From contig NZ_AAXY01000004.1 in assembly GCF_000169375.1 (NCBI RefSeq), forward strand, positions 124,001 through 188,000: DNA of 64,000 nt, in the 5' to 3' direction. Within the stretch, counting starts at the first letter, position 1. Every line of letters starts with the position of its first letter. The notes beneath the pieces were generated by a model, which saw only the letters and a program-made list of their open reading frames with translations, made no database searches and was not told the origin of the DNA. This document shows positions 1-64,000 of this stretch, in pieces. This DNA comes from Marinobacter sp. ELB17 (GTDB taxonomy: Bacteria > Pseudomonadota > Gammaproteobacteria > Pseudomonadales > Oleiphilaceae). Made by a program: the position numbers and the translations under genes.

Positions 1-59
1 CGTCCGACAAAATCATTAAGACGGGTAACCCCTCTTATGAATGCGGTCAGCACACTCAT
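1..59 (-). CDS. TRAP transporter small permease (DctQ), N-terminal fragment
   Basis: An open frame starts with ATG at 59 and runs off the left edge (MSVLTAFIRGVTRLNDFVGR). A GGAG ribosome site lies 7-8 bases upstream. Only about 19 residues are visible, so the DctQ assignment rests mainly on its position directly downstream of a dctP gene on the same strand, the usual dctP-dctQ-dctM order. A hairpin terminator or attenuator separates it from dctP. Confidence 0.55.
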   Translation of the reverse strand, partial: MSVLTAFIRGVTRLNDFVG

Positions 60-94
60 TGCATTCTCCAGGAGGATGTTGGGTTTTTCAGGGA

Positions 95-125
95 TAAAAA
101 GGCCGGACGTCAAAGACTCCGGCCT
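95..125 (-). terminator. Hairpin with U-tract between dctP and dctQ
   Basis: Perfect 8-bp stem AGGCCGGA/TCCGGCCT (118-125 with 100-107), followed on the minus strand by a run of T. It lies 25 bases after the dctP stop and before dctQ. Such hairpins often let the binding protein be made in excess over the membrane subunits. That role is an inference. Confidence 0.7.
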
Positions 126-149
126 GTGTCACTTAGTTAATCGTGCGGC

Positions 150-1196
150 TTAGAGGTAGCCGAGTTCGGCCAGGTAGCCCTTCAGCATATCCAGCGCCTT
201 CTTGGCGTTGTCGCTACGCTCGCCTTCCTCGTCCCACATTGCCTGTGCGGCTTTTACCAGTTTGTCCTGAACTTCATCCGGCAGAACGTTCACCTGCACG
301 CCCTGTTCGGCGATGACCTTGGCCAGGGTGATGCGCTCCTTATAAAGGTATTCGTTAGTACGAACCCAGAATTGCTCATCGAGCGCATCCTTGACGATCT
401 TCTGCATGTCTTCCGGCAACTTGTTCAGTGCCTTCATGCTGACAATGATGACATCAGTGCCCGCGATGTTCAGGGCCGGTTGAACGTGGTACTTGGCCAC
501 TTCATACAGAGCCATGCTGGAGGCACCCTGGGCTGCACCCCAATGGGCACCGTCAACGATGCCGGAGTCCAGTGCCGAGTATAGTTCGCTGCCTGGAATA
601 TAAGATGCTGCAGCACCCGCTTCGGTCAGGAACTTTTGCAGAACACCGGAGGAGCGGATCTTCAGACCGGTAAAATCGTCCCAGCTATTGATAGGCTCTT
701 TGATCACCATTTCAGTGGGATACACCTTATCGGTCGCCCAGTAAACGTCGTGCTCTGCCGCTTCGTCACGAAGCATCTGCTCAAAACCCATACCCTGATG
801 GAAGTATTCAGCTTCCCATACGTTACGGAATGCAAATGGCAAGCCGGAGGCAATGCCCGCAAGAGAGACTTTGTCTTGGGCATAAGCTGGAGAGATTGTG
901 CCCATTTCCAGAATGCCACGGCTCACAGCGTTGAACGTGTCTTGGGCCTTGAAGAGCGCGCCGGCTTCATAAAGCTTGAGTTTCAAACGCCCGTCTGTGC
1001 GCTCGTCCAAAACTCGTTGCAGCCTTACCAGGCTGTCTGTGTAAGAGCTGCTGGCGCCCGGCCAGTGGGACTGCACTTTCCATGTGAACGTTTCCTGGGC
1101 GGCGGCGGGCGCGGCGCTCAGGGCAGCTGAAATTCCGAGGGTAAGGGCGGACGCGTAAACGGTCAGGGATTTGCGTGTCTTGGCGAGGAGATTCAT
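150..1196 (-). CDS. dctP: TRAP transporter substrate-binding protein, DctP family
   Basis: Periplasmic binding protein of a tripartite ATP-independent transporter, which captures a carboxylate and hands it to the DctQM permease. Residues 1-33 form a signal peptide (KTRKS basic start, long Ala/Leu core, cleavage after AAA). The 348-residue length fits the family. The GLKIRSSG segment at 178-184 carries the arginine (R181) that normally salt-bridges the substrate carboxylate. The start is supported by GAGG upstream. dctQ begins just downstream on the same strand. The surrounding acyl-CoA genes suggest an organic acid substrate, but which one cannot be read from the sequence. Confidence 0.9.
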   Translation of the reverse strand: MNLLAKTRKSLTVYASALTLGISAALSAAPAAAQETFTWKVQSHWPGASSSYTDSLVRLQRVLDERTDGRLKLKLYEAGALFKAQDTFNAVSRGILEMGTISPAYAQDKVSLAGIASGLPFAFRNVWEAEYFHQGMGFEQMLRDEAAEHDVYWATDKVYPTEMVIKEPINSWDDFTGLKIRSSGVLQKFLTEAGAAASYIPGSELYSALDSGIVDGAHWGAAQGASSMALYEVAKYHVQPALNIAGTDVIIVSMKALNKLPEDMQKIVKDALDEQFWVRTNEYLYKERITLAKVIAEQGVQVNVLPDEVQDKLVKAAQAMWDEEGERSDNAKKALDMLKGYLAELGYL

Positions 1197-1238
1197 GACT
1201 GTGCCTCATTATTCGTTGTTGTTGTGATGTTGCTTAAT

Positions 1239-1257
1239 GTTTCACTGTGCAGAACTA
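1239..1257. promoter_or_regulatory. Degenerate match to the IclR-operator-like motif
   Basis: GTTTCACTGTGCAGAACTA matches 13 of 19 positions of the motif GTTTCGCTTGWTRAAACTA found on both sides of the iclR gene (21713-21731 and 24396-24414). It lies in the divergent region between dctP and the crotonase gene. It is a weak match and may be chance. Confidence 0.3.
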
Positions 1258-1364
1258 ACGACTGCAGGGTGAATTATTATTTTCTGAACTTATCACAAGA
1301 TCGGGCTTTTGCAATAGGATGTTTTATGGATAGGCACCAGAATGTTCTCAATAAGGATAGTCCA

Positions 1365-2105
1365 ATGATTGAAAGTCAGCAGTCTCAAGGCGTACTCCAG
1401 CTCGTTATCAACCGCCCGGAGAAGAAGAATGCCCTGACCCGGGAAATGTATCAGCAACTGAGTGACGCCGTAATCCGTGCGAATGAAGATGAGGGTGTGA
1501 GCGCCATTGTCATCTCCGGCGCAGGTTGTGTGTTCACGGCGGGCAATGACCTGGATGATTTCCGGGCTCGTGCCACGAGTGCAAACCCGAAGCCTTCCGC
1601 CGGGCTGGCGTTTATTGAAGCGTTGATGAACTGTGATACGCCGGTCATAGCTGCGGTGGAAGGCATGGCAATCGGCATCGGCACAACTCTGTTGTTACAC
1701 GTGGATGTCGTGGTGGCTGCAGAAAGTGCGAAATTCAAGACGGCGTTTGTCGATCTGGGGCTGGTGCCGGAGGCCGCTTCTACGGTCACCATGCCCCTGC
1801 ATTTGGGTATTCGCAAAGCCACGGATCTGCTGCTCCTGGGTGAGGTGATCAGTGGCAGTGATGCCAGGGAATGTGGGCTGGTAAGCCGGATTGTGGATGA
1901 TGGGCAGGCGTTGTCCGAGGCGTTGGCGCTTGCAAAGAGCTTGGCAAAAAAACCCCGTGAAGCCCTGCGTGCCAGCAAGCGATTGATCCGCGCTCCCTGG
2001 CGTGAGCAGATTGAACAGGCGCTAGAGCGGGAGCGTGAGGTGTTTTCCGAGCGGCTTCGGTCGGAGGATTGCCGGGCCGCTCTGGACAAACTGGCCCTAC
2101 GTTGA
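1365..2105 (+). CDS. Enoyl-CoA hydratase/isomerase family protein
   Basis: Crotonase-fold enzyme acting on acyl-CoA esters in the cytosol. I chose the ATG at 1365 (MIESQQSQ, 246 aa) because it follows an AAGGAT site; the frame is open further upstream, but that stretch does not look like crotonase. The oxyanion-hole segments are FTAGNDLDDF (57-66) and GMAIGIGTTL (100-109). The usual first catalytic Glu of hydratases is missing, while a Glu sits in LVPEAAST (E137), the arrangement of delta3,delta2-enoyl-CoA isomerases. An isomerase role is therefore more likely than hydration. It is convergent with the next ligase gene, with only 6 bases between the stops. Confidence 0.85.
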   Translation: MIESQQSQGVLQLVINRPEKKNALTREMYQQLSDAVIRANEDEGVSAIVISGAGCVFTAGNDLDDFRARATSANPKPSAGLAFIEALMNCDTPVIAAVEGMAIGIGTTLLLHVDVVVAAESAKFKTAFVDLGLVPEAASTVTMPLHLGIRKATDLLLLGEVISGSDARECGLVSRIVDDGQALSEALALAKSLAKKPREALRASKRLIRAPWREQIEQALEREREVFSERLRSEDCRAALDKLALR

Positions 2106-2111
2106 GCGGGA

Positions 2112-3713
2112 TCAGCGCGCGATTTTATTCCAATAAGGTTCGCGCAGCTCCCGCTTCAGAACTTTACCTATGGTGGAGCGGGGGAGCTCCTCGCGAAGCT
2201 CGATAGCGGAGATGCGCTGGCTTTTGCCGAGCTGGCCGTTAGCCCATTCGAGTATCGTAAGCCTGGAATCCTGGTGCCCGGGTTTGAGAACCACCAGGGC
2301 CAGAGGTGTTTCACCCCAATGTTCGCTGGGAATGCCGATAACCGCTGCATCGTCCACAGCAGGGTGTGCCAGCAGCGCCTTCTCAAGATCGACCGGGTAA
2401 ATGTTGAATCCACCAGAAATGATCATATCTTTGCGACGATCGAGAATATGTATAAATCCGTCCTCGTCGATTCGCCCCATATCTCCGCTGCGATAGAACA
2501 CGTCGCCCTCAGGGCTTTCCCACAGCATTTCCCGGGTCTGTTCAGGCCGGTTCACGTAGCCTCGCATCATCGAAATGGCGCGGCCCACCAGCTCGCCGGT
2601 CTCGCCTCTCGGAAGTTCATGACCATCTTCGTCGATCACGCGCACTTCCGCACCTTCCGTTGGTATGCCTACCGAGTTCCATTTGTTTGGGTGCGCGGCA
2701 CAGTCGAGACTGGTAGAGATGCCGCCCTCTGTGAGGCCGTAAACCTCTCGTATGTTGCCGGGCCAGCGTGCCATTGCATCGGCTATCACGTCCGGTCTTA
2801 GGGGCGCGCTGGTGCAGAGTTTCAACTTGAAACTAGAGAGATCAAAGCGGTCAAATTCCGCGTCAGCCAGAATCCTCTGGTACTGCACTGGTACCAGCAT
2901 GGCGTGGGTCACACGGTGTGTTTCGGCCAGCTCCAGAAATCGCCGGGCGTCGAACTTTGCCATAATTACCAGCGTGCCGCCGTGGAACAGCATGGGTAAC
3001 ACCGAGACCAGTGTGGTGTTGGAGTACAGCGGCGTTGAGACCAGGTTAATGGCATCGCAATCCAGCCCATAAAGGCTCATGCGTTCCATCTGCCGCTGGC
3101 GGAATCGGTAATCGTGGAGAATGCCCTTCGGAGTGCCGGTGGTGCCGGAGCTGTAGATGATGTTAAAGGCGTCATCCAGCGATACGTCCGCTGGGCGGGC
3201 CCTGGCTGAGGCATCGCCTAGCCAGTCTCTCAGCGTCTGGCCAATCCCTTCGCCGTCTTCATCCAGGGCAACAATACGGTCGTCCGGTAACCCCTGCAGC
3301 CCGGGCTGGAAGCTGTGAAGGAGGTCCCCGTTTTTCTGCGACACAAACAGGAACTTTGCACGGCAATCGGACAGCATAAGACTCAGCGTTTCGGCGCTGG
3401 CCATACCTGAAAGCGGCACCATGCAGCCGCCGGCGGTAAGCACACCAAGATACAGAGCGACATAGTCAGCGCTGTTCTCCGACAGAGCTGCAACTGAGTC
3501 GCCCGGCTCAAGCCCCGCATCTCGCAGGCGGTTGGCGATCCGGTTAGTCTGATCCAGCAGGTCTCTCCAGCTCACCGTACCTTGTTTACTGATCAATGCC
3601 GGGTGGTCTGCACGGGTGATTGTAAACCTCTGTATCCGGTGGCCAATGGCCTCCATGGGCTCGTTCGGGGTCATGGGTGCGTACACCGGCATTTCGCTCA
3701 GGTTATTTTTCAT
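2112..3713 (-). CDS. Acyl-CoA ligase (AMP-forming), ANL superfamily
   Basis: Activates a carboxylic acid to its CoA thioester through an acyl-adenylate. The 533 residues include the P-loop YSSGTTGTPKG at 187-197, the adenylate-binding YGLTEGG motif, the RSGDMGRIDEDG hinge region and the C-terminal A10 lysine in STIGK (K517). The start follows an AAGGCAC site. It is transcribed divergently from the SDR operon at 3858, so the two units may share the control region 3714-3857. The substrate is not recognisable; the neighbourhood points to a medium-chain, branched or hydroxylated acid. Confidence 0.88.
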   Translation of the reverse strand: MKNNLSEMPVYAPMTPNEPMEAIGHRIQRFTITRADHPALISKQGTVSWRDLLDQTNRIANRLRDAGLEPGDSVAALSENSADYVALYLGVLTAGGCMVPLSGMASAETLSLMLSDCRAKFLFVSQKNGDLLHSFQPGLQGLPDDRIVALDEDGEGIGQTLRDWLGDASARARPADVSLDDAFNIIYSSGTTGTPKGILHDYRFRQRQMERMSLYGLDCDAINLVSTPLYSNTTLVSVLPMLFHGGTLVIMAKFDARRFLELAETHRVTHAMLVPVQYQRILADAEFDRFDLSSFKLKLCTSAPLRPDVIADAMARWPGNIREVYGLTEGGISTSLDCAAHPNKWNSVGIPTEGAEVRVIDEDGHELPRGETGELVGRAISMMRGYVNRPEQTREMLWESPEGDVFYRSGDMGRIDEDGFIHILDRRKDMIISGGFNIYPVDLEKALLAHPAVDDAAVIGIPSEHWGETPLALVVLKPGHQDSRLTILEWANGQLGKSQRISAIELREELPRSTIGKVLKRELREPYWNKIAR

Positions 3714-3737
3714 TTTTGTGCCTTATGCTGCTATTGT

Positions 3738-3756
3738 GTTTTGACTAGTGAAATTA
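3738..3756. promoter_or_regulatory. Weak IclR-operator-like site in the ligase/SDR divergent promoter
   Basis: GTTTTGACTAGTGAAATTA resembles the 19-bp motif seen around the iclR gene but has many mismatches. It is listed because it lies in the only sizeable non-coding gap (144 bp) between two divergent catabolic units. Confidence 0.2.
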
Positions 3757-3857
3757 ACTTCCGATTATATTGACTCAAAAGTAGAAGGCATGACAAATTA
3801 ATGCAAAAGCAAAATCTCTAGTGTAATAATAAAACTAAAGATACAAGGAACAGCGAC

Positions 3858-4652
3858 ATGGGGCGTTTTGATGGTCGGGCAGCTATTGTTACCGGAGCAG
3901 GCAGTGGCATAGGTCGGGCAACCGCCTTGCGACTGGCCTGTGAGGGTGCCCAAGTGATCATGGCGGATACTTCCGAATTGGGCTTGGCTGAGACCGGGAA
4001 TCTAATGCCGGAAGGGGCTGAGTACCTCCGTCGCCTCGTCGACGTTGCCGATGAGGCTCAGGTGAAAGAACTTGTCAGCGACGCTATGGACGCGTTCGGG
4101 AAAATTGACATCCTGTGCAACATCGCTGGCATTGCCAGCACAGGGAAAGGCCATCCACCGGTAATCGAAAACGAGCGAGACGAGTGGGACAAGGTGCTGT
4201 CGGTGAATCTGATTGGCACCATGCTCCTCATAAAGCATGTCGCGCCGCACATGCAGGCCCGCAAACTCGGTTCCATTGTCAATACAGCGTCGATTGCCGG
4301 TATTCGCTCGGGCGCAGGGGGCAATGCTTATAGCGCCTCGAAGGCTGGAGTGATCAACCTCACTATGACCGCTGCGTGTGACCTTGGCGATCACAATATC
4401 CGGGTGAACGCAGTCTGCCCGGGCCTGGTTGAGACCGGTATGACAAGAGCGGTTTTTGATTACGCCCGCACCCATGAAAAAGCTCACAAGTTGGGCGCTC
4501 GCTGTGAACTGCGTCGCTACGGCGACCCGGAAGAGATCGCAGCGGCCATTCTGTTTTTTGCCAGTGACGATGCCAGCTATATCACCGGTCAGGCGCTGCC
4601 TGTGGATGGCGGCAACACCGCCTCTCTGAACCTGCCAGGAATGAAAGTGTAA
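3858..4652 (+). CDS. Short-chain dehydrogenase/reductase
   Basis: Classical 264-residue SDR, an NAD(P)-dependent alcohol/ketone oxidoreductase. The Rossmann motif GAGSGIG is at 13-19. The catalytic Ser is S145 in NTASIAG, with YSASK at 158-162. The PG motif and C-terminal GQALPVDGG are also present. Asp after the second beta strand (MADTSE) suggests NAD preference. It heads a plus-strand operon, and its stop overlaps the start of the thioesterase gene (TAATG). In context it could oxidise a hydroxyacyl-CoA. Confidence 0.88.
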   Translation: MGRFDGRAAIVTGAGSGIGRATALRLACEGAQVIMADTSELGLAETGNLMPEGAEYLRRLVDVADEAQVKELVSDAMDAFGKIDILCNIAGIASTGKGHPPVIENERDEWDKVLSVNLIGTMLLIKHVAPHMQARKLGSIVNTASIAGIRSGAGGNAYSASKAGVINLTMTAACDLGDHNIRVNAVCPGLVETGMTRAVFDYARTHEKAHKLGARCELRRYGDPEEIAAAILFFASDDASYITGQALPVDGGNTASLNLPGMKV

Positions 4653-5107
4653 TGAGTAAGCAAGAATCCCCTTATGTTGATAGCGCATGTGTCGATGGTA
4701 CAGAGCTGCCGGGCTTTCATAACCTGCTCGGTTACCGCCAGGCTTCCTGGGAGGAAAACGAAGCGGTTATTGAGCTGGAACTAGAGCCAAAGCATCTAAA
4801 CCTTGGTGGCGTCATTCACGGCGGCGTACTGACGTCGCTGGTTGATATAGCGATGGCCCAGGCCGGTACACACTGCCCCTTCCCGGGGCGAATGCGTAAA
4901 GCCATTACCTTGTCTTTGACCACAACGTTTACCGGCCAGTGCTCCAGCGGCACTATTCGTGTGACCGGGCGCAAACGAGCCGGTGGCACCCGGATTTTTA
5001 ACAGCACCGGCGAAGTGCATGACGATAAGGGCAATCTGCTTGCCATCGCCGAAGGCACGTTCCGGATCCGGTCTGGCAGTGACAAGCCGGAAGGCGTCCC
5101 TATCTGA
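4652..5107 (+). CDS. PaaI-family hotdog thioesterase
   Basis: 151-residue hotdog-fold acyl-CoA thioesterase. The diagnostic stretch is LNLGGVIHGGVLTSLVDIAM (about 49-68), with the HGG turn and the Asp of the active site. It likely hydrolyses an off-pathway or product CoA thioester and recycles CoA for the ligases nearby. It overlaps the upstream SDR stop by one base, which implies translational coupling. Confidence 0.85.
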   Translation: MSKQESPYVDSACVDGTELPGFHNLLGYRQASWEENEAVIELELEPKHLNLGGVIHGGVLTSLVDIAMAQAGTHCPFPGRMRKAITLSLTTTFTGQCSSGTIRVTGRKRAGGTRIFNSTGEVHDDKGNLLAIAEGTFRIRSGSDKPEGVPI

Positions 5108-5182
5108 TTTTCAGTGCATAGAACAAAAACCTGATTGGCTGCGAAGGCCGGTCATAGAATCAATACTAAAGAGGAAGCCGAC

Positions 5183-6385
5183 ATGTTCGAGTTGTCTGAC
5201 AAAGTTAAAAAACTGCAGGTGCAGTTGAACGAGTTCATGGATGTGAACATTTATCCCAACGAGTCCACGCACCACGAACAGATTGAAAAGGCAGAAAACC
5301 GTTGGGCACCGGTTCCGATCATAGAGGAGCTTAAGGCGAAGGCAAAAGCAGAAGGCCTCTGGAATCTGTTCCTGCCGGAGAGCGATCTGGGGGCTGGCCT
5401 GACCAACTTTGAATACGCCCACCTTTGCGAAATCATGGGCCGTTCTGAAATGGCCCCGGAGGTGTTCAACTGTTCTGCACCGGATACCGGCAACATGGAA
5501 ACAATCGCCCGGTACGGTAATGACGAACAGCAAGAGCAGTGGTTGAAGCCTTTGCTGGAGGGTAAGATCCGTTCCTGCTTTTCCATGACAGAACCGGATG
5601 TAGCGTCCTCCGATGCAACTAATATCGCCTGTGAGATCCGTCGCGAGGGCGATGAGTATGTCATCAATGGCAAGAAATGGTGGTCGTCAGGTGCAATGAC
5701 TACCACCGCTAAAATTGCCATCGTAATGGGCAAGACCGATCCGACCGCGCCCAAGCATCAGCAGCAGTCGATGATTTTGGTGCCGTTAGATGCGCCTGGC
5801 GTAAAGCTAATCCGCTCGCTAACGGTGTTTGGTTATGATCATGCGCCTCACGGCCACGCCGAGATTCACTACGATAACGTTCGGGTTCCGGTCAGCAATA
5901 TATTACTGGGTGAGGGGCGTGGTTTCGAAATTGCTCAGGGTCGTCTCGGGCCGGGCCGCATTCACCACTGCATGCGCACTATTGGCGTTGCAGAGCGCGC
6001 GCTGGAGCTGATGTGCAAGCGTGCCAATGAGCGCGAGGCATTCGGTAAGCCACTATCCAGCTTCGACTCTATCCGCAAGGACATCGCCCGCAGCCGAATC
6101 GAGATCGAGCAGGCACGGCTATTGACTCTGAAAGCGGCTCACATGATGGATACCGTTGGTAACAAGATAGCCCGTCAGGAAATTGCCATGATCAAGGTGA
6201 TTGCGCCAAGCATGGCGCTGAAGGTGCTCGACCGTGCCATTCAGGTGTACGGCGGGGCCGGCGTGAGCCAGGACACATTCCTCGCGTCAGCCTGGGCCAA
6301 GGTACGGTCATTGCGGCTGGCGGATGGCCCAGATGAGGTTCATTTAGATTCTGTTGCCAAGATTGAACTGCGTCAGTATCGCTAA
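5183..6385 (+). CDS. ACAD10/ACAD11-like acyl-CoA dehydrogenase
   Basis: 400-residue flavoprotein. The start at 5183 follows a strong AAAGAGGAAG site; an upstream in-frame extension is unsupported. FAD/substrate motifs include [16 protein letters not shown] (133-148) and the [20 protein letters not shown] block, which is characteristic of the C-terminal dehydrogenase domain of ACAD10/ACAD11. Where ordinary dehydrogenases have the catalytic Glu in YEGT, this one has ADGPDEV (A380-D381), an Asp, as in that subfamily. These enzymes work on 4-phosphoacyl-CoA made by an APH-like kinase. Such a kinase is encoded two genes downstream (7386), which strengthens the call. Confidence 0.85.
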
Positions 6386-6452
6386 TTAGGGCTAAGCCAC
6401 GGGTGAGCGCACTTCCGGCCCGCACCCAATCTTTGAGAATAAGGACCGAGTT

Positions 6453-7220
6453 ATGAGCAACCCACTTTTTGATATGACCGGTAAGGTGGCCTTGATCACG
6501 GGTTCCACTAAAGGCATTGGCCTGTCAATCGCCGAAGAAATGGCCCGTCTGGGCGCGAAAGTTGTTATCTCCAGTCGCAAGGCCGACGCCTGCGAGCAGG
6601 TGGCGAATGAACTGAAAGGCAAAGGCTATGAAGCCATAGCGATACCCTGCCACGTCGGCAAAAAAGACGACCTTCAAAACCTGGTAAACAAAACCAACGA
6701 GGCCTGGGGCAGTATCGACGTGCTCGTATGCAACGCCGCCACCAACCCGGTCTATGGCCCCAGCTCCGAAATGACCGACGAGGCCTGGGATAAAATCATG
6801 GACACCAACGTCAAAGGCACCTTCTGGCTCACCAACATGGTGCTGCCGCAGATGGCGGAGAAAGGTGAGGGCGCCGTTGTGTTGCTGTCCAGCATCGCCG
6901 GAATCCGCGGTAACACAACCATTGGAACCTACGGTGTATCCAAAGCAGCAGAAGCCGCACTGGCCCGAAACCTGGCCGTGGAATGGGGCCCGAAAGGCAT
7001 CCGCGTCAACAGCATCGCCCCCGGCCTGATCAAAACCGACTTCGCCCGTACACTCTGGGAAGATCCGGTGCGCGTTAAACGCGCCGAAGACAAAACCCCA
7101 CTGAGAAGAATCGGCGACCCGGTAGATATCGCAGGCCTGGCCGTATTTTTATCAACCAAAGCCAGCGCCTACATAACCGGCCAGACCATTGTCGCCGACG
7201 GCGGCGAAACCATCTGTTAA
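6453..7220 (+). CDS. Short-chain dehydrogenase/reductase
   Basis: 255-residue SDR. It has the GSTKGIG cofactor motif near residue 18, NAATN, the SSIAG serine region, YGVSK as the catalytic Tyr/Lys pair, and GQTIVADGG at the C-terminus. SRKA after the second strand (Arg) suggests NADP binding. The start follows AAGGA. It sits between the ACAD10/11-like gene and the kinase gene and may oxidise a 3-hydroxyacyl-CoA product; that role is inferred from context and analogy with levulinate-type operons. Confidence 0.87.
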   Translation: MSNPLFDMTGKVALITGSTKGIGLSIAEEMARLGAKVVISSRKADACEQVANELKGKGYEAIAIPCHVGKKDDLQNLVNKTNEAWGSIDVLVCNAATNPVYGPSSEMTDEAWDKIMDTNVKGTFWLTNMVLPQMAEKGEGAVVLLSSIAGIRGNTTIGTYGVSKAAEAALARNLAVEWGPKGIRVNSIAPGLIKTDFARTLWEDPVRVKRAEDKTPLRRIGDPVDIAGLAVFLSTKASAYITGQTIVADGGETIC

Positions 7221-7254
7221 AGCAGCTACTACTGAAACGTGCCAAGGGCTGCGG

Positions 7255-7328
7255 ATGGGGGTGTTTTTCTGCAGGGAAAAGATGTTTGAGCGCAGCGAGT
7301 TGTTTTCCCGAAAGAAAAGCGCTCCCAT
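7255..7328. repeat. Palindromic intergenic element (REP/MITE-like)
   Basis: Two 26-bp arms (7255-7280 and 7303-7328) are inverted with 20 of 26 positions complementary, including GGGAAAA/TTTTCCC. They surround a 22-bp loop holding GAGCGCAGCGAGTT. The element lies inside the operon, between the SDR stop and the kinase start. It looks like a dispersed extragenic palindrome, but I see no second copy in this window. Confidence 0.5.
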
Positions 7329-7385
7329 TTGCAGACCGCTACCACCAATAGAGGCGGCTACCCAAAATTGAAGGCAACACAAAAA

Positions 7386-8450
7386 ATGAGCATCACCCCA
7401 GAGTTGGTAGACGTCCTTCCAGCCCACACATTCGATGAAGCCCGGCTCCTGTCCTGGCTCCAGCAAGCTATGCCGGGTTTTGGTAACCGTCTTGAGGTAA
7501 AACAGTTCCAGGGCGGCCAGTCCAACCCAACATTCCTGCTGGACACCGACAGTGGCCGCTACGTCCTGCGTAAAAAACCACCCGGAAAAACCCTGCCTTC
7601 CGCCCACATGGTCGAGCGGGAGTACAAAGTCATCCGTGCGCTCTCAGACAACACCTCCTTGCCGGTGCCCAAAGCCCGGGTGCTCTGCGAAGACAGCGAC
7701 ATTATTGGTACACCCTTTTACGTGATGGACTTTCTGAAAGGCCGCATCGTCAGCCACTCAGCCCTGCGAGCGCTGGATCGCAAAGAAAGATTGCCGGCCC
7801 ACCATTCCGCCATCGACACCTTGGCAGAACTGCATTCTGTGGATTTGAATGCAGTAGGCCTAGGGGACTTCGGTCGTCCGGAAGGCTATGTGGCACGCCA
7901 GGTTTCGCGCTGGAGTAAACAGTACCTGGCGGCCAAAACCGACGAAATGCCTGCCATGGACAAACTTATGGCATGGCTGCCCGAAAACCTGCCTTCAACC
8001 GATGAGTGTGCTATTGCCCATGGTGACTATCGCTTCGGCAACCTGATGCTTGCTCCGGACAAGCCCGAGGTGATCGCCGTCCTGGATTGGGAGCTTTCTA
8101 CGCTTGGGCACCCGCTGGCGGATCTGGCCTATTATTGTCTGCCATATTACCTGCCATCGGACATGCCGGGCCTGCGGGGACTGCAGGGAGAAGACCTTGA
8201 AGCACTGGGCATCCCGGACGAGCAAGAAACCATTGCTCGTTACTGTGCCAAAACAGGTCGCGAAAGTATTGCAGACTGGCACGTCTATCTCGCCTTTTCG
8301 CTGTTCCGATTAGCCTCTATCGTCCAAGGCGTCTACAAGCGCGCGCTGGACGGTAATGCGGCCAATGCCGATGCCCTGGACGTGGGTAAGCGCGCCAGCC
8401 TGCTGGCCGAAACCGGCTGGAAAATCGCCAGTGCGGGAGCGCTGACATGA
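7386..8450 (+). CDS. APH-family phosphotransferase (ACAD10/11 N-domain or LvaA type)
   Basis: 354-residue kinase-fold protein of the aminoglycoside-phosphotransferase family. It has the nucleotide-binding GGQSNPTF loop (43-50), Lys-containing RYVLRKKPPG (58-67), the Brenner motif HGDYRFGN (212-219, catalytic D214, N219) and metal-binding D234 in VLDWE. GQSNPTFLL and VLRKKPPG are typical of the ACAD10/11-linked subfamily that phosphorylates 4-hydroxyacyl-CoA, not antibiotic kinases. The start at 7386 is chosen for homology-like N-terminal content and a GAAGG site. Its stop overlaps the SurE gene start (ATGA). Confidence 0.82.
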   Translation: MSITPELVDVLPAHTFDEARLLSWLQQAMPGFGNRLEVKQFQGGQSNPTFLLDTDSGRYVLRKKPPGKTLPSAHMVEREYKVIRALSDNTSLPVPKARVLCEDSDIIGTPFYVMDFLKGRIVSHSALRALDRKERLPAHHSAIDTLAELHSVDLNAVGLGDFGRPEGYVARQVSRWSKQYLAAKTDEMPAMDKLMAWLPENLPSTDECAIAHGDYRFGNLMLAPDKPEVIAVLDWELSTLGHPLADLAYYCLPYYLPSDMPGLRGLQGEDLEALGIPDEQETIARYCAKTGRESIADWHVYLAFSLFRLASIVQGVYKRALDGNAANADALDVGKRASLLAETGWKIASAGALT

Positions 8451-9226
8451 CATTACCCATCGTTCGGCGCATCCTCATTACCAACGACGATGGCATTAAC
8501 GCGCCAGGGCTGGCGCGGCTGGAAAAGATTGCCCGTAACCTGGCAGAAGAGGTCTGGGTTGTTGCTCCGCAGCACGACCGTAGCGGTGCGGGCCAGAGCA
8601 TCTCAATACACCACCCGTTGCGGGTCTACGAAACCGGGAATAAACGCTACGCGGTTTCCGGTACTCCGGCAGATTGTGTGCTCTATTCCCTTGCCCAGTG
8701 GTTCAGTGAAATACCTCCGGATCTTGTGTTATCAGGTGTCAATTGCGGAGCCAACATCAGTGACTCGGTGCAGTACTCGGGTACGGTTGGCGCGGCGCTC
8801 AGCGCTCATCATATGAACATTCCCGCTATTGCCTTAAGCCAGGCCTTTCTGTCCCGGGAGGGTATCGACTGGGCGCCCGTCGAACAATTTGGCGAGGCGG
8901 TAATCCGCAAACTATGGCAGCCGGGCGAAAGGCGGGCGTGGAACGTGAACTTTCCAGCCTGCGAGGCCGGAGATATCGTTTCTGCGCGCTGGTGTAAGCA
9001 GTCCAGCGGTTCCATCCAGCAAGCTCGCCTGAAAGCAGGCCATGATTCCCGCAGCCTACCTTATTGGTGGCTGGGGTTTGATCGCAGCTCCAAGCATATT
9101 GTAGCACCGGACTCCGATGTGGCCGTGCTGAGAGACAAGGCGGTTGCCATTACACCCTTGCGACATGAAGGCCCCTTGCCCGGGGATACCAAAGAATTTG
9201 ATCTGTCCGCGATGCTGGCAGGCTGA
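8447..9226 (+). CDS. surE: SurE-family 5'/3'-nucleotidase or phosphatase
   Basis: 259-residue metal-dependent phosphatase of the SurE fold. The signature is RILITNDDG at 8-16 with metal ligands D14/D15, S46 in DRSGAG and N99 in SGVNCGANIS. YSGTVGAA and AVSGTPADCV are also conserved. SurE normally dephosphorylates nucleoside monophosphates and is linked to pcm/rpoS. Here it overlaps an acyl-CoA-type kinase gene by 4 bases in a catabolic operon, so it is probably a specialised paralogue that acts on a phosphorylated pathway intermediate or on nucleotides. The catalytic residues appear intact. Confidence 0.87.
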   Translation: MTLPIVRRILITNDDGINAPGLARLEKIARNLAEEVWVVAPQHDRSGAGQSISIHHPLRVYETGNKRYAVSGTPADCVLYSLAQWFSEIPPDLVLSGVNCGANISDSVQYSGTVGAALSAHHMNIPAIALSQAFLSREGIDWAPVEQFGEAVIRKLWQPGERRAWNVNFPACEAGDIVSARWCKQSSGSIQQARLKAGHDSRSLPYWWLGFDRSSKHIVAPDSDVAVLRDKAVAITPLRHEGPLPGDTKEFDLSAMLAG

Positions 9227-9251
9227 TGTACACCTGGAGACAACAATAATC

Positions 9252-10922
9252 ATGTTCACACGTCACTATGCGGTTTGGCCTAAAGATCTGCCCAAGACCA
9301 TGACCCTGCCGAAAACCAGTGTTTTTACCAATCTGGAAATATCGGCCCTGCGCTATCCTGACCAAACAGCCATCATTTTCTACGATGCGTTCATCACATA
9401 CCGCCGGCTGCTGGCGGAAGTGGAGGCCATGGCAGGTTACCTGCAGGCGCAGGGTGTGAAAAAGGGTGCTCGGGTGTTGCTGTATATGCAGAATTCGCCG
9501 CAGTATGTGATCTCCTACTACGCGATTCTGCGGGCGGATGCCGTGGTGATTCCGATAAACCCGATGAACCGGGCCGCAGAGCTGGAACACTATATTGCGG
9601 ATACAGGCTCACGGGTATGCCTGGCAGGCCAGGAACTGGCTGAATACATTACGCCGCTGTTGGGAAAAACCGATCTGGAACAGATCGTGGTGGCTTCCTA
9701 CAACACATACATTAATCCTGATACCGACCTGGATCTGCCGGCGGAAGTCGCAAGCCCGGCCTGGTCGGGCGATGCTCCGGGCGTAGTGAGCTGGGAAAGC
9801 GCTATGGCGGCGAGCCTTAGCCCTCAAGAACATACGGCAGGCCCGGAAGATCTGGCCGTCATCCCTTATAGCTCTGGTACAACCGGTGCACCAAAAGGCT
9901 GTATGCACACCCATCGCTCGGTGATGGCAACGGCGGTACACCGTGTGTTCTGGAACCTGAGCACTTCCGACAGCATGCAGCTGGCCACCCTGCCATTTTT
10001 CCATGTAACCGGCATGACCGGCTCCATGAACGGGCCGATTTTCGCCGGCTCGACGGCGGTGATTATGACGCGCTGGGATCGCACCACTGCATCAAGGCTC
10101 ATTGAACGCTACAAGGTCACCGCCTGGGCCAACATCGTTACCATGGCGGTGGACTTTCTTTCCAATCCGGATATTGGCAAATACGACCTCTCCAGTCTTC
10201 AAATGATTGGTGGCGGAGGTGCCGCCATGCCCGGCGCCGTTGCGGAAAAACTGAAAAGGCTGACGGGGCTCAACTACATTGAGGGCTATGGCTTGTCAGA
10301 AACCATGGCCGCAACCCACATCAACCCCAACGCGAAACCCAAAGCACAGTGTTTGGGTATCCCGGTGTTTGATGTGGACAGCCGGATTATTGATGTGGAT
10401 ACCCTGGAAGAGAAAGGGCCGGGTGAAACCGGTGAGATCGTTTCCTGTGGTCCGCAGGTGACCATCGGCTACTGGAACCGGCCGGCCGAAACCGATGCGG
10501 CGTTCGTCGAAATTGATGGCAAGCGTTTCTTCCGCACCGGCGATCTCGCGTACTATGACGAAGAGGGTTACTTCTTCATGGTCGATCGCCTTAAACGAAT
10601 GATTAACGCATCCGGATTCAAGGTGTGGCCTTCGGAAGTTGAAGCCATGATGTACAGACACCCTGCCATTCATGAGCTGTGTATTATCTCGGCCCCCGAT
10701 CCTAAACGTGGGGAAACGGTGAAGGCCTGTATCGTGCTCATACCTGAGGCAGAAGGCAGCACCAGCGCTGAGGACATTACGGATTGGTGCAAGGAACAGA
10801 TGGCGGTCTATAAAGTGCCCACCATTGTTGAATTTGTGAGTGCATTGCCAAAATCCCCCACGGGCAAGCTGATGTGGCGGGCGCTTCAGGAGGAAGAATG
10901 GGCAGGGGCGGATCATGAATAA
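9252..10922 (+). CDS. Long-chain fatty-acid--CoA ligase-like AMP-forming enzyme
   Basis: 556-residue ANL enzyme forming acyl-CoA. The start at 9252 follows CTGGAGA; a longer upstream frame overlaps surE and is unsupported. The P-loop PYSSGTTGAPKG is at 205-216. YGLSETM is the adenylate motif, RTGDLAYYDEEGYFF the hinge and SPTGKLMWR the A10 lysine. Being in the operon with the kinase and ACAD10/11-like genes, it likely activates the starting hydroxy or keto acid. It overlaps the next gene by 8 bases. Confidence 0.87.
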   Translation: MFTRHYAVWPKDLPKTMTLPKTSVFTNLEISALRYPDQTAIIFYDAFITYRRLLAEVEAMAGYLQAQGVKKGARVLLYMQNSPQYVISYYAILRADAVVIPINPMNRAAELEHYIADTGSRVCLAGQELAEYITPLLGKTDLEQIVVASYNTYINPDTDLDLPAEVASPAWSGDAPGVVSWESAMAASLSPQEHTAGPEDLAVIPYSSGTTGAPKGCMHTHRSVMATAVHRVFWNLSTSDSMQLATLPFFHVTGMTGSMNGPIFAGSTAVIMTRWDRTTASRLIERYKVTAWANIVTMAVDFLSNPDIGKYDLSSLQMIGGGGAAMPGAVAEKLKRLTGLNYIEGYGLSETMAATHINPNAKPKAQCLGIPVFDVDSRIIDVDTLEEKGPGETGEIVSCGPQVTIGYWNRPAETDAAFVEIDGKRFFRTGDLAYYDEEGYFFMVDRLKRMINASGFKVWPSEVEAMMYRHPAIHELCIISAPDPKRGETVKACIVLIPEAEGSTSAEDITDWCKEQMAVYKVPTIVEFVSALPKSPTGKLMWRALQEEEWAGADHE

Positions 10923-11850
10923 CAAACCCAGTATTCTGATTGTGGGTGCCGGCGCTATTGGTAGCTTCTACGGTGCCATTCTAAAGAAAGCCGGTTGTTC
11001 CGTGAGCACTGTGTTGCGCTCAGACTATGATGCGGTCAGAGCCCAGGGTATTCGAATCACAAGCCCGCTCGGCGACCTGTCCTACGAGCCCGATCATGTA
11101 TACCGTGATGGTGACTTGCCGGAAGAAACGCCAGACTTTCTGATTCTGTGCGTGAAAATTCTGCCCGGTGTGGACCGGGTTGCACTGGTTGCGCCCTGGA
11201 TGGATGAGAAGACCCGTCTGGTTCTGATCGAAAACGGCCTGGATATCGAAAAAGAGCTGGCCGATGCCTATCCGCAGAACCCTCTTATAAGCTGCCTGGC
11301 CTTCATTGCCGCAAGCCGCACAGAATCCGGCGTCGTTGAGCACAAAGCCTACGGCAAGTTAGTGATGGGGCGTTATCCGGACGGTATTGATGAGAGCTGC
11401 CGGGCTTTGTCCCAACTTTTTATAGAAGGTGGCATTAAGAGCGACCTGACTGAGTGCGTTGTGAGTGAACGCTGGCGCAAATGCCTGTGGAATGCCCCGT
11501 TTAACCCATTGTCTGTTGTTGCCAACGGTGCAGATACCCGAACCATGCTGGATACTGCGGGCGGCGAAGAGCTGATCCGGGCCATGATGCGCGAGGTGAT
11601 GAAGGTAGCTGCGGCAGAGGGCTATCCAATGGATGAGGCGTTGATCGATCAGAACATCGACAGCACCCGTAAAATGCCTGCCTACAAAAACAGTATGGCG
11701 CTGGACTATCTGAACGGCCGTCCGATTGAACGGGAGGCCGTGTTGGGGAACGTGGTGGCGTTAGCCAAGCGTCGTGGCATTGCAGTGCCTCACCTGAATA
11801 CGGTGCTGGTTACTCTGAAAATACGCGCAGCGCTGGAAGGGCGAGAATAG
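10915..11850 (+). CDS. 2-dehydropantoate 2-reductase (PanE/ApbA) family protein
   Basis: 311-residue NADPH-dependent reductase fold. The N-terminal GAGAIGSFYG dinucleotide-binding loop is at 8-17, a central Lys region (CVKILP) follows, and the C-terminal helical domain contains the KCLWNAPFNPLSV block. Housekeeping PanE makes pantoate for CoA. Here the gene overlaps an acyl-CoA ligase gene by 8 bases as the last gene of the catabolic operon, so it may instead reduce a 2-oxo acid intermediate. The sequence alone does not decide this. Confidence 0.82.
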   Translation: MNNKPSILIVGAGAIGSFYGAILKKAGCSVSTVLRSDYDAVRAQGIRITSPLGDLSYEPDHVYRDGDLPEETPDFLILCVKILPGVDRVALVAPWMDEKTRLVLIENGLDIEKELADAYPQNPLISCLAFIAASRTESGVVEHKAYGKLVMGRYPDGIDESCRALSQLFIEGGIKSDLTECVVSERWRKCLWNAPFNPLSVVANGADTRTMLDTAGGEELIRAMMREVMKVAAAEGYPMDEALIDQNIDSTRKMPAYKNSMALDYLNGRPIEREAVLGNVVALAKRRGIAVPHLNTVLVTLKIRAALEGRE

Positions 11851-11851
11851 C

Positions 11852-11884
11852 ATTTAGCGAGTATTTAGCCAGTATTTAGCGAGT
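11852..11884. repeat. Three tandem 11-bp repeats
   Basis: ATTTAGCGAGT, ATTTAGCCAGT and ATTTAGCGAGT follow directly after the panE-like stop, with a fourth partial copy running into the hairpin at 11884. It looks like slippage-type microsatellite expansion in an intergenic gap; no function is evident. Confidence 0.75.
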
Positions 11885-11914
11885 ATTCAGAGCCCGCTTG
11901 CCGGGCTCTGAATA
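11884..11914. terminator. Long hairpin between convergent genes
   Basis: A perfect 13-bp stem (TATTCAGAGCCCG with CGGGCTCTGAATA) around the loop CTTGC lies between the convergent panE-like gene and the maoC pseudogene. It lacks a clear U-tract on either side, so it may act as a weak bidirectional terminator or mRNA 3'-end stabiliser. Confidence 0.6.
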
Positions 11915-11926
11915 ACTCAGTCTTGC

Positions 11927-12381
11927 TCAGGCCACGTACATAGCGAGGTTTTCTACTACGCAGGCCGGTTTGTCCTGGCCATTTATTTCTACGGTGGTCT
12001 TGTAAGTCGCCAAGATCCTTTTGTCGTCCACCGATGTGACATCCACCAGTTCGACTTTCGTGCGAATATCCGAACCCACCGGCACTGCCGCTGGAAACCG
12101 CAGTTTGTTCAGCCCGTAATTATAGTGGCCTTGGTGCCCGTAATCCGCAGAGCTTGAGGGTTGAGCCGGGAGATCAGGGACACTGTCAAATACCCATGAG
12201 CGACCGGGCACTTCCAAGGCGACTCCCGTTTCGCCCGCTCAACATCCACGTGAATCCATTGGTGGTCACCCGTGGCCTCGGCAAACGCGCCGATCATGTT
12301 CTGGGTGATGGTAAGCCAGGGGCTGAAGCAGCACAGGCTTCCTTTATGGCTGGCCAGCTCATCGAGTTGTATTTCCACCAT
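11927..12381 (-). pseudogene. MaoC-family hydratase, frameshifted
   Basis: From ATG 12381 (MVEIQLDEL, GAAGG site upstream) the frame gives a MaoC/hotdog hydratase with the catalytic AEATGDHQWIH motif (Asp, His), then GYLTVSLISRL and stops near 12109. The rest of the family sequence, NYGLNKLRFPAAVPVGSDIR to the end at 11927, continues in another frame. Adding one A in the ATAATTAC stretch near 12115-12125 joins both parts into one 151-residue protein of normal length. So either a single-base deletion has inactivated the gene, or there is a sequencing error or programmed slip. It lies 11 bases after the aldolase gene. Confidence 0.85.
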
Positions 12382-12392
12382 ATTAAGCCCTT

Positions 12393-13154
12393 CTATACCG
12401 CGTAACCGGGGTTTTTGCTGTCGAGAAGCCGCAGCAGCGCCGGCCAAGTGAGCGCCGCTGCGCTACCGAGGGCTTGTGACTGTTCTGCAGTAGTTCGGAT
12501 AGCCTGCTCGGAGGGCATATGCACTGGGCCGCAACTCTGTGCTTTAACCTGTATCTCGCAGGCTTTCATCAGGAAGTACAGGTACGTAAAGGTTTCCGGT
12601 ACGTCTTTGCCAGCGGTCAGAACACCGTGATTGCGCAGCATCATCATGGCTTTATCGCCGAGATCCCGAATCAGGCGCTCACGCTCATCCAGGTTCAGAG
12701 CGACACCTTCATACTCGTGGTAACTCAGGTGCGCTAAACAGAGCATGGCTGTCTGGCTCAAGGGCAGCAGGCCGTCTCTGTGGGCGGAAATCGCTACACC
12801 ATCTGCGGCATGAAGGTGCATGACGGCACCGGCATCGTCGCGCCCCATGTGCACAGCACTGTGTATGGTAAAGCCGGCGGGATTCACCCTGCTAAGACCT
12901 CCGGATTCCACAACCTGTCCGTCTTTGTCCACTTTCACCAGAGAGGAAGCTGTGATCTCGTGGAACAGCAGGCCGTAAGGGTTAATAAGAAAGTGATGCT
13001 CGGGGCCAGGTACTCGGGCGGAGAGGTGGGTAAAAACCAGGTCATCCCACCCGAACAGGGCGACAAGGCGGTAGGCCGCAGCTAACTCCTTGCGAATCTG
13101 CCATTCTTCCGCTCTCAGCGTATTAGCATCGGTATTTGAGGTGTTTGTTGTCAT
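12393..13154 (-). CDS. Class II aldolase/adducin family protein
   Basis: 253-residue protein of the fuculose-1-phosphate aldolase/adducin fold, a zinc enzyme for aldol cleavage or a related reaction. The probable metal histidines are in MHLHAADG and in HLSYHEYEG; FTHLSAR and INPYGLLFHEITASSL are typical of the family. I chose ATG 13154 (MTTNTSN) with AAGGTG upstream over an earlier in-frame start. Family members in acyl-CoA gene clusters are common but their substrates are mostly unknown. It lies in one operon with two ACAD genes and the broken maoC gene. Confidence 0.83.
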   Translation of the reverse strand: MTTNTSNTDANTLRAEEWQIRKELAAAYRLVALFGWDDLVFTHLSARVPGPEHHFLINPYGLLFHEITASSLVKVDKDGQVVESGGLSRVNPAGFTIHSAVHMGRDDAGAVMHLHAADGVAISAHRDGLLPLSQTAMLCLAHLSYHEYEGVALNLDERERLIRDLGDKAMMMLRNHGVLTAGKDVPETFTYLYFLMKACEIQVKAQSCGPVHMPSEQAIRTTAEQSQALGSAAALTWPALLRLLDSKNPGYAV

Positions 13155-13185
13155 ATTGTTCACCTTATTCCTGACTTTGCACAAC

Positions 13186-13208
13186 AAAAGGGGTAGCGAG
13201 CCACCCCC
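13186..13208 (-). terminator. Probable terminator after the ACAD pair
   Basis: Stem GGGGT/ACCCC around GGCTCGCT, read on the minus strand and followed by TTTTGTTG. It lies between the small ACAD gene stop (13263) and the aldolase start (13154). It would reduce read-through from the ACAD genes into the aldolase gene. Confidence 0.45.
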
Positions 13209-13262
13209 GAAAAAGCCCCTTGGCTGATCAGAACAAGCTCTCAGGCTTACTCATTAAGGAGT

Positions 13263-14405
13263 TTAGCTTGCCTGTAAAAGAAACGCATAGCGTTCCAAGT
13301 GGAAGTCATCATCACCGAGCTGGTGGTTGATCATGATCAATCGCTTGGCGTAGTGGGCAAAATTGTATTCCCATGTCATGCCAATACCACCGTGGGATTG
13401 TATGCCTTGTTCTGAAATGAACTGCCCGCTGCGGCCGATGACGTTTTTCGCGGCAGAAAGCGCGCGACGGCGCTCATCGCTTTGTTCTTCGTCTGCCACA
13501 CTGGCAGCCAGAATAGCCATCGAGCGAGCTTGCTCAAGTTCAGACATCATGTCGACCATGCGGTGCTGCAGCACCTGAAACTTACCAATGGGTACGCCAA
13601 ACTGTTTACGCTGTTTGAGGTAATCGAGAGTAAGCTCGTTGGCGACTTCCATAACACCGACTGCTTCCGCGCATAGCGCCGCAATGGCACGACCTGCCTG
13701 GTACTCTATTACGTCGCTGGCCTTGCCGTCTTCGCCCAGCAGGGCGTCAGCACCCACGTGAACATTGTTCAGCGTAATATCACAGCCTTTCGAACCGTCA
13801 ATAGTTGGGTAAACGCGGCGCTCAATGCCTGCCGTATCCGGCTTCAATACAAACAGGCTGATGCCGCTAGCGTCGCGGGTGCCGCCCGAGGTGCGAGCGG
13901 ATACCACAATGAGGTCAGCACAGTGCCCACCAATCACAACGGCCTTGCGTCCATTAAGTACAAAACCACCGTCTTTTTTCTCAGCGCGGGTTTGCACATC
14001 GTTCAGGTCGTAAAAGCTCTGGGGCTCCTGAAGTGCGACGGCTGCTTGCAGTTCGCCGCTGGCAATACCGCTTAACCAGACGTCTTTCTGGCTATCGTTT
14101 CCGGCCTGGCTGATAAGGCCGCCGCCAAAAACGACCGATTGCAGGTATGGCTCAAGGCACAGGCCACGGCCCAGTTCGGTCATAACCGACTGTACTTCTA
14201 TACCGCCACCGCCGAAACCGCCCAGTTCCTCAGAAAATGGGACCGCTGTCAGCCCCAGTTCGCTGAGCTGCTTCCAGAAATCCACGCTGAAACCTGCCTC
14301 GGTTTCACTGAATGCCAGGCGCTTTTCAAAACTGTACTCACCGCGCACCAGACGGGCCACGGTGTCCTGCAGCATCTGCTGCTCTTCATTGAGTCGGAAA
14401 TCCAT
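13263..14405 (-). CDS. Acyl-CoA dehydrogenase, small (PimD-like) subunit
   Basis: 380-residue acyl-CoA dehydrogenase fold. It has the FAD-binding middle region, EYQAGRAIAALCAEAVG, QRKQFGVPIGKFQVLQHRM, and a C-terminus with QSHGGIGMTWEYNFAHYAKR. The usual YEGT-type catalytic glutamate segment is absent. Together with the adjacent 398-residue dehydrogenase this resembles heteromeric alpha2beta2 dehydrogenases such as PimC/PimD, in which the subunits share active sites. It lies 10 bases after the large-subunit gene. Confidence 0.85.
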   Translation of the reverse strand: MDFRLNEEQQMLQDTVARLVRGEYSFEKRLAFSETEAGFSVDFWKQLSELGLTAVPFSEELGGFGGGGIEVQSVMTELGRGLCLEPYLQSVVFGGGLISQAGNDSQKDVWLSGIASGELQAAVALQEPQSFYDLNDVQTRAEKKDGGFVLNGRKAVVIGGHCADLIVVSARTSGGTRDASGISLFVLKPDTAGIERRVYPTIDGSKGCDITLNNVHVGADALLGEDGKASDVIEYQAGRAIAALCAEAVGVMEVANELTLDYLKQRKQFGVPIGKFQVLQHRMVDMMSELEQARSMAILAASVADEEQSDERRRALSAAKNVIGRSGQFISEQGIQSHGGIGMTWEYNFAHYAKRLIMINHQLGDDDFHLERYAFLLQAS

Positions 14406-14415
14406 GGTTGCCTCC

Positions 14416-15612
14416 TTAAAGCCCGAGAATCATTTTCGACACGATATTTTTCTGGATCTCGTTGGATCCGCCGAAAATCGAGAGCTTACGATTGTTGAAG
14501 TACTGAGCTGAAAGGGGTGCAGCATTTTCGTCTGACAGGAACTCGCCTTCATAATCAAGGTTCAGTTCTTCTTCCGCAAACGGAATGGCATAGGGCCCAA
14601 TGGCTCTGCGTGCAAGGTCATTAATAGCTTGGCGAATTTCTGTGCCCTTTACCTTTAACATGGAGCTTTCCGCCCCGGGCATGCCGCCCCCCTCAACCGC
14701 AGCAATAATGCGCAAGTTGCTGATGGTCGCCGCAGTCAGGTCAATTTCAACCCTGGCAATACGCTGGCTGAACGACGTGTTTTCAATCAGCGGGCGGCCA
14801 TTCTTGATGCAACGAGATGCCAGGTGCTTCAGGTGAGACAGCGCGGCTTTGGACAAGCCGATGCCGGCCAGGCCGGTGCGCTCATAAGTCAGCAGGAACT
14901 TGGCGTAAGTCCAGCCTTTGTCTTCCTCTCCTACCCGGTTTTCAACCGGCACTTTCACGTCTTGAAAGAAGACTTCGTTCACTTCGTGCTCGCCGTCAAG
15001 GGTGATGATCGGGCGCACGGTGATACCTGGCGTGTTCATGTCGATCAGCAAGAAGGAAATGCCTTCCTGTGCCTTCACCTCGGTATTGGTGCGCACCAGG
15101 CAAAAAATCATGTTGGCGTACTGGCCAAGCGTGGTCCAGGTTTTCTGGCCGTTCACAATGTAGTGCTCGCCCTCGCGCACAGCGCGGGCTTTCAGCGATG
15201 CGAGGTCGGAACCTGCGCCGGGCTCGGAATAGCCCTGGCACCACCAGTCTTCTCCGCTAAGGATGCGCGGCAGGTAAGTCTGCTTCTGCTCTTCGTTGCC
15301 AAACTTGATGATAACGGGCGCCACCATGTTCACGCCGAACGGAACAGAGCGGGGCACACCGTAGAGGCAGGATTCTTCATCCCAGATATGCTTTTGAACC
15401 GGTGTCCATTTCACACCGCCGTACTCTTCTGGCCAGTGCGTGGCGTACCAACCCTGTTTGCAGAGAATCTGCTGCCAGCGCTGGTGATCTTCTTTAGTCA
15501 GGTGACGGAAACCCTTCACTTTGGCGGCAATGTCTGCCGGTAGCGCCTGGTCCAGAAAAGCCCGGACGTCATCCCGGAAGGCGAGCTCCTCCGGCGTGTA
15601 GTTTATGTTCAT
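14416..15612 (-). CDS. Acyl-CoA dehydrogenase, large (PimC-like) subunit
   Basis: 398-residue flavoprotein. Features are GYSEPGAGSDLASLKARAV (FAD/substrate region), NGQKTWTTLGQYA, LLTYERTGLAGIG and the C-terminal FGGSNEIQKNIVSKMILGL. The N-terminus YTPEELAFRDDVRAFL matches the pimeloyl-CoA dehydrogenase large-subunit type. It is the first gene of the minus-strand operon and is transcribed divergently from the TAXI-TRAP genes. Its promoter region carries a TTCGTTCTAGCGAA palindrome. The likely substrate is a dicarboxylic, branched or cyclic acyl-CoA. Confidence 0.87.
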   Translation of the reverse strand: MNINYTPEELAFRDDVRAFLDQALPADIAAKVKGFRHLTKEDHQRWQQILCKQGWYATHWPEEYGGVKWTPVQKHIWDEESCLYGVPRSVPFGVNMVAPVIIKFGNEEQKQTYLPRILSGEDWWCQGYSEPGAGSDLASLKARAVREGEHYIVNGQKTWTTLGQYANMIFCLVRTNTEVKAQEGISFLLIDMNTPGITVRPIITLDGEHEVNEVFFQDVKVPVENRVGEEDKGWTYAKFLLTYERTGLAGIGLSKAALSHLKHLASRCIKNGRPLIENTSFSQRIARVEIDLTAATISNLRIIAAVEGGGMPGAESSMLKVKGTEIRQAINDLARRAIGPYAIPFAEEELNLDYEGEFLSDENAAPLSAQYFNNRKLSIFGGSNEIQKNIVSKMILGL

Positions 15613-15627
15613 GGGACAACCTCTCTG

Positions 15628-15643
15628 TTCGTTCTAGCGAAAG
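15628..15643. promoter_or_regulatory. Operator-like palindrome, copy 1
   Basis: TTCGTTCTAGCGAA is a near-perfect dyad 16 bases upstream of the PimC-like start. A related copy, TTCGTTCTACGGAAA, lies at 15790-15804 in the same divergent region. A paired operator for a local repressor is plausible. Confidence 0.4.
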
Positions 15644-15788
15644 CGCATACCGCATAGCAGAATAAGGTAAGAGTGAATGATCTATCCTTTTCTGTCAATT
15701 CCTTGTAATTCGGTTAAATCACTCGTTTCTACGACGTTTGGCAGAATTTAGTTTTATAAGGTTGTTGTATTGAGTGACATTGCCTATA

Positions 15789-15806
15789 TTCGTTCTACGG
15801 AAACTA
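15789..15806. promoter_or_regulatory. Operator-like palindrome, copy 2
   Basis: TTCGTTCTACGGAAACTA shares most of its core with copy 1 and lies about 90 bases upstream of the TAXI binding-protein start. Two similar sites, one near each divergent gene, suggest that the ACAD operon and the transporter are co-regulated. Confidence 0.4.
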
Positions 15807-15894
15807 ATATTGCGATGCGAAATGTAAAAAGTATCAATACCGCAGTGCGAAACTGTAGTTGCCGTTAATTAACAATCATAACGCGAGGTTTTCA

Positions 15895-17064
15895 GTGATA
15901 AAAACAACAATTTTCACAAAACGTTTGCTCATTGGTGTTTTGAGTGCCGCCCCATTTTTTGCTCACAGCGCTGAGAATATTGAATTGCCCGCCACATTGG
16001 CCATGACGGCCTACGGTACCGGGTCAGCGGGTTATACCCAGATGGTATCCATCGGTAACCTGCTAAAAAATGAATACGGCACCTCGGTGCGCATTCTGCC
16101 CGGTGAAAATGACGTGTCCCGAATGACGCCCCTACGTATGGGGCGGGTGCCACTCTGTGCCTGTGGCATTGCCAGTTACTACGGCTCCGAAGGAGTATTG
16201 CTGTTTGCCGATCCGCAGTGGGGGCCGCAGCCCATTCGCCTGATTAGCACCTCTACCGCCAGTTTCGGTCTGGGTGTCGCGGTTGCAGGTGACATTAATG
16301 TGAACACGCCGGCGGATTTGAAAGGCAAGCGGGTGGCTTACATCCGTGGTGATGACGCCCTGAATATTGGCACTGAAGCCTTTTTGGCGTTTGGGGGCCT
16401 GACTTGGGATGACGTTGAACGGGTCGAATTCCCAGGCTACGGCCGTTCTTTTGAAGGCATTGTGGCCAACCAGGTTGACGCCGCGTTTACCATGAGCGTG
16501 GCACCGCCCGCTCAGCAACTGTCCGCCAGCCCAAGGGGTATCGTGTGGCCGGAACTGGACCCAGAGAATAAAGAAGGCTGGCAGCGGCTTCAGACCGTGG
16601 CGCCGTATTTTCAGCCCCACAAAGTGACGTCTGCTGCCGGTGAGAACTATGGTAAGGGCAGCCCATGGATCGGCGCCACCTACCCGTATCCCATATTGGT
16701 CGGCAGTGAGAGCCTGGACGATAAAACCGCCAGAAATCTGGTCCGTGTGCTGATCGAGGATCATGACAAATACAAGGACGCTGCTCCTGGCAATGCTGGT
16801 TACTCGCTAGAAAATCAGAACATGCAGTGGGTGATTCCTTATCACGATGCGGTTGTTGAGTATTACAAGGAAATCGGACACTGGACCGATGCCATGCAGG
16901 CGCACCAGGATGGGTTGGTTAAACGTCAGGGACTCCTGAAAACCACCTGGGACAAATTCATGGAATCCAGCCCGCCGGAAGACGGAGATGCGTTCCGTAG
17001 CGGCTGGATGGAAGCACGAGCCAAAGCACTTGAAGCAGAAGGCATGAAGGCGGTTTTCCGTTAG
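15895..17064 (+). CDS. TAXI-family TRAP transporter solute-binding protein
   Basis: 389-residue periplasmic binding protein of the TAXI type. I chose the GTG at 15895, preceded by GCGAGG, because it gives a good signal peptide (KTTIFTKRLL basic start, hydrophobic core, cleavage after AHSA). The mature start has LPATLAMTAYGTGSAGYTQM, the family's glycine-rich ligand loop. Residues such as LKGKRVAYIRGDDALN and VDAAFTMSVAPPAQQL are typical. It pairs with the fused permease 96 bases downstream. The ligand is unknown; a carboxylate fits the neighbours. Confidence 0.87.
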   Translation: MIKTTIFTKRLLIGVLSAAPFFAHSAENIELPATLAMTAYGTGSAGYTQMVSIGNLLKNEYGTSVRILPGENDVSRMTPLRMGRVPLCACGIASYYGSEGVLLFADPQWGPQPIRLISTSTASFGLGVAVAGDINVNTPADLKGKRVAYIRGDDALNIGTEAFLAFGGLTWDDVERVEFPGYGRSFEGIVANQVDAAFTMSVAPPAQQLSASPRGIVWPELDPENKEGWQRLQTVAPYFQPHKVTSAAGENYGKGSPWIGATYPYPILVGSESLDDKTARNLVRVLIEDHDKYKDAAPGNAGYSLENQNMQWVIPYHDAVVEYYKEIGHWTDAMQAHQDGLVKRQGLLKTTWDKFMESSPPEDGDAFRSGWMEARAKALEAEGMKAVFR

Positions 17065-17160
17065 GACCTGCCCCATTGCGCCGGCGCATCGCTGCTGTCT
17101 TTGGAGCGATACGTCGGCGGTTTCCGTTTTTATCATCATCGCACCGGAGCCTCTGATCTT

Positions 17161-19146
17161 ATGAGCTTGCCTCAGAAACAACCTGTTAATGCGGGTGAAA
17201 TATCCGGTATCCGCCAGTTATCTGGGTTCTGGCTTTGGGTGCCCCGAGTGGCGACTCTGGCGCTGACCCTGCTGGCAATTGATTACCTGTTTAATCTTCG
17301 GTTATTCACTGCGGTGACGTCGGTGGAAAGCCAGTTCTTCTACACAGTGGTAGCATTGATGCTGCCGCTGGTTTTCGTGCTTTGGCCAGCCTTCGGCAAC
17401 GCTTCGCGCACAAAAGTGCCCTGGTACGACGTCGTGCTGTTCTTGTTTGCGGTCTCGGTGTGCGGGTTTTTCGTGTTTAACGCGGAACAGATTCTCGACA
17501 GGGGCTGGGAGTACGACGCGCCGGACTACGCCATTGTAATGAGCTTCCTTTTTTGGGGCGTGGTGATCGAGGCGGCGCGCCGGGCCGGGGGCTGGCCGAT
17601 CGGTCTCATTGTCGCGGCTGCAGGTCTGTATCCGATTTTCGCTGATGTTGTGCCGGGGCCGATTCAGGGCTTTCCGTCATCACCTTCCCAGACTGCTATT
17701 TACCATGCCATGAGCCGTGAGAGCGTCATGGGTATTCCGCTGCAGGCGTTCGCTAACCTGGTGATCGGCTTTTTGTTGTTCGGCGTTGCGCTACAACAAA
17801 CCGGCGGTGGTAAGTTCTTTATCAATCTGGCGTTTGCCCTGCTTGGTCATGTTCGGGGTGGCCCGGCCAAGGTTGCGGTATTCTCCAGCGGCCTGATGGG
17901 GTCTATGAGCGGCAGCGTGATTACCAACGTGCTCACCACCGGTGTGCTGTCTATCCCGGCAATGCGGAAGGTGGGTTTTGGGCGGTCTTACGCCGCCGGT
18001 GTCGAAGCCTGTGCGTCTACGGGTGGCGTACTGATGCCGCCTGTGATGGGCGCGACGGCGTTTATTATGGCCAGCTTTCTGAATATTTCTTACGGTACGA
18101 TTGCGCTTGCGGCAGCGGTTCCGTCATTCCTGTATTTCATGGGTCTGTTTATTCAAATTGACGCTTACGCTGCGCGCCACGAACTCAAAGGTTTACCAGC
18201 GAATGAGCTGCCTTCCCTGCGCCAGACCTTAAAAGAAGGCTGGTACTTCATCTTTGTCTTTGTGCTGCTGATCTGGCTGTTGTTTTTCCTGCGGCGGGAA
18301 GCCATTGCGCCTTTCTACGCCACGGCCTTGCTGTTGGTGATCAATCAGGTGTTGCCATACCAACGTTGGGGCTGGGAGGATGTGAAAGGCTTTTTCTCCA
18401 GCGCCGGTAAGTTGTTTGCGGAACTGATTGCCATTCTGGCAGGCGTGGGCCTGCTGGTGGGAGCGCTGTCGGTAACCGGCATGTCTGGCACCATCGCCAA
18501 TGATCTGATTTTCCTGGCCGGTGGCAATACCCTTGTACTGCTATTTATGGGGGCAGCGACCAGTTTTATCCTGGGCATTGGAATGACCGTCACGGCGGCC
18601 TATATTTTCCTGGCAGTGGCCCTGGCTCCGGCGTTGATTAACGGCGGTGGTATGGACCCGTTGGCGGTTCACCTGTTCATCCTGTATTGGGGCATGCTGA
18701 GCTTCATCACACCACCGGTGGCACTGGGTGCCTTTGCTGCTGCCACGGTGGCGGGTGCTCGGCCAATGGAAACCGGCTTTCAGGCCATGAAGCTGGGTAG
18801 CGTGATTTACTTTATTCCGTTCCTGTTCGTGTTGAACCCGGCGTTGATACTCCAGGGCTCCTGGGATGAAATCCTGATGGTGCTGCCTCAGGCCATTGTG
18901 GGTGTGGCGTTGATTGCGGGCGGTATGCAGGGTTACCTGCTGGGCATTGGCAACCTTTCGCTTTATCGGGTGCTCCAGTGGCCCATCCGTCTGGCGTTGA
19001 TTGCCGGCGGTATGCTGTTGGCGATTCCCGGAGGCGGCCCGGTACCCTTCACCAATCTGGAGTTGACGATGATCAGCGCGATGCTGATTTTGCCAGCTCT
19101 TGCGCTGGTGTGGTGGTCTAACCGGGTCGAGACAGTGTTGGTGTAA
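17161..19146 (+). CDS. TRAP transporter fused permease (TAXI type, 4TM/12TM)
   Basis: 661-residue inner-membrane permease in which the DctQ-like (about the first 170 residues, four helices) and DctM-like parts are fused, as is usual for TAXI systems. The DctM part has GSMSGSVITNVLTTG, GGVLMPPVMGATAFIMASF and the second-half MLSFITPPVALGAFAAATVAG, the inverted-repeat hairpin motifs that bind Na+ and substrate. The start at 17161 (MSLPQKQ) is preferred over the longer frame from 17101. A strong terminator follows. Confidence 0.9.
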   Translation: MSLPQKQPVNAGEISGIRQLSGFWLWVPRVATLALTLLAIDYLFNLRLFTAVTSVESQFFYTVVALMLPLVFVLWPAFGNASRTKVPWYDVVLFLFAVSVCGFFVFNAEQILDRGWEYDAPDYAIVMSFLFWGVVIEAARRAGGWPIGLIVAAAGLYPIFADVVPGPIQGFPSSPSQTAIYHAMSRESVMGIPLQAFANLVIGFLLFGVALQQTGGGKFFINLAFALLGHVRGGPAKVAVFSSGLMGSMSGSVITNVLTTGVLSIPAMRKVGFGRSYAAGVEACASTGGVLMPPVMGATAFIMASFLNISYGTIALAAAVPSFLYFMGLFIQIDAYAARHELKGLPANELPSLRQTLKEGWYFIFVFVLLIWLLFFLRREAIAPFYATALLLVINQVLPYQRWGWEDVKGFFSSAGKLFAELIAILAGVGLLVGALSVTGMSGTIANDLIFLAGGNTLVLLFMGAATSFILGIGMTVTAAYIFLAVALAPALINGGGMDPLAVHLFILYWGMLSFITPPVALGAFAAATVAGARPMETGFQAMKLGSVIYFIPFLFVLNPALILQGSWDEILMVLPQAIVGVALIAGGMQGYLLGIGNLSLYRVLQWPIRLALIAGGMLLAIPGGGPVPFTNLELTMISAMLILPALALVWWSNRVETVLV

Positions 19147-19170
19147 AGGAAGCTTCTATATAAAGCGGAT

Positions 19171-19210
19171 ATAAAAAAGGCAGGGCCGTATAGCCCTGCC
19201 TTTTCTGTTT
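19171..19210. terminator. Bidirectional rho-independent terminator
   Basis: Stem AGGCAGGGC/GCCCTGCCT (19178-19186 with 19193-19201) with a run of A before it and TTTT after it. It ends the TRAP permease on the plus strand and, in reverse, the glutaryl-CoA dehydrogenase operon. Confidence 0.9.
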
Positions 19211-19227
19211 TAGCGGAAACGTCGGTG

Positions 19228-20394
19228 TTAACCGAAAGCGGGGATGCCGGTCTGCCCACGGCCGAGGATCAGGGCGTGGATATCGTGAGTACCCTCATAG
19301 GTATTAACGGCTTCCAGGTTCATCACGTGGCGAATGACATGGTATTCGTCTGAAATACCGTTGCCGCCGTGCATGTCACGGGCAACTCGGGCTATGTCCA
19401 GAGACTTGCCGCAGTTGTTGCGCTTCATCAGGGAAATTGCATCCGGAGACGCTTCACCGGCGTCCATCAGGCGGCCAAGTTGCAACGCACCTTGCAGACC
19501 AAGAGCAATGTCAGTTTGCATGTCTACCAGCTTTTTCTGGATAAGCTGGTTCGCGGCTAATGGCTTACCAAACTGCTTGCGCTCCAAGGTGTAATTGCGG
19601 GCCGCATGCCAGCAGAACTCCGCCGCACCGAGAGAGCCCCAACTTATGCCATAGCGGGCTTTGTTGAGGCAGCTGAACGGCCCTTTCAGACCGTCCACAT
19701 CAAGTTTGTTTTCGTCAGGGCAGAACACGTCGTCCATAAAAATGGAACCCGTTTCGGAGGCGCGCAGGGAAAATTTACCTTCAATTTTAGGGGTGTCCAG
19801 ACCCTTGGCGCCACGCTCCAGTACAAAACCGGTGACCTTACCGTCAAGTTTGGCCCAAATCACGAAGACATCCGCAATGGGGGAGTTGGTAATCCAGGTC
19901 TTGGAGCCACTGACCAGATAGCCCCCATCGACTTTCTTAGCGCGGGTTTCCATGCCGCTAGGGTCAGAACCATGGTTGGGCTCGGTCAGACCGAAACAGC
20001 CAACCAGCTCACCGGAGGCGAGTTTCGGTAGCACGCGTTTTTTTAGTGCTTCCTGGCCGAACGAGTAAATCGGGTACATAACCAGCGAAGACTGAACACT
20101 CAAAGCCGACCGGTAGGCAGAGTCTACACGCTCCACTTCCCGGGCAATCAAGCCATAGCACACATGGTTCAAACCAGGACCGCCGTATTCTTCTGGCAAG
20201 GTGGCACCGAGCATGCCCAGCTCTCCCATATCGGTGAATATGGACCGATCGAATTTTTCGTGTCGGTTGGCCTCAATGATTCCGGGCATCAGGCGTTGGT
20301 CACAGAAACTGCGGATGCTGTCCCGAACCTGACGTTCGGTTTCATCCAGTTGCTTGTCAAACTGCAGCAGGTCATCCCAAGGTGCGGAAGCCAT
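19228..20394 (-). CDS. gcdH: Glutaryl-CoA dehydrogenase
   Basis: Oxidises and decarboxylates glutaryl-CoA to crotonyl-CoA, the last specific step of lysine, tryptophan and some dicarboxylate degradation. The 388 residues match GcdH closely: [20 protein letters not shown] (FAD/substrate), [20 protein letters not shown], and the C-terminal [14 protein letters not shown] with catalytic E367. The [13 protein letters not shown] segment carries the substrate-pocket serine. The gene lies 21 bases after the thiolase gene, so the product crotonyl-CoA could flow to beta-oxidation and thiolysis. Confidence 0.93.
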
Positions 20395-20415
20395 GTTGTT
20401 TCTCCTCAGTGAAAA

Positions 20416-21621
20416 TCAGTCGTTAACTCGTTCAATTACAGCTGCAATGCCTTGGCCAACGCCAATGCACAGGCTGATAAGGGCGTAGCGCCCGCCGCTG
20501 CATTCCAGCTGACGGGTGGCGGTAAGTGCAATCCTTGCGCCGGATGCGCCAAGCGGGTGGCCAATTGCAATGGCCCCTCCGTTCGGGTTCAGCCGGGAGT
20601 CAGTGGGGTCTATACCCAGTTTAGTAGTACAACCGAGAACCTGGGCTGCAAACGCCTCATTAATCTCGATGACATCCATATCGTTAAGCGTCAGGCCAGC
20701 GCGAGCCAGGGCTTTTTCGCAGGCCAGAACCGGGCCCAGACCCATTACTCGTGGCGAAACACCTGCAATGGCGGCTGACACAATGCGGGCGCGGGGCTTT
20801 ATTCCAGCGCGTTCGCCGGCTTCTCGGGAGCCGATGATCAGGGCAACTGCACCGTCGTTAATGCCGGAAGCATTGCCCGCCGTCACTACGCCGCCTTCAA
20901 CTAAGGGGCGGAGCCCTGCGAGCAACTCGGCGTTTGACTGGGGGCGTGGGTGTTCGTCTTCGCGGATTGTAATCGGGGGATTTTTGCGGCCATTGGGCAC
21001 ATCAATACTCAAGATCTCGTCTTTGAAGAAACCTTTGCGGCGGGCCTCTTCATAACGGGCTTGGCTCTGGGCAGCAAACTGATCTGTCAGCTCGCGGCTC
21101 AGGCCAAGATCGCGGGCAATGTTATTGGCGGTTTCAGGCATGGTGTCCGCGCCGAAAGCGCTCTCAATAAGCGGGTTCGGGAAACGTGCGCCAATGGTGC
21201 TGTCGCAGGCACGGAAATCCCTGCTGAAAGGAGTCTCTCCCTTGGCGATCACAAAAGGGGCGCGGCTCATGCTCTCTGTGCCGCCGGCGACAAACAATTC
21301 ACCTTCGTCGCAGCGAACCGCCCTGGCAGCGTCTATGATGGCCGCCAGTCCGGAACCACAAAGCCGGTTAACGGTCAGTCCGCCTGTCTCGACTGGAAGG
21401 CCTGCCAGCAGCCCGGCGTGACGTGCCACGTTGCGCGCATCTTCGCCGGCTTGGTTGGTACAGCCTGCAATGACGTCTTCATAGGCTTCCGGGGCGAACG
21501 CATTGCGCTCAACCAGTGCCCGGATAACGCTTGCCAGCAAGTCATCGGGCCGAACCCGGGAAAGAGAGCCCGCATGGCGGCCAAAAGCAGTTCTGAGACC
21601 ATCGTAGATAAATGCACTCAT
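20416..21621 (-). CDS. Acetyl-CoA acyltransferase (3-oxoadipyl-CoA thiolase-like)
   Basis: 401-residue thiolase that cleaves a 3-oxoacyl-CoA with CoA. The nucleophilic C88 is in NRLCGSGLAA, with the histidine in AIGHPLGASGARI and the second cysteine in LCIGVGQG. Length and the NPNGGAIAIGHPLGASGARI block are of the PcaF/PaaJ type, as is PNGRKNPPITIREDEHPRP. It is the first gene of the operon with gcdH. A role in dicarboxyl-CoA thiolysis fits, but a general fatty-acid role is possible. Confidence 0.87.
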   Translation of the reverse strand: MSAFIYDGLRTAFGRHAGSLSRVRPDDLLASVIRALVERNAFAPEAYEDVIAGCTNQAGEDARNVARHAGLLAGLPVETGGLTVNRLCGSGLAAIIDAARAVRCDEGELFVAGGTESMSRAPFVIAKGETPFSRDFRACDSTIGARFPNPLIESAFGADTMPETANNIARDLGLSRELTDQFAAQSQARYEEARRKGFFKDEILSIDVPNGRKNPPITIREDEHPRPQSNAELLAGLRPLVEGGVVTAGNASGINDGAVALIIGSREAGERAGIKPRARIVSAAIAGVSPRVMGLGPVLACEKALARAGLTLNDMDVIEINEAFAAQVLGCTTKLGIDPTDSRLNPNGGAIAIGHPLGASGARIALTATRQLECSGGRYALISLCIGVGQGIAAVIERVND

Positions 21622-21712
21622 TGTTCTTCCTCTGGGACATGCCGAGGTTCTCGGATCAGCCTGCGGCCTCGAGGGTAAAAGATCCCGGTCTGTCTTGTCA
21701 TTTGTGCTAGTA

Positions 21713-21731
21713 TAGTTTCATCAAGCGAAAC
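21713..21731. promoter_or_regulatory. IclR-operator-like site upstream of the thiolase-gcdH operon
   Basis: TAGTTTCATCAAGCGAAAC holds a perfect AGTTTC/GAAACT inverted repeat with a 7-bp spacer. Its reverse complement, GTTTCGCTTGATGAAACTA, matches the site at 24396-24414 in 17 of 19 positions. It lies 92 bases upstream of the thiolase start and 100 bases upstream of the permease start. Confidence 0.6.
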
Positions 21732-21830
21732 TGTGTTTTGTATTGGACTCGAAAAGACTAATCGGGGTGTGTGTGAAATGCAAGCAGAGGCCGTCTCTGC
21801 CAGCGTGACTCTAACAAGGACAAAGCAGGT

Positions 21831-23192
21831 ATGAGTGCTGTAGGTCGCTGGCTATTGCCTTTGGCGGTTTTGATTGAGCTGATTGCTATAGGTATGTCCA
21901 GCACTCAGCTCAGTGCAATCTCGGGCGTGTTATTTATTGTCTGTTTTCTGTGGGCGGGCGATTATCTTCAGACGTACGCCCGCACTCTGCTGCTGGTTTC
22001 TCTGGCTGTCGCTGCGTGGTTTTCCGTCCGTGGCGAACTGGGCACGGACCGGTTGATCAAAGCTTCTGCTGATGCTGCATTTTATGCCGCATTTCTGGGA
22101 AGCCTTGGGATGATGCAGTGTCTGGTCAGGCGCTTTGAGGTGCTGCGTCGGATTCACGATGTCCTCTTGGGTGGTCGTGCAGTCTGGCTGTATCCGAAGT
22201 ATGCCCTGGTTAGCTGTAGCATAGCCTCAGTACTGAGCTTTGGCATGATGAACCTGCTCTGTGGCAGTCTTTCAGAGACTCTGCGAGAGCGTGGAATTTC
22301 CGGTGAGTCCCGCTTGCAGTGGCTGCGCAGTGTTCTGATCAGTACGCTTCGCGGTTTCGCTCTTGTTCCTCTGGTGGCGCCAACCAGTGTCGCCGTTGCC
22401 ATACTGACCCGGGAGCTGCCCCAGTTAAGCTGGTCTATGCTTTTGCCTTACGGCCTTGCGGCGTCAGTGGTTCTGGTTGTGGTTGGCTGGATGCTGGAGC
22501 AGCATCGATTTCGGCAGGTCAGTAGCGAGCGTGTGGCTCTGAAACAATGGCCGTCGGGTTCTTTGCAGCTGCTTGGGTTGGTCTTAATCGTATTTGTCGT
22601 CATGGCTGTTATCGTCGCCTTGACCGACTTCAAAGTGTCGGTCGCCGCCATGATGGCTGTGCCAGCTGTTACTCTTCTTTATATGATGTGGCGGGAACGA
22701 TCGTTCGGGGTGGTGCTCAAGGAGAGCGTGACTCAGGTTTCATCCATGAATAATGAAATGGCAATTTTTGCCGCATCGGCGATTCTGGGGGTGTCCATTT
22801 CCAGCGTTATTCCAGAGGATGCCTTAAGTGGTCTTGCAACCTCCGCTGGTGGAATGTGGGTACTCGCTGTCGTCGGTATGCTGAGTCTGCCGCTGCTGTC
22901 AGCCATTGGGATTATCCCGATTACAGTGCTTAGCGTTCAAGCGGGTCTTCTGCCGCAGCTCATTGCGGAAGGCATGGATCCGCTTCTGATATCTGTCGCT
23001 TTGGTTATCGGCTTTTCCCTGGCGATGATGCTTTCGCCGTTTGGGCCAGCTGTCATGCTGCTGTCGCGCTTTGGTCAGGTGCCGCGCTGGGTAGTGGCAT
23101 TTCGCTGGAATGGCGTTTTTGTCTTAATAGTAGTGCCCCTATTGCTGGCGCTTCTGGCTTTAGAGATTATCGTTTTGCCAGCCATTCTGTGA
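21831..23192 (+). CDS. Multi-pass membrane protein, probable permease
   Basis: A 453-residue inner-membrane protein with about 12 hydrophobic segments. I do not recognise the family. Halves with similar layout, and conserved-looking loops such as LCGSLSETLRERGISGESR and LVPLVAPTSVAVAILTRELP in the first half against SAIGIIPITVLSVQAG and AMMLSPFGPAVMLLSRFG in the second, resemble the two-repeat design of ion-transporter superfamily carriers. It is divergent from the thiolase-gcdH operon and lies upstream of iclR, so it is likely a carboxylate carrier for that pathway. This is an inference. Confidence 0.6.
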   Translation: MSAVGRWLLPLAVLIELIAIGMSSTQLSAISGVLFIVCFLWAGDYLQTYARTLLLVSLAVAAWFSVRGELGTDRLIKASADAAFYAAFLGSLGMMQCLVRRFEVLRRIHDVLLGGRAVWLYPKYALVSCSIASVLSFGMMNLLCGSLSETLRERGISGESRLQWLRSVLISTLRGFALVPLVAPTSVAVAILTRELPQLSWSMLLPYGLAASVVLVVVGWMLEQHRFRQVSSERVALKQWPSGSLQLLGLVLIVFVVMAVIVALTDFKVSVAAMMAVPAVTLLYMMWRERSFGVVLKESVTQVSSMNNEMAIFAASAILGVSISSVIPEDALSGLATSAGGMWVLAVVGMLSLPLLSAIGIIPITVLSVQAGLLPQLIAEGMDPLLISVALVIGFSLAMMLSPFGPAVMLLSRFGQVPRWVVAFRWNGVFVLIVVPLLLALLALEIIVLPAIL

Positions 23193-23432
23193 GCGAAGCT
23201 TTCGAGCGTTGCTTATCTTGTCAGGTAGAACGCCATACCATTATTCTTCATAGCTGGCAAGTTCCCGAGTTTATGATGCTGCGTGAAAGGCAAGTGTTTC
23301 ATTTTTGATGCGAGTTTTGATCTGAGTTTGTGGTACTCGCATTCATCAACGTTTAACATACCGGACACTTTATATATAGAATTTATAGCTCGGAACACTG
23401 CAGCGAGCGACGTTGTTGGAGGACGCGAAATT

Positions 23433-24260
23433 ATGTCAAAAGAAAAAGCTGCGTTACCGGAGCTAATAGCCGCTTCCGGTGGCGACGGACCGGTGAAGCC
23501 GGAGAAAGATCGTAAGTTCGTCGAGGCGCTGTCTCGGGGTCTGGACGTGTTGCGTGCTTTTAGCCAAGGCTCTGTGATTCTTGGCAATCAGGATATTGCA
23601 CGTCTTACAGGCCTGCCTAAGCCAACGATATCCCGCATGACTTACACTCTGACCCAACTGGGATACCTTAGCTACAATACTCAGCTGGAAAAATATCAGC
23701 TCAGTTCCGGTGTACTGGCGCTGGGTTATGCTTATGTATCCAATTTAAAGGTCCGTCAGTTAGCCAGACCTTACCTGGACGAGTTTGCGCGTCAGACTAA
23801 TATGTCGGTCGGGCTTACTTGCCGTGATCGTTTGCACATGATTTATGTCGAAAACCGGTTACCTCCTGAAGCGTCTTTACTGCGTATGGATATTGGCCTC
23901 AAGCTACCGATGGCAACAACGTCTGCTGGTCGCGCCTACTATTGTGCCGTATCGGATAAAGGGCGCAAGGTTATTGAAGATGCCATGGAAGTAAAGTACG
24001 GCCACGATTCCTGGCCCCAGAAAAAGGAAGGGTTAGACCGTGCCATGGAGGATTATAAAAAGTATGGCTTCTGCCTTTCCATCGGCGAATGGGATCGCAA
24101 TATTAACTCTGCGGGTGTGCCTGTTCACTTGCAGGATGGCACGATCATGGCATTGACCTGTGCTGCGCCTTCTTATTTGGTACCCGCCGAAAGACTTCGA
24201 GAATCCATTGCTCACCAACTGGCAATGCTGGCAAGCGATATTGAGTCTTTGGGCGTTTAG
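23433..24260 (+). CDS. IclR-family transcriptional regulator
   Basis: 275-residue regulator. The winged-helix HTH covers about residues 25-95 (GLDVLRAFSQGS, NQDIARLTGLPKPTISRMTYTLTQLGYL); the C-terminal GAF-like effector domain follows (about 100-270). The start at 23433 follows TTGGAGGAC; an upstream extension is unsupported. IclR proteins usually control adjacent catabolic and transport genes. Here the two flanking promoter regions, 21713 and 24396, carry nearly the same 19-bp palindromic motif, so it is the obvious regulator of both units. Confidence 0.88.
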   Translation: MSKEKAALPELIAASGGDGPVKPEKDRKFVEALSRGLDVLRAFSQGSVILGNQDIARLTGLPKPTISRMTYTLTQLGYLSYNTQLEKYQLSSGVLALGYAYVSNLKVRQLARPYLDEFARQTNMSVGLTCRDRLHMIYVENRLPPEASLLRMDIGLKLPMATTSAGRAYYCAVSDKGRKVIEDAMEVKYGHDSWPQKKEGLDRAMEDYKKYGFCLSIGEWDRNINSAGVPVHLQDGTIMALTCAAPSYLVPAERLRESIAHQLAMLASDIESLGV

Positions 24261-24307
24261 GCTCGTCCCGAGGAGCTGCAATAGCCAGCTTCATTGGCAT
24301 TTCATTG

Positions 24308-24338
24308 AAACCGCAGGATTTGTTCTGCGGTTTTTTTT
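24308..24338 (+). terminator. Rho-independent terminator after iclR
   Basis: Stem AAACCGCAG/CTGCGGTTT around GATTTGTT, followed by eight or more T. It ends the iclR transcript and isolates the fadB-like operon. Confidence 0.92.
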
Positions 24339-24395
24339 GTCCAATTTTAAATGGTGGTTGAAACCCGGAGAAAATGCGTATTAAATCGGAGTTGT

Positions 24396-24414
24396 GTTTC
24401 GCTTGTTAAAACTA
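24396..24414. promoter_or_regulatory. IclR-operator-like site upstream of the fadB-like gene
   Basis: GTTTCGCTTGTTAAAACTA lies 28 bases before the ATG at 24442 and matches the site at 21713-21731 in 17 of 19 positions. Being so close to the start codon, it would overlap the transcription start and act as a repressor site. Confidence 0.6.
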
Positions 24415-24441
24415 AATTCCATATAAATTGATGGAGGGTGT

Positions 24442-26535
24442 ATGTCTGAGGTCGTAACTTACAGTCGTGAAGGCAATATTGGCGTTATTACAGTGAACTA
24501 TCCGCCAGTTAATGCCCTCAGCCATGCGGTGCGCTCAGGCTTGATCGCCGCGCTGGAGCAAGGCCAGGAAGACTCCGAAGCCAAGGTGCTGTTGCTGGTG
24601 TGTGAAGGCCGAACCTTTATCGCGGGTGCGGACATCCGTGAGTTTGGCAAACCTATGCAGAAGCCGGGCCTTCCCGAGCTAGTCGAGACCTATGAAAACA
24701 GTGACAAGCCTCTTGTTGCGGCTATTCACGGCACCGCGCTCGGTGGCGGGCTGGAAATGGCTCTTGGTTGCCATTATCGGATTGCATTGAACAGTGCAAA
24801 AATTGGTCTACCGGAGGTCAAGCTTGGCCTGTTGCCGGGAGCCGGCGGCACTCAGCGTTTGCCACGCCTGACCGGCGCGCAGAAAGCGCTTGAAATAATT
24901 ACGTCTGGTGAGTTTGTCGGAGCCAAAGACGCCCTGGCACTGGGTATTTTGGATGTCGTTGATGACGGTAAGGATGTTAAAGCCGCAGGCCTTGCTTATG
25001 CGCAGCAGATTGCGGATGAGGGCAAACCTGTGCGTCGGGTCCGTGATCTAAAGGATAAGATTGCGGCCGATAAGGGCAGCGATGTATTTGACCAGTTCCG
25101 CGCCGTCCTGCAAAAAAAGGCTCGCGGTCAGTTTTCGCCATTCAAGTGTGTAGACGCGATTGAAGCGGCGTTTGACCTGCCGTTTGCTGAGGGCATGAAG
25201 CGTGAGCGCGAGCTGTTTACGGAATGCATGGACTCACCCCAGCGTGCTGGCCAGATTCATTCGTTCTTCGCCGAGCGCGAAGTTTCTAAGGTTAAAGGGC
25301 TGTCAAAAGATACGCCGGTACGCGATGTAAACAGCGTCGGTATTATTGGCGCGGGTACCATGGGCGGTGGTATTGCCATGAACTTTGCCAACGTTGGTAT
25401 TCCCGTCATCATTGTGGAAATGAAGCAGGAAGCTCTGGATAAAGGGCTGGGCATTATCCGCAAGAACTACGAAAACTCAGCGAAAAAGGGACGCCTCACC
25501 CAGCAGCAAGTCGAAGACCGGACAGCGCTGATCACCGGTAGCCTGAGTTATGACGATTTCAAAAGCGTGGATCTGGTGATCGAGGCTGTGTTTGAAAACA
25601 TGGCGGTCAAAAAAGAGATCTTCGCGAAGCTGGACGGTATTTGTAAGCCCGGCACTATTCTGGCGTCGAACACCTCTACTCTGGATATCGACGAAATTGC
25701 CTCTGCCACCCGTCGCCCGGAAGACGTTGTGGGTATGCATTTCTTCAGTCCGGCCAACGTGATGAAGCTGCTGGAGAACGTTCGCGGCAGTAAAACCTCT
25801 GATGAGGTGAAAGCCACGGTGATGGCGGTCGCCAAGAAGATAAAGAAGGTGGGTGTGCTGGTTGGCAATTGCCACGGCTTTGTTGGCAACCGCATGCTGC
25901 ACAGGCGTGGTGCTGAAGCCATGACTCTGGTCAATGAAGGCGCTACACCGCAACAGGTCGACAAGGTGCTGACCGATCTGGGCTATCCCATGGGGCAGTT
26001 TGCGATGTCTGATCTGGCGGGTATCGATGTCGGTTATCGGATTCGTGAAGAGCTTCGCAATGCCGGCGAGCAGGTAGCGCCCAGCTGGATGGATAAGCTT
26101 GCCGAGCAGAATCGTCTTGGCCAGAAAACCATGAAAGGTGTGTACGCGTACGAAGAGGGCAGCCGCACACCTGTTCCTGACCCTGAAGTGGAGCGGGTCA
26201 TTGAAGATTTCCGTAACGAACAGGGTATTAGTTCACGTGAAATTACGGATCAGGAAATTCTTGAGCGCTGCATGTATGTGATGGTGAATGAGGCAGCCAA
26301 GATTCTGGAAGAGGGCGTAGCTGACCGCGCTCTGGATATAGATGTGGTCTGGATCTACGGCTATGGTTTCCCGGCTTACCGTGGTGGCCCGATGTTCTGG
26401 GCGGATCAGGTTGGTCTGGATCTGATTCTGGCGGCGGTGGAGAAGTACCATGGTGATGTTGGTGGTGAACAGTGGAAACCTGCTGATTTGCTCAAGCAGT
26501 TGGTTGCTGATGGAAAGAAATTCGGCGACTTGTAA
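24442..26535 (+). CDS. Bifunctional enoyl-CoA hydratase/3-hydroxyacyl-CoA dehydrogenase (FadB/FadJ-like)
   Basis: 697-residue cytosolic beta-oxidation enzyme. The N-terminal crotonase domain (about 1-190) has [10 protein letters not shown] and the hydratase [21 protein letters not shown] with a catalytic Glu in LPEV. The NAD domain begins near residue 298 with [16 protein letters not shown], followed by the [12 protein letters not shown] and SNTSTLDI regions and HFFSPANVM with the catalytic His. [12 protein letters not shown] and the C-terminal domain complete it. The length is that of the shorter peroxisomal-type multifunctional enzymes. It is followed by a thiolase and an ACAD. Confidence 0.92.
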
Positions 26536-26591
26536 GTCTGCTAACTACCTTTAACCGGCAGGCACTCTATTTTTATTTCGAGGTAACTTTT

Positions 26592-27776
26592 ATGTCAGAC
26601 GCCGTTATTGTTTCTACCGCACGTACCGCTCTTGGCAAGTCTTATCGGGGCGCTTTGAACAACACCCACAGTGTGGATCTTGCAGGGCATGTGATCAAAC
26701 ACGCCGTTGCGCGTGCAGGTATTGACCCCGCTATCGTTGAGGATGTGATTCTCGGCGCAAGTTTTCAAGAAGGCGCACAGGGCAGAAATATGGCTCGCCT
26801 GGCGGCTATTCGTGGCGGCTTGCCGGTGACGACTGCAGGGTTGTCGATCAACCGTTTTTGCAGCTCTGGCCTTCAGTCTATCGCTATTGCGGCGCAGCGT
26901 GTGGTTTCGGAGAAGGTGCCGGCGATGGTGGCTGGCGGTGTGGAGTCTATTTCTTTGGTTCAGAACGATAAGTTCAATAGCTTTCATGCGACCAACGAAT
27001 GGCTGATGACGAATAAGCCTGAGCTGTACATGGCGATGATTGAAACGGCTGATATCGTAGCTCAGCGCTATAACGTCAGTCGTGAATCTCAGGACGAATA
27101 CGCCCTGATCTCCCAGCAGCGAACGGCTGCCGCGCAGGAAGCCGGCAGGTTTGACGATGAGATCGTGCCGTTCGACGCGACGATGCTGGTTAAAGACAAG
27201 GAAACCGGCGAAGTAAGTAAGAAAGACGTCACTCTTACGCGCGACGAGTGCAACCGCCCGAGCACGACGCTTGAAGGTCTGCAGAGTTTGAAAGCGGTGC
27301 GTGGTGAGGGCAATTTTGTCACGGCAGGTAATGCCAGTCAGCTGTCTGATGGTGCGTCTGTGTGCACGGTGATGAACAGCACCTATGCCGAGAAAAATAA
27401 TATCGAGCCTATGGGTATTTTCCGTGGTTTTGCAGTAGCAGGGTGTGAGCCGGACGAGATGGGTATTGGCCCGGTGTTCGCCATTCCTCGTCTGCTGGAG
27501 CGTAACGGCCTGACCATGGATGACATCGACCTTTGGGAGTTGAACGAAGCATTCGCGTCTCAGGTTGTGTACTGCCGTGATCGTTTAGGTATTCCGATGG
27601 AAAAACTGAATGTTAACGGTGGCTCTATTTCTATCGGTCACCCTTACGGTGTCACGGGTTCTCGCCTTGTCGGCCATGCCTTGATTGAAGGCAAGCGTCG
27701 CGGCGCCAAATACGTTGTGGTGACCATGTGCATTGGTGGTGGCCAGGGTGCTGCAGGCTTGTTTGAAGTGGTTTGA
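26592..27776 (+). CDS. Acetyl-CoA C-acyltransferase (FadA-like thiolase)
   Basis: 394-residue thiolase for the last step of beta-oxidation. C90 in [10 protein letters not shown] is the acyl acceptor, [18 protein letters not shown] carries the histidine and [10 protein letters not shown] the second cysteine. [11 protein letters not shown] (Tyr, Val) differs from the usual GHPLGATGAR, which hints at a subgroup used with the FadB-like partner just upstream (56-bp gap). Start by a GAGGTAACTTTT site. Confidence 0.9.
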
Positions 27777-27836
27777 CGGCAAACAGCACCCGATAGCTAA
27801 CCGTCAAAACAATAAGCATTACGAGGGTGTCAAAAC

Positions 27837-29639
27837 GTGCAGCAAAAGATCATCAACCCACAGGACTTGGCGTTCCAGCTTTACGAACTTCATAACGTAG
27901 AGCAGTTTCTCGTCTTTACTCGCTATTCTGATCACAGCCGTGAAACCCTTCAGGCCGCGCTTGAGCTGGCGTTAAAGGTTGCCGCAGAGGAGTTTGCTCC
28001 CCATGCGCGCCTGGTTGACGAGGAAGAGCCGCGCTTTGAAAACGGCCGGGTTAAGATGCGCCCGGAAGTAAAAAAAGCGTTGGGCGTGTTGAGAGACACC
28101 GGGTTGATGGCGGCTGGCCAGGATTATCACCGTGGTGGCATGCAGTTGCCGGCGGCCGTGGCTCAGATGTGTGTGGGTATGCTGAAAGGCGCTAACGTTG
28201 GCACTCAAGGCTATGCCGGCCTGACAATTGCTGCGGCTAATCTGATTATGGTGCAGGGCTCGCCGGAACAGCAGGTCCGTTTCGCTGAGCCGATGATGGC
28301 CGGTCGGTTCTTTGGCACTATGTGCCTGACAGAACCTCAAGCGGGCTCTTCTCTCGGAGACCTGCGTACCCGCGCGGAGCCACAGCCGGACGGAACCTAT
28401 CGCCTGTTCGGCAACAAGATCTACATCTCCGGTGGCGACCACGAATTAAGTGAGAACATCATTCACATGGTGCTCGCTCGTTTGCCGGGCGCGCCCTTGG
28501 GTGTTAAGGGCATTTCCCTGTTTTTGGTGCCGAAGATTCTGGTTAATGAAGACGGCAGCCTCGGTGAGCGGAATGATGTTGCGCTGGCGGGTCTGATTCA
28601 CAAGATGGGGTACCGGGGCACCACCTCCACCATGCTCAACTTTGGTGAAAAGGACGGTGCGGCCGGCTACCTGGTGGGCGAGGCCAACAACGGCCTGGCG
28701 GCGATGTTCCATATGATGAATGAGGCCCGTATTGGTGTTGGCTTAGGCTCTGTCATGCTTGGCTACACCGGTTATCTGCACGCGTTGGAATATGCTCGGG
28801 AGCGCCGTCAGGGCAGGCCCATCGGGGAAAAAGACCCAAGCGCACCGCAGGTGCCATTGATTCGTCACCCGGATATTCGCCGCATGCTGCTGGCCCAGAA
28901 ATCTTACGTGGAAGGCGGGTTGGCCTTATGCCTGCAGGGTGCGATGCTGGTGGATGAGAAAAAATTAGCCGCCACCGATGATCAGCGTAACTTGGCTGCA
29001 GGCCTGCTCGACTTACTGACTCCGGTGATCAAATCCTGGCCTTCGCGCTATTGCCTGGAGGCCAACAGCCTGGCGATTCAGGTACACGGTGGTTATGGCT
29101 ACACCCGGGAATACCCTGTAGAACAATTTTACCGGGACAACCGCCTGAACCAAATCCACGAAGGGACTCACGGCATTCAGGGCATTGATCTGTTGGGCAG
29201 AAAGGTTTCCATGGCTGGCGGCCGGTTTTATAAGGAGCTGATGTTGCGCCTCGACGCAACCATTGCTGCAGCCCGGCAGGAATCACGGCTTGCAGAATCT
29301 GCTGATCGTCTTGAACAGGCGATGAAGGCAATAACGGACGCTACAGAGGTGATTAACGGCGAGAAAACCAAGGGTGAAAAAGAGAAGGCTCTGGCGAATG
29401 CCACGCTTTATCTCGATGCCTTTGGTCAAGTTGTGGTTGGTTGGCTCTGGCTTCGACAAGGGCTCGCAGCCATTGCCGGGTTGGCTGGCCACGGTGAGCA
29501 AACGGCTGCGTTTTACGAAGGTAAAATAAAAACCTGCGAGTACTTCGCCCGCTACGAACTATCCGGTGTACTGAGCACCGCAGAACTGCTGAAAGCTGTT
29601 GATACCACTGCGCTGGAGATTCTTGAAGATCAGTTCTAG
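27837..29639 (+). CDS. Acyl-CoA dehydrogenase with C-terminal extension (FadE-like)
   Basis: 600-residue flavoprotein. It has a GTG start after GAGGG. The core ACAD domain spans about 60-455 with MCLTEPQAGSSLGDLRTRA, LFGNKIYISGGDHEL, and the catalytic glutamate in IHEGTHGIQGIDLLGRK. The last 130 residues are an extra helical domain typical of the approximately 600-residue bacterial dehydrogenases for medium to long chains. It completes a hydratase/dehydrogenase-thiolase-dehydrogenase set, enough for a full beta-oxidation turn. Confidence 0.9.
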   Translation: MQQKIINPQDLAFQLYELHNVEQFLVFTRYSDHSRETLQAALELALKVAAEEFAPHARLVDEEEPRFENGRVKMRPEVKKALGVLRDTGLMAAGQDYHRGGMQLPAAVAQMCVGMLKGANVGTQGYAGLTIAAANLIMVQGSPEQQVRFAEPMMAGRFFGTMCLTEPQAGSSLGDLRTRAEPQPDGTYRLFGNKIYISGGDHELSENIIHMVLARLPGAPLGVKGISLFLVPKILVNEDGSLGERNDVALAGLIHKMGYRGTTSTMLNFGEKDGAAGYLVGEANNGLAAMFHMMNEARIGVGLGSVMLGYTGYLHALEYARERRQGRPIGEKDPSAPQVPLIRHPDIRRMLLAQKSYVEGGLALCLQGAMLVDEKKLAATDDQRNLAAGLLDLLTPVIKSWPSRYCLEANSLAIQVHGGYGYTREYPVEQFYRDNRLNQIHEGTHGIQGIDLLGRKVSMAGGRFYKELMLRLDATIAAARQESRLAESADRLEQAMKAITDATEVINGEKTKGEKEKALANATLYLDAFGQVVVGWLWLRQGLAAIAGLAGHGEQTAAFYEGKIKTCEYFARYELSGVLSTAELLKAVDTTALEILEDQF

Positions 29640-29771
29640 ATACCTGAACGGGATAATGGGGAAAAGCAGAAACGGTGGTCTGCCGGTCAAGATAGGTCGA
29701 AAAAATGGCCGCTAGAGAGAGCATCGGGCCGGAGTTTAAATCCACTCTAACGACAAAAGAGGAAACCCGCT

Positions 29772-30752
29772 ATGAAGACCCGAATTACGGAATTGTTTGG
29801 CATCCGCTACCCCATCATCCAGGGTGGTATGCACCATGTAGGTTATGCCGAGCTGGCCTCGGCTGTCTCCAATGCCGGTGGCCTGGGTATCATTACCGGA
29901 TTGACGCAGCCTACGCCGGAAGATCTAGCGCGGGAGATTGCTCGCTGTCATCAGATGACGGATATGCCTTTTGGCGTAAACCTGACCTTTCTACCCTCAT
30001 TTAATGCTCCTCCTTATCTGGAGTATATCGACGCTATTATTCAAGGTGGTGTAACAGCCGTTGAAACAGCGGGGCGTAGCCCAGAACAGTATATGCCTCA
30101 GCTAAAGGCTGCCGGGATTAAGGTTATTCACAAATGTACCTCTGTGCGGCATTCACTGAAAGCAGAAAAAATTGGCTGTGATGCTGTCAGTGTCGATGGT
30201 TTTGAATGCGGCGGGCATCCTGGAGAGGACGATATTCCGAACTTTATCCTGCTACCCCGGGCAGCCGACGAACTGATCATCCCGTTTGTCGCTTCCGGCG
30301 GTATGGCCGACGGGCGCAGCCTGGTAGCTGCGATGGCTCTGGGGGCTGAAGGCATGAATATGGGCACCCGCTTTTTGGCGACCAAAGAAGCCCCAATCCA
30401 CGATAACGTCAAGCGAGCGATTGTTGAAGCTGATGAGCTTCAAACCCGCCTGATTATGCGTAATCTGCGCAATACGGAAAGGGTCATGAACAATGCCGCT
30501 GTGCAGGAAATTGAGCGGATTGAAAAAGAAAAGGGCGAGTCTGAAACCATTGATGATATCCGTCATTTGGTGACCGGAGCCAAAGGTCGCTTGGTTCTTC
30601 AGGAGGGCAAGATGGATGAAGCGGCATGGAGCTGCGGTATGGTTGCGGGGCTTATTCACGATGTTCCGAGCTGTGATGAGCTGATTCAACGCATCATGGC
30701 AGAAACAGAGTCGATCGTGCGCCAGCGGCTAGCCCGGTTCCTGGACAATTGA
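29772..30752 (+). CDS. Nitronate monooxygenase (2-nitropropane dioxygenase family)
   Basis: 326-residue FMN-dependent TIM-barrel enzyme that oxidises alkyl nitronates such as propionate 3-nitronate. The N-terminus GIRYPIIQGGMHHVGYAELA, GGLGIITG, and the family motif DGFECGGHPGEDD with the catalytic His region are clear; GGMADGRSLVAAMALGAEGMNMGTRF is the phosphate-binding part. Start after GAGGAAACC. Members next to fatty-acid genes are common and some act as enoyl reductases, so the true substrate is open. Confidence 0.85.
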   Translation: MKTRITELFGIRYPIIQGGMHHVGYAELASAVSNAGGLGIITGLTQPTPEDLAREIARCHQMTDMPFGVNLTFLPSFNAPPYLEYIDAIIQGGVTAVETAGRSPEQYMPQLKAAGIKVIHKCTSVRHSLKAEKIGCDAVSVDGFECGGHPGEDDIPNFILLPRAADELIIPFVASGGMADGRSLVAAMALGAEGMNMGTRFLATKEAPIHDNVKRAIVEADELQTRLIMRNLRNTERVMNNAAVQEIERIEKEKGESETIDDIRHLVTGAKGRLVLQEGKMDEAAWSCGMVAGLIHDVPSCDELIQRIMAETESIVRQRLARFLDN

Positions 30753-30823
30753 ATGTGAGTGACTTGGAGAAATCGGCCTGATATCCCCGAAGACGGAGTT
30801 TTAACTCGGTAAAGTAAAGAAGT

Positions 30824-30884
30824 TTGCCCCCAGTCCAGGAAGTCTGCCTTATCGTTAAATAAGCGTTTCGACCTGTGGGGGCAA
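30824..30884. terminator. Long inverted repeat between convergent genes
   Basis: Arms TTGCCCCCA (30824-30832) and TGGGGGCAA (30876-30884) flank an inner CTTAT/ATAAG hairpin. It lies between the stops of the nitronate monooxygenase gene and narK and probably ends one or both transcripts. It does not match the attC consensus. Confidence 0.45.
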
Positions 30885-30912
30885 CATCTGTTTTCGCTAA
30901 AACCAATCACAT

Positions 30913-32505
30913 TTAAGGATTCTTGATATAAGCATCCTTGCGCAAGTAGAACCACCAGTTCACCACCAGGCAAAGGGTATAGAACACTGCGAAGCCGTAC
31001 ATGGCGTACTCTGGGGTGCCAGCCTGAATCTGCTGACCCAGTAGCTTGGGCGCAATGAAGGCACCGTAGGCGGCGATCGCGCTGGTCCAACCCAGTACCG
31101 GGCCTTTCTGCTGCTGGTCGAAAATGTAGCCGATGCTACGGAAGGTAGAGCCGTTGCCGATGCCGCTGGAGGCGAAGATCACCACGAACAGAATCATAAA
31201 GATCGCGAACAGACTGTTGGGATCGGTGGAGTTGTAGGCCAGCATCATCACGTAACCGGTGGCCACGGATGCAATCACCATAATCACCGAGATGATCTGG
31301 GTAACAATAGAACCTCCGACCTTGTCGGAAATCCAGCCGCCCACCGGGCGAATTAACGCGCCTACCAGCGGGCCAATCCACGCCCAGGTAAGTGCACTTG
31401 GTGCATCAGGATTCACAATGCGAGTAACGGTGCCGTCTGCGGCCACATCCATCATATTGCCGAAGATGACGCTGATAGACAGGGGCAATGCGGCAGAAAA
31501 GCCGATGAAGGTGCCAAAAGTCAGGATGTACAGAACGGTCATTGACCATGTGTGCTTGTTACTGAAAATCGCGAATTGATTTTTGATGCTGGGCTTGATA
31601 TCGCCCGGGATCAGTCGCAGCAGCACAACGGTCAGCACAATGGTCAGCGGCAGTGCCAGCCACATATTCATTACGCTCAACGCCCATACGCCCGCCACGG
31701 AGGTGGCCAAACCTACGCCATACAGGCCCAGAATTTTGCCAAAGGCAGACACAGGCGAGCCCGGGTTTGGGGTAACCACCTTCAGGTTGTTCATGCCAAA
31801 CCAGCCCAAAAACGCCAGCGGAACCAGAAACACCAGCCAGATAAAGCCGGCGTTTTGAATCCAGGTATCGGTGCCGGCCTCAATGCGGCCAATCAGCGTG
31901 CCGCTGGGGTTCTGCAGCGCCATTGGGTCACCGGCCAGGGCGCCAAAAATGCCCACGGTCATTACCAGCGGAATCACCACCTGCATGGTGGTTACACCAA
32001 AGTTACCCAGGCCGGCGTTCATGCCCAGGCCGTAGCCCTGCTTGCTTTTGGGGTAGAAGGTACTGATGTTGCTCATCGAGCAGGCGAAGTTACCGCCGCC
32101 AATACCGGATAGCAGCGCCAGAGCCTGAAACACAATGAATGGCGTATCCGGGTCCATCAAGGCAAACCCGGTGCCGGCCGCCGGAATCATCAGCAGTGCG
32201 GTGGTCAGAAATACCGTGTTACGGCCACCCGCAATCTTGATCATGAACGAGGCGGGGATGCGCAGCGTCGCGCCGGCCAGGCCAGCAATGGCCGACAGGG
32301 TAAAGAGCTGGTCGATGGTAAAGGGGAAACCCAGGTTCTTCATCTGGGTGGTGATCATGCCCCACATCAGCCATACCGCAAAACCCATCAGCAAGCTGGG
32401 GATAGAGATCCACAGGTTGCGCGAAGCAACGCTCTTGCCAGTCTGTTCCCAGAAGGTTTCGTTTTCGACATCCCAGTGTTCAATGTCGCCGTTGAGTTTG
32501 CCCAT
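30913..32505 (-). CDS. narK: NarK-type nitrate/nitrite MFS transporter
   Basis: 530-residue inner-membrane carrier with about 12-14 helices. I chose ATG 32505 (MGKLNGDIEHWDVEN) after the strong AAGGAGC site. MFS-NNP signatures include the glycine-rich nitrate loops GGGNFACSMSNISTFYPKSKQGYGLG (split over residues near 135-160) and the second-half FASSGIGNGSTFR, plus arginines in the RIPASF and RPVGGW regions. It imports nitrate or exchanges it for nitrite in denitrification. Its promoter has an FNR-type box, a 7-2-7 NarL palindrome and an IHF-like site. Confidence 0.92.
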   Translation of the reverse strand: MGKLNGDIEHWDVENETFWEQTGKSVASRNLWISIPSLLMGFAVWLMWGMITTQMKNLGFPFTIDQLFTLSAIAGLAGATLRIPASFMIKIAGGRNTVFLTTALLMIPAAGTGFALMDPDTPFIVFQALALLSGIGGGNFACSMSNISTFYPKSKQGYGLGMNAGLGNFGVTTMQVVIPLVMTVGIFGALAGDPMALQNPSGTLIGRIEAGTDTWIQNAGFIWLVFLVPLAFLGWFGMNNLKVVTPNPGSPVSAFGKILGLYGVGLATSVAGVWALSVMNMWLALPLTIVLTVVLLRLIPGDIKPSIKNQFAIFSNKHTWSMTVLYILTFGTFIGFSAALPLSISVIFGNMMDVAADGTVTRIVNPDAPSALTWAWIGPLVGALIRPVGGWISDKVGGSIVTQIISVIMVIASVATGYVMMLAYNSTDPNSLFAIFMILFVVIFASSGIGNGSTFRSIGYIFDQQQKGPVLGWTSAIAAYGAFIAPKLLGQQIQAGTPEYAMYGFAVFYTLCLVVNWWFYLRKDAYIKNP

Positions 32506-32569
32506 AATTGTGCTCCTTATGATACCCGGCTTGCCGGCGCGCAAAAGCGCTAGCAGGCTACTTGGCACC

Positions 32570-32612
32570 ATTGTGCAGAGAGCGGTGGGCAGTCAGACTT
32601 GAGAAAAATCAA
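32570..32612 (-). promoter_or_regulatory. narK promoter with FNR/DNR-type box
   Basis: TTGAGAAAAATCAA (32599-32612) differs by one base from the FNR consensus TTGATN4ATCAA. On the minus strand a -10-like CACAAT lies at 32575-32570, which puts the box centre near -42, the normal position for an FNR-activated class II promoter. It lies 94 bases upstream of the narK start. Confidence 0.72.
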
Positions 32613-32687
32613 GGACGAGGAACGGTACTCTGGAGGGAGTTTTTAAAAGACGTTTTACGCCTGTGAGTGTATTTTTTTGTATATATA

Positions 32688-32700
32688 AATCATAGACTTG
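32688..32700. promoter_or_regulatory. Possible IHF site between the NarL and FNR sites of narK
   Basis: AATCATAGACTTG fits WATCAAN4TTR with one mismatch and has an A/T-rich tract on its 5' side. IHF bending between a distal NarL site and a proximal FNR site is the known plan of nitrate-respiration promoters. Confidence 0.35.
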
Positions 32701-32709
32701 GAATAGTAA

Positions 32710-32725
32710 TACCTAGCGTTAGGTA
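32710..32725. promoter_or_regulatory. NarL-type 7-2-7 palindrome, narK
   Basis: TACCTAG-CG-TTAGGTA. The half-site TACCTA is shared with the sites at 42443, 49415 and 56171. It is 205 bases upstream of the narK start and 10 bases beyond the nnrS stop, so it can only serve narK. Confidence 0.55.
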
Positions 32726-32734
32726 GTTTCTGGG

Positions 32735-33901
32735 TCAGGCTGACGCAGTAGAGGTAGCCAATCGTTGCCGGGCCATTTTGCCCAGTCGCAGCAGTTCAAA
32801 CACCATCAGCAGCCACACGCCGGCCCACAACGCAGCCGACCACCACAGTATCTGTGGATGACTGAAGGGTTCGGTCCCAGCCACAAAACGCAGTAAGGTG
32901 GCTGCGGCGATAGCAATAGCTAATGGTACTGTGCGGTTCGCTGGCGGCAATTGGCGGCAAGCACGCTGCCAGGCCAGCTTCAGCATTACGCTGCCGGCCA
33001 GTGTACCCAGCGCGCCAATGGTAATCAGGTGTAGGCTGGCGCTCATCGGACGCCCACTCAATAGCGCAATACCGGAGAGTAGGCCGCCGACCACCAGCCA
33101 GCTGTAACCCACTGCGAACACCATTAGATCGGGCCGTTCCAGGCAGCGCCAGAGCTTCCAGCGTGCGAGTCTGACGGCGGTGATCAGGGCCGCTGCAACC
33201 AACAAGGCCCCGGCCGCGTGCCGCAGCGGAGGTATCAGGGAAAAAGGTAAGGCTGCGGCCAACAGAATAATTAACGTACCTTCCACCCGCGGTTGCAGGC
33301 GAGCACTCAAGGCGACGCCTTTTTTATCCAGCGTGTTGGCCACCGAAGGCGCCAATATGCGCCCGCCCATAAACGTCATCAGCAATAACAGGCCAATAAT
33401 CGCCGCGTGCATGATGCGAAATGGGCCTACCTCCGCGACTTCACTTTGCCAGATAGCGGTGCGGCTCAGGCCGAATGCAACCGCCATGATTGCCAGCATG
33501 CCGATAAGTGGCCCTACCATTTTGTTGCGCCATTTTTTGGCGGCGTGAAATCGCGGCAACACCACGGCAGCCAAAGCCAGGGCAAACGCCGGGCTGAGCG
33601 CATTGGCCAACAGGGTGCCTGGCATAAACCACCAGCTGATTCTTGCCGCCAGCCACAAAGCAAATAACAGATACAGGCGCTCTGGCGATTGCCGTCCCAA
33701 GGTGTAGCCGGCAATCAATGCCAGGGCAAAGCCAAAAATCATTTCGTGGCCATGACCGGTATTCAGAAGCCCCGCAGGCCAGCCACCGCCGCCTAGCACC
33801 GCCCATACCGACAGCGGCACCGCGGCAGCGGCCAGAAGCGCTGCGGCGGGGAAAAACAGCCAGAAAGCCTGGGGGCGAAAGGTTGGCATTAGAACATCCA
33901 C
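32735..33901 (-). CDS. nnrS: NnrS family heme-copper membrane protein
   Basis: 388-residue protein with about 12 transmembrane helices, a heme- and copper-binding family that eases nitrosative stress in denitrifiers. Seen here: N-terminal RPQAFWLFFPAAALLAA, the TGHGHEMIFGFALALIAGY block with conserved histidines, PFRIMHAAIIGLLLLMTFMGGRI and the HLITIGALGT segment. The start is uncertain: ATG 33901 or the in-frame ATG 33889. It lies upstream of narK on the same strand; the 229-bp gap holds the narK promoter. Confidence 0.9.
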   Translation of the reverse strand: MDVLMPTFRPQAFWLFFPAAALLAAAAVPLSVWAVLGGGGWPAGLLNTGHGHEMIFGFALALIAGYTLGRQSPERLYLLFALWLAARISWWFMPGTLLANALSPAFALALAAVVLPRFHAAKKWRNKMVGPLIGMLAIMAVAFGLSRTAIWQSEVAEVGPFRIMHAAIIGLLLLMTFMGGRILAPSVANTLDKKGVALSARLQPRVEGTLIILLAAALPFSLIPPLRHAAGALLVAAALITAVRLARWKLWRCLERPDLMVFAVGYSWLVVGGLLSGIALLSGRPMSASLHLITIGALGTLAGSVMLKLAWQRACRQLPPANRTVPLAIAIAAATLLRFVAGTEPFSHPQILWWSAALWAGVWLLMVFELLRLGKMARQRLATSTASA

Positions 33902-34055
33902 AAAGTGTTTGGTCGCAAGTGCTAAGGTTACTAAAATTGAGCCGTTGTAGTCGATATATCCGCCAGGTTGCTACTAGTAAGTAGGATAGGCGCAATGTTG
34001 CAGCCCCAAGCTCCGCGGCCGATAATTCACGCTCTAACTTTTCAGGTGTTCAACC

Positions 34056-35018
34056 ATGTCTGCATTTAACGCTGTTTTTCTTGATGTCACGTCTTTGAAC
34101 CAGAACGATCTTGACCTGGAACCGTTGCGCAATGTGTTCTCAAAACTAGACTGCTACGAGCACACATCTTCTGCCGAGATCATTCCGCGCCTGCAAGGCG
34201 CGCAAGTGGCGATTGTGAATAAAGTGGTTCTCAGTGCCGATGTGTTGAAGGCTTGCCCGGCTCTGAAGCTGATTCTGGTTGCGGCTACGGGATTGAATAA
34301 TGTGGATTTGCAAGCCGCAGAAGAAGCCGGCGTTACGGTGTGTAATTGCCAGGGCTATGGCACCGCCACCGTTGCCCAGCACACGCTGATGTTGCTGCTA
34401 GCGATGGCGACACGTCTGCCGGACTATCAGAGCGCGGTTCGAGAGGGGCGTTGGCAAACGTCTAGCCATTTCTGCTTTCTGGATTTTCCGATTGTGGAGC
34501 TGGATGGAAAAACCCTGGGTGTTCTGGGCAGCGGTGAGATTGGCCGCGCGGTAGCGCGCCTGGGCGAAGCTTTGGGTATGCGGGTGATTGCCGCCAATCT
34601 ACCGGGTCGTTTGCCAAAAGCAGGACGGCTAAGTTTGGACGAGGTACTGCAGCAGGCCGATGCCATTACGCTGCATTGCCCGTTGAATGAAAACACCCGG
34701 CACCTGATCGGCGAGGCGGAGTTGGCGAAGATGAAGCCCCACGCATTCATTGTAAACACCGCCCGAGGCGGTTTGATTGACGAGCAGGCCTTGGCTGCTG
34801 CGCTGCGCCGGGGCCACCTGGGTGGAGCGGCAACGGATGTGCTGGTCCAAGAGCCTCCGGTGGATGGCAACGTGTTACTGGCGCAGGATATTCCACGGCT
34901 GATTGTGACACCACACACTGCCTGGGGTAGCCAGGAGGCGCGGCAGCGGATCGTGGGTCAGGTGGCAGAAAATGCGGCAGCATTTCGTTCCGGGAAGCCT
35001 GTGCGGCAGGTGGTTTAA
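34056..35018 (+). CDS. D-2-hydroxyacid dehydrogenase
   Basis: 320-residue NAD-dependent reductase of 2-oxo acids (glycerate/hydroxypyruvate type). It has the GXGXXG loop LGVLGSGEIGRAVARLGEALG near residue 154, the catalytic Arg in NTARGGLIDE, Glu in VQEPPVDGN and His in TPHTAWGS. The ATG follows AGGTGTT. It is divergent from nnrS; nothing in the context ties it to denitrification. Confidence 0.88.
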   Translation: MSAFNAVFLDVTSLNQNDLDLEPLRNVFSKLDCYEHTSSAEIIPRLQGAQVAIVNKVVLSADVLKACPALKLILVAATGLNNVDLQAAEEAGVTVCNCQGYGTATVAQHTLMLLLAMATRLPDYQSAVREGRWQTSSHFCFLDFPIVELDGKTLGVLGSGEIGRAVARLGEALGMRVIAANLPGRLPKAGRLSLDEVLQQADAITLHCPLNENTRHLIGEAELAKMKPHAFIVNTARGGLIDEQALAAALRRGHLGGAATDVLVQEPPVDGNVLLAQDIPRLIVTPHTAWGSQEARQRIVGQVAENAAAFRSGKPVRQVV

Positions 35019-35061
35019 GGGTTCATCGGTAATTATAGAAACGGGTGTCAGAGTAGGCGAC

Positions 35062-35075
35062 TTGATCTAGGTCAT
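35062..35075 (+). promoter_or_regulatory. FNR/DNR-type box upstream of the Yip1-like gene
   Basis: TTGATCTAGGTCAT matches TTGATN4GTCAA except for the last base. Its centre is 92 bases before the ATG at 35161. I see no convincing -10 at the right spacing. Confidence 0.5.
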
Positions 35076-35160
35076 CTCAGTGCCTTGCTGACAGCCGGTC
35101 TACGGGTCTACATAGATCTCAGATGCATCATACTTTGATGCTGTCGCACGGAGATTCGCC

Positions 35161-35724
35161 ATGAACCTGACCATGCTTTTGCAATTACCCTTCCACAGTA
35201 ATGGCGCCTGGCACGAACTGCAGCGCCGTCAGCTATCCATTCCACTGTTGGCCTGGGCCTTGGTGCTGCCTTTATCCCTGTTGCCACCGGTGCTGCTGTA
35301 TTACGCCGGCAGCCACTACGACGAACATTTTATGGCCGGCTTTGCCGGTAAAGAATGGCGCTTCATCACCACTATCCTGTTTCTTGCCGAGCTGCTGACC
35401 TTTTTCGTAATGGGCTGGCTGATTCATTCTGTCGTCGCCGGTAAAGACACGGCTATCAATTACGCCGACGCGTATCTGGTCGCAGCTATTGCGCCCGTGC
35501 CCCTTTGGCTGTCTTCGCTGGCTTTACTGGTGCCGTCTTTGGCATTCAACGTGGTGGTGGTATTTATCGCGATGGGATTGTCGTGCACGTTGATTTACCA
35601 CGGGCTGAATGCACTGAGCAACAGCCCGGATACAGACGTCGAAGCCATGTCCGCTGCCTATACGGTGATGGCAGCGTCATTTCTGGCTTGGGCGTTGTTG
35701 ATGGTTATGGTGTGGGCTTTCTGA
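35161..35724 (+). CDS. Yip1-like small membrane protein
   Basis: 187-residue protein with five or six hydrophobic segments of the Yip1/DUF1282 kind (residues about 28-48, 75-95, 105-125, 128-150, 165-187). The start follows CACGGAG. Its molecular function is not known. An FNR/DNR-like box upstream and its place next to narK, nnrS and a Crp/Fnr-family gene suggest anaerobic expression. Confidence 0.65.
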   Translation: MNLTMLLQLPFHSNGAWHELQRRQLSIPLLAWALVLPLSLLPPVLLYYAGSHYDEHFMAGFAGKEWRFITTILFLAELLTFFVMGWLIHSVVAGKDTAINYADAYLVAAIAPVPLWLSSLALLVPSLAFNVVVVFIAMGLSCTLIYHGLNALSNSPDTDVEAMSAAYTVMAASFLAWALLMVMVWAF

Positions 35725-35748
35725 TTGAGCCAGCCGCGGTGATGTGTT

Positions 35749-36462
35749 CTAGCTGTTTTTACGGTGACCTGACGCCGCGCTTTTCAGGCGCGAGAAGGTA
35801 GCGGGTACAACCCCGAGCCAGGCAGCCAACTGGTTGTCTGGCACCCGTTTTGTGAGCTCCGGGTACTCTTCCTGCATCAGCGCATAGCGCTCGCTTGCGG
35901 GCATGGTGTGTTTTCGAAACTCGCGCATACTGGCTAATTCGGCCAGTTCTTCTGTCAGTGCCAGCGCAAATTTGGGCCATTGGCCCTCACCGTGGCTTTG
36001 CACTTCCGAGCGGAATGCAGCGAAATCTGCCACCCATGCGGTGACGGGAATACTGCTGTTCAGACATAAGGTATTTCGCACGGTGCGGCTGCGACCGAAC
36101 ACCGGCCAAATAATATCGCCTTCCGAAAAAAAATGATGAATGGCTACCTTACCGCTTGCGGTTTCGCGAAACATACGCACCACGCCATACTGAATCAGAT
36201 AAACATTGGCCCAAGGGCGATCGTGTTTTTCCATCACAGTTTCAGCATCGATTCTGCGCACGGTGAATAAGCCGGCCAAATCACTCAGAAGCAGGCTTTC
36301 TGGCGCCGTCTTGTTGTCACTCAGGCGGATACCAAAAACCCGGCTCAAGCTGTTAAGCAAAATCGTTTCGGGGGGCGTGTGCGGCATCTTAACCATATCC
36401 GGATGTTGCTCTGACAACAGGCAAGGCGGTGAGGACATATCCGGCAGAAAAATACTGTTCAT
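35749..36462 (-). CDS. Crp/Fnr-family transcriptional regulator without Fe-S cysteines
   Basis: 237-residue regulator. A cNMP-binding beta-roll covers about residues 50-140 (GVVRMFRETASGKVAIHHFFSEGDIIWP), the dimer helix follows, and the C-terminal HTH is DNQLAAWLGVVPATFSRLK. It lacks the cysteine cluster of FNR/ANR and is therefore not an oxygen sensor of that type; a DNR-like or cAMP-like sensory role is possible. The GAGGAGGAGG ribosome site supports the start. Convergent with the Yip1-like gene. Confidence 0.82.
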   Translation of the reverse strand: MNSIFLPDMSSPPCLLSEQHPDMVKMPHTPPETILLNSLSRVFGIRLSDNKTAPESLLLSDLAGLFTVRRIDAETVMEKHDRPWANVYLIQYGVVRMFRETASGKVAIHHFFSEGDIIWPVFGRSRTVRNTLCLNSSIPVTAWVADFAAFRSEVQSHGEGQWPKFALALTEELAELASMREFRKHTMPASERYALMQEEYPELTKRVPDNQLAAWLGVVPATFSRLKSAASGHRKNS

Positions 36463-36690
36463 GGCGTTGCCTCCTCCTCATTTATGCAATTACTCAAACA
36501 GCCTAGCAGAAAACGTGTATTTAAAATGACTCTGATCGTTAACGTTTGATAATTTCAGTTTGGTATTAATCACGATGTCTTAAATACGCAAAAATCCGGT
36601 AATAGTTCAGCTCTGTATAGCTTTTCCGAGCTGTCTTGGGGTGAATGCGGTGCTAGACTTGCCCGCTTCAAGAATCGGGATGGAGTTTTC

Positions 36691-37608
36691 ATGGCAGCGG
36701 CGTTGGCGCTCTTCTTCAAATTGACACCGCTCTACGTCACCGTGGTACTGGGTTGGCTGGCCGGGCGCTATTTACAAGCCAGTGGCCGTCACATTGCCGG
36801 CATCATGTTGTATATCGTAACGCCGTCTATCGTGTTTTCCGGCGTAATGGCGGCACCCTTGTCCACCGAAATTATTTTGTTGCCGTTTCTGGTGTTCGGT
36901 TTTTGCAGTTTTCTGGGCATTACCCACCAGGCATTGGCCCGCCGCTGGATTGGCGATAGCAGCGCTGCGATTATGCCGTTGTGCGTGGGCAGCCCCAACG
37001 CCGGCTATTTTGGCGTGCCGGTGGCGTTGCTGCTATTCGGCGAGGACGGGCTGGCACTCTATATTGTGTGCATGCTGGGCACGTCGCTGTACGAAAGCTC
37101 GGTGGGCTTTTATCTGGCGGCCCGCGGCCGTTACAGCGTGCCCGACGCGCTCAAACGGGTGGCACGGTTGCCGTCTGTGTATGCGTTTGGGCTGGCGGTA
37201 ATGCTGAATCTGTCGGACGTTGGAATCCCGCAGGTGTTCGAACCGCTGTTTGATAATTTGCGCGGCACCTACAGTATTTTGGGCATGATGATCATCGGCA
37301 TGAGCATATCCAGCTTTCGTGGGCTGGCGGGCGACCTGCGTTTCACTGCTCTGGCATTTTTCGGCAAGTTTGTATCCTGGCCGTTGCTGGCCAGTGCCTT
37401 CTGGTGGCTGGATGCGACCCATATGGGGATCTATTCAGATGCTGTGCATAAAGCCATTTTCCTGATTTCCATCACTCCGATTGCGGCCAATACGGTGGTA
37501 ATCGCCACCATGCTGGACACATCGGTAAAACAGGCCGCCGGTACAGTGCTGTTGTCTACGGTAGTGGCCCTGATAACCATTCCGTTAATGGTGGCGCTGG
37601 CGTTTTAG
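36691..37608 (+). CDS. AEC-family transporter
   Basis: 305-residue auxin-efflux-carrier-type permease with ten helices in two halves. The crossover regions are around VTPSIVFSGVMAAPL and GSPNAGYFGVPVALLLFGEDGL in the first half, and ITPIAANTVVIATMLDT in the second. Substrates of bacterial members are often malonate or malate; none can be assigned here. The stop overlaps the convergent CDF gene stop by 3 bases. Confidence 0.85.
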   Translation: MAAALALFFKLTPLYVTVVLGWLAGRYLQASGRHIAGIMLYIVTPSIVFSGVMAAPLSTEIILLPFLVFGFCSFLGITHQALARRWIGDSSAAIMPLCVGSPNAGYFGVPVALLLFGEDGLALYIVCMLGTSLYESSVGFYLAARGRYSVPDALKRVARLPSVYAFGLAVMLNLSDVGIPQVFEPLFDNLRGTYSILGMMIIGMSISSFRGLAGDLRFTALAFFGKFVSWPLLASAFWWLDATHMGIYSDAVHKAIFLISITPIAANTVVIATMLDTSVKQAAGTVLLSTVVALITIPLMVALAF

Positions 37609-38552
37609 GTGCCGGCTCCGGCGTCAACATCGTCATCAATCTTGTTGGGGCAGCGGCTGTGGTTGCGTTCCCATTGAATGGTGACGTGAGCAATATTGAA
37701 ATCCTGCGCCAACATGCGGTTGGCTTGTTGGATAATATCGTCATCGTCGCGACTGTCGGGTTTTACCAGATGCACGGTCAGCGCGTTTTCGGTGGTGCTT
37801 AAAGCCCATATATGCAAATGATGCACAGACTCCACGCCGGGTAAGCGGCTGAGCGCGTCGGCAATGTTGGCCGGGTTTATAGTCCGCGGAACGGCGTCTA
37901 TGGCCAGGCTGATAGAATCCTTCAGCAGTTGCCAGGTGCCGATGAAGATCACCGCGGCAATCACCAGGCTGACCACCGGGTCAATCCAGTTTGCGCCGGT
38001 CGCCATAATCAGCACGCCCGCAACCACCACGCCTACAGATACCACGGTATCTGCTGCCATGTGCAGAAATGCGCCGCGTATATTCAGGTCGCCTTTCTGG
38101 CCCTTCAGAAACAGCAGCATGGTCACACCGTTAATCAGCACGCCAATGCCCGCCACAACGATGACGGTCATGCCAGCCACTTCGGCCGGGTCGCCAAAGC
38201 GGCGTATGGCCTCCCAGGCTATACCGCCCACTGCAGCAATCAGAAACAGGGCGTTGAACAGGGCCGCCAGAATGGTGGTTTTCTTCAAGCCATAGGTGTT
38301 GCGTTCGGTTGTTTTACGCCCGGCCAGCCAACTGGCGATCCAGGCCATGAGCAAACCCAGCACGTCACTCAGGTTGTGTCCGGCATCCGCCAACAAGGCC
38401 AGTGACCCGGACAGCGCGCCAAATACCACCTCGATAATCACAAACCCCAGATTCAGCGCAACGGCTATGGCGAAGGCGCGATTGTGAGTGTTGAAATGGT
38501 CGGCGTGGCTGTGGCCATGACTGTGGCTGTGCGCCTGATTGTGATTGCGCAT
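37605..38552 (-). CDS. Cation diffusion facilitator (CzcD/ZitB-like)
   Basis: 315-residue metal/proton antiporter for Zn2+, Cd2+ or Co2+ efflux. It has a His-rich N-terminus (HSHSHGHSHADH), six helices with the metal-site motifs LADAGHNLSDV (HxxxD) and HMAADTVVSV (HxxxD), and the cytosolic C-terminal domain with HHLHIWALS. I prefer ATG 38552; an in-frame GTG at 38609 would add 19 residues. Convergent overlap with the AEC gene. Confidence 0.9.
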   Translation of the reverse strand: MRNHNQAHSHSHGHSHADHFNTHNRAFAIAVALNLGFVIIEVVFGALSGSLALLADAGHNLSDVLGLLMAWIASWLAGRKTTERNTYGLKKTTILAALFNALFLIAAVGGIAWEAIRRFGDPAEVAGMTVIVVAGIGVLINGVTMLLFLKGQKGDLNIRGAFLHMAADTVVSVGVVVAGVLIMATGANWIDPVVSLVIAAVIFIGTWQLLKDSISLAIDAVPRTINPANIADALSRLPGVESVHHLHIWALSTTENALTVHLVKPDSRDDDDIIQQANRMLAQDFNIAHVTIQWERNHSRCPNKIDDDVDAGAGT

Positions 38553-38711
38553 AAAAAAGAAGCTCTGTCGGTTGTGGGTAAACCGATTGACGTGAGGTGA
38601 TGGCAACACAGGTCAAGAGCCCTCAGGGACAAGCAGCTCAGGAGCTTTTCACCTACTGGTCCATGGTATGGTAGCTAGCAAAGCTTTGCACACGCCATAA
38701 GGAGAAACATC

Positions 38712-40313
38712 GTGCTAAACCGGCTGCAGCGCCTGCTGGGATTGCAGACCATTCCGGGGGTGTTTTTTACCTCGGCAGGTATTGCCGTGTTGTTTGTAGC
38801 TTTGGCTATTCCCTTTGATGAGGCAGTAGCCGGTTTTTTTGGCGGTCTGACGGCCTGGGTTGCGCGCAATCTGGGTTGGTTTTACATCGCCACCGTCAGT
38901 TTTTTGCTGGTGTTTCTGCTGGGTCTGGCGTTTAGCCGCTTCGGCGCGATTCGCCTGGGTGCAGACGACTCGCGGCCGGATTACTCCAACCTGACCTGGT
39001 TTACCATGCTGTTTGCCGCCGGTATTGGCACCATCTTAATGTTCTGGGGCGTGGCCGAGCCGGTGTCGCATTTTGCCAACCCACCATTTTCGGATGTGCT
39101 CCCCGGCAGTGACCGTGCCGCCCGCGATGCGATGGCCCTATCTTTGTACCACTTCGGGCTTCACACCTGGACGATTTTCGCCATGCCCGGCCTCGCCATC
39201 GCTTATTTTGCCTATCGCCATCACTTACCCATGCGCATCAGCAGTCTGTTCTATCCGGTTTTAGGTGACCGAATAAACGGGCCTTTGGGCTGGGCGGTAG
39301 ATGTGACTGCGGTGCTGGGCACTTTGTTCGGGGTAGCAACGTCGTTAGGCCTGGGCACGTTGCAGTTAAACAGCGGTTTGAATTATTTGCTGGGCGTGCC
39401 GGTATCCGGTTCTGTACAGGTGATGTTAATTGCGGTTATTGCCAGTATTGCCGCGGTGTCGGTGGCCTTGGGGCTGGATAAGGGCGTACGTCGCCTGTCG
39501 CAGCTGAACATCGTGCTAGCTGCCACGCTGGTGATTTTTGTGGCGGTGGTGGGGCCAACCGTGTTTATAGCCGAAGGCATGGTGCAAAGCGTAGGTGACT
39601 ATTTAGACGCTTTGCCATGGCTGGCGTTCTGGACCGAAACCTTCAGCGAAACCGACTGGCAACGCAACTGGACGCTGTTTTACTGGGCCTGGACCATTTC
39701 CTGGGCGCCTTATGTGGGCATCTTTATTGCGCGAATTTCCCGCGGCCGCACCATCCGCGAATTTATTGCGGGTGTGTTGCTCGCCCCCACGGTGTTCACC
39801 CTGGTGTGGTTTGGGGTGTTTGGTTTGTCGGCCATCCACGTAGAGATGAACGGCCAGGTCGCGTTGGCCGCGCAGGTTGAGCAAAACCCAGCCGTCGCCA
39901 TTTTTGCTTTTTTGCAAGCTTTGCCCTTTGCGCAGTTTTCATCATCGCTGAGCATCATCATTATCGTGATTTTTTTCACCACCTCGTCAGATTCCGCGTC
40001 GCTGGTGATTGACATGCTGACCCGCCGTGACGATCAGCCATCGCTGGTGCGCCAGCGCATATTCTGGGCTGCAGCCCAAGGCGTGGTGGCGGCAAGCCTA
40101 CTGCTGGCAGGGGGGTTAGATGCGTTGCAGAATGTGATTACGGCGCTGGGATTGCCGTTCTGCATTTTGCTGATTTTTATGGCGGTGTCGCTGTTCAGAG
40201 CGTTGCGCGCAGACAGCCGCGGTTATTCGGTTGATGAACTGGTGCAAGGCCGTGCCTATGCGCCTGTGTCATCTAACAAAGACGTTAAACAGGAGCATCA
40301 CGATGTTTCATAA
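38712..40313 (+). CDS. BCCT-family transporter
   Basis: 533-residue, 12-helix Na+- or proton-coupled carrier for betaine, choline, carnitine or similar quaternary amines. The GTG start follows AGGAG. Signatures are MLFAAGIGTILMFWGVAEPVSHF, LHTWTIFAMPGLAIAYFAYR and WTISWAPYVGIFIARISRGRTIREF, with the tryptophan-rich substrate region. The short C-terminal tail suggests it is not strongly osmo-gated. It overlaps the stress-protein gene by 11 bases. Confidence 0.9.
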   Translation: MLNRLQRLLGLQTIPGVFFTSAGIAVLFVALAIPFDEAVAGFFGGLTAWVARNLGWFYIATVSFLLVFLLGLAFSRFGAIRLGADDSRPDYSNLTWFTMLFAAGIGTILMFWGVAEPVSHFANPPFSDVLPGSDRAARDAMALSLYHFGLHTWTIFAMPGLAIAYFAYRHHLPMRISSLFYPVLGDRINGPLGWAVDVTAVLGTLFGVATSLGLGTLQLNSGLNYLLGVPVSGSVQVMLIAVIASIAAVSVALGLDKGVRRLSQLNIVLAATLVIFVAVVGPTVFIAEGMVQSVGDYLDALPWLAFWTETFSETDWQRNWTLFYWAWTISWAPYVGIFIARISRGRTIREFIAGVLLAPTVFTLVWFGVFGLSAIHVEMNGQVALAAQVEQNPAVAIFAFLQALPFAQFSSSLSIIIIVIFFTTSSDSASLVIDMLTRRDDQPSLVRQRIFWAAAQGVVAASLLLAGGLDALQNVITALGLPFCILLIFMAVSLFRALRADSRGYSVDELVQGRAYAPVSSNKDVKQEHHDVS

Positions 40314-40794
40314 AATATTGTTGGCGATTGACACCGAAGACGACGACGAAGCCAAGCGCACGTTGGCCGAAGGCGTTCGTTTGCTGGCTGAGGGCGGCGA
40401 GCTGCATCTGGCCAGCGTGTTCAGCCCGGGCGAGGCAGGATTTTTTCCTCACGTGAGTGACGATACTCCGGAAGACCGCGAGAAGGTGGTGCGGGACAAA
40501 CTGAACCTGCTGGCGCGCAAATACCTGCCGATGAACCAGGCTGCGCATTTACACGTGATGTGCGGTACACCCTCGGAAAAGCTGGTGGCGCTGGCGGCAC
40601 AGGCTGAGGTCGATTTGTTGCTATTGGTGTCCCGCGGCCCGGGGGGACTCTGGCCGCTGCGCAGGGCTACGGTGGAATACGTTACCGTGAATGCGCCCTG
40701 CGCAGTATTGGTCATGCCGTTTGTAGCTGTGGCCCAAAGCGTCGGGGCCAGCAGTACACCGTCTGGCAATGAAGAGGCCGAAGAAAACCGCTGA
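40303..40794 (+). CDS. Universal stress protein family (UspA)
   Basis: 163-residue USP-fold protein. The start at 40303 (MFHKILLAIDTEDD) follows AGGAGCA inside the end of the BCCT gene, so the two are translationally coupled. The nucleotide loop is degenerate: RGPGGLWPLRRATVEYVTVNAPCAVLVM replaces the usual GxxGxxxxxxGS(V/T) (about 117-144). USP genes linked to transporters often tune the carrier. The C-terminus has an extra acidic tail. Confidence 0.83.
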   Translation: MFHKILLAIDTEDDDEAKRTLAEGVRLLAEGGELHLASVFSPGEAGFFPHVSDDTPEDREKVVRDKLNLLARKYLPMNQAAHLHVMCGTPSEKLVALAAQAEVDLLLLVSRGPGGLWPLRRATVEYVTVNAPCAVLVMPFVAVAQSVGASSTPSGNEEAEENR

Positions 40795-40839
40795 TCATCT
40801 GTTTCAGGCCCGGCTTCAGGGTTGATTTTAACAACCGCT

Positions 40840-41457
40840 TCAGGATCGGCGCTCCTGGGCCAGCGCGCTAATGTCATCACGAATTTGCGCCACGGTCAGG
40901 TCGGGCCTTAACAACAGCCGCGCCTTACCACGAGTATCGAACACATACACACCGGCGCTGTGAGACACATTGTAGTTGTTGTTCTCATCCGGCTCGTCGT
41001 AACCGAAGGTGGTGCGATAGCGCTTTACCAGCTGCCTTAGCTGGGGCTCGCTGCCGGTCACGCCGGCAATCCGGTCACCGTAGAACTGGGTGTAGGCGGC
41101 AATCTGTTCAGGTGTGTCCCGGTTCGGGTCTACGCTGACAAACATAATGGTTACCCGTTCACGCTCGTTTTCCGGCAGCTTGTCTACGGCTTGGGATAGC
41201 CTTGCCAGCGTGGTGGGGCAAATGTCCGGGCAATGGGTGAAACCAAAAAACACCAATCGCACCTGGCCTTCAGAGTCGCTGGCGTTTACTGCTTCGCCCT
41301 GGGTGTCTATAAGCTCGAATTCCAAAGGCGGCATTAAATTGCTGATGTCTTTGCCGTGCCATTCACGGACGCTCTGATCACAGCCAACCAGGGCGAAGGT
41401 AGCGAGCAATAGCGCTATCAGAGCGGCGATTCTTGTACCTGAAATAAAAGTCGGCAT
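40840..41457 (-). CDS. SCO/SenC family copper-delivery lipoprotein
   Basis: 205-residue thioredoxin-fold copper chaperone. N-terminal lipobox ALVGC (Cys26), copper-binding CPDIC at about 78-82 and the distal His in NVSHSAGVYVFD. It loads the CuA centre of oxidases and may serve nitrous-oxide reductase-like CuA. It sits 28 bases after ctaG on the same strand; no oxidase subunit genes are nearby. Confidence 0.9.
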   Translation of the reverse strand: MPTFISGTRIAALIALLLATFALVGCDQSVREWHGKDISNLMPPLEFELIDTQGEAVNASDSEGQVRLVFFGFTHCPDICPTTLARLSQAVDKLPENERERVTIMFVSVDPNRDTPEQIAAYTQFYGDRIAGVTGSEPQLRQLVKRYRTTFGYDEPDENNNYNVSHSAGVYVFDTRGKARLLLRPDLTVAQIRDDISALAQERRS

Positions 41458-41485
41458 AACGGTATGTTCCTCTCGAGTGTTTCTC

Positions 41486-42340
41486 TCAGGTGTTCATGTG
41501 CCCTGATGGTTGGGTCAGCGCTGTGGCCTGTTTTGGGTAACGGCCATCTTCGTACATGGCCCGGCGTAAAATAATCAGAATACCCAGCACGCTCATCATC
41601 GCCGGCGGAATCCAGGTCAGCAAGCCGCCAAGTAGCTGGTCGGTCTCTGGCGCCAGCGGCCAGGCGCGGCCGCACACCTCGTAAACGTCGTACACCATGC
41701 CCCGTGAAAACACGATCCAGGCGCCTAGCAGCATTTGCGGAACCGCCACCAACGCCAGCAGCAGCATTCGTTTGCCGTAGCCCAGAGCGTTGGATATGTA
41801 AGGGGAACGGGGATCGAGTATCAGCCACCAGAACAGCAGGCCATCTAACAGCATGCTCCAGTTCATGACCCAGTACAGCTGGCGGCTTAGCATGGCGTCG
41901 AAGTGGATGCTGGGCGACAGCCAGAAATAAACCAGGCCCACGAACAACACTGGCGCTACGACCGGATGTTGTAAAACGCGGTAGCTCAGCCGCACGGGCG
42001 CTAGCCACGGCAGCGTGCTGCGAGGGATTTTTCGGCCCCAGAAACGCATTACCGGTAACGGGTTAGACAGGGCGATCAGAAACGGGCCCAGGTGGTGCAG
42101 AATCAGATGCTGACCCCGATGTACAAAAAACATGTATTGGGAATAGTAATCGAAAGCGGTTTGCATCACCGCGTAACACAACATCACGCCGACCACGAAG
42201 GTGACAATGCGCCCGGGGCCCGGGCGCTCACTATCGGGCATGCGTAGAAGCGCCACGCCATAAAGCGCCAACACTAGCGCATAACTGGCGATGGTCAGGG
42301 GTGAAAAATCGTAAGGCAGCAGGGCTTTGACGCCGTTCAT
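41486..42340 (-). CDS. ctaG: Cytochrome c oxidase assembly factor CtaG (caa3 type)
   Basis: 284-residue membrane protein with about seven helices. Conserved His-containing stretches HRGQHLILHHLGPFLIAL, the MNWSMLLDGLLFWW block and QMLLGAWIVFS are typical of caa3-CtaG. It is needed for CuB or CuA maturation. It is transcribed divergently from norQ across a NarL-type palindrome and forms an operon with the SCO gene. Confidence 0.85.
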   Translation of the reverse strand: MNGVKALLPYDFSPLTIASYALVLALYGVALLRMPDSERPGPGRIVTFVVGVMLCYAVMQTAFDYYSQYMFFVHRGQHLILHHLGPFLIALSNPLPVMRFWGRKIPRSTLPWLAPVRLSYRVLQHPVVAPVLFVGLVYFWLSPSIHFDAMLSRQLYWVMNWSMLLDGLLFWWLILDPRSPYISNALGYGKRMLLLALVAVPQMLLGAWIVFSRGMVYDVYEVCGRAWPLAPETDQLLGGLLTWIPPAMMSVLGILIILRRAMYEDGRYPKQATALTQPSGHMNT

Positions 42341-42442
42341 AAGTGCGACTCGAAATGGCTTTGTTGCAAGCGCTGGCGCGAATTCGTTGTTTTCCTGGGT
42401 AGATTGTTGATCGTCGTTGTTTTTAATTCAAGTAGACAGCCT

Positions 42443-42458
42443 ACCTAACCTTAGGTAT
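42443..42458. promoter_or_regulatory. NarL-type 7-2-7 palindrome, norQ/ctaG
   Basis: TACCTAA-CC-TTAGGTA is a perfect 16-bp palindrome. It lies 90 bases upstream of norQ and 103 bases upstream of ctaG, so either or both could be controlled. The last base of each half departs from the classic TACYYMT. Confidence 0.5.
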
Positions 42459-42547
42459 CACCAAAAATAGGTTGTGAAGAGCGGGCTTTTAAACCAGTAT
42501 TAAATATGAATTTTATAGATTGCGCCAGTCACTAAGGATTTCTGCAG

Positions 42548-43336
42548 ATGACGTTTTACCACCCTGTAGGTAATGAAATTGAACTCTTCCATGCCGCCGC
42601 GAATAACGGTCTGCCGGTTCTGATCAAAGGTCCAACAGGTTGCGGGAAAACCCGCTTTGTTCGTTATATGGCCGAACAACTGAACCGACCGATTTATACC
42701 GTCGCCTGCCACGACGATCTGACGGCAGCTGACTTGGTGGGGCGGCATCTGATTGGCCCGCAAGGCACCTACTGGCAGGACGGCCCGCTGACCCGTGCCG
42801 TTCGTGAAGGCGGCATTTGTTATTTGGATGAAGTCGTAGAAGCGCGCAAAGACACCACGGTTGTACTGCACCCGCTGGCGGACGACCGCCGCGAGCTGCC
42901 GATTGAGCGCACCGGTGAGCTGCTGACGGCAGCACCGGGTTTTATGCTGGTTGTGTCCTATAACCCGGGTTATCAAAGTCTGTTGAAAGGCATGAAACCA
43001 AGCACCCGCCAACGATTTGTATCGCTGCGGTTTGATTATCCTTCGGCGGAGATAGAACAAGCCATCGTGATGGAAGAATCCGGTTGTGACCGCGACCTGG
43101 CAAAGCAACTGGTTAGCCTGGCAACAGCGCTGCGTAACCTAAAAGACCACGATCTGGAAGAAGCCGCATCCACGCGGTTGCTGATTCACACAGCTCTGCT
43201 GATACGGGCCGGTTTGCCAACAGCGGTCGCCTGTCGCGCGGGCATGATTGAGCCGCTTTCAGACGACGAAGCAACAGTCAGTTCTTTAATGGAGGTGGTA
43301 TATGCAGTATTCGGGCGCCCAGACGAAACCCGCTAG
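42548..43336 (+). CDS. norQ: NorQ/NirQ, MoxR-type AAA ATPase for NO reductase activation
   Basis: 262-residue AAA+ ATPase of the CbbQ/NirQ/NorQ family, which works with the VWA protein NorD to insert the non-heme iron of cNOR. Walker A is GPTGCGKT (about 30-37) and Walker B GGICYLDEV (about 94-102). The sensor region SYNPGYQSLLKGMKPSTRQRF contains the arginine finger. It is separated from the rest of the nor genes, which are convergent on the other strand. Confidence 0.92.
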   Translation: MTFYHPVGNEIELFHAAANNGLPVLIKGPTGCGKTRFVRYMAEQLNRPIYTVACHDDLTAADLVGRHLIGPQGTYWQDGPLTRAVREGGICYLDEVVEARKDTTVVLHPLADDRRELPIERTGELLTAAPGFMLVVSYNPGYQSLLKGMKPSTRQRFVSLRFDYPSAEIEQAIVMEESGCDRDLAKQLVSLATALRNLKDHDLEEAASTRLLIHTALLIRAGLPTAVACRAGMIEPLSDDEATVSSLMEVVYAVFGRPDETR

Positions 43337-43676
43337 CGGAGCGGTTGTACCGGTTATCTGGTACCTGCTGAATTTATTGGCAATGCCGGTTATCGGTTTT
43401 GTGATCTTGCTCTGGATGTATGTCGGAAGTTCCGGGGTTAACGAACTGCGCCGTGCTCACACGCGAGCGGCTCTTTATATGTCGCTAATCGGCTTCACTT
43501 TGATCAGTTCGGGCGTTGCTATCAGTTGGACGTTCTTCACCGATGTAGGGCATTTCGGGACCTTTGCCCTGGTGTGGGCCATCGCGTTGCACACTGGCTT
43601 TGTGCTTTGGGGAATGGTTTCTTTGGCGCAAGCCATCTCTGATAAGAGGCCTTTATTTCCGGCTCGGTGGCTCTGA
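43302..43676 (+). CDS. Small membrane protein coupled to norQ
   Basis: 124 residues with four hydrophobic segments (about 17-42, 57-78, 83-105 and a weaker one). The ATG at 43302 follows a perfect GGAGGTGG inside norQ, so it overlaps norQ by 35 bases and is clearly translated with it. I do not recognise the family. By position it could be a NOR accessory or assembly subunit. Confidence 0.7.
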   Translation: MQYSGAQTKPASGAVVPVIWYLLNLLAMPVIGFVILLWMYVGSSGVNELRRAHTRAALYMSLIGFTLISSGVAISWTFFTDVGHFGTFALVWAIALHTGFVLWGMVSLAQAISDKRPLFPARWL

Positions 43677-43703
43677 CTCAGGAGCTGGAGAGAGTTAAAT
43701 CAC

Positions 43704-43943
43704 TCAAGTGATTGCATGAAACCCGGCAACTGCAACAATCACCATAGGCGCCCATAGTTGGGCCGCCAACCGCCATCCGCGCGGTGCCTTTTTCATCTCC
43801 ATGAAGTGGTCCACCAGCAGCAAGGATTTCACGATCACCATCCCGAAAACCAGCCAGGCCAGAAATTCAGGGCTTATACCGGCTTTAAGCGCAATGACCG
43901 GCAAGGCCGTGCAAATCATCAAAGCAAAATAAACCGTCAGCAT
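43704..43943 (-). CDS. norF: NorF-like cytochrome c oxidase subunit IV family protein
   Basis: 79-residue protein with two or three helices. LVFGMVIVKSLLLVDHFMEMK is the typical subunit-IV-type signature. In denitrifiers NorF with NorE increases NOR activity. It is the last gene of the nor operon, 12 bases after norE. Confidence 0.8.
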   Translation of the reverse strand: MLTVYFALMICTALPVIALKAGISPEFLAWLVFGMVIVKSLLLVDHFMEMKKAPRGWRLAAQLWAPMVIVAVAGFHAIT

Positions 43944-43955
43944 TATTAGCCCTCT

Positions 43956-44540
43956 CTAAGCCAGTACGTAAAGCATCGGAAACAGTGCCAGCCATACCAG
44001 ATCCACCATGTGCCAATAGGAGGCGCCAGATTCGATGCCGTTCATGTCGGAGCCATCGTAGTCTCCGTTGCCTATTTTTACGGCAAGCACCATCAAAACA
44101 ATCTGCCCCAGTATCACGTGCATAAAGTGGAAGAAGGTCAGGAAGAAATAAAACATGAAGAAGGTATCTGTGCCGAGGTTATAGCCCTGGCTGTACAGAT
44201 CCACGTATTCATAAAGTTTGCCAACGGTGTAAATGCAGGAGACAGCAACCGCAAGCCACAGGCGCCACTGCACGCCGGAGAGCTTGTCACGAAATTGGTG
44301 AACCGCAGTCGCGACCAGATAGCTGGAGCTGATCAGTGCGAAGGTATTCAGCAGCCCGATCCAGGGGTGCAAAAGCTCGCGGCCGGCGTGGAAGGTAGCT
44401 GGGTCGAGGCTGCGGGCCACGGCAAAACCGATGAGCATGACTCCAAATACCGCCAGCTCGGCGAAAATGAACATCCACACGGCGATGTCGCCGGGAAGCT
44501 GATGGCGATCGAACTCCGGCTCAAGAATCAGACCTGTCAT
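43956..44540 (-). CDS. norE: NorE, cytochrome c oxidase subunit III family protein
   Basis: 194-residue, five-helix member of the heme-copper oxidase subunit III family. It has GDIAVWMFIFAELAVFGVML, LNTFALISSSYLVATAV, FFLTFFHFMHVILGQIVLM and the C-terminal YWHMVDLVWLALFPMLYVLA. It supports cNOR function but is not part of the minimal NorCB enzyme. It starts one base after the norD stop. Confidence 0.9.
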   Translation of the reverse strand: MTGLILEPEFDRHQLPGDIAVWMFIFAELAVFGVMLIGFAVARSLDPATFHAGRELLHPWIGLLNTFALISSSYLVATAVHQFRDKLSGVQWRLWLAVAVSCIYTVGKLYEYVDLYSQGYNLGTDTFFMFYFFLTFFHFMHVILGQIVLMVLAVKIGNGDYDGSDMNGIESGASYWHMVDLVWLALFPMLYVLA

Positions 44541-44541
44541 A

Positions 44542-46365
44542 TCACTGTGTCAGGTTCAGGTAGAGTTTGGGGAGCTGCAACGGCAGCTGTGCCGGGTCGC
44601 GAATCACCACGTAATTATTGCTGCCGAAGACATAGGGCAGGTACTCGCTGGCCTCGTCATCAATGGTGACGCAAAACGGTGTCAGGCCAGCTTTGATGGC
44701 TTCCTGCACCGCCATGCGTGTGTCTTCTACACCGTAGCGGCCTTCATAGAGATCCAAATCGTTGGGCTTGCCATCGGTCAGCAGCAACAGGACCTTCTGC
44801 TGTTCGTGGCGCGCCCCTAAAAGCTTGGTAGCCTGACGAATCGCGGCGCCCATGCGGGTATAAAAGCCCGGTTCCAGCGCCTGAATTCGGCCCCGAATGG
44901 TGCTGGTATAGGCTTCATCAAAACCCTTCAGGTGATGAAATCGCACGTGGTCGCGCCGTCGCGATGAAAACGCAAACAGCGCGAAGGGGTCGCGGCTGGC
45001 CTGTAAGGCTTCGCTGAGCAGTTGCAAGCCGTCCCGGGCAATGTCGATGACGCGCTGATGGTTGTTTATATAGGTCTCGGTTGAGAGCGACACATCCGCC
45101 AGCACCAAGCAGGCAAGGTCGCGCTGGCTTTGTTGGCAGCGGCGGAACAGCTTCTGATCGATTGCGCCCTGGCTGCGCCGGTTCTGAACCTCCCTTTCCA
45201 GGCAGGCGTCCAGGTCCAGCTCGTCTCCGTCCAGCTGACGTTTGTGCCACTGTTTGAGGGGTTTTAGCGCGCTGAACTGGCGCTGCAGAAGTTTGGCGGG
45301 TCGGCGCAGTGCTTCCGGAAGCTCCGCAGGCGCGGCATCTTTTGCCAGCATCGGTTGCACGCAGCAGAATGCTTCCCGGTAGCTCTGGCTGCGCCAGTCC
45401 CACTCCGGCAAATGAATGCCCGGGCCAAGGCGCAGGTCGTCGTGTTCTTCCGAGGGCAGATCCAGGTCAAACTTGATAGACGACGACGTCTCCTTGCGGT
45501 CATTGGACACAGAGATCATGTCCATATCGTCTGCAACTGCCTCGGCATCTTCTTCCTTGGTGTCGTCGCCGGCTCGGTCAACCGGAATGAAGTCGGTCCA
45601 GGAAAACAGACTTTCCAGACGAAAAATCATCAGCCCCTGATCGCGATCAAAAGCGTCCACTCGTTCTGCCTGGCGGCGCTTGTTCTTTTTGGTCCGCCCC
45701 CCGGGGCTGGATTGAGTATCTTCATCGCCGGTGACCGGTCCGTTGGCTTTCTCCTGTTCCAGAGCCGGGTATAACCAAAGAATGACCGGCCAGGGATCGG
45801 TTCCCGCAGCGGGCAGGGCAGGAACACTGCCCGGATGGATAAGCGCCTGGCGGATTGCCTGTTCACGGATGGCTTCCCCGGCCGAAAGGCTTTCTGGTTC
45901 GGGGCGCCCGCGCAAAACCTGTTTTACCAGGCGTTGATAAACACCTTCCAGCCCCGGCCAACGCGCGATCACATCCTGAACCAGCGCCTGATTGCCGGTA
46001 AACCAGTCACGATCAGCCGGAGCCGGGTTAGCGGCGAGTGCGGCCAGCCATATATAGAGTTCCCGGTTCAGGCGTTTGGAAGGGAATTTAGCCACTCTTT
46101 CCGGCAGGCGCAGATTTTGCTCATCCCGCCAGGCCAGTTCAAATTTGCGGTGTGTTCCGGCGATTTTGTGCAAAAATCGTCGGCGCAGGCGAAAGTGCCT
46201 GGGTTCTGCCGTCACCAGACTTAGCGCCGGATCGCCGCCGAAGGCGCGGAAAACAATGCCCAGGCTGCGAGCTTCGTCTTTTAGATACACGGCGTGCTCG
46301 GGGAATTCCCCCAGAGCCTGGCGGGTAATGTATTCGTGCCACTTGTAGCCGACCCACTCTTCCAT
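44542..46365 (-). CDS. norD: NorD, VWA-domain NO reductase activation protein
   Basis: 607-residue cytosolic protein that pairs with NorQ. The C-terminal von Willebrand A domain (about 420-600) has the MIDAS motif DVSLS with later Thr/Asp (LTDGKPNDLDLYEGRYG). The N-terminal half is a helical linker with acidic low-complexity sequence around residues 215-310. It lies between the polyferredoxin gene and norE. Confidence 0.9.
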   Translation of the reverse strand: MEEWVGYKWHEYITRQALGEFPEHAVYLKDEARSLGIVFRAFGGDPALSLVTAEPRHFRLRRRFLHKIAGTHRKFELAWRDEQNLRLPERVAKFPSKRLNRELYIWLAALAANPAPADRDWFTGNQALVQDVIARWPGLEGVYQRLVKQVLRGRPEPESLSAGEAIREQAIRQALIHPGSVPALPAAGTDPWPVILWLYPALEQEKANGPVTGDEDTQSSPGGRTKKNKRRQAERVDAFDRDQGLMIFRLESLFSWTDFIPVDRAGDDTKEEDAEAVADDMDMISVSNDRKETSSSIKFDLDLPSEEHDDLRLGPGIHLPEWDWRSQSYREAFCCVQPMLAKDAAPAELPEALRRPAKLLQRQFSALKPLKQWHKRQLDGDELDLDACLEREVQNRRSQGAIDQKLFRRCQQSQRDLACLVLADVSLSTETYINNHQRVIDIARDGLQLLSEALQASRDPFALFAFSSRRRDHVRFHHLKGFDEAYTSTIRGRIQALEPGFYTRMGAAIRQATKLLGARHEQQKVLLLLTDGKPNDLDLYEGRYGVEDTRMAVQEAIKAGLTPFCVTIDDEASEYLPYVFGSNNYVVIRDPAQLPLQLPKLYLNLTQ

Positions 46366-46377
46366 CTTAAGTTTCTC

Positions 46378-47343
46378 TCATCTCAGACGCTGTTCAGCCC
46401 GCTGTCTGGCGGGTTTGCTGCCAAGCTGGTGGCTGGGAATCAGAACAGTCTGCCGGCTGGGCTCGCCCGGTTGCCAGTGCAGCAGGCTGCCTTCTGGGTT
46501 GTTTTTTTGCACCTCACGGCAGGCGCTCACGCATTGCAGGCACTGGGTGCAGGAAAACTTTGCGCGTTTATGGCTGCGAGTAGGCAGGCGCATAGGGCAA
46601 GCCTCGTCGCAGGCTTTTGTGCAGTCGCGGCAGGCCTCGGCGCGGCGGGTGTCAAAGGTCACTAGCTGCCCGCGGCCATGGGCCATCCAGGCAATACTCT
46701 GTACGACGCCGAACACGCAACCGTATTTGCAAAAAAGATGGCGGGCAAACAGAAAGTCCAGCGTGAAAGCCGTGGTTGCTGCGGCGAGAAAAATGCTCGG
46801 GTAAAACGCCAGGTTGCCAGTGATCAAGTCCGTATATAACGGAATGGGTGGCAATAGGTAAGAAAGCAGAGCGAGGGCCCAAGAAAAACCAATCAGACCG
46901 CAAACTAGTGACAAGCCCGCCCAGTGTATGACCTTGCCGCGGCGGCCTTTTTTAAGGGCTTCCCAGAGTGTCGGGCGGCCGGTAATACGTGTCATCAGTT
47001 GGTTGATTGTTTCCACTACAGAGAAATGCGGGCACAGCCAGCCGCAGTATATTCGTCCCCACTTCCAGGCAACCCAGAGTACAAGGGGAACCAGCACCAG
47101 AATGGGAAGAATGAACCACAGCAGTATCTGGCTGGCGACGTCTACAGGAGAACTTTGCACCACCCAGTCGAGATTCAGATTGAACGAGAGCGGAAAACCA
47201 AGTAATACAAACCGGGTCTCCGTCAGGTCATAGCGAAAGATATTCAGCACCGGTGCCAGCAGGAACAACCCGAAGAAAGCAGCACGGGTGATCAGCCGCT
47301 TGTCCTGAAGTGTGTCTTTGGGATTCGCGTGCTGCACGGTCAC
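46378..47343 (-). CDS. Membrane polyferredoxin (NapH/CcoG/NosR-like) in the nor operon
   Basis: 321-residue protein with about five helices and two 4Fe-4S clusters. Membrane-side motifs YCGWLCP (about 94-100) and CKYGCVFG are like those of NapH and NosR. The C-terminal soluble part has CRDCTKACDEACP and CTQCLQCVSACR, eight cysteines for two clusters. GTG start at 47343. It sits between norB and norD, where standard nor operons have no such gene. It may pass quinol-derived electrons or help cluster assembly; both are inferences. Confidence 0.85.
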   Translation of the reverse strand: MTVQHANPKDTLQDKRLITRAAFFGLFLLAPVLNIFRYDLTETRFVLLGFPLSFNLNLDWVVQSSPVDVASQILLWFILPILVLVPLVLWVAWKWGRIYCGWLCPHFSVVETINQLMTRITGRPTLWEALKKGRRGKVIHWAGLSLVCGLIGFSWALALLSYLLPPIPLYTDLITGNLAFYPSIFLAAATTAFTLDFLFARHLFCKYGCVFGVVQSIAWMAHGRGQLVTFDTRRAEACRDCTKACDEACPMRLPTRSHKRAKFSCTQCLQCVSACREVQKNNPEGSLLHWQPGEPSRQTVLIPSHQLGSKPARQRAEQRLR

Positions 47344-47421
47344 AATTGCGTTCCGGATAAGCAGGGCCGGAAACGTGTTCCGGCCCTATGGATTTACCCT
47401 ATGGGTTTCAGGGTGGCGGGC

Positions 47422-48846
<1,425 letters not shown>

Positions 48847-49296
48847 TTAACCTTCGATGTTGGGTGGCCAGCCGTTATCGTCAATCTTGGACGTCCATTC
48901 GAGGAACGATGCCAGATCTTCGATTTCCTGGTCTGTAAGGTTGAATTGCGGCATTTGCCGGCGGCCGGGTGCGTTGGTGGGCATAGCGTTCATCCAGGCG
49001 TTCATGTACGCCTTGAACACGTCGCTGTTGCCGGCGCCGCGGCGGTCGAATACGTTGGCCAATTCCGGTGCAAAGTAAGCGCCTTCACCCATAAGAGAAT
49101 GACAGCCAACGCAGTTGTTGTTTTCCCAGACGTGTTTGCCATTAACAACCTGCTCGGTGAGCTGGTCCCGGTTATCTCGCTCGGGCAACGCCCGCGATTG
49201 AGTGTCAAAAGTCAGAATCAGAAACAGCAGGATGAAGAACGTGCTTCCTCCCAAATAGATGTTTCTGGCCATGCTTTTGGTAAAGCGTTCGGCCAT
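48847..49296 (-). CDS. norC: Nitric oxide reductase subunit C (NorC)
   Basis: 149-residue membrane-anchored cytochrome c. One N-terminal helix (about 15-32), then the heme site CVGCH (about 62-66), and the axial Met in RRQMPQFNLTDQEIEDLASFL. It takes electrons from cytochrome c and passes them to NorB. It is the first gene of norC-norB-fd-norD-norE-norF, with a NarL palindrome 119 bases upstream. Confidence 0.96.
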   Translation of the reverse strand: MAERFTKSMARNIYLGGSTFFILLFLILTFDTQSRALPERDNRDQLTEQVVNGKHVWENNNCVGCHSLMGEGAYFAPELANVFDRRGAGNSDVFKAYMNAWMNAMPTNAPGRRQMPQFNLTDQEIEDLASFLEWTSKIDDNGWPPNIEG

Positions 49297-49414
49297 TGGA
49301 ATGCCCCCTTGGTTGATTTGAACTACCTGACGAACTCATTAATGAGCCAAAAAGATGTATCAGTAATGAATATTATCGGTCGTTGTGAGGTTTCATGCCA
49401 GCAGGCAAGGGAGT

Positions 49415-49430
49415 TACCTCTAAAGAGGTA
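49415..49430. promoter_or_regulatory. Perfect NarL/NarP-type 7-2-7 site, norC
   Basis: TACCTCT-AA-AGAGGTA: both halves fit TACYYMT and the whole 16 bp is a perfect palindrome. It lies between the cation transporter gene stop and norC, 119 bases upstream of the norC ATG. I found no good FNR box in this gap. Confidence 0.75.
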
Positions 49431-49456
49431 TGTGGCAGGATTGGCAGGTTTTTCGG

Positions 49457-50104
49457 TTAGCGGAACACCGTCTTTACTTCGGTGCCAGCGGGGCTTTTGG
49501 CCTCAGAAATATCCATTCGAGCATGGCGCACAACGCTGATACCGGCCGATATGGCCAGGGTGCCCATAATGGCGGCAACACTCAGATCCGGCCAGGCGCT
49601 TCCCGTTCCGAACACGCCCAGAGCGGCTGCCATCACGGCCAGGTTACCAATGGCGTCATTTCGGCTGCACAGCCAGACTGAACGCATATCAGAGTCGCCA
49701 TCCCGAAACCGAAAAAGCACCAATGCAACGCCTACGTTGGCAATCAGCGCCAGCAGCCCAATGGTGCCCATGGTAAACGGTTCGGGGGTAACGCCCTGTT
49801 CCATCACCCACAGCGCACGGGCCAAAACCACTATGCCGAACACCACCATGGTAATACCTTTAACCATGGCCGCGCGCCCGCGCCAGAGCATGCCGAGGGA
49901 CAGAACGGAAAGTGACAGAATGTAGTTGGCGCTATCGCCAAAGAAGTCGATGGCGTCCGCCATCAGGGAAACGGAGCCAGATTGCAAACTGGCAGCACCT
50001 TCCACAAAAAACATGGCCAGATTAACCCAAAGGGCAATCAACAGTGCGCGACGAAAACCCGGAGCCGGGGATTTTAGTACTGGACCAGAGCAACCGCACG
50101 CCAT
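49457..50104 (-). CDS. Short CDF-type cation transporter
   Basis: 215-residue inner-membrane protein with about six helices. I chose ATG 50104 (MACGCSGP) after AAGGAGG. The metal motif of helix 2 is DAIDFFGDSAN (Asp in place of His) and that of helix 5 is SRNDAIGN. No large C-terminal cytosolic domain is present. A MerR-type promoter with the CadR operator precedes it, so it is likely a Cd/Pb/Zn exporter. Confidence 0.83.
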   Translation of the reverse strand: MACGCSGPVLKSPAPGFRRALLIALWVNLAMFFVEGAASLQSGSVSLMADAIDFFGDSANYILSLSVLSLGMLWRGRAAMVKGITMVVFGIVVLARALWVMEQGVTPEPFTMGTIGLLALIANVGVALVLFRFRDGDSDMRSVWLCSRNDAIGNLAVMAAALGVFGTGSAWPDLSVAAIMGTLAISAGISVVRHARMDISEAKSPAGTEVKTVFR

Positions 50105-50133
50105 ACACACCTCCTTTTATTAAGTAGGTGTGT

Positions 50134-50164
50134 ATTAAAAACCCTGTAGTAGCTACAGGGTCAA
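50134..50164 (-). promoter_or_regulatory. CadR-type operator in a 19-bp-spacer promoter
   Basis: ACCCTGTAGTAGCTACAGGGT (50141-50161) is a perfect 9-3-9 dyad. It lies between the -35 TTGACC (50164-50159) and the -10 TTTAAT (50139-50134), giving a 19-bp spacer. MerR-family regulators activate such overlong spacers by DNA untwisting. Confidence 0.9.
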
Positions 50165-50191
50165 TATCCGGCAAGCTGTTTTCGAAAAGTT

Positions 50192-50656
50192 TTAGTGGTT
50201 ACTCGGTTTATGAGTTCCGGGCACGTGATTGCGCTGGTCTGTGTTGTTGCCAGACAGGTCGTCCAGCTCTGAACTCAGGCCCCCCATAATGCCGCATTGC
50301 TCAACGGTGCCTGTCTTTGAGCAGGCCTGTTGCAGATGCTGCAAAGCCGTTTCAAGATTCGCGAGTTCACTCAACCGGTCGCGCACGTGGTTCAGGTGAC
50401 GGGCCAGAAGTGCATTCACTTCATGGCAGTCTGCTTCGGGGTTTTCGGACAGCCGAATCAACTCGCGGATTTCGTCCTGAGTCATGTCAAGGTTACGGCA
50501 GCGCTTAATAAACAAAAGACGACTCAAGTGTACATTGCCATAAACACGGTAACCGCTGGCGTCTCGATCCGGTTTTAGTAGCAAACCGATTTTTTCATAG
50601 TAGCGAATCGTTTCGACGGGAACGGATGCGTGCCCGGATACCTCACCAATTTTCAT
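50192..50656 (-). CDS. cadR: Cd(II)/Pb(II)-responsive MerR-family regulator (CadR)
   Basis: 154-residue metalloregulator. N-terminal MerR HTH (MKIGEVSGHASVPVETIRYY), a dimer helix, and metal cysteines C77 (EADCHEV), C112 and C121 (ACSKTGTVEQC). The C-terminal His-rich tail (HVPGTHKPSNH) is typical of CadR. It lies upstream of the transporter on the same strand, and its operator is in the intervening gap, so it activates the transporter when metal binds. Confidence 0.92.
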   Translation of the reverse strand: MKIGEVSGHASVPVETIRYYEKIGLLLKPDRDASGYRVYGNVHLSRLLFIKRCRNLDMTQDEIRELIRLSENPEADCHEVNALLARHLNHVRDRLSELANLETALQHLQQACSKTGTVEQCGIMGGLSSELDDLSGNNTDQRNHVPGTHKPSNH

Positions 50657-50695
50657 CGCATGGGGTTTCCTGATGGTTGATCTTGCCCGGAAGTT

Positions 50696-52228
50696 TTACA
50701 GGCTGTCCAGGTTGTCTAGCAGATAATTGGCGCGTTTCAGCAAAGCGTCGCGGCGCTCCGGTTTTTGTTTTTCCCAATTGCGATACATCATAGTCATGCG
50801 CGGATTTTTAGCGAACTGATCGCGGTGGCGGTCAATAAAGTGCCAATACAGCGAGTTGAACGGGCAAGCGTCGTCTTCGGTGGCTTTCGCCACTTTGTAA
50901 TGGCAGTTTTTACAGTGGTCTGATTGGCGCTGGATGTATTTACCGCTGGCTGCGTAGGGTTTTGAGCCTAAATAGCCGCCGTCGGCGTGCATCACCATGC
51001 CCAGCACGTTGGGCAGTTCCACCCAGTCGTAGGCATCCACATACACTGCCAGATACCAGTCGCAAATGTCATCCGGCGTAATGCCAGCCAGCAGGGCGAA
51101 GTTGCCGGTAACCATTAAACGCTGAATGTGGTGGGCGTAGCCATTACGGCGGGTGGCATCAATGGCTTTGTGCATACAGCGCATGCGGGTGTCGCCGGTC
51201 CAGTAGAACCCGGGTAGGGCGCGGTCATTGCCCAACTGGTTGTTGCGGGCGTACTCGGGCATGTGCAGCCAGTAAATACCACGTACAAACTCGCGCCAGC
51301 CGATTATTTGACGAATAAATCCTTCCACCGCATTGATGGGCGCACGCCCAGCGTACCAGGCTTGGGCCGCCTGCTCGCATACGGTAAGCGGGTCTAGCAA
51401 ACCGCAGTTTATGTAGGGCGACAATATGGAATGGAACAACCAGTCTTCGTGGTCAGATATCGCGTCTTGGTAGTCGCCAAAGCAGGGTAGGGCGTAGTCA
51501 ATGAAGTGTTCCAGGGCTTTCTCGGCGTCGGCGGCGGTCACTGCAAAATGAAAGTCTTCGCTGATGCCGAAATGATCGCCGAGGTGCTCTTCAACCATGT
51601 TGATGACTTCCTGGGTGACGGCATCCGGTTCGATCCGGAACGGCGCTGGAGCAGGTGGTTTGCCTGTCCATTTGCGACGATTTTCGGCGTCGTAGTTCCA
51701 TTCGCCGCCTTCAGGCTTTTGCTCTGGGGTCATCAGTAGCCCCGTTTTACGCCGCATTTCCCGGTAGAAATACTCCATGCGCAGCTGTTTGCGACCTTCG
51801 GCCCAGTCGGCAAATTCTTGTTTAGTGGCAATAAAACGGGTGTCCACGCGAATTTCTGTGGTCACCCCCAGGGCTTTATGCCACTGGCTGATAATGTTGT
51901 GCAGACGCCATTCGCCGCACTCGGTGGTAATAATGCGCTCGGGTTGGTGGGCGTTTATTTGCTCGGCCATCACCCGTTCCAGGCTTTGCGCCGTGTTATC
52001 GGGGTGATAGCGCTGGTAATGCACGCTGTAGCCGTCGGCTTCCAGCTGGCTGGCAAAATGGCGCATGGCACTGAACAGCAGTATCAGTTTTTTCTTGTGG
52101 TGGTTGGTGTAGCTGGCCTCGCTGTGAACTTCCGCCATAACAATGCGGTCGGTATCGCGATCGGCGCCTTCCAGAGCGCTCAGGCCTGGCGTTAGCTGGT
52201 CTGCGAGAATCAAAATCAGGTTAGCCAT
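50696..52228 (-). CDS. Cryptochrome/photolyase family, Fe-S bacterial type (PhrB/CryB)
   Basis: 510-residue FAD- and 4Fe-4S-containing photolyase-like protein that repairs (6-4) photoproducts with blue light in characterised members. The N-terminal antenna domain begins LILILADQLTPGLSAL. The cluster cysteines are in RMRCMHKAI, DHCKNCHYKV and DDACPFNSLYWHF. HIQRLMVTGNFALLAGI is the FAD pocket. It is divergent from hemN across a shared 196-bp promoter region. Confidence 0.9.
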   Translation of the reverse strand: MANLILILADQLTPGLSALEGADRDTDRIVMAEVHSEASYTNHHKKKLILLFSAMRHFASQLEADGYSVHYQRYHPDNTAQSLERVMAEQINAHQPERIITTECGEWRLHNIISQWHKALGVTTEIRVDTRFIATKQEFADWAEGRKQLRMEYFYREMRRKTGLLMTPEQKPEGGEWNYDAENRRKWTGKPPAPAPFRIEPDAVTQEVINMVEEHLGDHFGISEDFHFAVTAADAEKALEHFIDYALPCFGDYQDAISDHEDWLFHSILSPYINCGLLDPLTVCEQAAQAWYAGRAPINAVEGFIRQIIGWREFVRGIYWLHMPEYARNNQLGNDRALPGFYWTGDTRMRCMHKAIDATRRNGYAHHIQRLMVTGNFALLAGITPDDICDWYLAVYVDAYDWVELPNVLGMVMHADGGYLGSKPYAASGKYIQRQSDHCKNCHYKVAKATEDDACPFNSLYWHFIDRHRDQFAKNPRMTMMYRNWEKQKPERRDALLKRANYLLDNLDSL

Positions 52229-52334
52229 AGTGCTTTATCCAAACAGTGTGTGTTCCAAAAGGGGTAGGCAACATACTCAACAAGCGCAACAGCTGGGTTA
52301 TTTCCGATTTGATATACTGTTGCCGGTTTCACAG

Positions 52335-52383
52335 ATGATTCGAATCAAAATGGCTGCGCTGAAACACGGTTACGATGCCGGTT
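52335..52383 (+). promoter_or_regulatory. hemN promoter with FNR/ANR box
   Basis: ATGATTCGAATCAA (52335-52348) holds a perfect TGATTCGAATCA palindrome and differs from FNR consensus by one base. TACGAT at 52371-52376 serves as -10 with the transcription start near 52383, which puts the box at -41.5. hemN is a classic ANR/FNR target. Confidence 0.78.
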
Positions 52384-52424
52384 TACAGCCTGCTCCATAT
52401 CCAAGGCGCTCAGAGTTTTTATTT

Positions 52425-53846
52425 ATGGCTTCCACAACCGCAGTTCCGTCTTCTGACACCATTATTCTGCCCGAGTTTACCTGGGACGACGCGCTGATTC
52501 GCCGCTACGACCTGAGCGGCCCGCGCTATACCTCTTACCCTACGGCGGTGGAATTCAATCAGACGTATCCGATTAACGATATGGTGCAGGCGGCCGCACG
52601 CAGCAAGGCCACCGGCCGACCGCTGTCGTTGTACACTCACATCCCGTTTTGCGCGCACCTGTGCTACTACTGCGCGTGCAACAAAGTGATCACCAAGAAA
52701 CGTAATAATGCCCAGCCTTATGTGCAGCGCCTGCTGAAAGAAGCGGCCATGCAAGCCGAATTATTCGGTGCTGACCGGCCGGTGAAACAGTTGCACCTGG
52801 GCGGCGGAACGCCAACGTTCCTGCCCCGCGATGTGATGCGCGAATTGATACACGGCTACGGCGAACTGTTCAATCTGCAAACCGATGGCAGCCACGACTA
52901 CAGTATCGAAATCGACCCGCGCGAAGTAGACCAAGACACATTGTCTACCCTGTGGGAGCTGGGCTTTAACCGCATCAGCCTGGGCGTGCAGGACGTGAAT
53001 CCTCAGGTTCAAAAAGCGGTCAACCGGGTGCAATCCAAAGAAATGACCCGCGGCGTGCTGAATGAAGCGCGCCGCCTGGGCTTTGGTTCCATTAACCTTG
53101 ACCTGATTTACGGCCTGCCGTACCAGACCCCGGACAGCTTTGCGGCAACACTGGAAGAAGTGATCGACATGTCGCCAGACCGGCTGTCGGTGTTCAGCTA
53201 CGCCCATCTGCCAGAGCGGTTCTACCCGCAAACACGGCTCAAGGGCGACACCATGCCCACGCCGCAGCAAAAGCTGACTATTTTGCACAACACCATTAAT
53301 CGGTTGCTGGTTGCCGGCTACGAATACATTGGTATGGACCACTTTGCCAAACCGGATGACAGCCTGGCGCTAGCCCAGCGCGCCGGTCGCCTGCATCGCA
53401 ATTTCCAGGGTTACACCACCCACTCGGATTGCGATCTGGTGTCTTTGGGTGTGTCGGCCATTGGCCAGACCGATGACGCATACTTCCAGAACAACCACGA
53501 TCTGCCATCCTGGGAGGCCGCGATAGATTCAGGCCAACTGGCGATCACAAAAGGCGTGAACCTGACCCGTGACGACCGTTTGCGACGCTGGGTAATAGGC
53601 CAGCTGATCTGCCAGTTCCGTCTGGATCGTCAGCAATTTGCCGCCGAATGGAACGAAGATTTTGACCAGTATTTCGCCGATGAGCTGTCGCGCCTTAAGC
53701 CAATGATGGCAGATGAGTTAATTGCAGATAACGGCCGCGTACTGCAGGTGCAGCCCGCTGGACGGCTGCTTATTCGTGCCATTTGTCAGATTTTTGATGC
53801 CTATCGCAAAGAAGGGGCCACTCAGCGGTTTTCACGAATTATCTGA
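52425..53846 (+). CDS. hemN: Oxygen-independent coproporphyrinogen III oxidase (HemN)
   Basis: 473-residue radical-SAM enzyme that decarboxylates coproporphyrinogen III for anaerobic heme synthesis. The 4Fe-4S motif is HIPFCAHLCYYCACN (CxxxCxxC plus extra Cys), then HLGGGTPTFL; YDLSGPRYTSYPTAVEF is the HemN N-terminus. I chose ATG 52425 by family fit; the ribosome site is weak, and an in-frame ATG at 52335 overlaps the FNR box, so it is unlikely. It supplies heme for NOR and cytochromes. Confidence 0.94.
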   Translation: MASTTAVPSSDTIILPEFTWDDALIRRYDLSGPRYTSYPTAVEFNQTYPINDMVQAAARSKATGRPLSLYTHIPFCAHLCYYCACNKVITKKRNNAQPYVQRLLKEAAMQAELFGADRPVKQLHLGGGTPTFLPRDVMRELIHGYGELFNLQTDGSHDYSIEIDPREVDQDTLSTLWELGFNRISLGVQDVNPQVQKAVNRVQSKEMTRGVLNEARRLGFGSINLDLIYGLPYQTPDSFAATLEEVIDMSPDRLSVFSYAHLPERFYPQTRLKGDTMPTPQQKLTILHNTINRLLVAGYEYIGMDHFAKPDDSLALAQRAGRLHRNFQGYTTHSDCDLVSLGVSAIGQTDDAYFQNNHDLPSWEAAIDSGQLAITKGVNLTRDDRLRRWVIGQLICQFRLDRQQFAAEWNEDFDQYFADELSRLKPMMADELIADNGRVLQVQPAGRLLIRAICQIFDAYRKEGATQRFSRII

Positions 53847-53910
53847 TGTTTATTCGGGCAGTTCTACTCTGGTAAGCCTACCTTGATTTCTGTTAAAGCA
53901 ATCTGGAACA

Positions 53911-53945
53911 TAAAAAAGGGTGCCTTCACGGCACCCTTTTTTTTC
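53911..53945. terminator. Bidirectional rho-independent terminator
   Basis: Stem GGGTGCC/GGCACCC around TTCAC with A6 before and T8 after. It ends hemN on the plus strand and the chemoreceptor gene on the minus strand. Confidence 0.95.
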
Positions 53946-53955
53946 ACCGTTAAAT

Positions 53956-55980
53956 CTAAGCCGTGGCAACCTTGAACTCGTTGGCCAGGTCATGCAGTTG
54001 GCGCGCCAGGCGAGCCTGCTCTTCAGTCACCTGGGTGATTTCCTGGGAGCCGGTCAGGGTCAGCAGTGCTGATTCGCTAACCGATTCCATATTGCCGGCG
54101 ACCTCTCGGGTGACCGATACCTGCTCCTCAGAAGAAGCGGCAATCTGCGTGGCCATGCCTGAAATGTTGTTAACGTCGGCCAGAATATCCGCAAAGGTCT
54201 GTTCCAGCTCTTCGGCCTGTTGGCTGGTTTCAGTCGCCAACTTGTGGCTACTTATGATGGATCGGCTGGCGCTTGCGGTCATATCCGTCACGCCCTTGAT
54301 GATATCTTCGATGCGGGTGGTCGATTCATGGGTCTGGCGTGCCAGAGTCCGCACTTCGTCGGCTACCACCGCAAAGCCGCGGCCGTGCTCACCGGCGCGG
54401 GCGGCTTCAATAGCGGCGTTCAGGGCCAGCAGGTTGGTCTGTTCTGCTACCTGACGAATCACATTGACTACGTCACTGATATGGCTGCTGCGCTCCTCCA
54501 GCTCTGCAATCACCTTATTAACCTGCTGCACCGAATCTGCCAGCGAGCGGATACGGCTAACACTGCTGTGCAGCACTTGCTCGCCGGTTTTGCTTTTCGC
54601 CATAGCGCTGTTGGCCGCATCTGCCACCTGCTGCACGTTGCGTGAAATTTCTTCTGACGTGGCAGACATTTCTTCGGTTGCCGCTGCAACCTGCTCGATC
54701 TGTTGCTGCTGGCTGCGGATTTGCTCCGCATTATGGCTCGCGGTGGAGCTGGTCTCTTCGGTCGCCGTGGCTAGCTGTATGCTGGACTGGTCGATCAGTT
54801 TCAGTGCTCGCCCGAACACACTGAATAACTCGTTGGTGGCTTTACCAAAGGACCCAAGTTCATCGCTGCTGGTAATCACAATGGGCTGGCGCAGATCTTT
54901 GTTGTCCATGGCAAAACGGATGCCGTCGAGTAAATTGGTTATTTGCCGGTTAATCGCATGAACAAGAAGTACCATCAGCACCAGGGCAATCAGCGCAGCC
55001 AGGCTCGCCAGCACTATTGCGGTGATAAGTTTTGAGCGAGCGTTGTCAACGTGGTGTTGGGCTCTGTTGTGGGTTTCATCCAATATCAGGATGCGAACCT
55101 GGTTCATGGCTTGAATACGGTTGGTGGTTGCGTCGAACCATCCATTGGTATCAAGAGCGTATATACCCGCGGCCGAACTGAACAGTGTGTTGCGCATTTC
55201 AGTCAAGGCAAGGCTTTGGTTCGACGCTTCAAAATCCACCAGTCTCTGGCGCCGTGGTGAGGCCCTCGGCAGCATGGCAATGGCTGCGCTCATGTGCCCG
55301 CTTTGTGCACCGGCTAATTCAGCCAGCTGCTGCAGACGGCCCAGATTGAAATCACCGGCGTTGATCAATGATGCGCCCTGGGCCCTCTCAAACCCTGCGT
55401 TCTCGGCGGCCTCAGCCATATTCAAATAAGCGTTTACCTGGCGGGTCAGTTCGGCGTTGTCGGTGCGGCGGATAATCAATGGAATGCGGTCAATCAGCTG
55501 GCGGATCAAAGCCGTATAGCGCGCTGCTGATTCCGGGGGTGTCACGCGGCCATCCAGTACGGATTGACGCAAAGTGGCCAGGTTCGACAGGCTGCTTTGA
55601 GATTCTTCGATAGTGGACAGAACACCAGGATCAAATTTTTGGGCCTGCATCATATCGGGTAGCTGGCGACGGTATTCTGCCAGCTGTTGATCGGTGCGCT
55701 GTTGCTGGGTTTGCAGCGCCTGTACTGCGGCGCGTCTTTCATCGCTGCCGGCAACGCTGGACAACACAACGGCGGAACGGCCGCGCTCTACCTGAAGAGC
55801 GTCGAGCACAGGATCGGCAAGGGCCACGAGGTCAGTCATGCCCTGCAGTTCACGCATCCCTTTTAAATCACCATAGTTGCTGATGACGCTTTGGCTGGCG
55901 AACAACAGCATGGCCAAAAGCACCGGTAAAACAAGAGCTATCAGTTTGCTGCGCATAGATAACGATCTAAGCCAATTCAT
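53956..55980 (-). CDS. Methyl-accepting chemotaxis protein with nitrate/nitrite-sensing (NIT) domain
   Basis: 674-residue chemoreceptor. TM1 is at about 10-30. The periplasmic NIT domain (about 35-310) has its [14 protein letters not shown] opening and [17 protein letters not shown] motifs. TM2 at about 325-345 is followed by HAMP and the cytoplasmic signalling domain with the hairpin tip [28 protein letters not shown]. It most likely guides the cell toward nitrate. It is divergent from ubiU across a region with NarL and FNR sites. Confidence 0.9.
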
Positions 55981-56170
55981 AGCGTTCTCCTGCGCAGAGG
56001 GCCGGTTTTTGATGGTGAGTCAGGCGTGCCTGTCTTTTTGGTGTAAAGGATTAAACCAAGACCAGTCGGGAGAAGTGTGCTCATGGGAATCTGACAACTT
56101 AAGATGTGGACGGTGGTGGGAGTCTAAGAAAGAAGCAGATTAACGTCTAGCTTAGTATTACTACGCAGAA

Positions 56171-56186
56171 TACCTATCTAGGGGTA
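56171..56186. promoter_or_regulatory. NarL/NarP-type 7-2-7 site, ubiU/mcp
   Basis: TACCTAT-CT-AGGGGTA: both halves (TACCTAT and, in reverse, TACCCCT) fit TACYYMT exactly. It is 82 bases upstream of ubiU and 191 bases upstream of the NIT chemoreceptor gene. Confidence 0.72.
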
Positions 56187-56198
56187 TCTGGTGGGCCC

Positions 56199-56246
56199 CT
56201 GACAAAGGTCAATGCACTGCAGATTGCACGGCGTATGGTTTCGTAA
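56199..56246 (+). promoter_or_regulatory. ubiU promoter with FNR/DNR box
   Basis: CTGACAAAGGTCAA (56199-56212) differs from TTGACN4GTCAA by one base. TATGGT at 56234-56239 is a -10 candidate, placing the box centre at about -41. It lies 13 bases after the NarL site. Confidence 0.68.
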
Positions 56247-56267
56247 CTCTATGTATGGAAGACGGTT

Positions 56268-57263
56268 ATGGAACTTGTATGTCCGGCCGGCAGCTTGCCG
56301 GCGCTGAAAGCAGCGGTGGATAACGGCGCCAACGCGGTTTACATTGGTTTTAAAGACAGCACCAATGCTCGCCAGTTTAAAGGTTTGAATTTTAACGACA
56401 AACGCGCAGCAGAAGGCATTGAGTACGCCCACAAAAACGGCGCGCGGGTGTTCTGTGCAATCAACACCTTTCCTCAGCCTCAGGGCTGGAAAACCTGGAT
56501 CTCCGCGGTAGACCGAGCCGCAAGGCTGGGCATAGATGCGTTGATTCTGGCAGACATGGGATTGTTGGATTATGCCGCTAGCCGCTACCCCCAAATAGAC
56601 AGGCATTTGTCTGTACAGGGGTCAGCAACCAGCTACGAAGCGTTACGCTTTTATAAAGATAATTTTGGCATTCGTCGTGCGGTGTTGCCACGGGTGCTAT
56701 CGCTGGACCAGATTCGCGGCCTGGCGAAGCACAGCCCGGTAGAGCTTGAAGTGTTCGCCTTTGGCAGCCTGTGCATTATGGCCGAAGGCCGCTGTTACTT
56801 GTCTTCCTATATCACCGATGAATCTCCTAACACCCGCGGTGCCTGCTCGCCGGCCAAAGCCGTGCGCTGGCAGGAAACTCTGCAGGGATTGGAATCGCGG
56901 CTTAATGGCATCCTGATTGACCGCTACGGCAAGGGCGAATCCGCCGGTTACCCAACCCTGTGCAAAGGTCGCTTTGAAGTAGAAGGTAGCGTTTACCATG
57001 CCATTGAAGAACCGGTCAGCCTGAATACCATAGACCTGCTTCCGCAGTTGCAAGAACTGGGCATCAGCGCGGTGAAAATAGAAGGCCGCCAGCGCAGTCC
57101 TGCTTATATCGCCGACGTGGCCCGCACCTGGCGCCAGGCTCTGGACAGGCTTGAAAATAGCGCCGCTGAATTTGCGGTAGACCCGGCCTGGAATGCCACT
57201 CTGGCAGGTTTGTCAGAAGGCGGCTTGACCACCATCGGCGCCTATCACCGCAAATGGAAATAA
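56268..57263 (+). CDS. ubiU: UbiU, O2-independent ubiquinone hydroxylation protein (U32 family)
   Basis: 331-residue member of the peptidase-U32-like family that, with UbiV, hydroxylates ubiquinone precursors without oxygen, using prephenate as oxygen donor. The start MELVCPAGSLPALKAAV is typical. Cluster cysteines are in GSLCIMAEGRCYLSS, RGACSPA and TLCKGRF, giving a 4Fe-4S centre. KIEGRQRSPAYI is the conserved end block. The stop is followed within 13 bases by the ubiV start. Confidence 0.93.
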   Translation: MELVCPAGSLPALKAAVDNGANAVYIGFKDSTNARQFKGLNFNDKRAAEGIEYAHKNGARVFCAINTFPQPQGWKTWISAVDRAARLGIDALILADMGLLDYAASRYPQIDRHLSVQGSATSYEALRFYKDNFGIRRAVLPRVLSLDQIRGLAKHSPVELEVFAFGSLCIMAEGRCYLSSYITDESPNTRGACSPAKAVRWQETLQGLESRLNGILIDRYGKGESAGYPTLCKGRFEVEGSVYHAIEEPVSLNTIDLLPQLQELGISAVKIEGRQRSPAYIADVARTWRQALDRLENSAAEFAVDPAWNATLAGLSEGGLTTIGAYHRKWK

Positions 57264-57276
57264 GGTGAAATATCCT

Positions 57277-58191
57277 ATGCTCAAACTCTCATTAGGCCCT
57301 GTACTTTGGTTTTGGTCACGGCAAACCGTGTTTGATTTCTACGCCAACGCTGCGGAATGGCCGGTAGACACGGTGTACCTGGGTGAAACCGTATGCGCCC
57401 GCCGCCGCGAACTGAAACTCGCCGACTGGCTAGAAATCGCGGACGTACTGAAAGACGCTGGCAAGCAGGTGGTGCTGTCCACCCAAACCCTGATTGAATC
57501 CGAAGCTGATCTGCGCCTGCTGCGCCGCATTTGCAGTCAACAGGATTACCTGATTGAAGCCAATGACCAAAGCGCGCTGCAGCTGGCCAGTAGCAATAAT
57601 TTGCCCTTTGTAACGGGGCCAGGCTTGAACATTTACAACGTTGCGACGTTGAAGGTGCTGGCAAAGCGGGGTTTGAAGGGATGGAACCTGCCCGTGGAGC
57701 TGGGCCGTGAAACTCTGGTCGAGCTGATTACAGAGCTAAAAGCCGAAGGCCTGGATTTGCCGGCGGAAGTGTTTGCCTGGGGTTTTTTACCGTTGGCCTG
57801 GTCGTCGCGCTGCTTTACCGCACGCCATTACAACCTGCCAAAAGACAACTGTGAATTTCGCTGCCTACAGCATCCAGATGGTTTGGAACTGCGGTCCCGT
57901 GAAGCCCAGGAGCTGTTTCGCCTGAACGGTACATCGACCTTGTCTGGCGCCCGTTATGATTTATTGCGGGAGCTTCCGGATATGGTCGCCATGGGTGTTG
58001 ATACCGTGCGTTTGAGTCCGGAACACCAAGGTATGGCCGAGGTGGTGCAGCGCTTTGATCAGGTGCGACGGGGTGAAATGCCAGATATTGACCCACTGCA
58101 ATTGGTGGAAGCGCCCCCCTGTAACGGCTACTGGTACGGCAAACCGGGGATGGATCTGGTGGCGGATCGGCTTTGGGCACCGATGGTATAA
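57277..58191 (+). CDS. ubiV: UbiV, O2-independent ubiquinone hydroxylation protein (U32 family)
   Basis: 304-residue partner of UbiU, also with a 4Fe-4S cluster. I chose ATG 57277 after AAGGTG, which overlaps the ubiU stop; a GTG at 57265 is an alternative. SLGPVLWFW opens the protein, [17 protein letters not shown] and [21 protein letters not shown] hold the four cluster cysteines, and [12 protein letters not shown] closes it. Its presence shows that the cell makes ubiquinone anaerobically, in line with denitrification. Confidence 0.92.
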
Positions 58192-58267
58192 AGCGTCATT
58201 AAATTTCCTTACGCTGCGCCTAAAACATGTATATAATATAAATCTATTTTGTTGTCGGAGCCTCACC

Positions 58268-59359
58268 ATGTTTTTTTGGCAGTACAAACAGCGGGCTAAA
58301 GTGCTTGAGCTGGAGTTGTCTGCGGTACATAACAGTGTGGCGCAGCTCAACGAAGACAAACGTCTTCTTGAACTCCGGTTCGAAGCAGAAGCCAGCGCGC
58401 TAGAGGAGGTAAAAACGCAGCAGGCGTTGAGCCGACGTTTGATGGCAGGGCTAGGCCAGTTTGGCAATTCACTGAAAGAACTGAAGGGTTCTTTCAGTGA
58501 ATTGTCGCAGCTTCTGGGGTCCCGCCGCAGTGAGGCGCTGAGGACACGAGATGAATCCGGACAAGTAAGAGACCGGATGGTATCGCTGGTGCAAAGACTA
58601 GGAGATGCCCGCAATAGTGCTGCCAGCTCGGCACGGGATATGGACTCTTTGGAATCTGAAACTGGCAGCATTACATCACTGGTGGATGTAATTGACGGTG
58701 TTTCTGACCAAACGTCGCTGTTGGCATTGAATGCGAGCATTGAGGCTGCCCGCGCTGGCGAACATGGGCGCGGGTTCAGTGTGGTGGCAACAGAGGTCAG
58801 AAATCTTGCCTTCCGTGCAGGCGAGGCTACCCAAGAAATTGAGTCAGCCATCGAGCGTATTCGAACGCAGACAAAAATTGTGGCCGGGGCCAGCCGTTCT
58901 AATAGCGAAGAAATGGAAAAGCTTGCCGCAGAGGCTGATGGCGCACGCGAACGGTTGCTGATGTTGATTGATATGGCCGGTACGTCTTCGGATGCATTAG
59001 GGCACGCCGCTGTATTGTCTGAAATTGAGTTGGCCAATCTTGAAGAGCTCGACATTAAGCTGACCGTATACCAGATTCTGGCAGGTCTTTCTGACAAGGC
59101 AGCCGACAGCTTGCCTGACGCCACGGAGTGCGCATTGGGGCAATGGTATTATCAAGGGGGAGGCCATAAACAGTTCGCGGGCCAGGTGGATTTTAGAGCC
59201 ATTGAAGAGCCCCATCGGCTGGTACACATTTATGCCAAAGACGCTGTGCGAGCTCATCATGACGGCCGCGCAGAAGATGCTTTAAAGGCCTTGGAGGCGA
59301 TGGAAAGCAACAACCTGGACGTGATGGCGCGCTTGCGTCGCTTGGTTGCGAGAGGCTAG
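58268..59359 (+). CDS. Soluble chemoreceptor-like protein with degenerate CZB domain
   Basis: 363-residue protein without transmembrane segments. An N-terminal coiled coil (about 5-60) is followed by a short MCP signalling domain with [27 protein letters not shown], and a C-terminal chemoreceptor zinc-binding domain with [12 protein letters not shown] and [14 protein letters not shown]. Three of the four CZB zinc ligands (Cys and two His) are present; the first His is replaced by Glu in [17 protein letters not shown] at 58232-58237 may be its -10. It lies just after ubiV. Confidence 0.83.
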
Positions 59360-59471
59360 ATAGTTGAAAACGATACTTTGGAACGAGAAGGCCCAGACAT
59401 GCATCGGAAGTGATTGCTGTTCATTTTCAAACCGTGGCTGCCGCAAATAACTACTGGAAGTAATACATGCT

Positions 59472-59494
59472 GTGGCGACTGTTGATGTCGCCAC
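59472..59494. terminator. Hairpin without clear U-tract after the CZB chemoreceptor
   Basis: Perfect 8-bp stem GTGGCGAC/GTCGCCAC around TGTTGAT. It lies between the plus-strand chemoreceptor gene and the minus-strand sdhB-like gene (convergent). The lack of a T-run makes its role uncertain. Confidence 0.35.
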
Positions 59495-59588
59495 TGTAGC
59501 CATCGTGATGGGCTCAAAGATAGTTAGAACGGAAACAATTGGCGGATATTGGGTCAAATGATCTGAACCAGCAAATGGACATGGCTGA

Positions 59589-60302
59589 CTATACCTGTTC
59601 CCGCAGCAGCATCGTTTTGATATGGCCAATGGCCTTCATGGGGTTGAGCCCTTTCGGACAGTACGCCATGCAATTACCTATCCCACGGCAGCGAAACACA
59701 CTGAACGGATCGCCCAGTTTTGCCAAACGCTCGCGGGTGGCAGTGTCCCGTGAGTCCACCAAAAACCGGTTAGCTTGAAGCAAGCCCGCTGGTCCGATGT
59801 ATTTCTCCGGATTCCACCACCAAGACGGACAGGCAGATGAGCAGCAAGCACAGAGAATGCATTCGTACAATCCATCAAGTTTTGCGCGGTCCTCCGGGCT
59901 TTGCAGTCTTTCGATCGCTGGATTTGGGGTGTCGGTGATCAACCATGGTTGAATACGTTCGTACTGCTTGAAGAACAGTGCTTGGTCAACCACCAAATCG
60001 CGGATCACGGGCATACCTGGTAGTGGGCGAATTTCCAGAACGTTCTTCTTACCCAAGGCGTCCGCGACCGCACTAATGCAACCCAGGCCATTGCGGCCAT
60101 TCATGCTGAGCCCGTCAGAGCCACAAACACCTTCTCGACAAGAGCGCCGGAACGTGAGCGTGGTATCCCGGGTTTTCAGGTGCTCCAGTACATCCAGCAC
60201 CATGCGGCTTCGGAACTCGTCGCCCACCTCAACATCCTGGTTGTAAGGTATTTCATCCTGCTCGGGGTTATAGCGGTATAGCCTGACGATAAAACCACTC
60301 AT
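59589..60302 (-). CDS. Orphan succinate dehydrogenase/fumarate reductase iron-sulfur subunit (SdhB-like)
   Basis: 237-residue protein that closely follows SdhB. The 2Fe-2S motif is SCREGVCGSDGLSMNGRNGLGC, and the 4Fe-4S/3Fe-4S ligands are in CILCACCSSACP and CRGIGNCMAYCPKGL. I chose ATG 60302 (MSGFIVRLYRYNPEQDE); a longer frame upstream is noise. The flavoprotein (sdhA) and membrane anchors (sdhCD) are absent here, so it is either a spare subunit for an sdh complex elsewhere or works with other partners. Confidence 0.88.
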   Translation of the reverse strand: MSGFIVRLYRYNPEQDEIPYNQDVEVGDEFRSRMVLDVLEHLKTRDTTLTFRRSCREGVCGSDGLSMNGRNGLGCISAVADALGKKNVLEIRPLPGMPVIRDLVVDQALFFKQYERIQPWLITDTPNPAIERLQSPEDRAKLDGLYECILCACCSSACPSWWWNPEKYIGPAGLLQANRFLVDSRDTATRERLAKLGDPFSVFRCRGIGNCMAYCPKGLNPMKAIGHIKTMLLREQV

Positions 60303-60746
60303 GGCGTTGTTCCCCCAAGCATCGGCTTGATGCCCTAGAAAAAAAGAAGTATTCAGTTTGAAGGTTAGCAGATGATCCAAACAAACAAGCGGAATGTGCA
60401 AAAAAAGAACCCGATGCCACGCGCCATCAATTAACGATGGTAAATTCATTCTGGCGGATGCTGTTACATATCCAACCTGCCGATTTCTCGCGATTGCAGG
60501 CGGGCCTCGGTCTGCTGGTTGGCGGCCAGTTCCCGAAACAGATCCGCTTCCCGAGTGTTTTGGGCCAGGAAAGATCGTCATCGCCTTGGCTGCTGTCCAG
60601 GGTTTCATATTGCTTCTCCAGCGTTTCGTGGTAGCAGCCGAGAGTGCAACGGGCCCGAAAGCGTATACGCCAGAACCTGTTCTAATTACCAGCTTGCGGG
60701 TGCACAGACAGATCTCGGGTGACGCCGAACAATAAGCCCCCAGTCG
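60303..60746. other. Gene-free stretch with possible degraded coding remnant
   Basis: About 440 bases without a credible gene. On the minus strand one frame reads LEKQYETLDSSQGDDDLSWP and, after a one-base shift near a CCAAAAC run (about 60570), continues as READLFRELAANQQTEARLQ then a stop. This looks like a decayed protein end, but I cannot assign a family. It may also hold the promoter of the sdhB-like gene. Confidence 0.35.
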
Positions 60747-61778
60747 TCAATCGTGCAGTTTCGCCGGCTTGAACGATCGCACAAGTCCAACAAAAGTCAC
60801 TGCCCAGGCCGCGAGGGCAAGATAGAAAAAGCTGATGGGTATGAAATCAAGAAAGTGAAAGCCCAGAGCAGCCGCCATTTCATGGGTACTGGCGGCGTAC
60901 ATACCCAAAGGGAACACCGCACCCCAATACAAAGGGTCATATTCCAGTGGGAAGCGCTTATAAACGTGCCGCCATATACCCAGAATAAAAAGCATGGGTA
61001 TCCACCAGGTTCCAGTTGCCCAATAAAAAACCGAAAAGCCTTTTAGAAATGGCAGCAGTGAATCCAGAAAAGGCGCATCTTTAACGTTCACGATCAGCAA
61101 CGAGCCGGCCAGTGTCGAAATGGCCATGGCGCCCATATTTATCCAGTACGGGGGCGCAAGGTCACTAGGGGAAAACTTGAAAAACGTATAGCGATAGAAG
61201 ATTAACGACATCATCCAGATGTACAGCATACCGCCCCAGAGCCACATGGATAGCGCCAGAAAGTTAATGCCGAGTTTGTAAGGTTGTGGCATATCCACCG
61301 CAATCAACGCACTGAGTACCGCAATTGACTGGGTTGCCACCACCGCAAGCAGCCACCCTCCCGTAATGCCTTTATCCAGAGACGGCTTTTCCTCTTTGAC
61401 CGTGAACGCCGTAAATATGGTGTAGGTCAGCGTCAGCCAAAGCCAAAGCAGTATGGCAACCACCCAGAGAATTCGGCCGGCCAGAGTGTAATCCGTCAAC
61501 ATAATGAACTGGCTGCCAAGAACACTGGAGCCGGCAGGCAGGGTAAAAAACCCGGGACCACGAAGGTGATCTATAACATCGAGCAGGAATTCTCGACGAT
61601 ACCTCAGAAACCTGGCAAATGTAGCCGCCCACAAAACCCCGTAGAAGCCTATGTTTACAGTGAACAGGCTGATGGCTATCAGATCAAAACCCAGCATGTG
61701 AGCGGTTAACGATATGATGCCGGTTGCCATCACAATGCCAAAATAGGCCGGTGACAGGCTTTTTAGATCGTGTTTCAT
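60747..61778 (-). CDS. TehA/SLAC1-type channel or dicarboxylate transporter (TDT family)
   Basis: 343-residue protein with ten helices. SPAYFGIVMATGIISL is the N-terminal TDT signature, and the internal repeats carry the pore-lining Phe-type residues (FYRYTFF, YWATGTWWIP, PLYWGAVFPLGMYAA). Family members move malate, sulfite or anions; TehA confers tellurite tolerance in high copy. No neighbour reveals the substrate. Confidence 0.83.
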   Translation of the reverse strand: MKHDLKSLSPAYFGIVMATGIISLTAHMLGFDLIAISLFTVNIGFYGVLWAATFARFLRYRREFLLDVIDHLRGPGFFTLPAGSSVLGSQFIMLTDYTLAGRILWVVAILLWLWLTLTYTIFTAFTVKEEKPSLDKGITGGWLLAVVATQSIAVLSALIAVDMPQPYKLGINFLALSMWLWGGMLYIWMMSLIFYRYTFFKFSPSDLAPPYWINMGAMAISTLAGSLLIVNVKDAPFLDSLLPFLKGFSVFYWATGTWWIPMLFILGIWRHVYKRFPLEYDPLYWGAVFPLGMYAASTHEMAAALGFHFLDFIPISFFYLALAAWAVTFVGLVRSFKPAKLHD

Positions 61779-61827
61779 ACCTTGGTCACCTGCAATGGCC
61801 GCATGCTTTAGCTCCGCGTAGCAAAAA

Positions 61828-62532
61828 TTACATCACGACCGATGCCGGACCAAATAACCGTCTCTCCCAGTCTTCGACCTGTTGTGTTTCAAGGCGTTGT
61901 TTCGCGAGCTGGCGAAGATTAGGGGAGAGCTCTTTCATCTCCGCCATGTTTGTAAGGGCGTGCTGATTCATGGTGTTTTCATAAAGCACGGACAATACCC
62001 GGCTAAGCGGCCAGTCTTCATGGGGACGCTCCTTGAGTATCAGCGTGTCTCCGTTGCTGATCATGCCGAGCTGCAGAACCCGGTAGTACCACCCTGTTCT
62101 AAGGCTGTTTTGCAGTCGGCGGGACATATCCGGTATGTCAAAGCGCAGATTCAGCCGCCAGCAGGGTTGGCGCGGCTGGGATACCTGAATGATGGCCTCT
62201 CCAAGCTCAAAAATATCTCCGGCGCAAACATCGGATTCGGTAAGTCCGTCAGTCACCAGGTTTTCGCCAAAAGCACCAGGTTGGCAATGTTCTGAGGCTG
62301 GAACAGGGAGCTTGCGCCGTAACCAAGCATAGTGGTCTGAGGCAAAATGATGCAACGCTTTTTCAGGACCGCCGTGGTGGCGCTTGTCACCCTGCTGGTC
62401 ATCGCTTAGGCCGCTGGCATTCAGGTAGGCGGAATCGATCTCCCGTTTGTGTATGCCCGTTAGCGTTTCGGTACCCGCAAGCTTTTCCAGGCTGCCAATC
62501 CTGAGCTGCCTGATCACAATGCATTTTGCCAT
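61828..62532 (-). CDS. MOSC-domain protein (YiiM-like)
   Basis: 234-residue protein. The MOSC domain has the GPEKALHHFASDHYAW start, GAFGENLVTDGLTES, and the conserved Cys in QPRQPCWRLNLRF that ligates molybdenum. YiiM-type members reduce N-hydroxylated compounds with the molybdenum cofactor. ATG 62532 follows the strong TAGGAGG site. It lies downstream of ubiT on the same strand. Confidence 0.86.
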   Translation of the reverse strand: MAKCIVIRQLRIGSLEKLAGTETLTGIHKREIDSAYLNASGLSDDQQGDKRHHGGPEKALHHFASDHYAWLRRKLPVPASEHCQPGAFGENLVTDGLTESDVCAGDIFELGEAIIQVSQPRQPCWRLNLRFDIPDMSRRLQNSLRTGWYYRVLQLGMISNGDTLILKERPHEDWPLSRVLSVLYENTMNQHALTNMAEMKELSPNLRQLAKQRLETQQVEDWERRLFGPASVVM

Positions 62533-62615
62533 GCAAAACCTCCTAAACTTCGTAAACCGAGGGAGCCATCCCATAGGGCGGCACGGATTTGATATGGCTC
62601 CAGCAGTAAAAGATT

Positions 62616-63176
62616 TCAGAAGAAAAGCAATTGGCGGATATTAAGTTTCCATTCCAGGCTGTCCAGCAGGTTTTTCAGTGCCAGGCCCAGTTCAGTGTCG
62701 CCCTCAATCACAATGCGGCGCTGGAAAAACAGCTGGTCTGGGTCCTGATTCTGTTCGGCCAGGGTTTTGAAAGCGCTCAGAGAACCCCGAATGGTCGCCT
62801 CACCTGGGCCGTCTACAATGCGCAGCCTGCCCGCCCAGAACCCAAAGGTGACGCCGGGCTGACCGCCATTCAGTTCCAGGCGAATTCTGTGCCCTTCAAA
62901 ATCATCAAACTCGCCGTCGGCAATGGCCTCGGCAAACAACCCGTTCAACGGCGCTTCGATGATCAGCTGCTTCAACACCAGCGGAATATGATGATCAATA
63001 GTGGCCAATAACGGAGAAGGCGAGGGTAGATACTCGTTCAGCAGCGCCAGTGAATCGGTCATTAACGGGTTAGCGATCAGTTTTTGGCTTGTGGCCTGCA
63101 CACGCGACATGCCTGGCAGGGTATGGAATGCGGTTAGCGAGGGGCGAGGCAAAAAGGTTGGCATGTGCAGGGCCAT
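62616..63176 (-). CDS. ubiT: UbiT, SCP2-domain anaerobic ubiquinone accessory factor
   Basis: 186-residue protein with an SCP2 lipid-binding domain (about 60-165). It has PLNGLFAEAIADGEFDDFEG, the IRGSLSAFKTLAEQNQDPDQ turn and RRIVIEGDTELGL. UbiT binds quinone precursors and is needed with UbiU and UbiV for O2-independent ubiquinone synthesis. The start follows CGGAGACACTC. It lies between the MOSC gene and narL, about 5 kb from ubiUV. Confidence 0.9.
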   Translation of the reverse strand: MALHMPTFLPRPSLTAFHTLPGMSRVQATSQKLIANPLMTDSLALLNEYLPSPSPLLATIDHHIPLVLKQLIIEAPLNGLFAEAIADGEFDDFEGHRIRLELNGGQPGVTFGFWAGRLRIVDGPGEATIRGSLSAFKTLAEQNQDPDQLFFQRRIVIEGDTELGLALKNLLDSLEWKLNIRQLLFF

Positions 63177-63268
63177 GAGTGTCTCCGTTGTTGGTCAAAC
63201 ACGCCGCTAAGGGCGCGTCTGGAAACACCTACATTAACCAAGGCTGGCCCGTGCCGCGTTGATATCGC

Positions 63269-63928
63269 TCAGCTCTTGTGCAGACCCTCTTCAACAGCCC
63301 ACACTGCGACTTCCACCCGCGACCGCAAATTGAGTTTTTTTAGCAAGTGCTTCACGTGCACTTTGACCGTGCCGTCGCTGATATCCAGCTTGCGGCCGAT
63401 CATCTTGTTAGACAGACCTTCGGCGATGAGATTCAGAATGTCTTTTTCTCTTGGCGTCAGGCTGTCGAAGTCTGGCCGCGCCGGCTGTTGCGATTTGTTA
63501 TTGCGCAGTGCGTCTGCCAGCAGGGAGGTAAGGCGTTCGCTGATGACCAGCTTTCCTACGGCGGCCTGGTGCAGCTGTTTAATCATATCCTCCGGTTCCA
63601 TATCCTTTAGAAGATAGCCGTCGGCACCAGCGCGTAATGCTTCAACCACATCGTCTTGCTGATCTGACACGGTGAACATAATAATGCGCGAGCTGATGTT
63701 GTGGGCTCGTAGCTGCCGCAAGGCTTCAATACCGCTCACATCCGGCATATTCAGATCCATCAGGATCAGGTCTGGCTCCAGTTCCAGAGCAATGCGCACG
63801 CCGTCCGTCGCATTGCTGGCCTCGCCTGCTACCTCAAGATCTGGTTCCATTTCGATCAGTTGCTTGATGCCCTTGCGCAATAAAGGGTGATCATCTATCA
63901 ACAATATGCTTGCAGGTGTATCAGACAT
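63269..63928 (-). CDS. narL: NarL-family nitrate/nitrite response regulator
   Basis: 219-residue two-component regulator. The receiver domain (about 1-125) has the acidic DD pair in LIDDHPLLR, phospho-acceptor D57 in [10 protein letters not shown], Thr/Ser in IIMFTVS and Lys in GYLLKDM. The LuxR-type HTH is [43 protein letters not shown]. It closely follows NarL. It is the likely binder of the TACYYMT palindromes found in this window. ATG 63928 is supported by AAAGAGAGAG. Confidence 0.92.
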
Positions 63929-63954
63929 GGCTCTCTCTTTGTGTGGGTAAACCG

Positions 63955-64000
63955 TCAATTGGAATCCGCGGTTTGCGGGTTGTTTGCCGGTTTAACCGGG
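63955..64000 (-). CDS. Possible 3' end of an upstream gene (narX-like sensor kinase)
   Basis: A frame running in from the right edge ends [14 protein letters not shown] with TGA at 63957-63955, 27 bases before narL. Sensor kinases often end after a PV-type strand, and narX usually lies just upstream of narL. Another frame is also open through the narL start, so this is tentative. Confidence 0.3.

Follow-up and report, generated by a model that had tools for sequence, protein, structure and literature searches.

Putative NarL-type operators in denitrification and chemoreceptor promoters of Marinobacter

In Marinobacter sp. ELB17, a cluster of genes for denitrification and anaerobic metabolism contains palindromes of the NarL type that are very probably operators for the locally encoded two-component regulator NarXL. 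This reading is based on sequence comparison and concerns a stretch of 64,000 nucleotides (contig 72:124001-188000, hereafter called the window) in a genome of 4,894,744 bases (4.89 Mb) and 75 contigs. The sequence-only reading of this DNA had proposed that four such palindromes define a nitrate regulon. The proposal finds good support in the sequences for norC, for a chemoreceptor with a NIT domain and, by position, for norQ/nirS, whereas the assignment of one site to ubiU had to be given up and the site at narK is not conserved. Our analysis suggests that nitrate may directly control more denitrification genes, as well as one receptor for swimming, than has been described in Marinobacter. 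If this is true, nitrate controls NO reductase, and in the relatives also cd1 nitrite reductase, directly via NarL in a genus of marine denitrifiers, and this would bear on the timing of NO and N2O build-up. Moreover, the NIT-domain chemoreceptors, the ligand of which is unsettled, would gain a conserved regulatory link to nitrate respiration.

Four palindromes and their rarity in the genome

A string search of the window recovered all four palindromes of the sequence-only reading, and each of them is located between identified genes, as had been claimed:

32710-32725, no strand: NarL-like palindrome on the narK side, TACCTAGCGTTAGGTA (halves TACCTAG and TTAGGTA around CG), 9 bp after the stop of nnrS, 146 bp ahead of narK; weaker and lineage-specific
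42442-42457, no strand: putative NarL-type operator between ctaG and norQ, TACCTAACCTTAGGTA (halves TACCTAA and TTAGGTA around CC), located where other Marinobacter have the nirS/norQ operator
49415-49430, no strand: putative NarL-type 7-2-7 operator of norCB, TACCTCTAAAGAGGTA (halves TACCTCT and AGAGGTA around AA), centred 126 bp upstream of the start codon of norC
56171-56186, no strand: putative NarL-type operator of a divergent NIT chemoreceptor, TACCTATCTAGGGGTA (halves TACCTAT and AGGGGTA around CT), 198 bp from the receptor start and 90 bp from ubiU

The full 7-2-7 consensus for NarL and NarP of E. coli is TACYYMT-N2-AKRRGTA. The sites at 49415 and 56171 consist of inverted TACYYMT heptamers with a spacing of 2 bp and fit this consensus without any mismatch, and the sites at narK and norQ/ctaG each have two mismatches, which affect the inner (seventh) base of each half; on both points the earlier description was correct. 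The heptamer and the 7-2-7 arrangement are also stated for NarL in passages of PMC6152468. In the complete genome, exact matches to the E. coli consensus occur only twice, both inside the window, and the control with the reversed pattern yields none. The pattern TACCTN6AGGTA is present five times, with three of these sites in the window (backwards control: seven); the remaining two, at the start of glnE (L001) and within an hsdR-type gene (L005), look like background. If up to two mismatches to this pattern are allowed, the window contains 23 sites, as compared to 11.4 expected from shuffles. It had been stated beforehand that occurrence of the motif at background frequency would speak against the regulon. 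This objection fails for the near-perfect sites, which are rare and clustered in the window, but it applies to weak matches, which do not exceed the control genome-wide: With at most one mismatch to the consensus, there are 8 places in the genome versus 16 for the backwards control, so that only near-perfect sites are informative in a single genome. The site at 13248 (TACTCATTAAGGAGTT) has a single mismatch to the consensus and scores below 6 bits with a weight matrix trained on norC sites.

This matrix, for which the sites of this strain and of L017 were left out of the training, was run over 810,075 bases comprising 37 Marinobacter norB loci and the window. At a threshold of at least 12 bits it returned 77 matches, and the same matrix read backwards returned 6. 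The 77 matches fall to norC (37, of which 35 loci are the training data), nirS (31), norQ (4, including two coding matches at the start of norQ, which are discussed below), NIT/ubiU (1), narK (1) and other places (3, with the narX-narK2 site, L017:1203, among them). At lower thresholds, the matches at other places remain below the control (14 versus 36 at 9 bits).

The norC, nirS and norQ promoters

The palindrome at 49415 precedes the genes for NO reductase:

47422-48837, minus strand: norB, catalytic subunit of NO reductase (Pfam COX1 246.1 bits, haem-copper oxidase family)
48847-49296, minus strand: norC, cytochrome c subunit of NO reductase, ATG at 49296, adjoining norB (Pfam Cytochrom_C 58.9 bits)
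49366-49379, minus strand: degenerate counterpart of the norC FNR/DNR box, CCGATAATATTCAT, four mismatches, at the aligned column of the box in relatives

We take the two genes to be norB and norC on the grounds of gene order and family knowledge, the profile matches being general only. The strain is a close relative of M. gelidimuriae: The best matches of NorB are from Marinobacter, with M. gelidimuriae first at 98%, in a search from which the own genome was possibly excluded. We compared the norC promoter of the window with those of 36 Marinobacter loci, leaving out L018 that comes without upstream DNA. A NarL-type site is present at one aligned column in all 37 promoters; the sites have 27 distinct sequences, and 35 of them have exact TACC/GGTA ends. 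Relative to the E. coli consensus, twelve have no mismatch, 21 have one and four have two, and many of them have G or C in place of A at base 10. The site was also found in six out of seven further genomes of the genus, with 17.1-24.0 bits and at positions -125 to -129. In the seventh, G020 (L222), no such site is present in the 300 bp next to norC, despite the presence of narL, of norC and of a perfect FNR/DNR box; its norC is the most divergent that was tested in the genus (NorC 78%, NarL 74%).

An FNR/DNR box with no or one mismatch is found about 50 bp nearer to the gene than the NarL site in 34 of the 37 norC promoters. In most species, conservation extends past the 16 bp of the palindrome and includes the sequence ACTCCCC just downstream. 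Within the M. gelidimuriae clade, a large part of the flank is altered with the 16 bp core unchanged: three of the four members have the intact core as a perfect palindrome, and G026 carries one change (TGCC). The degenerate box CCGATAATATTCAT with its four mismatches is common to this strain, L017 and G004, and G026 has CTGATAATATTCAT (three mismatches); no FNR/DNR box with fewer than three mismatches is present in the 200 bp upstream of norC in any of these four. It is tempting to speculate, although we consider this rather doubtful, that norCB of the clade has been rewired: The canonical FNR/DNR box would have been lost and the NarL site kept, and the genes would be switched on mainly by nitrate and NarL instead of NO and DNR, in step with the exchange of NirS for NirK in this genome and with the inclusion of a NIT chemoreceptor in the regulon. 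The gene just upstream of norC (49457-50110, minus strand) encodes a CDF transporter and adjoins a gene for a CadR/PbrR-type regulator; with only 217 amino acids and two matched stretches under the family cut-off, it is possibly shortened.

A site of at least 12 bits is present in 31 of 32 Marinobacter nirS promoters, at -103 to -115 (near -105) and with 21 distinct sequences; under a stricter rule (at most one mismatch, or TACCY/RGGTA ends) the number is 27 of 32. These promoters resemble those of norC in a second feature, an FNR-type box with up to two mismatches at -65 to -77 in 31 out of 32, which is 38 bp away from the NarL-type site where this was compared. Since the species of one genus are related, all such counts across Marinobacter are not independent of each other. 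Outside the genus, we inspected 43 norB loci. Sites of at least 8 bits within 300 bp of norC or norQ were found in five of them (L055, L056, L057, L066 and L086; 10.3 to 20.2 bits), and none was reported for the other 38, including Colwellia, Shewanella and Photobacterium, a few of which lack upstream DNA. These five loci are from Hahella-type, Oleiphilaceae and Pontibacterium genomes, and the arrangement may thus predate Marinobacter.

The palindrome at 42442, with 13.3 bits in the norC-trained matrix, had been assigned to norQ and ctaG:

41486-42340, minus strand: ctaG-like gene at the place of nirS (weak CtaG match of 28.7 bits, far under the cut-off; gene order compared with L020, L022, L036 and L040)
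42548-43336, plus strand: norQ, ATPase of the CbbQ/NirQ/NorQ family (Pfam CbbQ_C 105.4 bits)

The NarL-type palindrome is indeed in place, but it belongs to the nirS/norQ operator position, with ctaG standing where nirS would be. In L020, L022, L036 and L040, the norQ-side genes are divergently paired with a gene for 574 amino acids that has the site 103-106 bp before it, and in L022 this gene encodes a cd1-type nitrite reductase (Cytochrom_D1 508.9 bits). In the genome of our strain there is no nirS: The NirS query from L022 matches with just 18.9 bits, and this to the cytochrome c part. A copper nitrite reductase, NirK, is encoded on another contig (C74, 486.6 bits), and no NarL-type site is present within 500 bp of this nirK. 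Since nirS is gone, the copper enzyme is encoded elsewhere without a site, and the palindrome is found at the nirS/norQ position, the norQ site may have been inherited and reused. A nearby match at 42557 (15.0 bits) was rejected as an operator, as it is located within the first norQ codons (MTFYxPVGN, similar in relatives); near-matches at the start of norQ are also seen in the relatives. The place of nirS in other Marinobacter is occupied here by the ctaG-like gene together with a gene for SCO1-type copper assembly (40840-41457, minus strand).

The NIT chemoreceptor, narK and neighbouring promoters

The palindrome at 56171 is situated between two divergent genes:

53956-55980, minus strand: methyl-accepting chemotaxis protein with NIT domain (Pfam NIT 134.2 bits, MCPsignal 145.5 bits)
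56199-56212, plus strand: FNR/DNR-type box of ubiU, CTGACAAAGGTCAA
56268-57263, plus strand: ubiU, anaerobic ubiquinone synthesis (NF047963 554.7 bits, cut-off 440)

It had been read as a site of ubiU, and this assignment was rejected in favour of the receptor. We examined ubiU in this strain and in 29 relatives, 30 loci in all. A divergent NIT-type receptor whose start can be read is found in 20 of them; the NIT domain itself was verified for this strain and for the three relatives tested. The site is present in 19 of these 20 loci, with 7.6 to 21.4 bits and 15 cases of at least 12 bits; L132 has the receptor and no site. The site is 179-187 bp away from the receptor start, or 198 bp in the case of this strain and G004. 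From ubiU, on the other hand, it is separated by anything between 90 and 612 bp, and in L154 and L141 extra DNA is found between the site and ubiU while the site remains with the receptor. Finally, the site is absent from all seven informative loci that keep ubiU without a NIT receptor. The variable distance to ubiU and the absence of the site where there is no receptor lead us to conclude that the site belongs with the receptor. The ubiU promoters have an FNR-type box of their own, TGA[TC]N4[AG]TCA, at -68 to -73 in 30 out of 30 loci. The comparison excludes three of the 30 loci: L148 has a match to the signalling domain alone without a receptor start, and a site with two mismatches 117 bp from ubiU; L155 is at the edge of its contig, which leaves about 626 bp of sequence before ubiU, and has a site identical to that of L141; in L128, no receptor was found and a decayed site remains. 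In 61 Marinobacter genomes, the exact consensus occurs at 29 sites, 26 of them in genomes with full UbiU, and 20 of these 26 are within 80 kb of UbiU as compared to 0 of 15 for the backwards pattern, the limit of 80 kb having been chosen after the positions were seen. Behind ubiUV, a gene for a second chemoreceptor with a zinc-binding CZB domain is found (58055-59359, plus strand), and two receptors flank the genes for anaerobic ubiquinone synthesis. An iron-sulphur protein of the SdhB/FrdB type (59589-60608, minus strand) has an N-terminus extended by about 105 residues, unless the true start of its gene is further downstream.

The features on the narK side are the following:

30913-32571, minus strand: narK-type nitrate/nitrite transporter (NarK/NarU family matches under the curated cut-offs)
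32599-32612, minus strand: FNR/DNR box of narK, TTGATTTTTCTCAA, one mismatch

The palindrome claimed for narK does exist, but among 22 Marinobacter narK loci (at least 84% identity) only this strain and its sister G004 have it. Some site of at least 10 bits is found upstream in seven of the 22 loci, those two included, at differing places. For the narK palindrome alone, a chance origin is a serious possibility that falls only somewhat short of an even balance. The promoter of the nar operon (narX-narK2), which is located just outside the window, contains a TACCTCY or TACCCCC heptamer in 21 out of 21 Marinobacter, followed by TTGAGGATA in 16 of the 21; the second half is off-consensus, and only the first heptamer fits in the relatives. 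The combination of promoter location and conservation is thus seen at norC (37/37 plus 6/7), nirS (31/32) and the narX-narK2 heptamer (21/21), but not at narK (2/22). Upstream of nosR (NosR 1164.3 bits), two overlapping NarL-like sites with two mismatches each are present at L013:16879-16908 (contig 72:200879-200908), and a site of at least 10 bits is present in 10 out of 26 promoters of nosR; these sites are weak and suggestive only.

The candidate regulator, rival explanations and known systems

A NarL-type regulator had been noticed at the right end of the window, and profile searches agree:

63269-63958, minus strand: narL, response regulator (NF007935 NarL 335.9 bits, cut-off 250; 274.9 bits to E. 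coli NarL 1a04)

The protein consists of a receiver (Response_reg) and a GerE domain. In the alignment to 1a04, its recognition helix (TVKVHVKH) agrees with E. coli NarL at every residue; the bases of the DNA are contacted by this helix, and the DNA-contact residues of the E. coli protein are K188, V189 and K192. Directly upstream of narL and outside the window, a kinase gene, narX, codes for PilJ, HAMP and HisKA_3 domains; NarX is its best family with 462.7 bits, although the cut-off of 578 is not reached. NarL is paired with a NarX-type kinase, and narG is nearby at C72:191451 (2339.3 bits). The NarL orthologue is absent from 9 of 38 Marinobacter genomes, and since norC is absent from the same nine, they are uninformative as natural knock-outs. 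Ten narL-bearing genomes were checked: seven have a clear norC, G033 has a match of 39% only, and G006 and G037 have none. Among the 19 genomes tested, none had nor in the absence of narL, and the co-occurrence of narL and norC can thus not separate cause from gene loss.

We infer that NarL is the protein that binds the palindromes and that binding depends on its phosphorylation. In the presence of nitrate, NarX would phosphorylate NarL, and a NarL dimer would bind the 7-2-7 site, each heptamer being contacted by one of its C-terminal domains. At norC, and in the relatives at nirS, NarL would act together with an FNR/DNR protein on a site nearer to the gene by about 50 bp at norC and by 38 bp at nirS, activation being the better guess for the kind of action; norC and nirS would thus answer to nitrate plus low oxygen and NO. 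The site located 179-198 bp before the start codon would put the NIT chemoreceptor under nitrate control.

Another response regulator of the LuxR type with the same fold might bind these sites instead of NarL. NarL-type proteins have 37 matches in the genome, half-sites can be common to related regulators, and the retention of narL and norC without a site in G020 counts against NarL as the binder. We nevertheless regard this idea as improbable, as there is a single NarL orthologue (481.5 bits; the next among the matches listed has 106 bits) that is encoded in the same cluster, and as both the consensus of the sites and the recognition helix are those of E. coli NarL. It is even less likely that the conserved blocks represent a promoter core, a leader structure or the target of a different palindrome-binding factor, and that their likeness to NarL sites is accidental: The conservation beyond the 16 bp at norC would be in agreement with this, whereas the preserved core within a largely changed flank in the M. 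gelidimuriae clade and the recurrence of the same motif at nirS and the NIT receptor are not. Finally, all four palindromes could be chance matches, an idea that draws on the two mismatches in two of them, on the poor conservation at narK and on the background level of weak matches genome-wide. Given the rarity of the motif in the genome and its genus-wide positional conservation at norC, nirS and the NIT receptor, we consider this highly improbable; for the norC and NIT-receptor sites, chance is already disfavoured.

As putative operators for NarXL, the palindromes share the heptamer, the spacing and the inverted arrangement with the NarL/NarP system of E. coli, and the recognition helix of the regulator is the same; they differ in their location at norC, nirS and a NIT chemoreceptor. 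M. nauticus DSM 50418 (L042), which we take to be M. hydrocarbonoclasticus under another name, has TACCCATCAAGAGGTA in its norC promoter, an exact match to the consensus. In contrast, the passages of PMC6152468 on M. hydrocarbonoclasticus describe NarL sites only upstream of nar; features in common with that organism are the location of narXL next to nar, FNR/DNR boxes in front of nir, nor and nos, and a NarL heptamer at narK. For P. aeruginosa, passages of PMC5703892 and PMC8139620 give narK1K2GHJI, dnr and nirQ as the NarXL regulon, norCB and nirS are activated by DNR according to the latter, and NirQ needs both DNR and NarL according to the former. As far as these passages go, NarL works with FNR-type regulators in P. 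aeruginosa, as it would in Marinobacter, and the NarL requirement of NirQ, a member of the NorQ family, fits the norQ site observed here; the difference is that Marinobacter has NarL-type sites directly at norC and, in the relatives, at nirS. In searches of open-licence PMC papers, the titles and abstract openings listed mention neither a NIT receptor controlled by NarL nor, for Marinobacter, such a control of norC. The chemoreceptors McpN and PA4520 of P. aeruginosa have likewise been studied in the context of nitrate: Passages of PMC6381276 report that the mcpN transcript is lowered by nitrate and that a narX mutation has no effect on it, and that the NIT domain of PA4520 bound neither nitrate nor nitrite. 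Different from what these passages describe, the NIT receptor of Marinobacter has a conserved NarL-type site.
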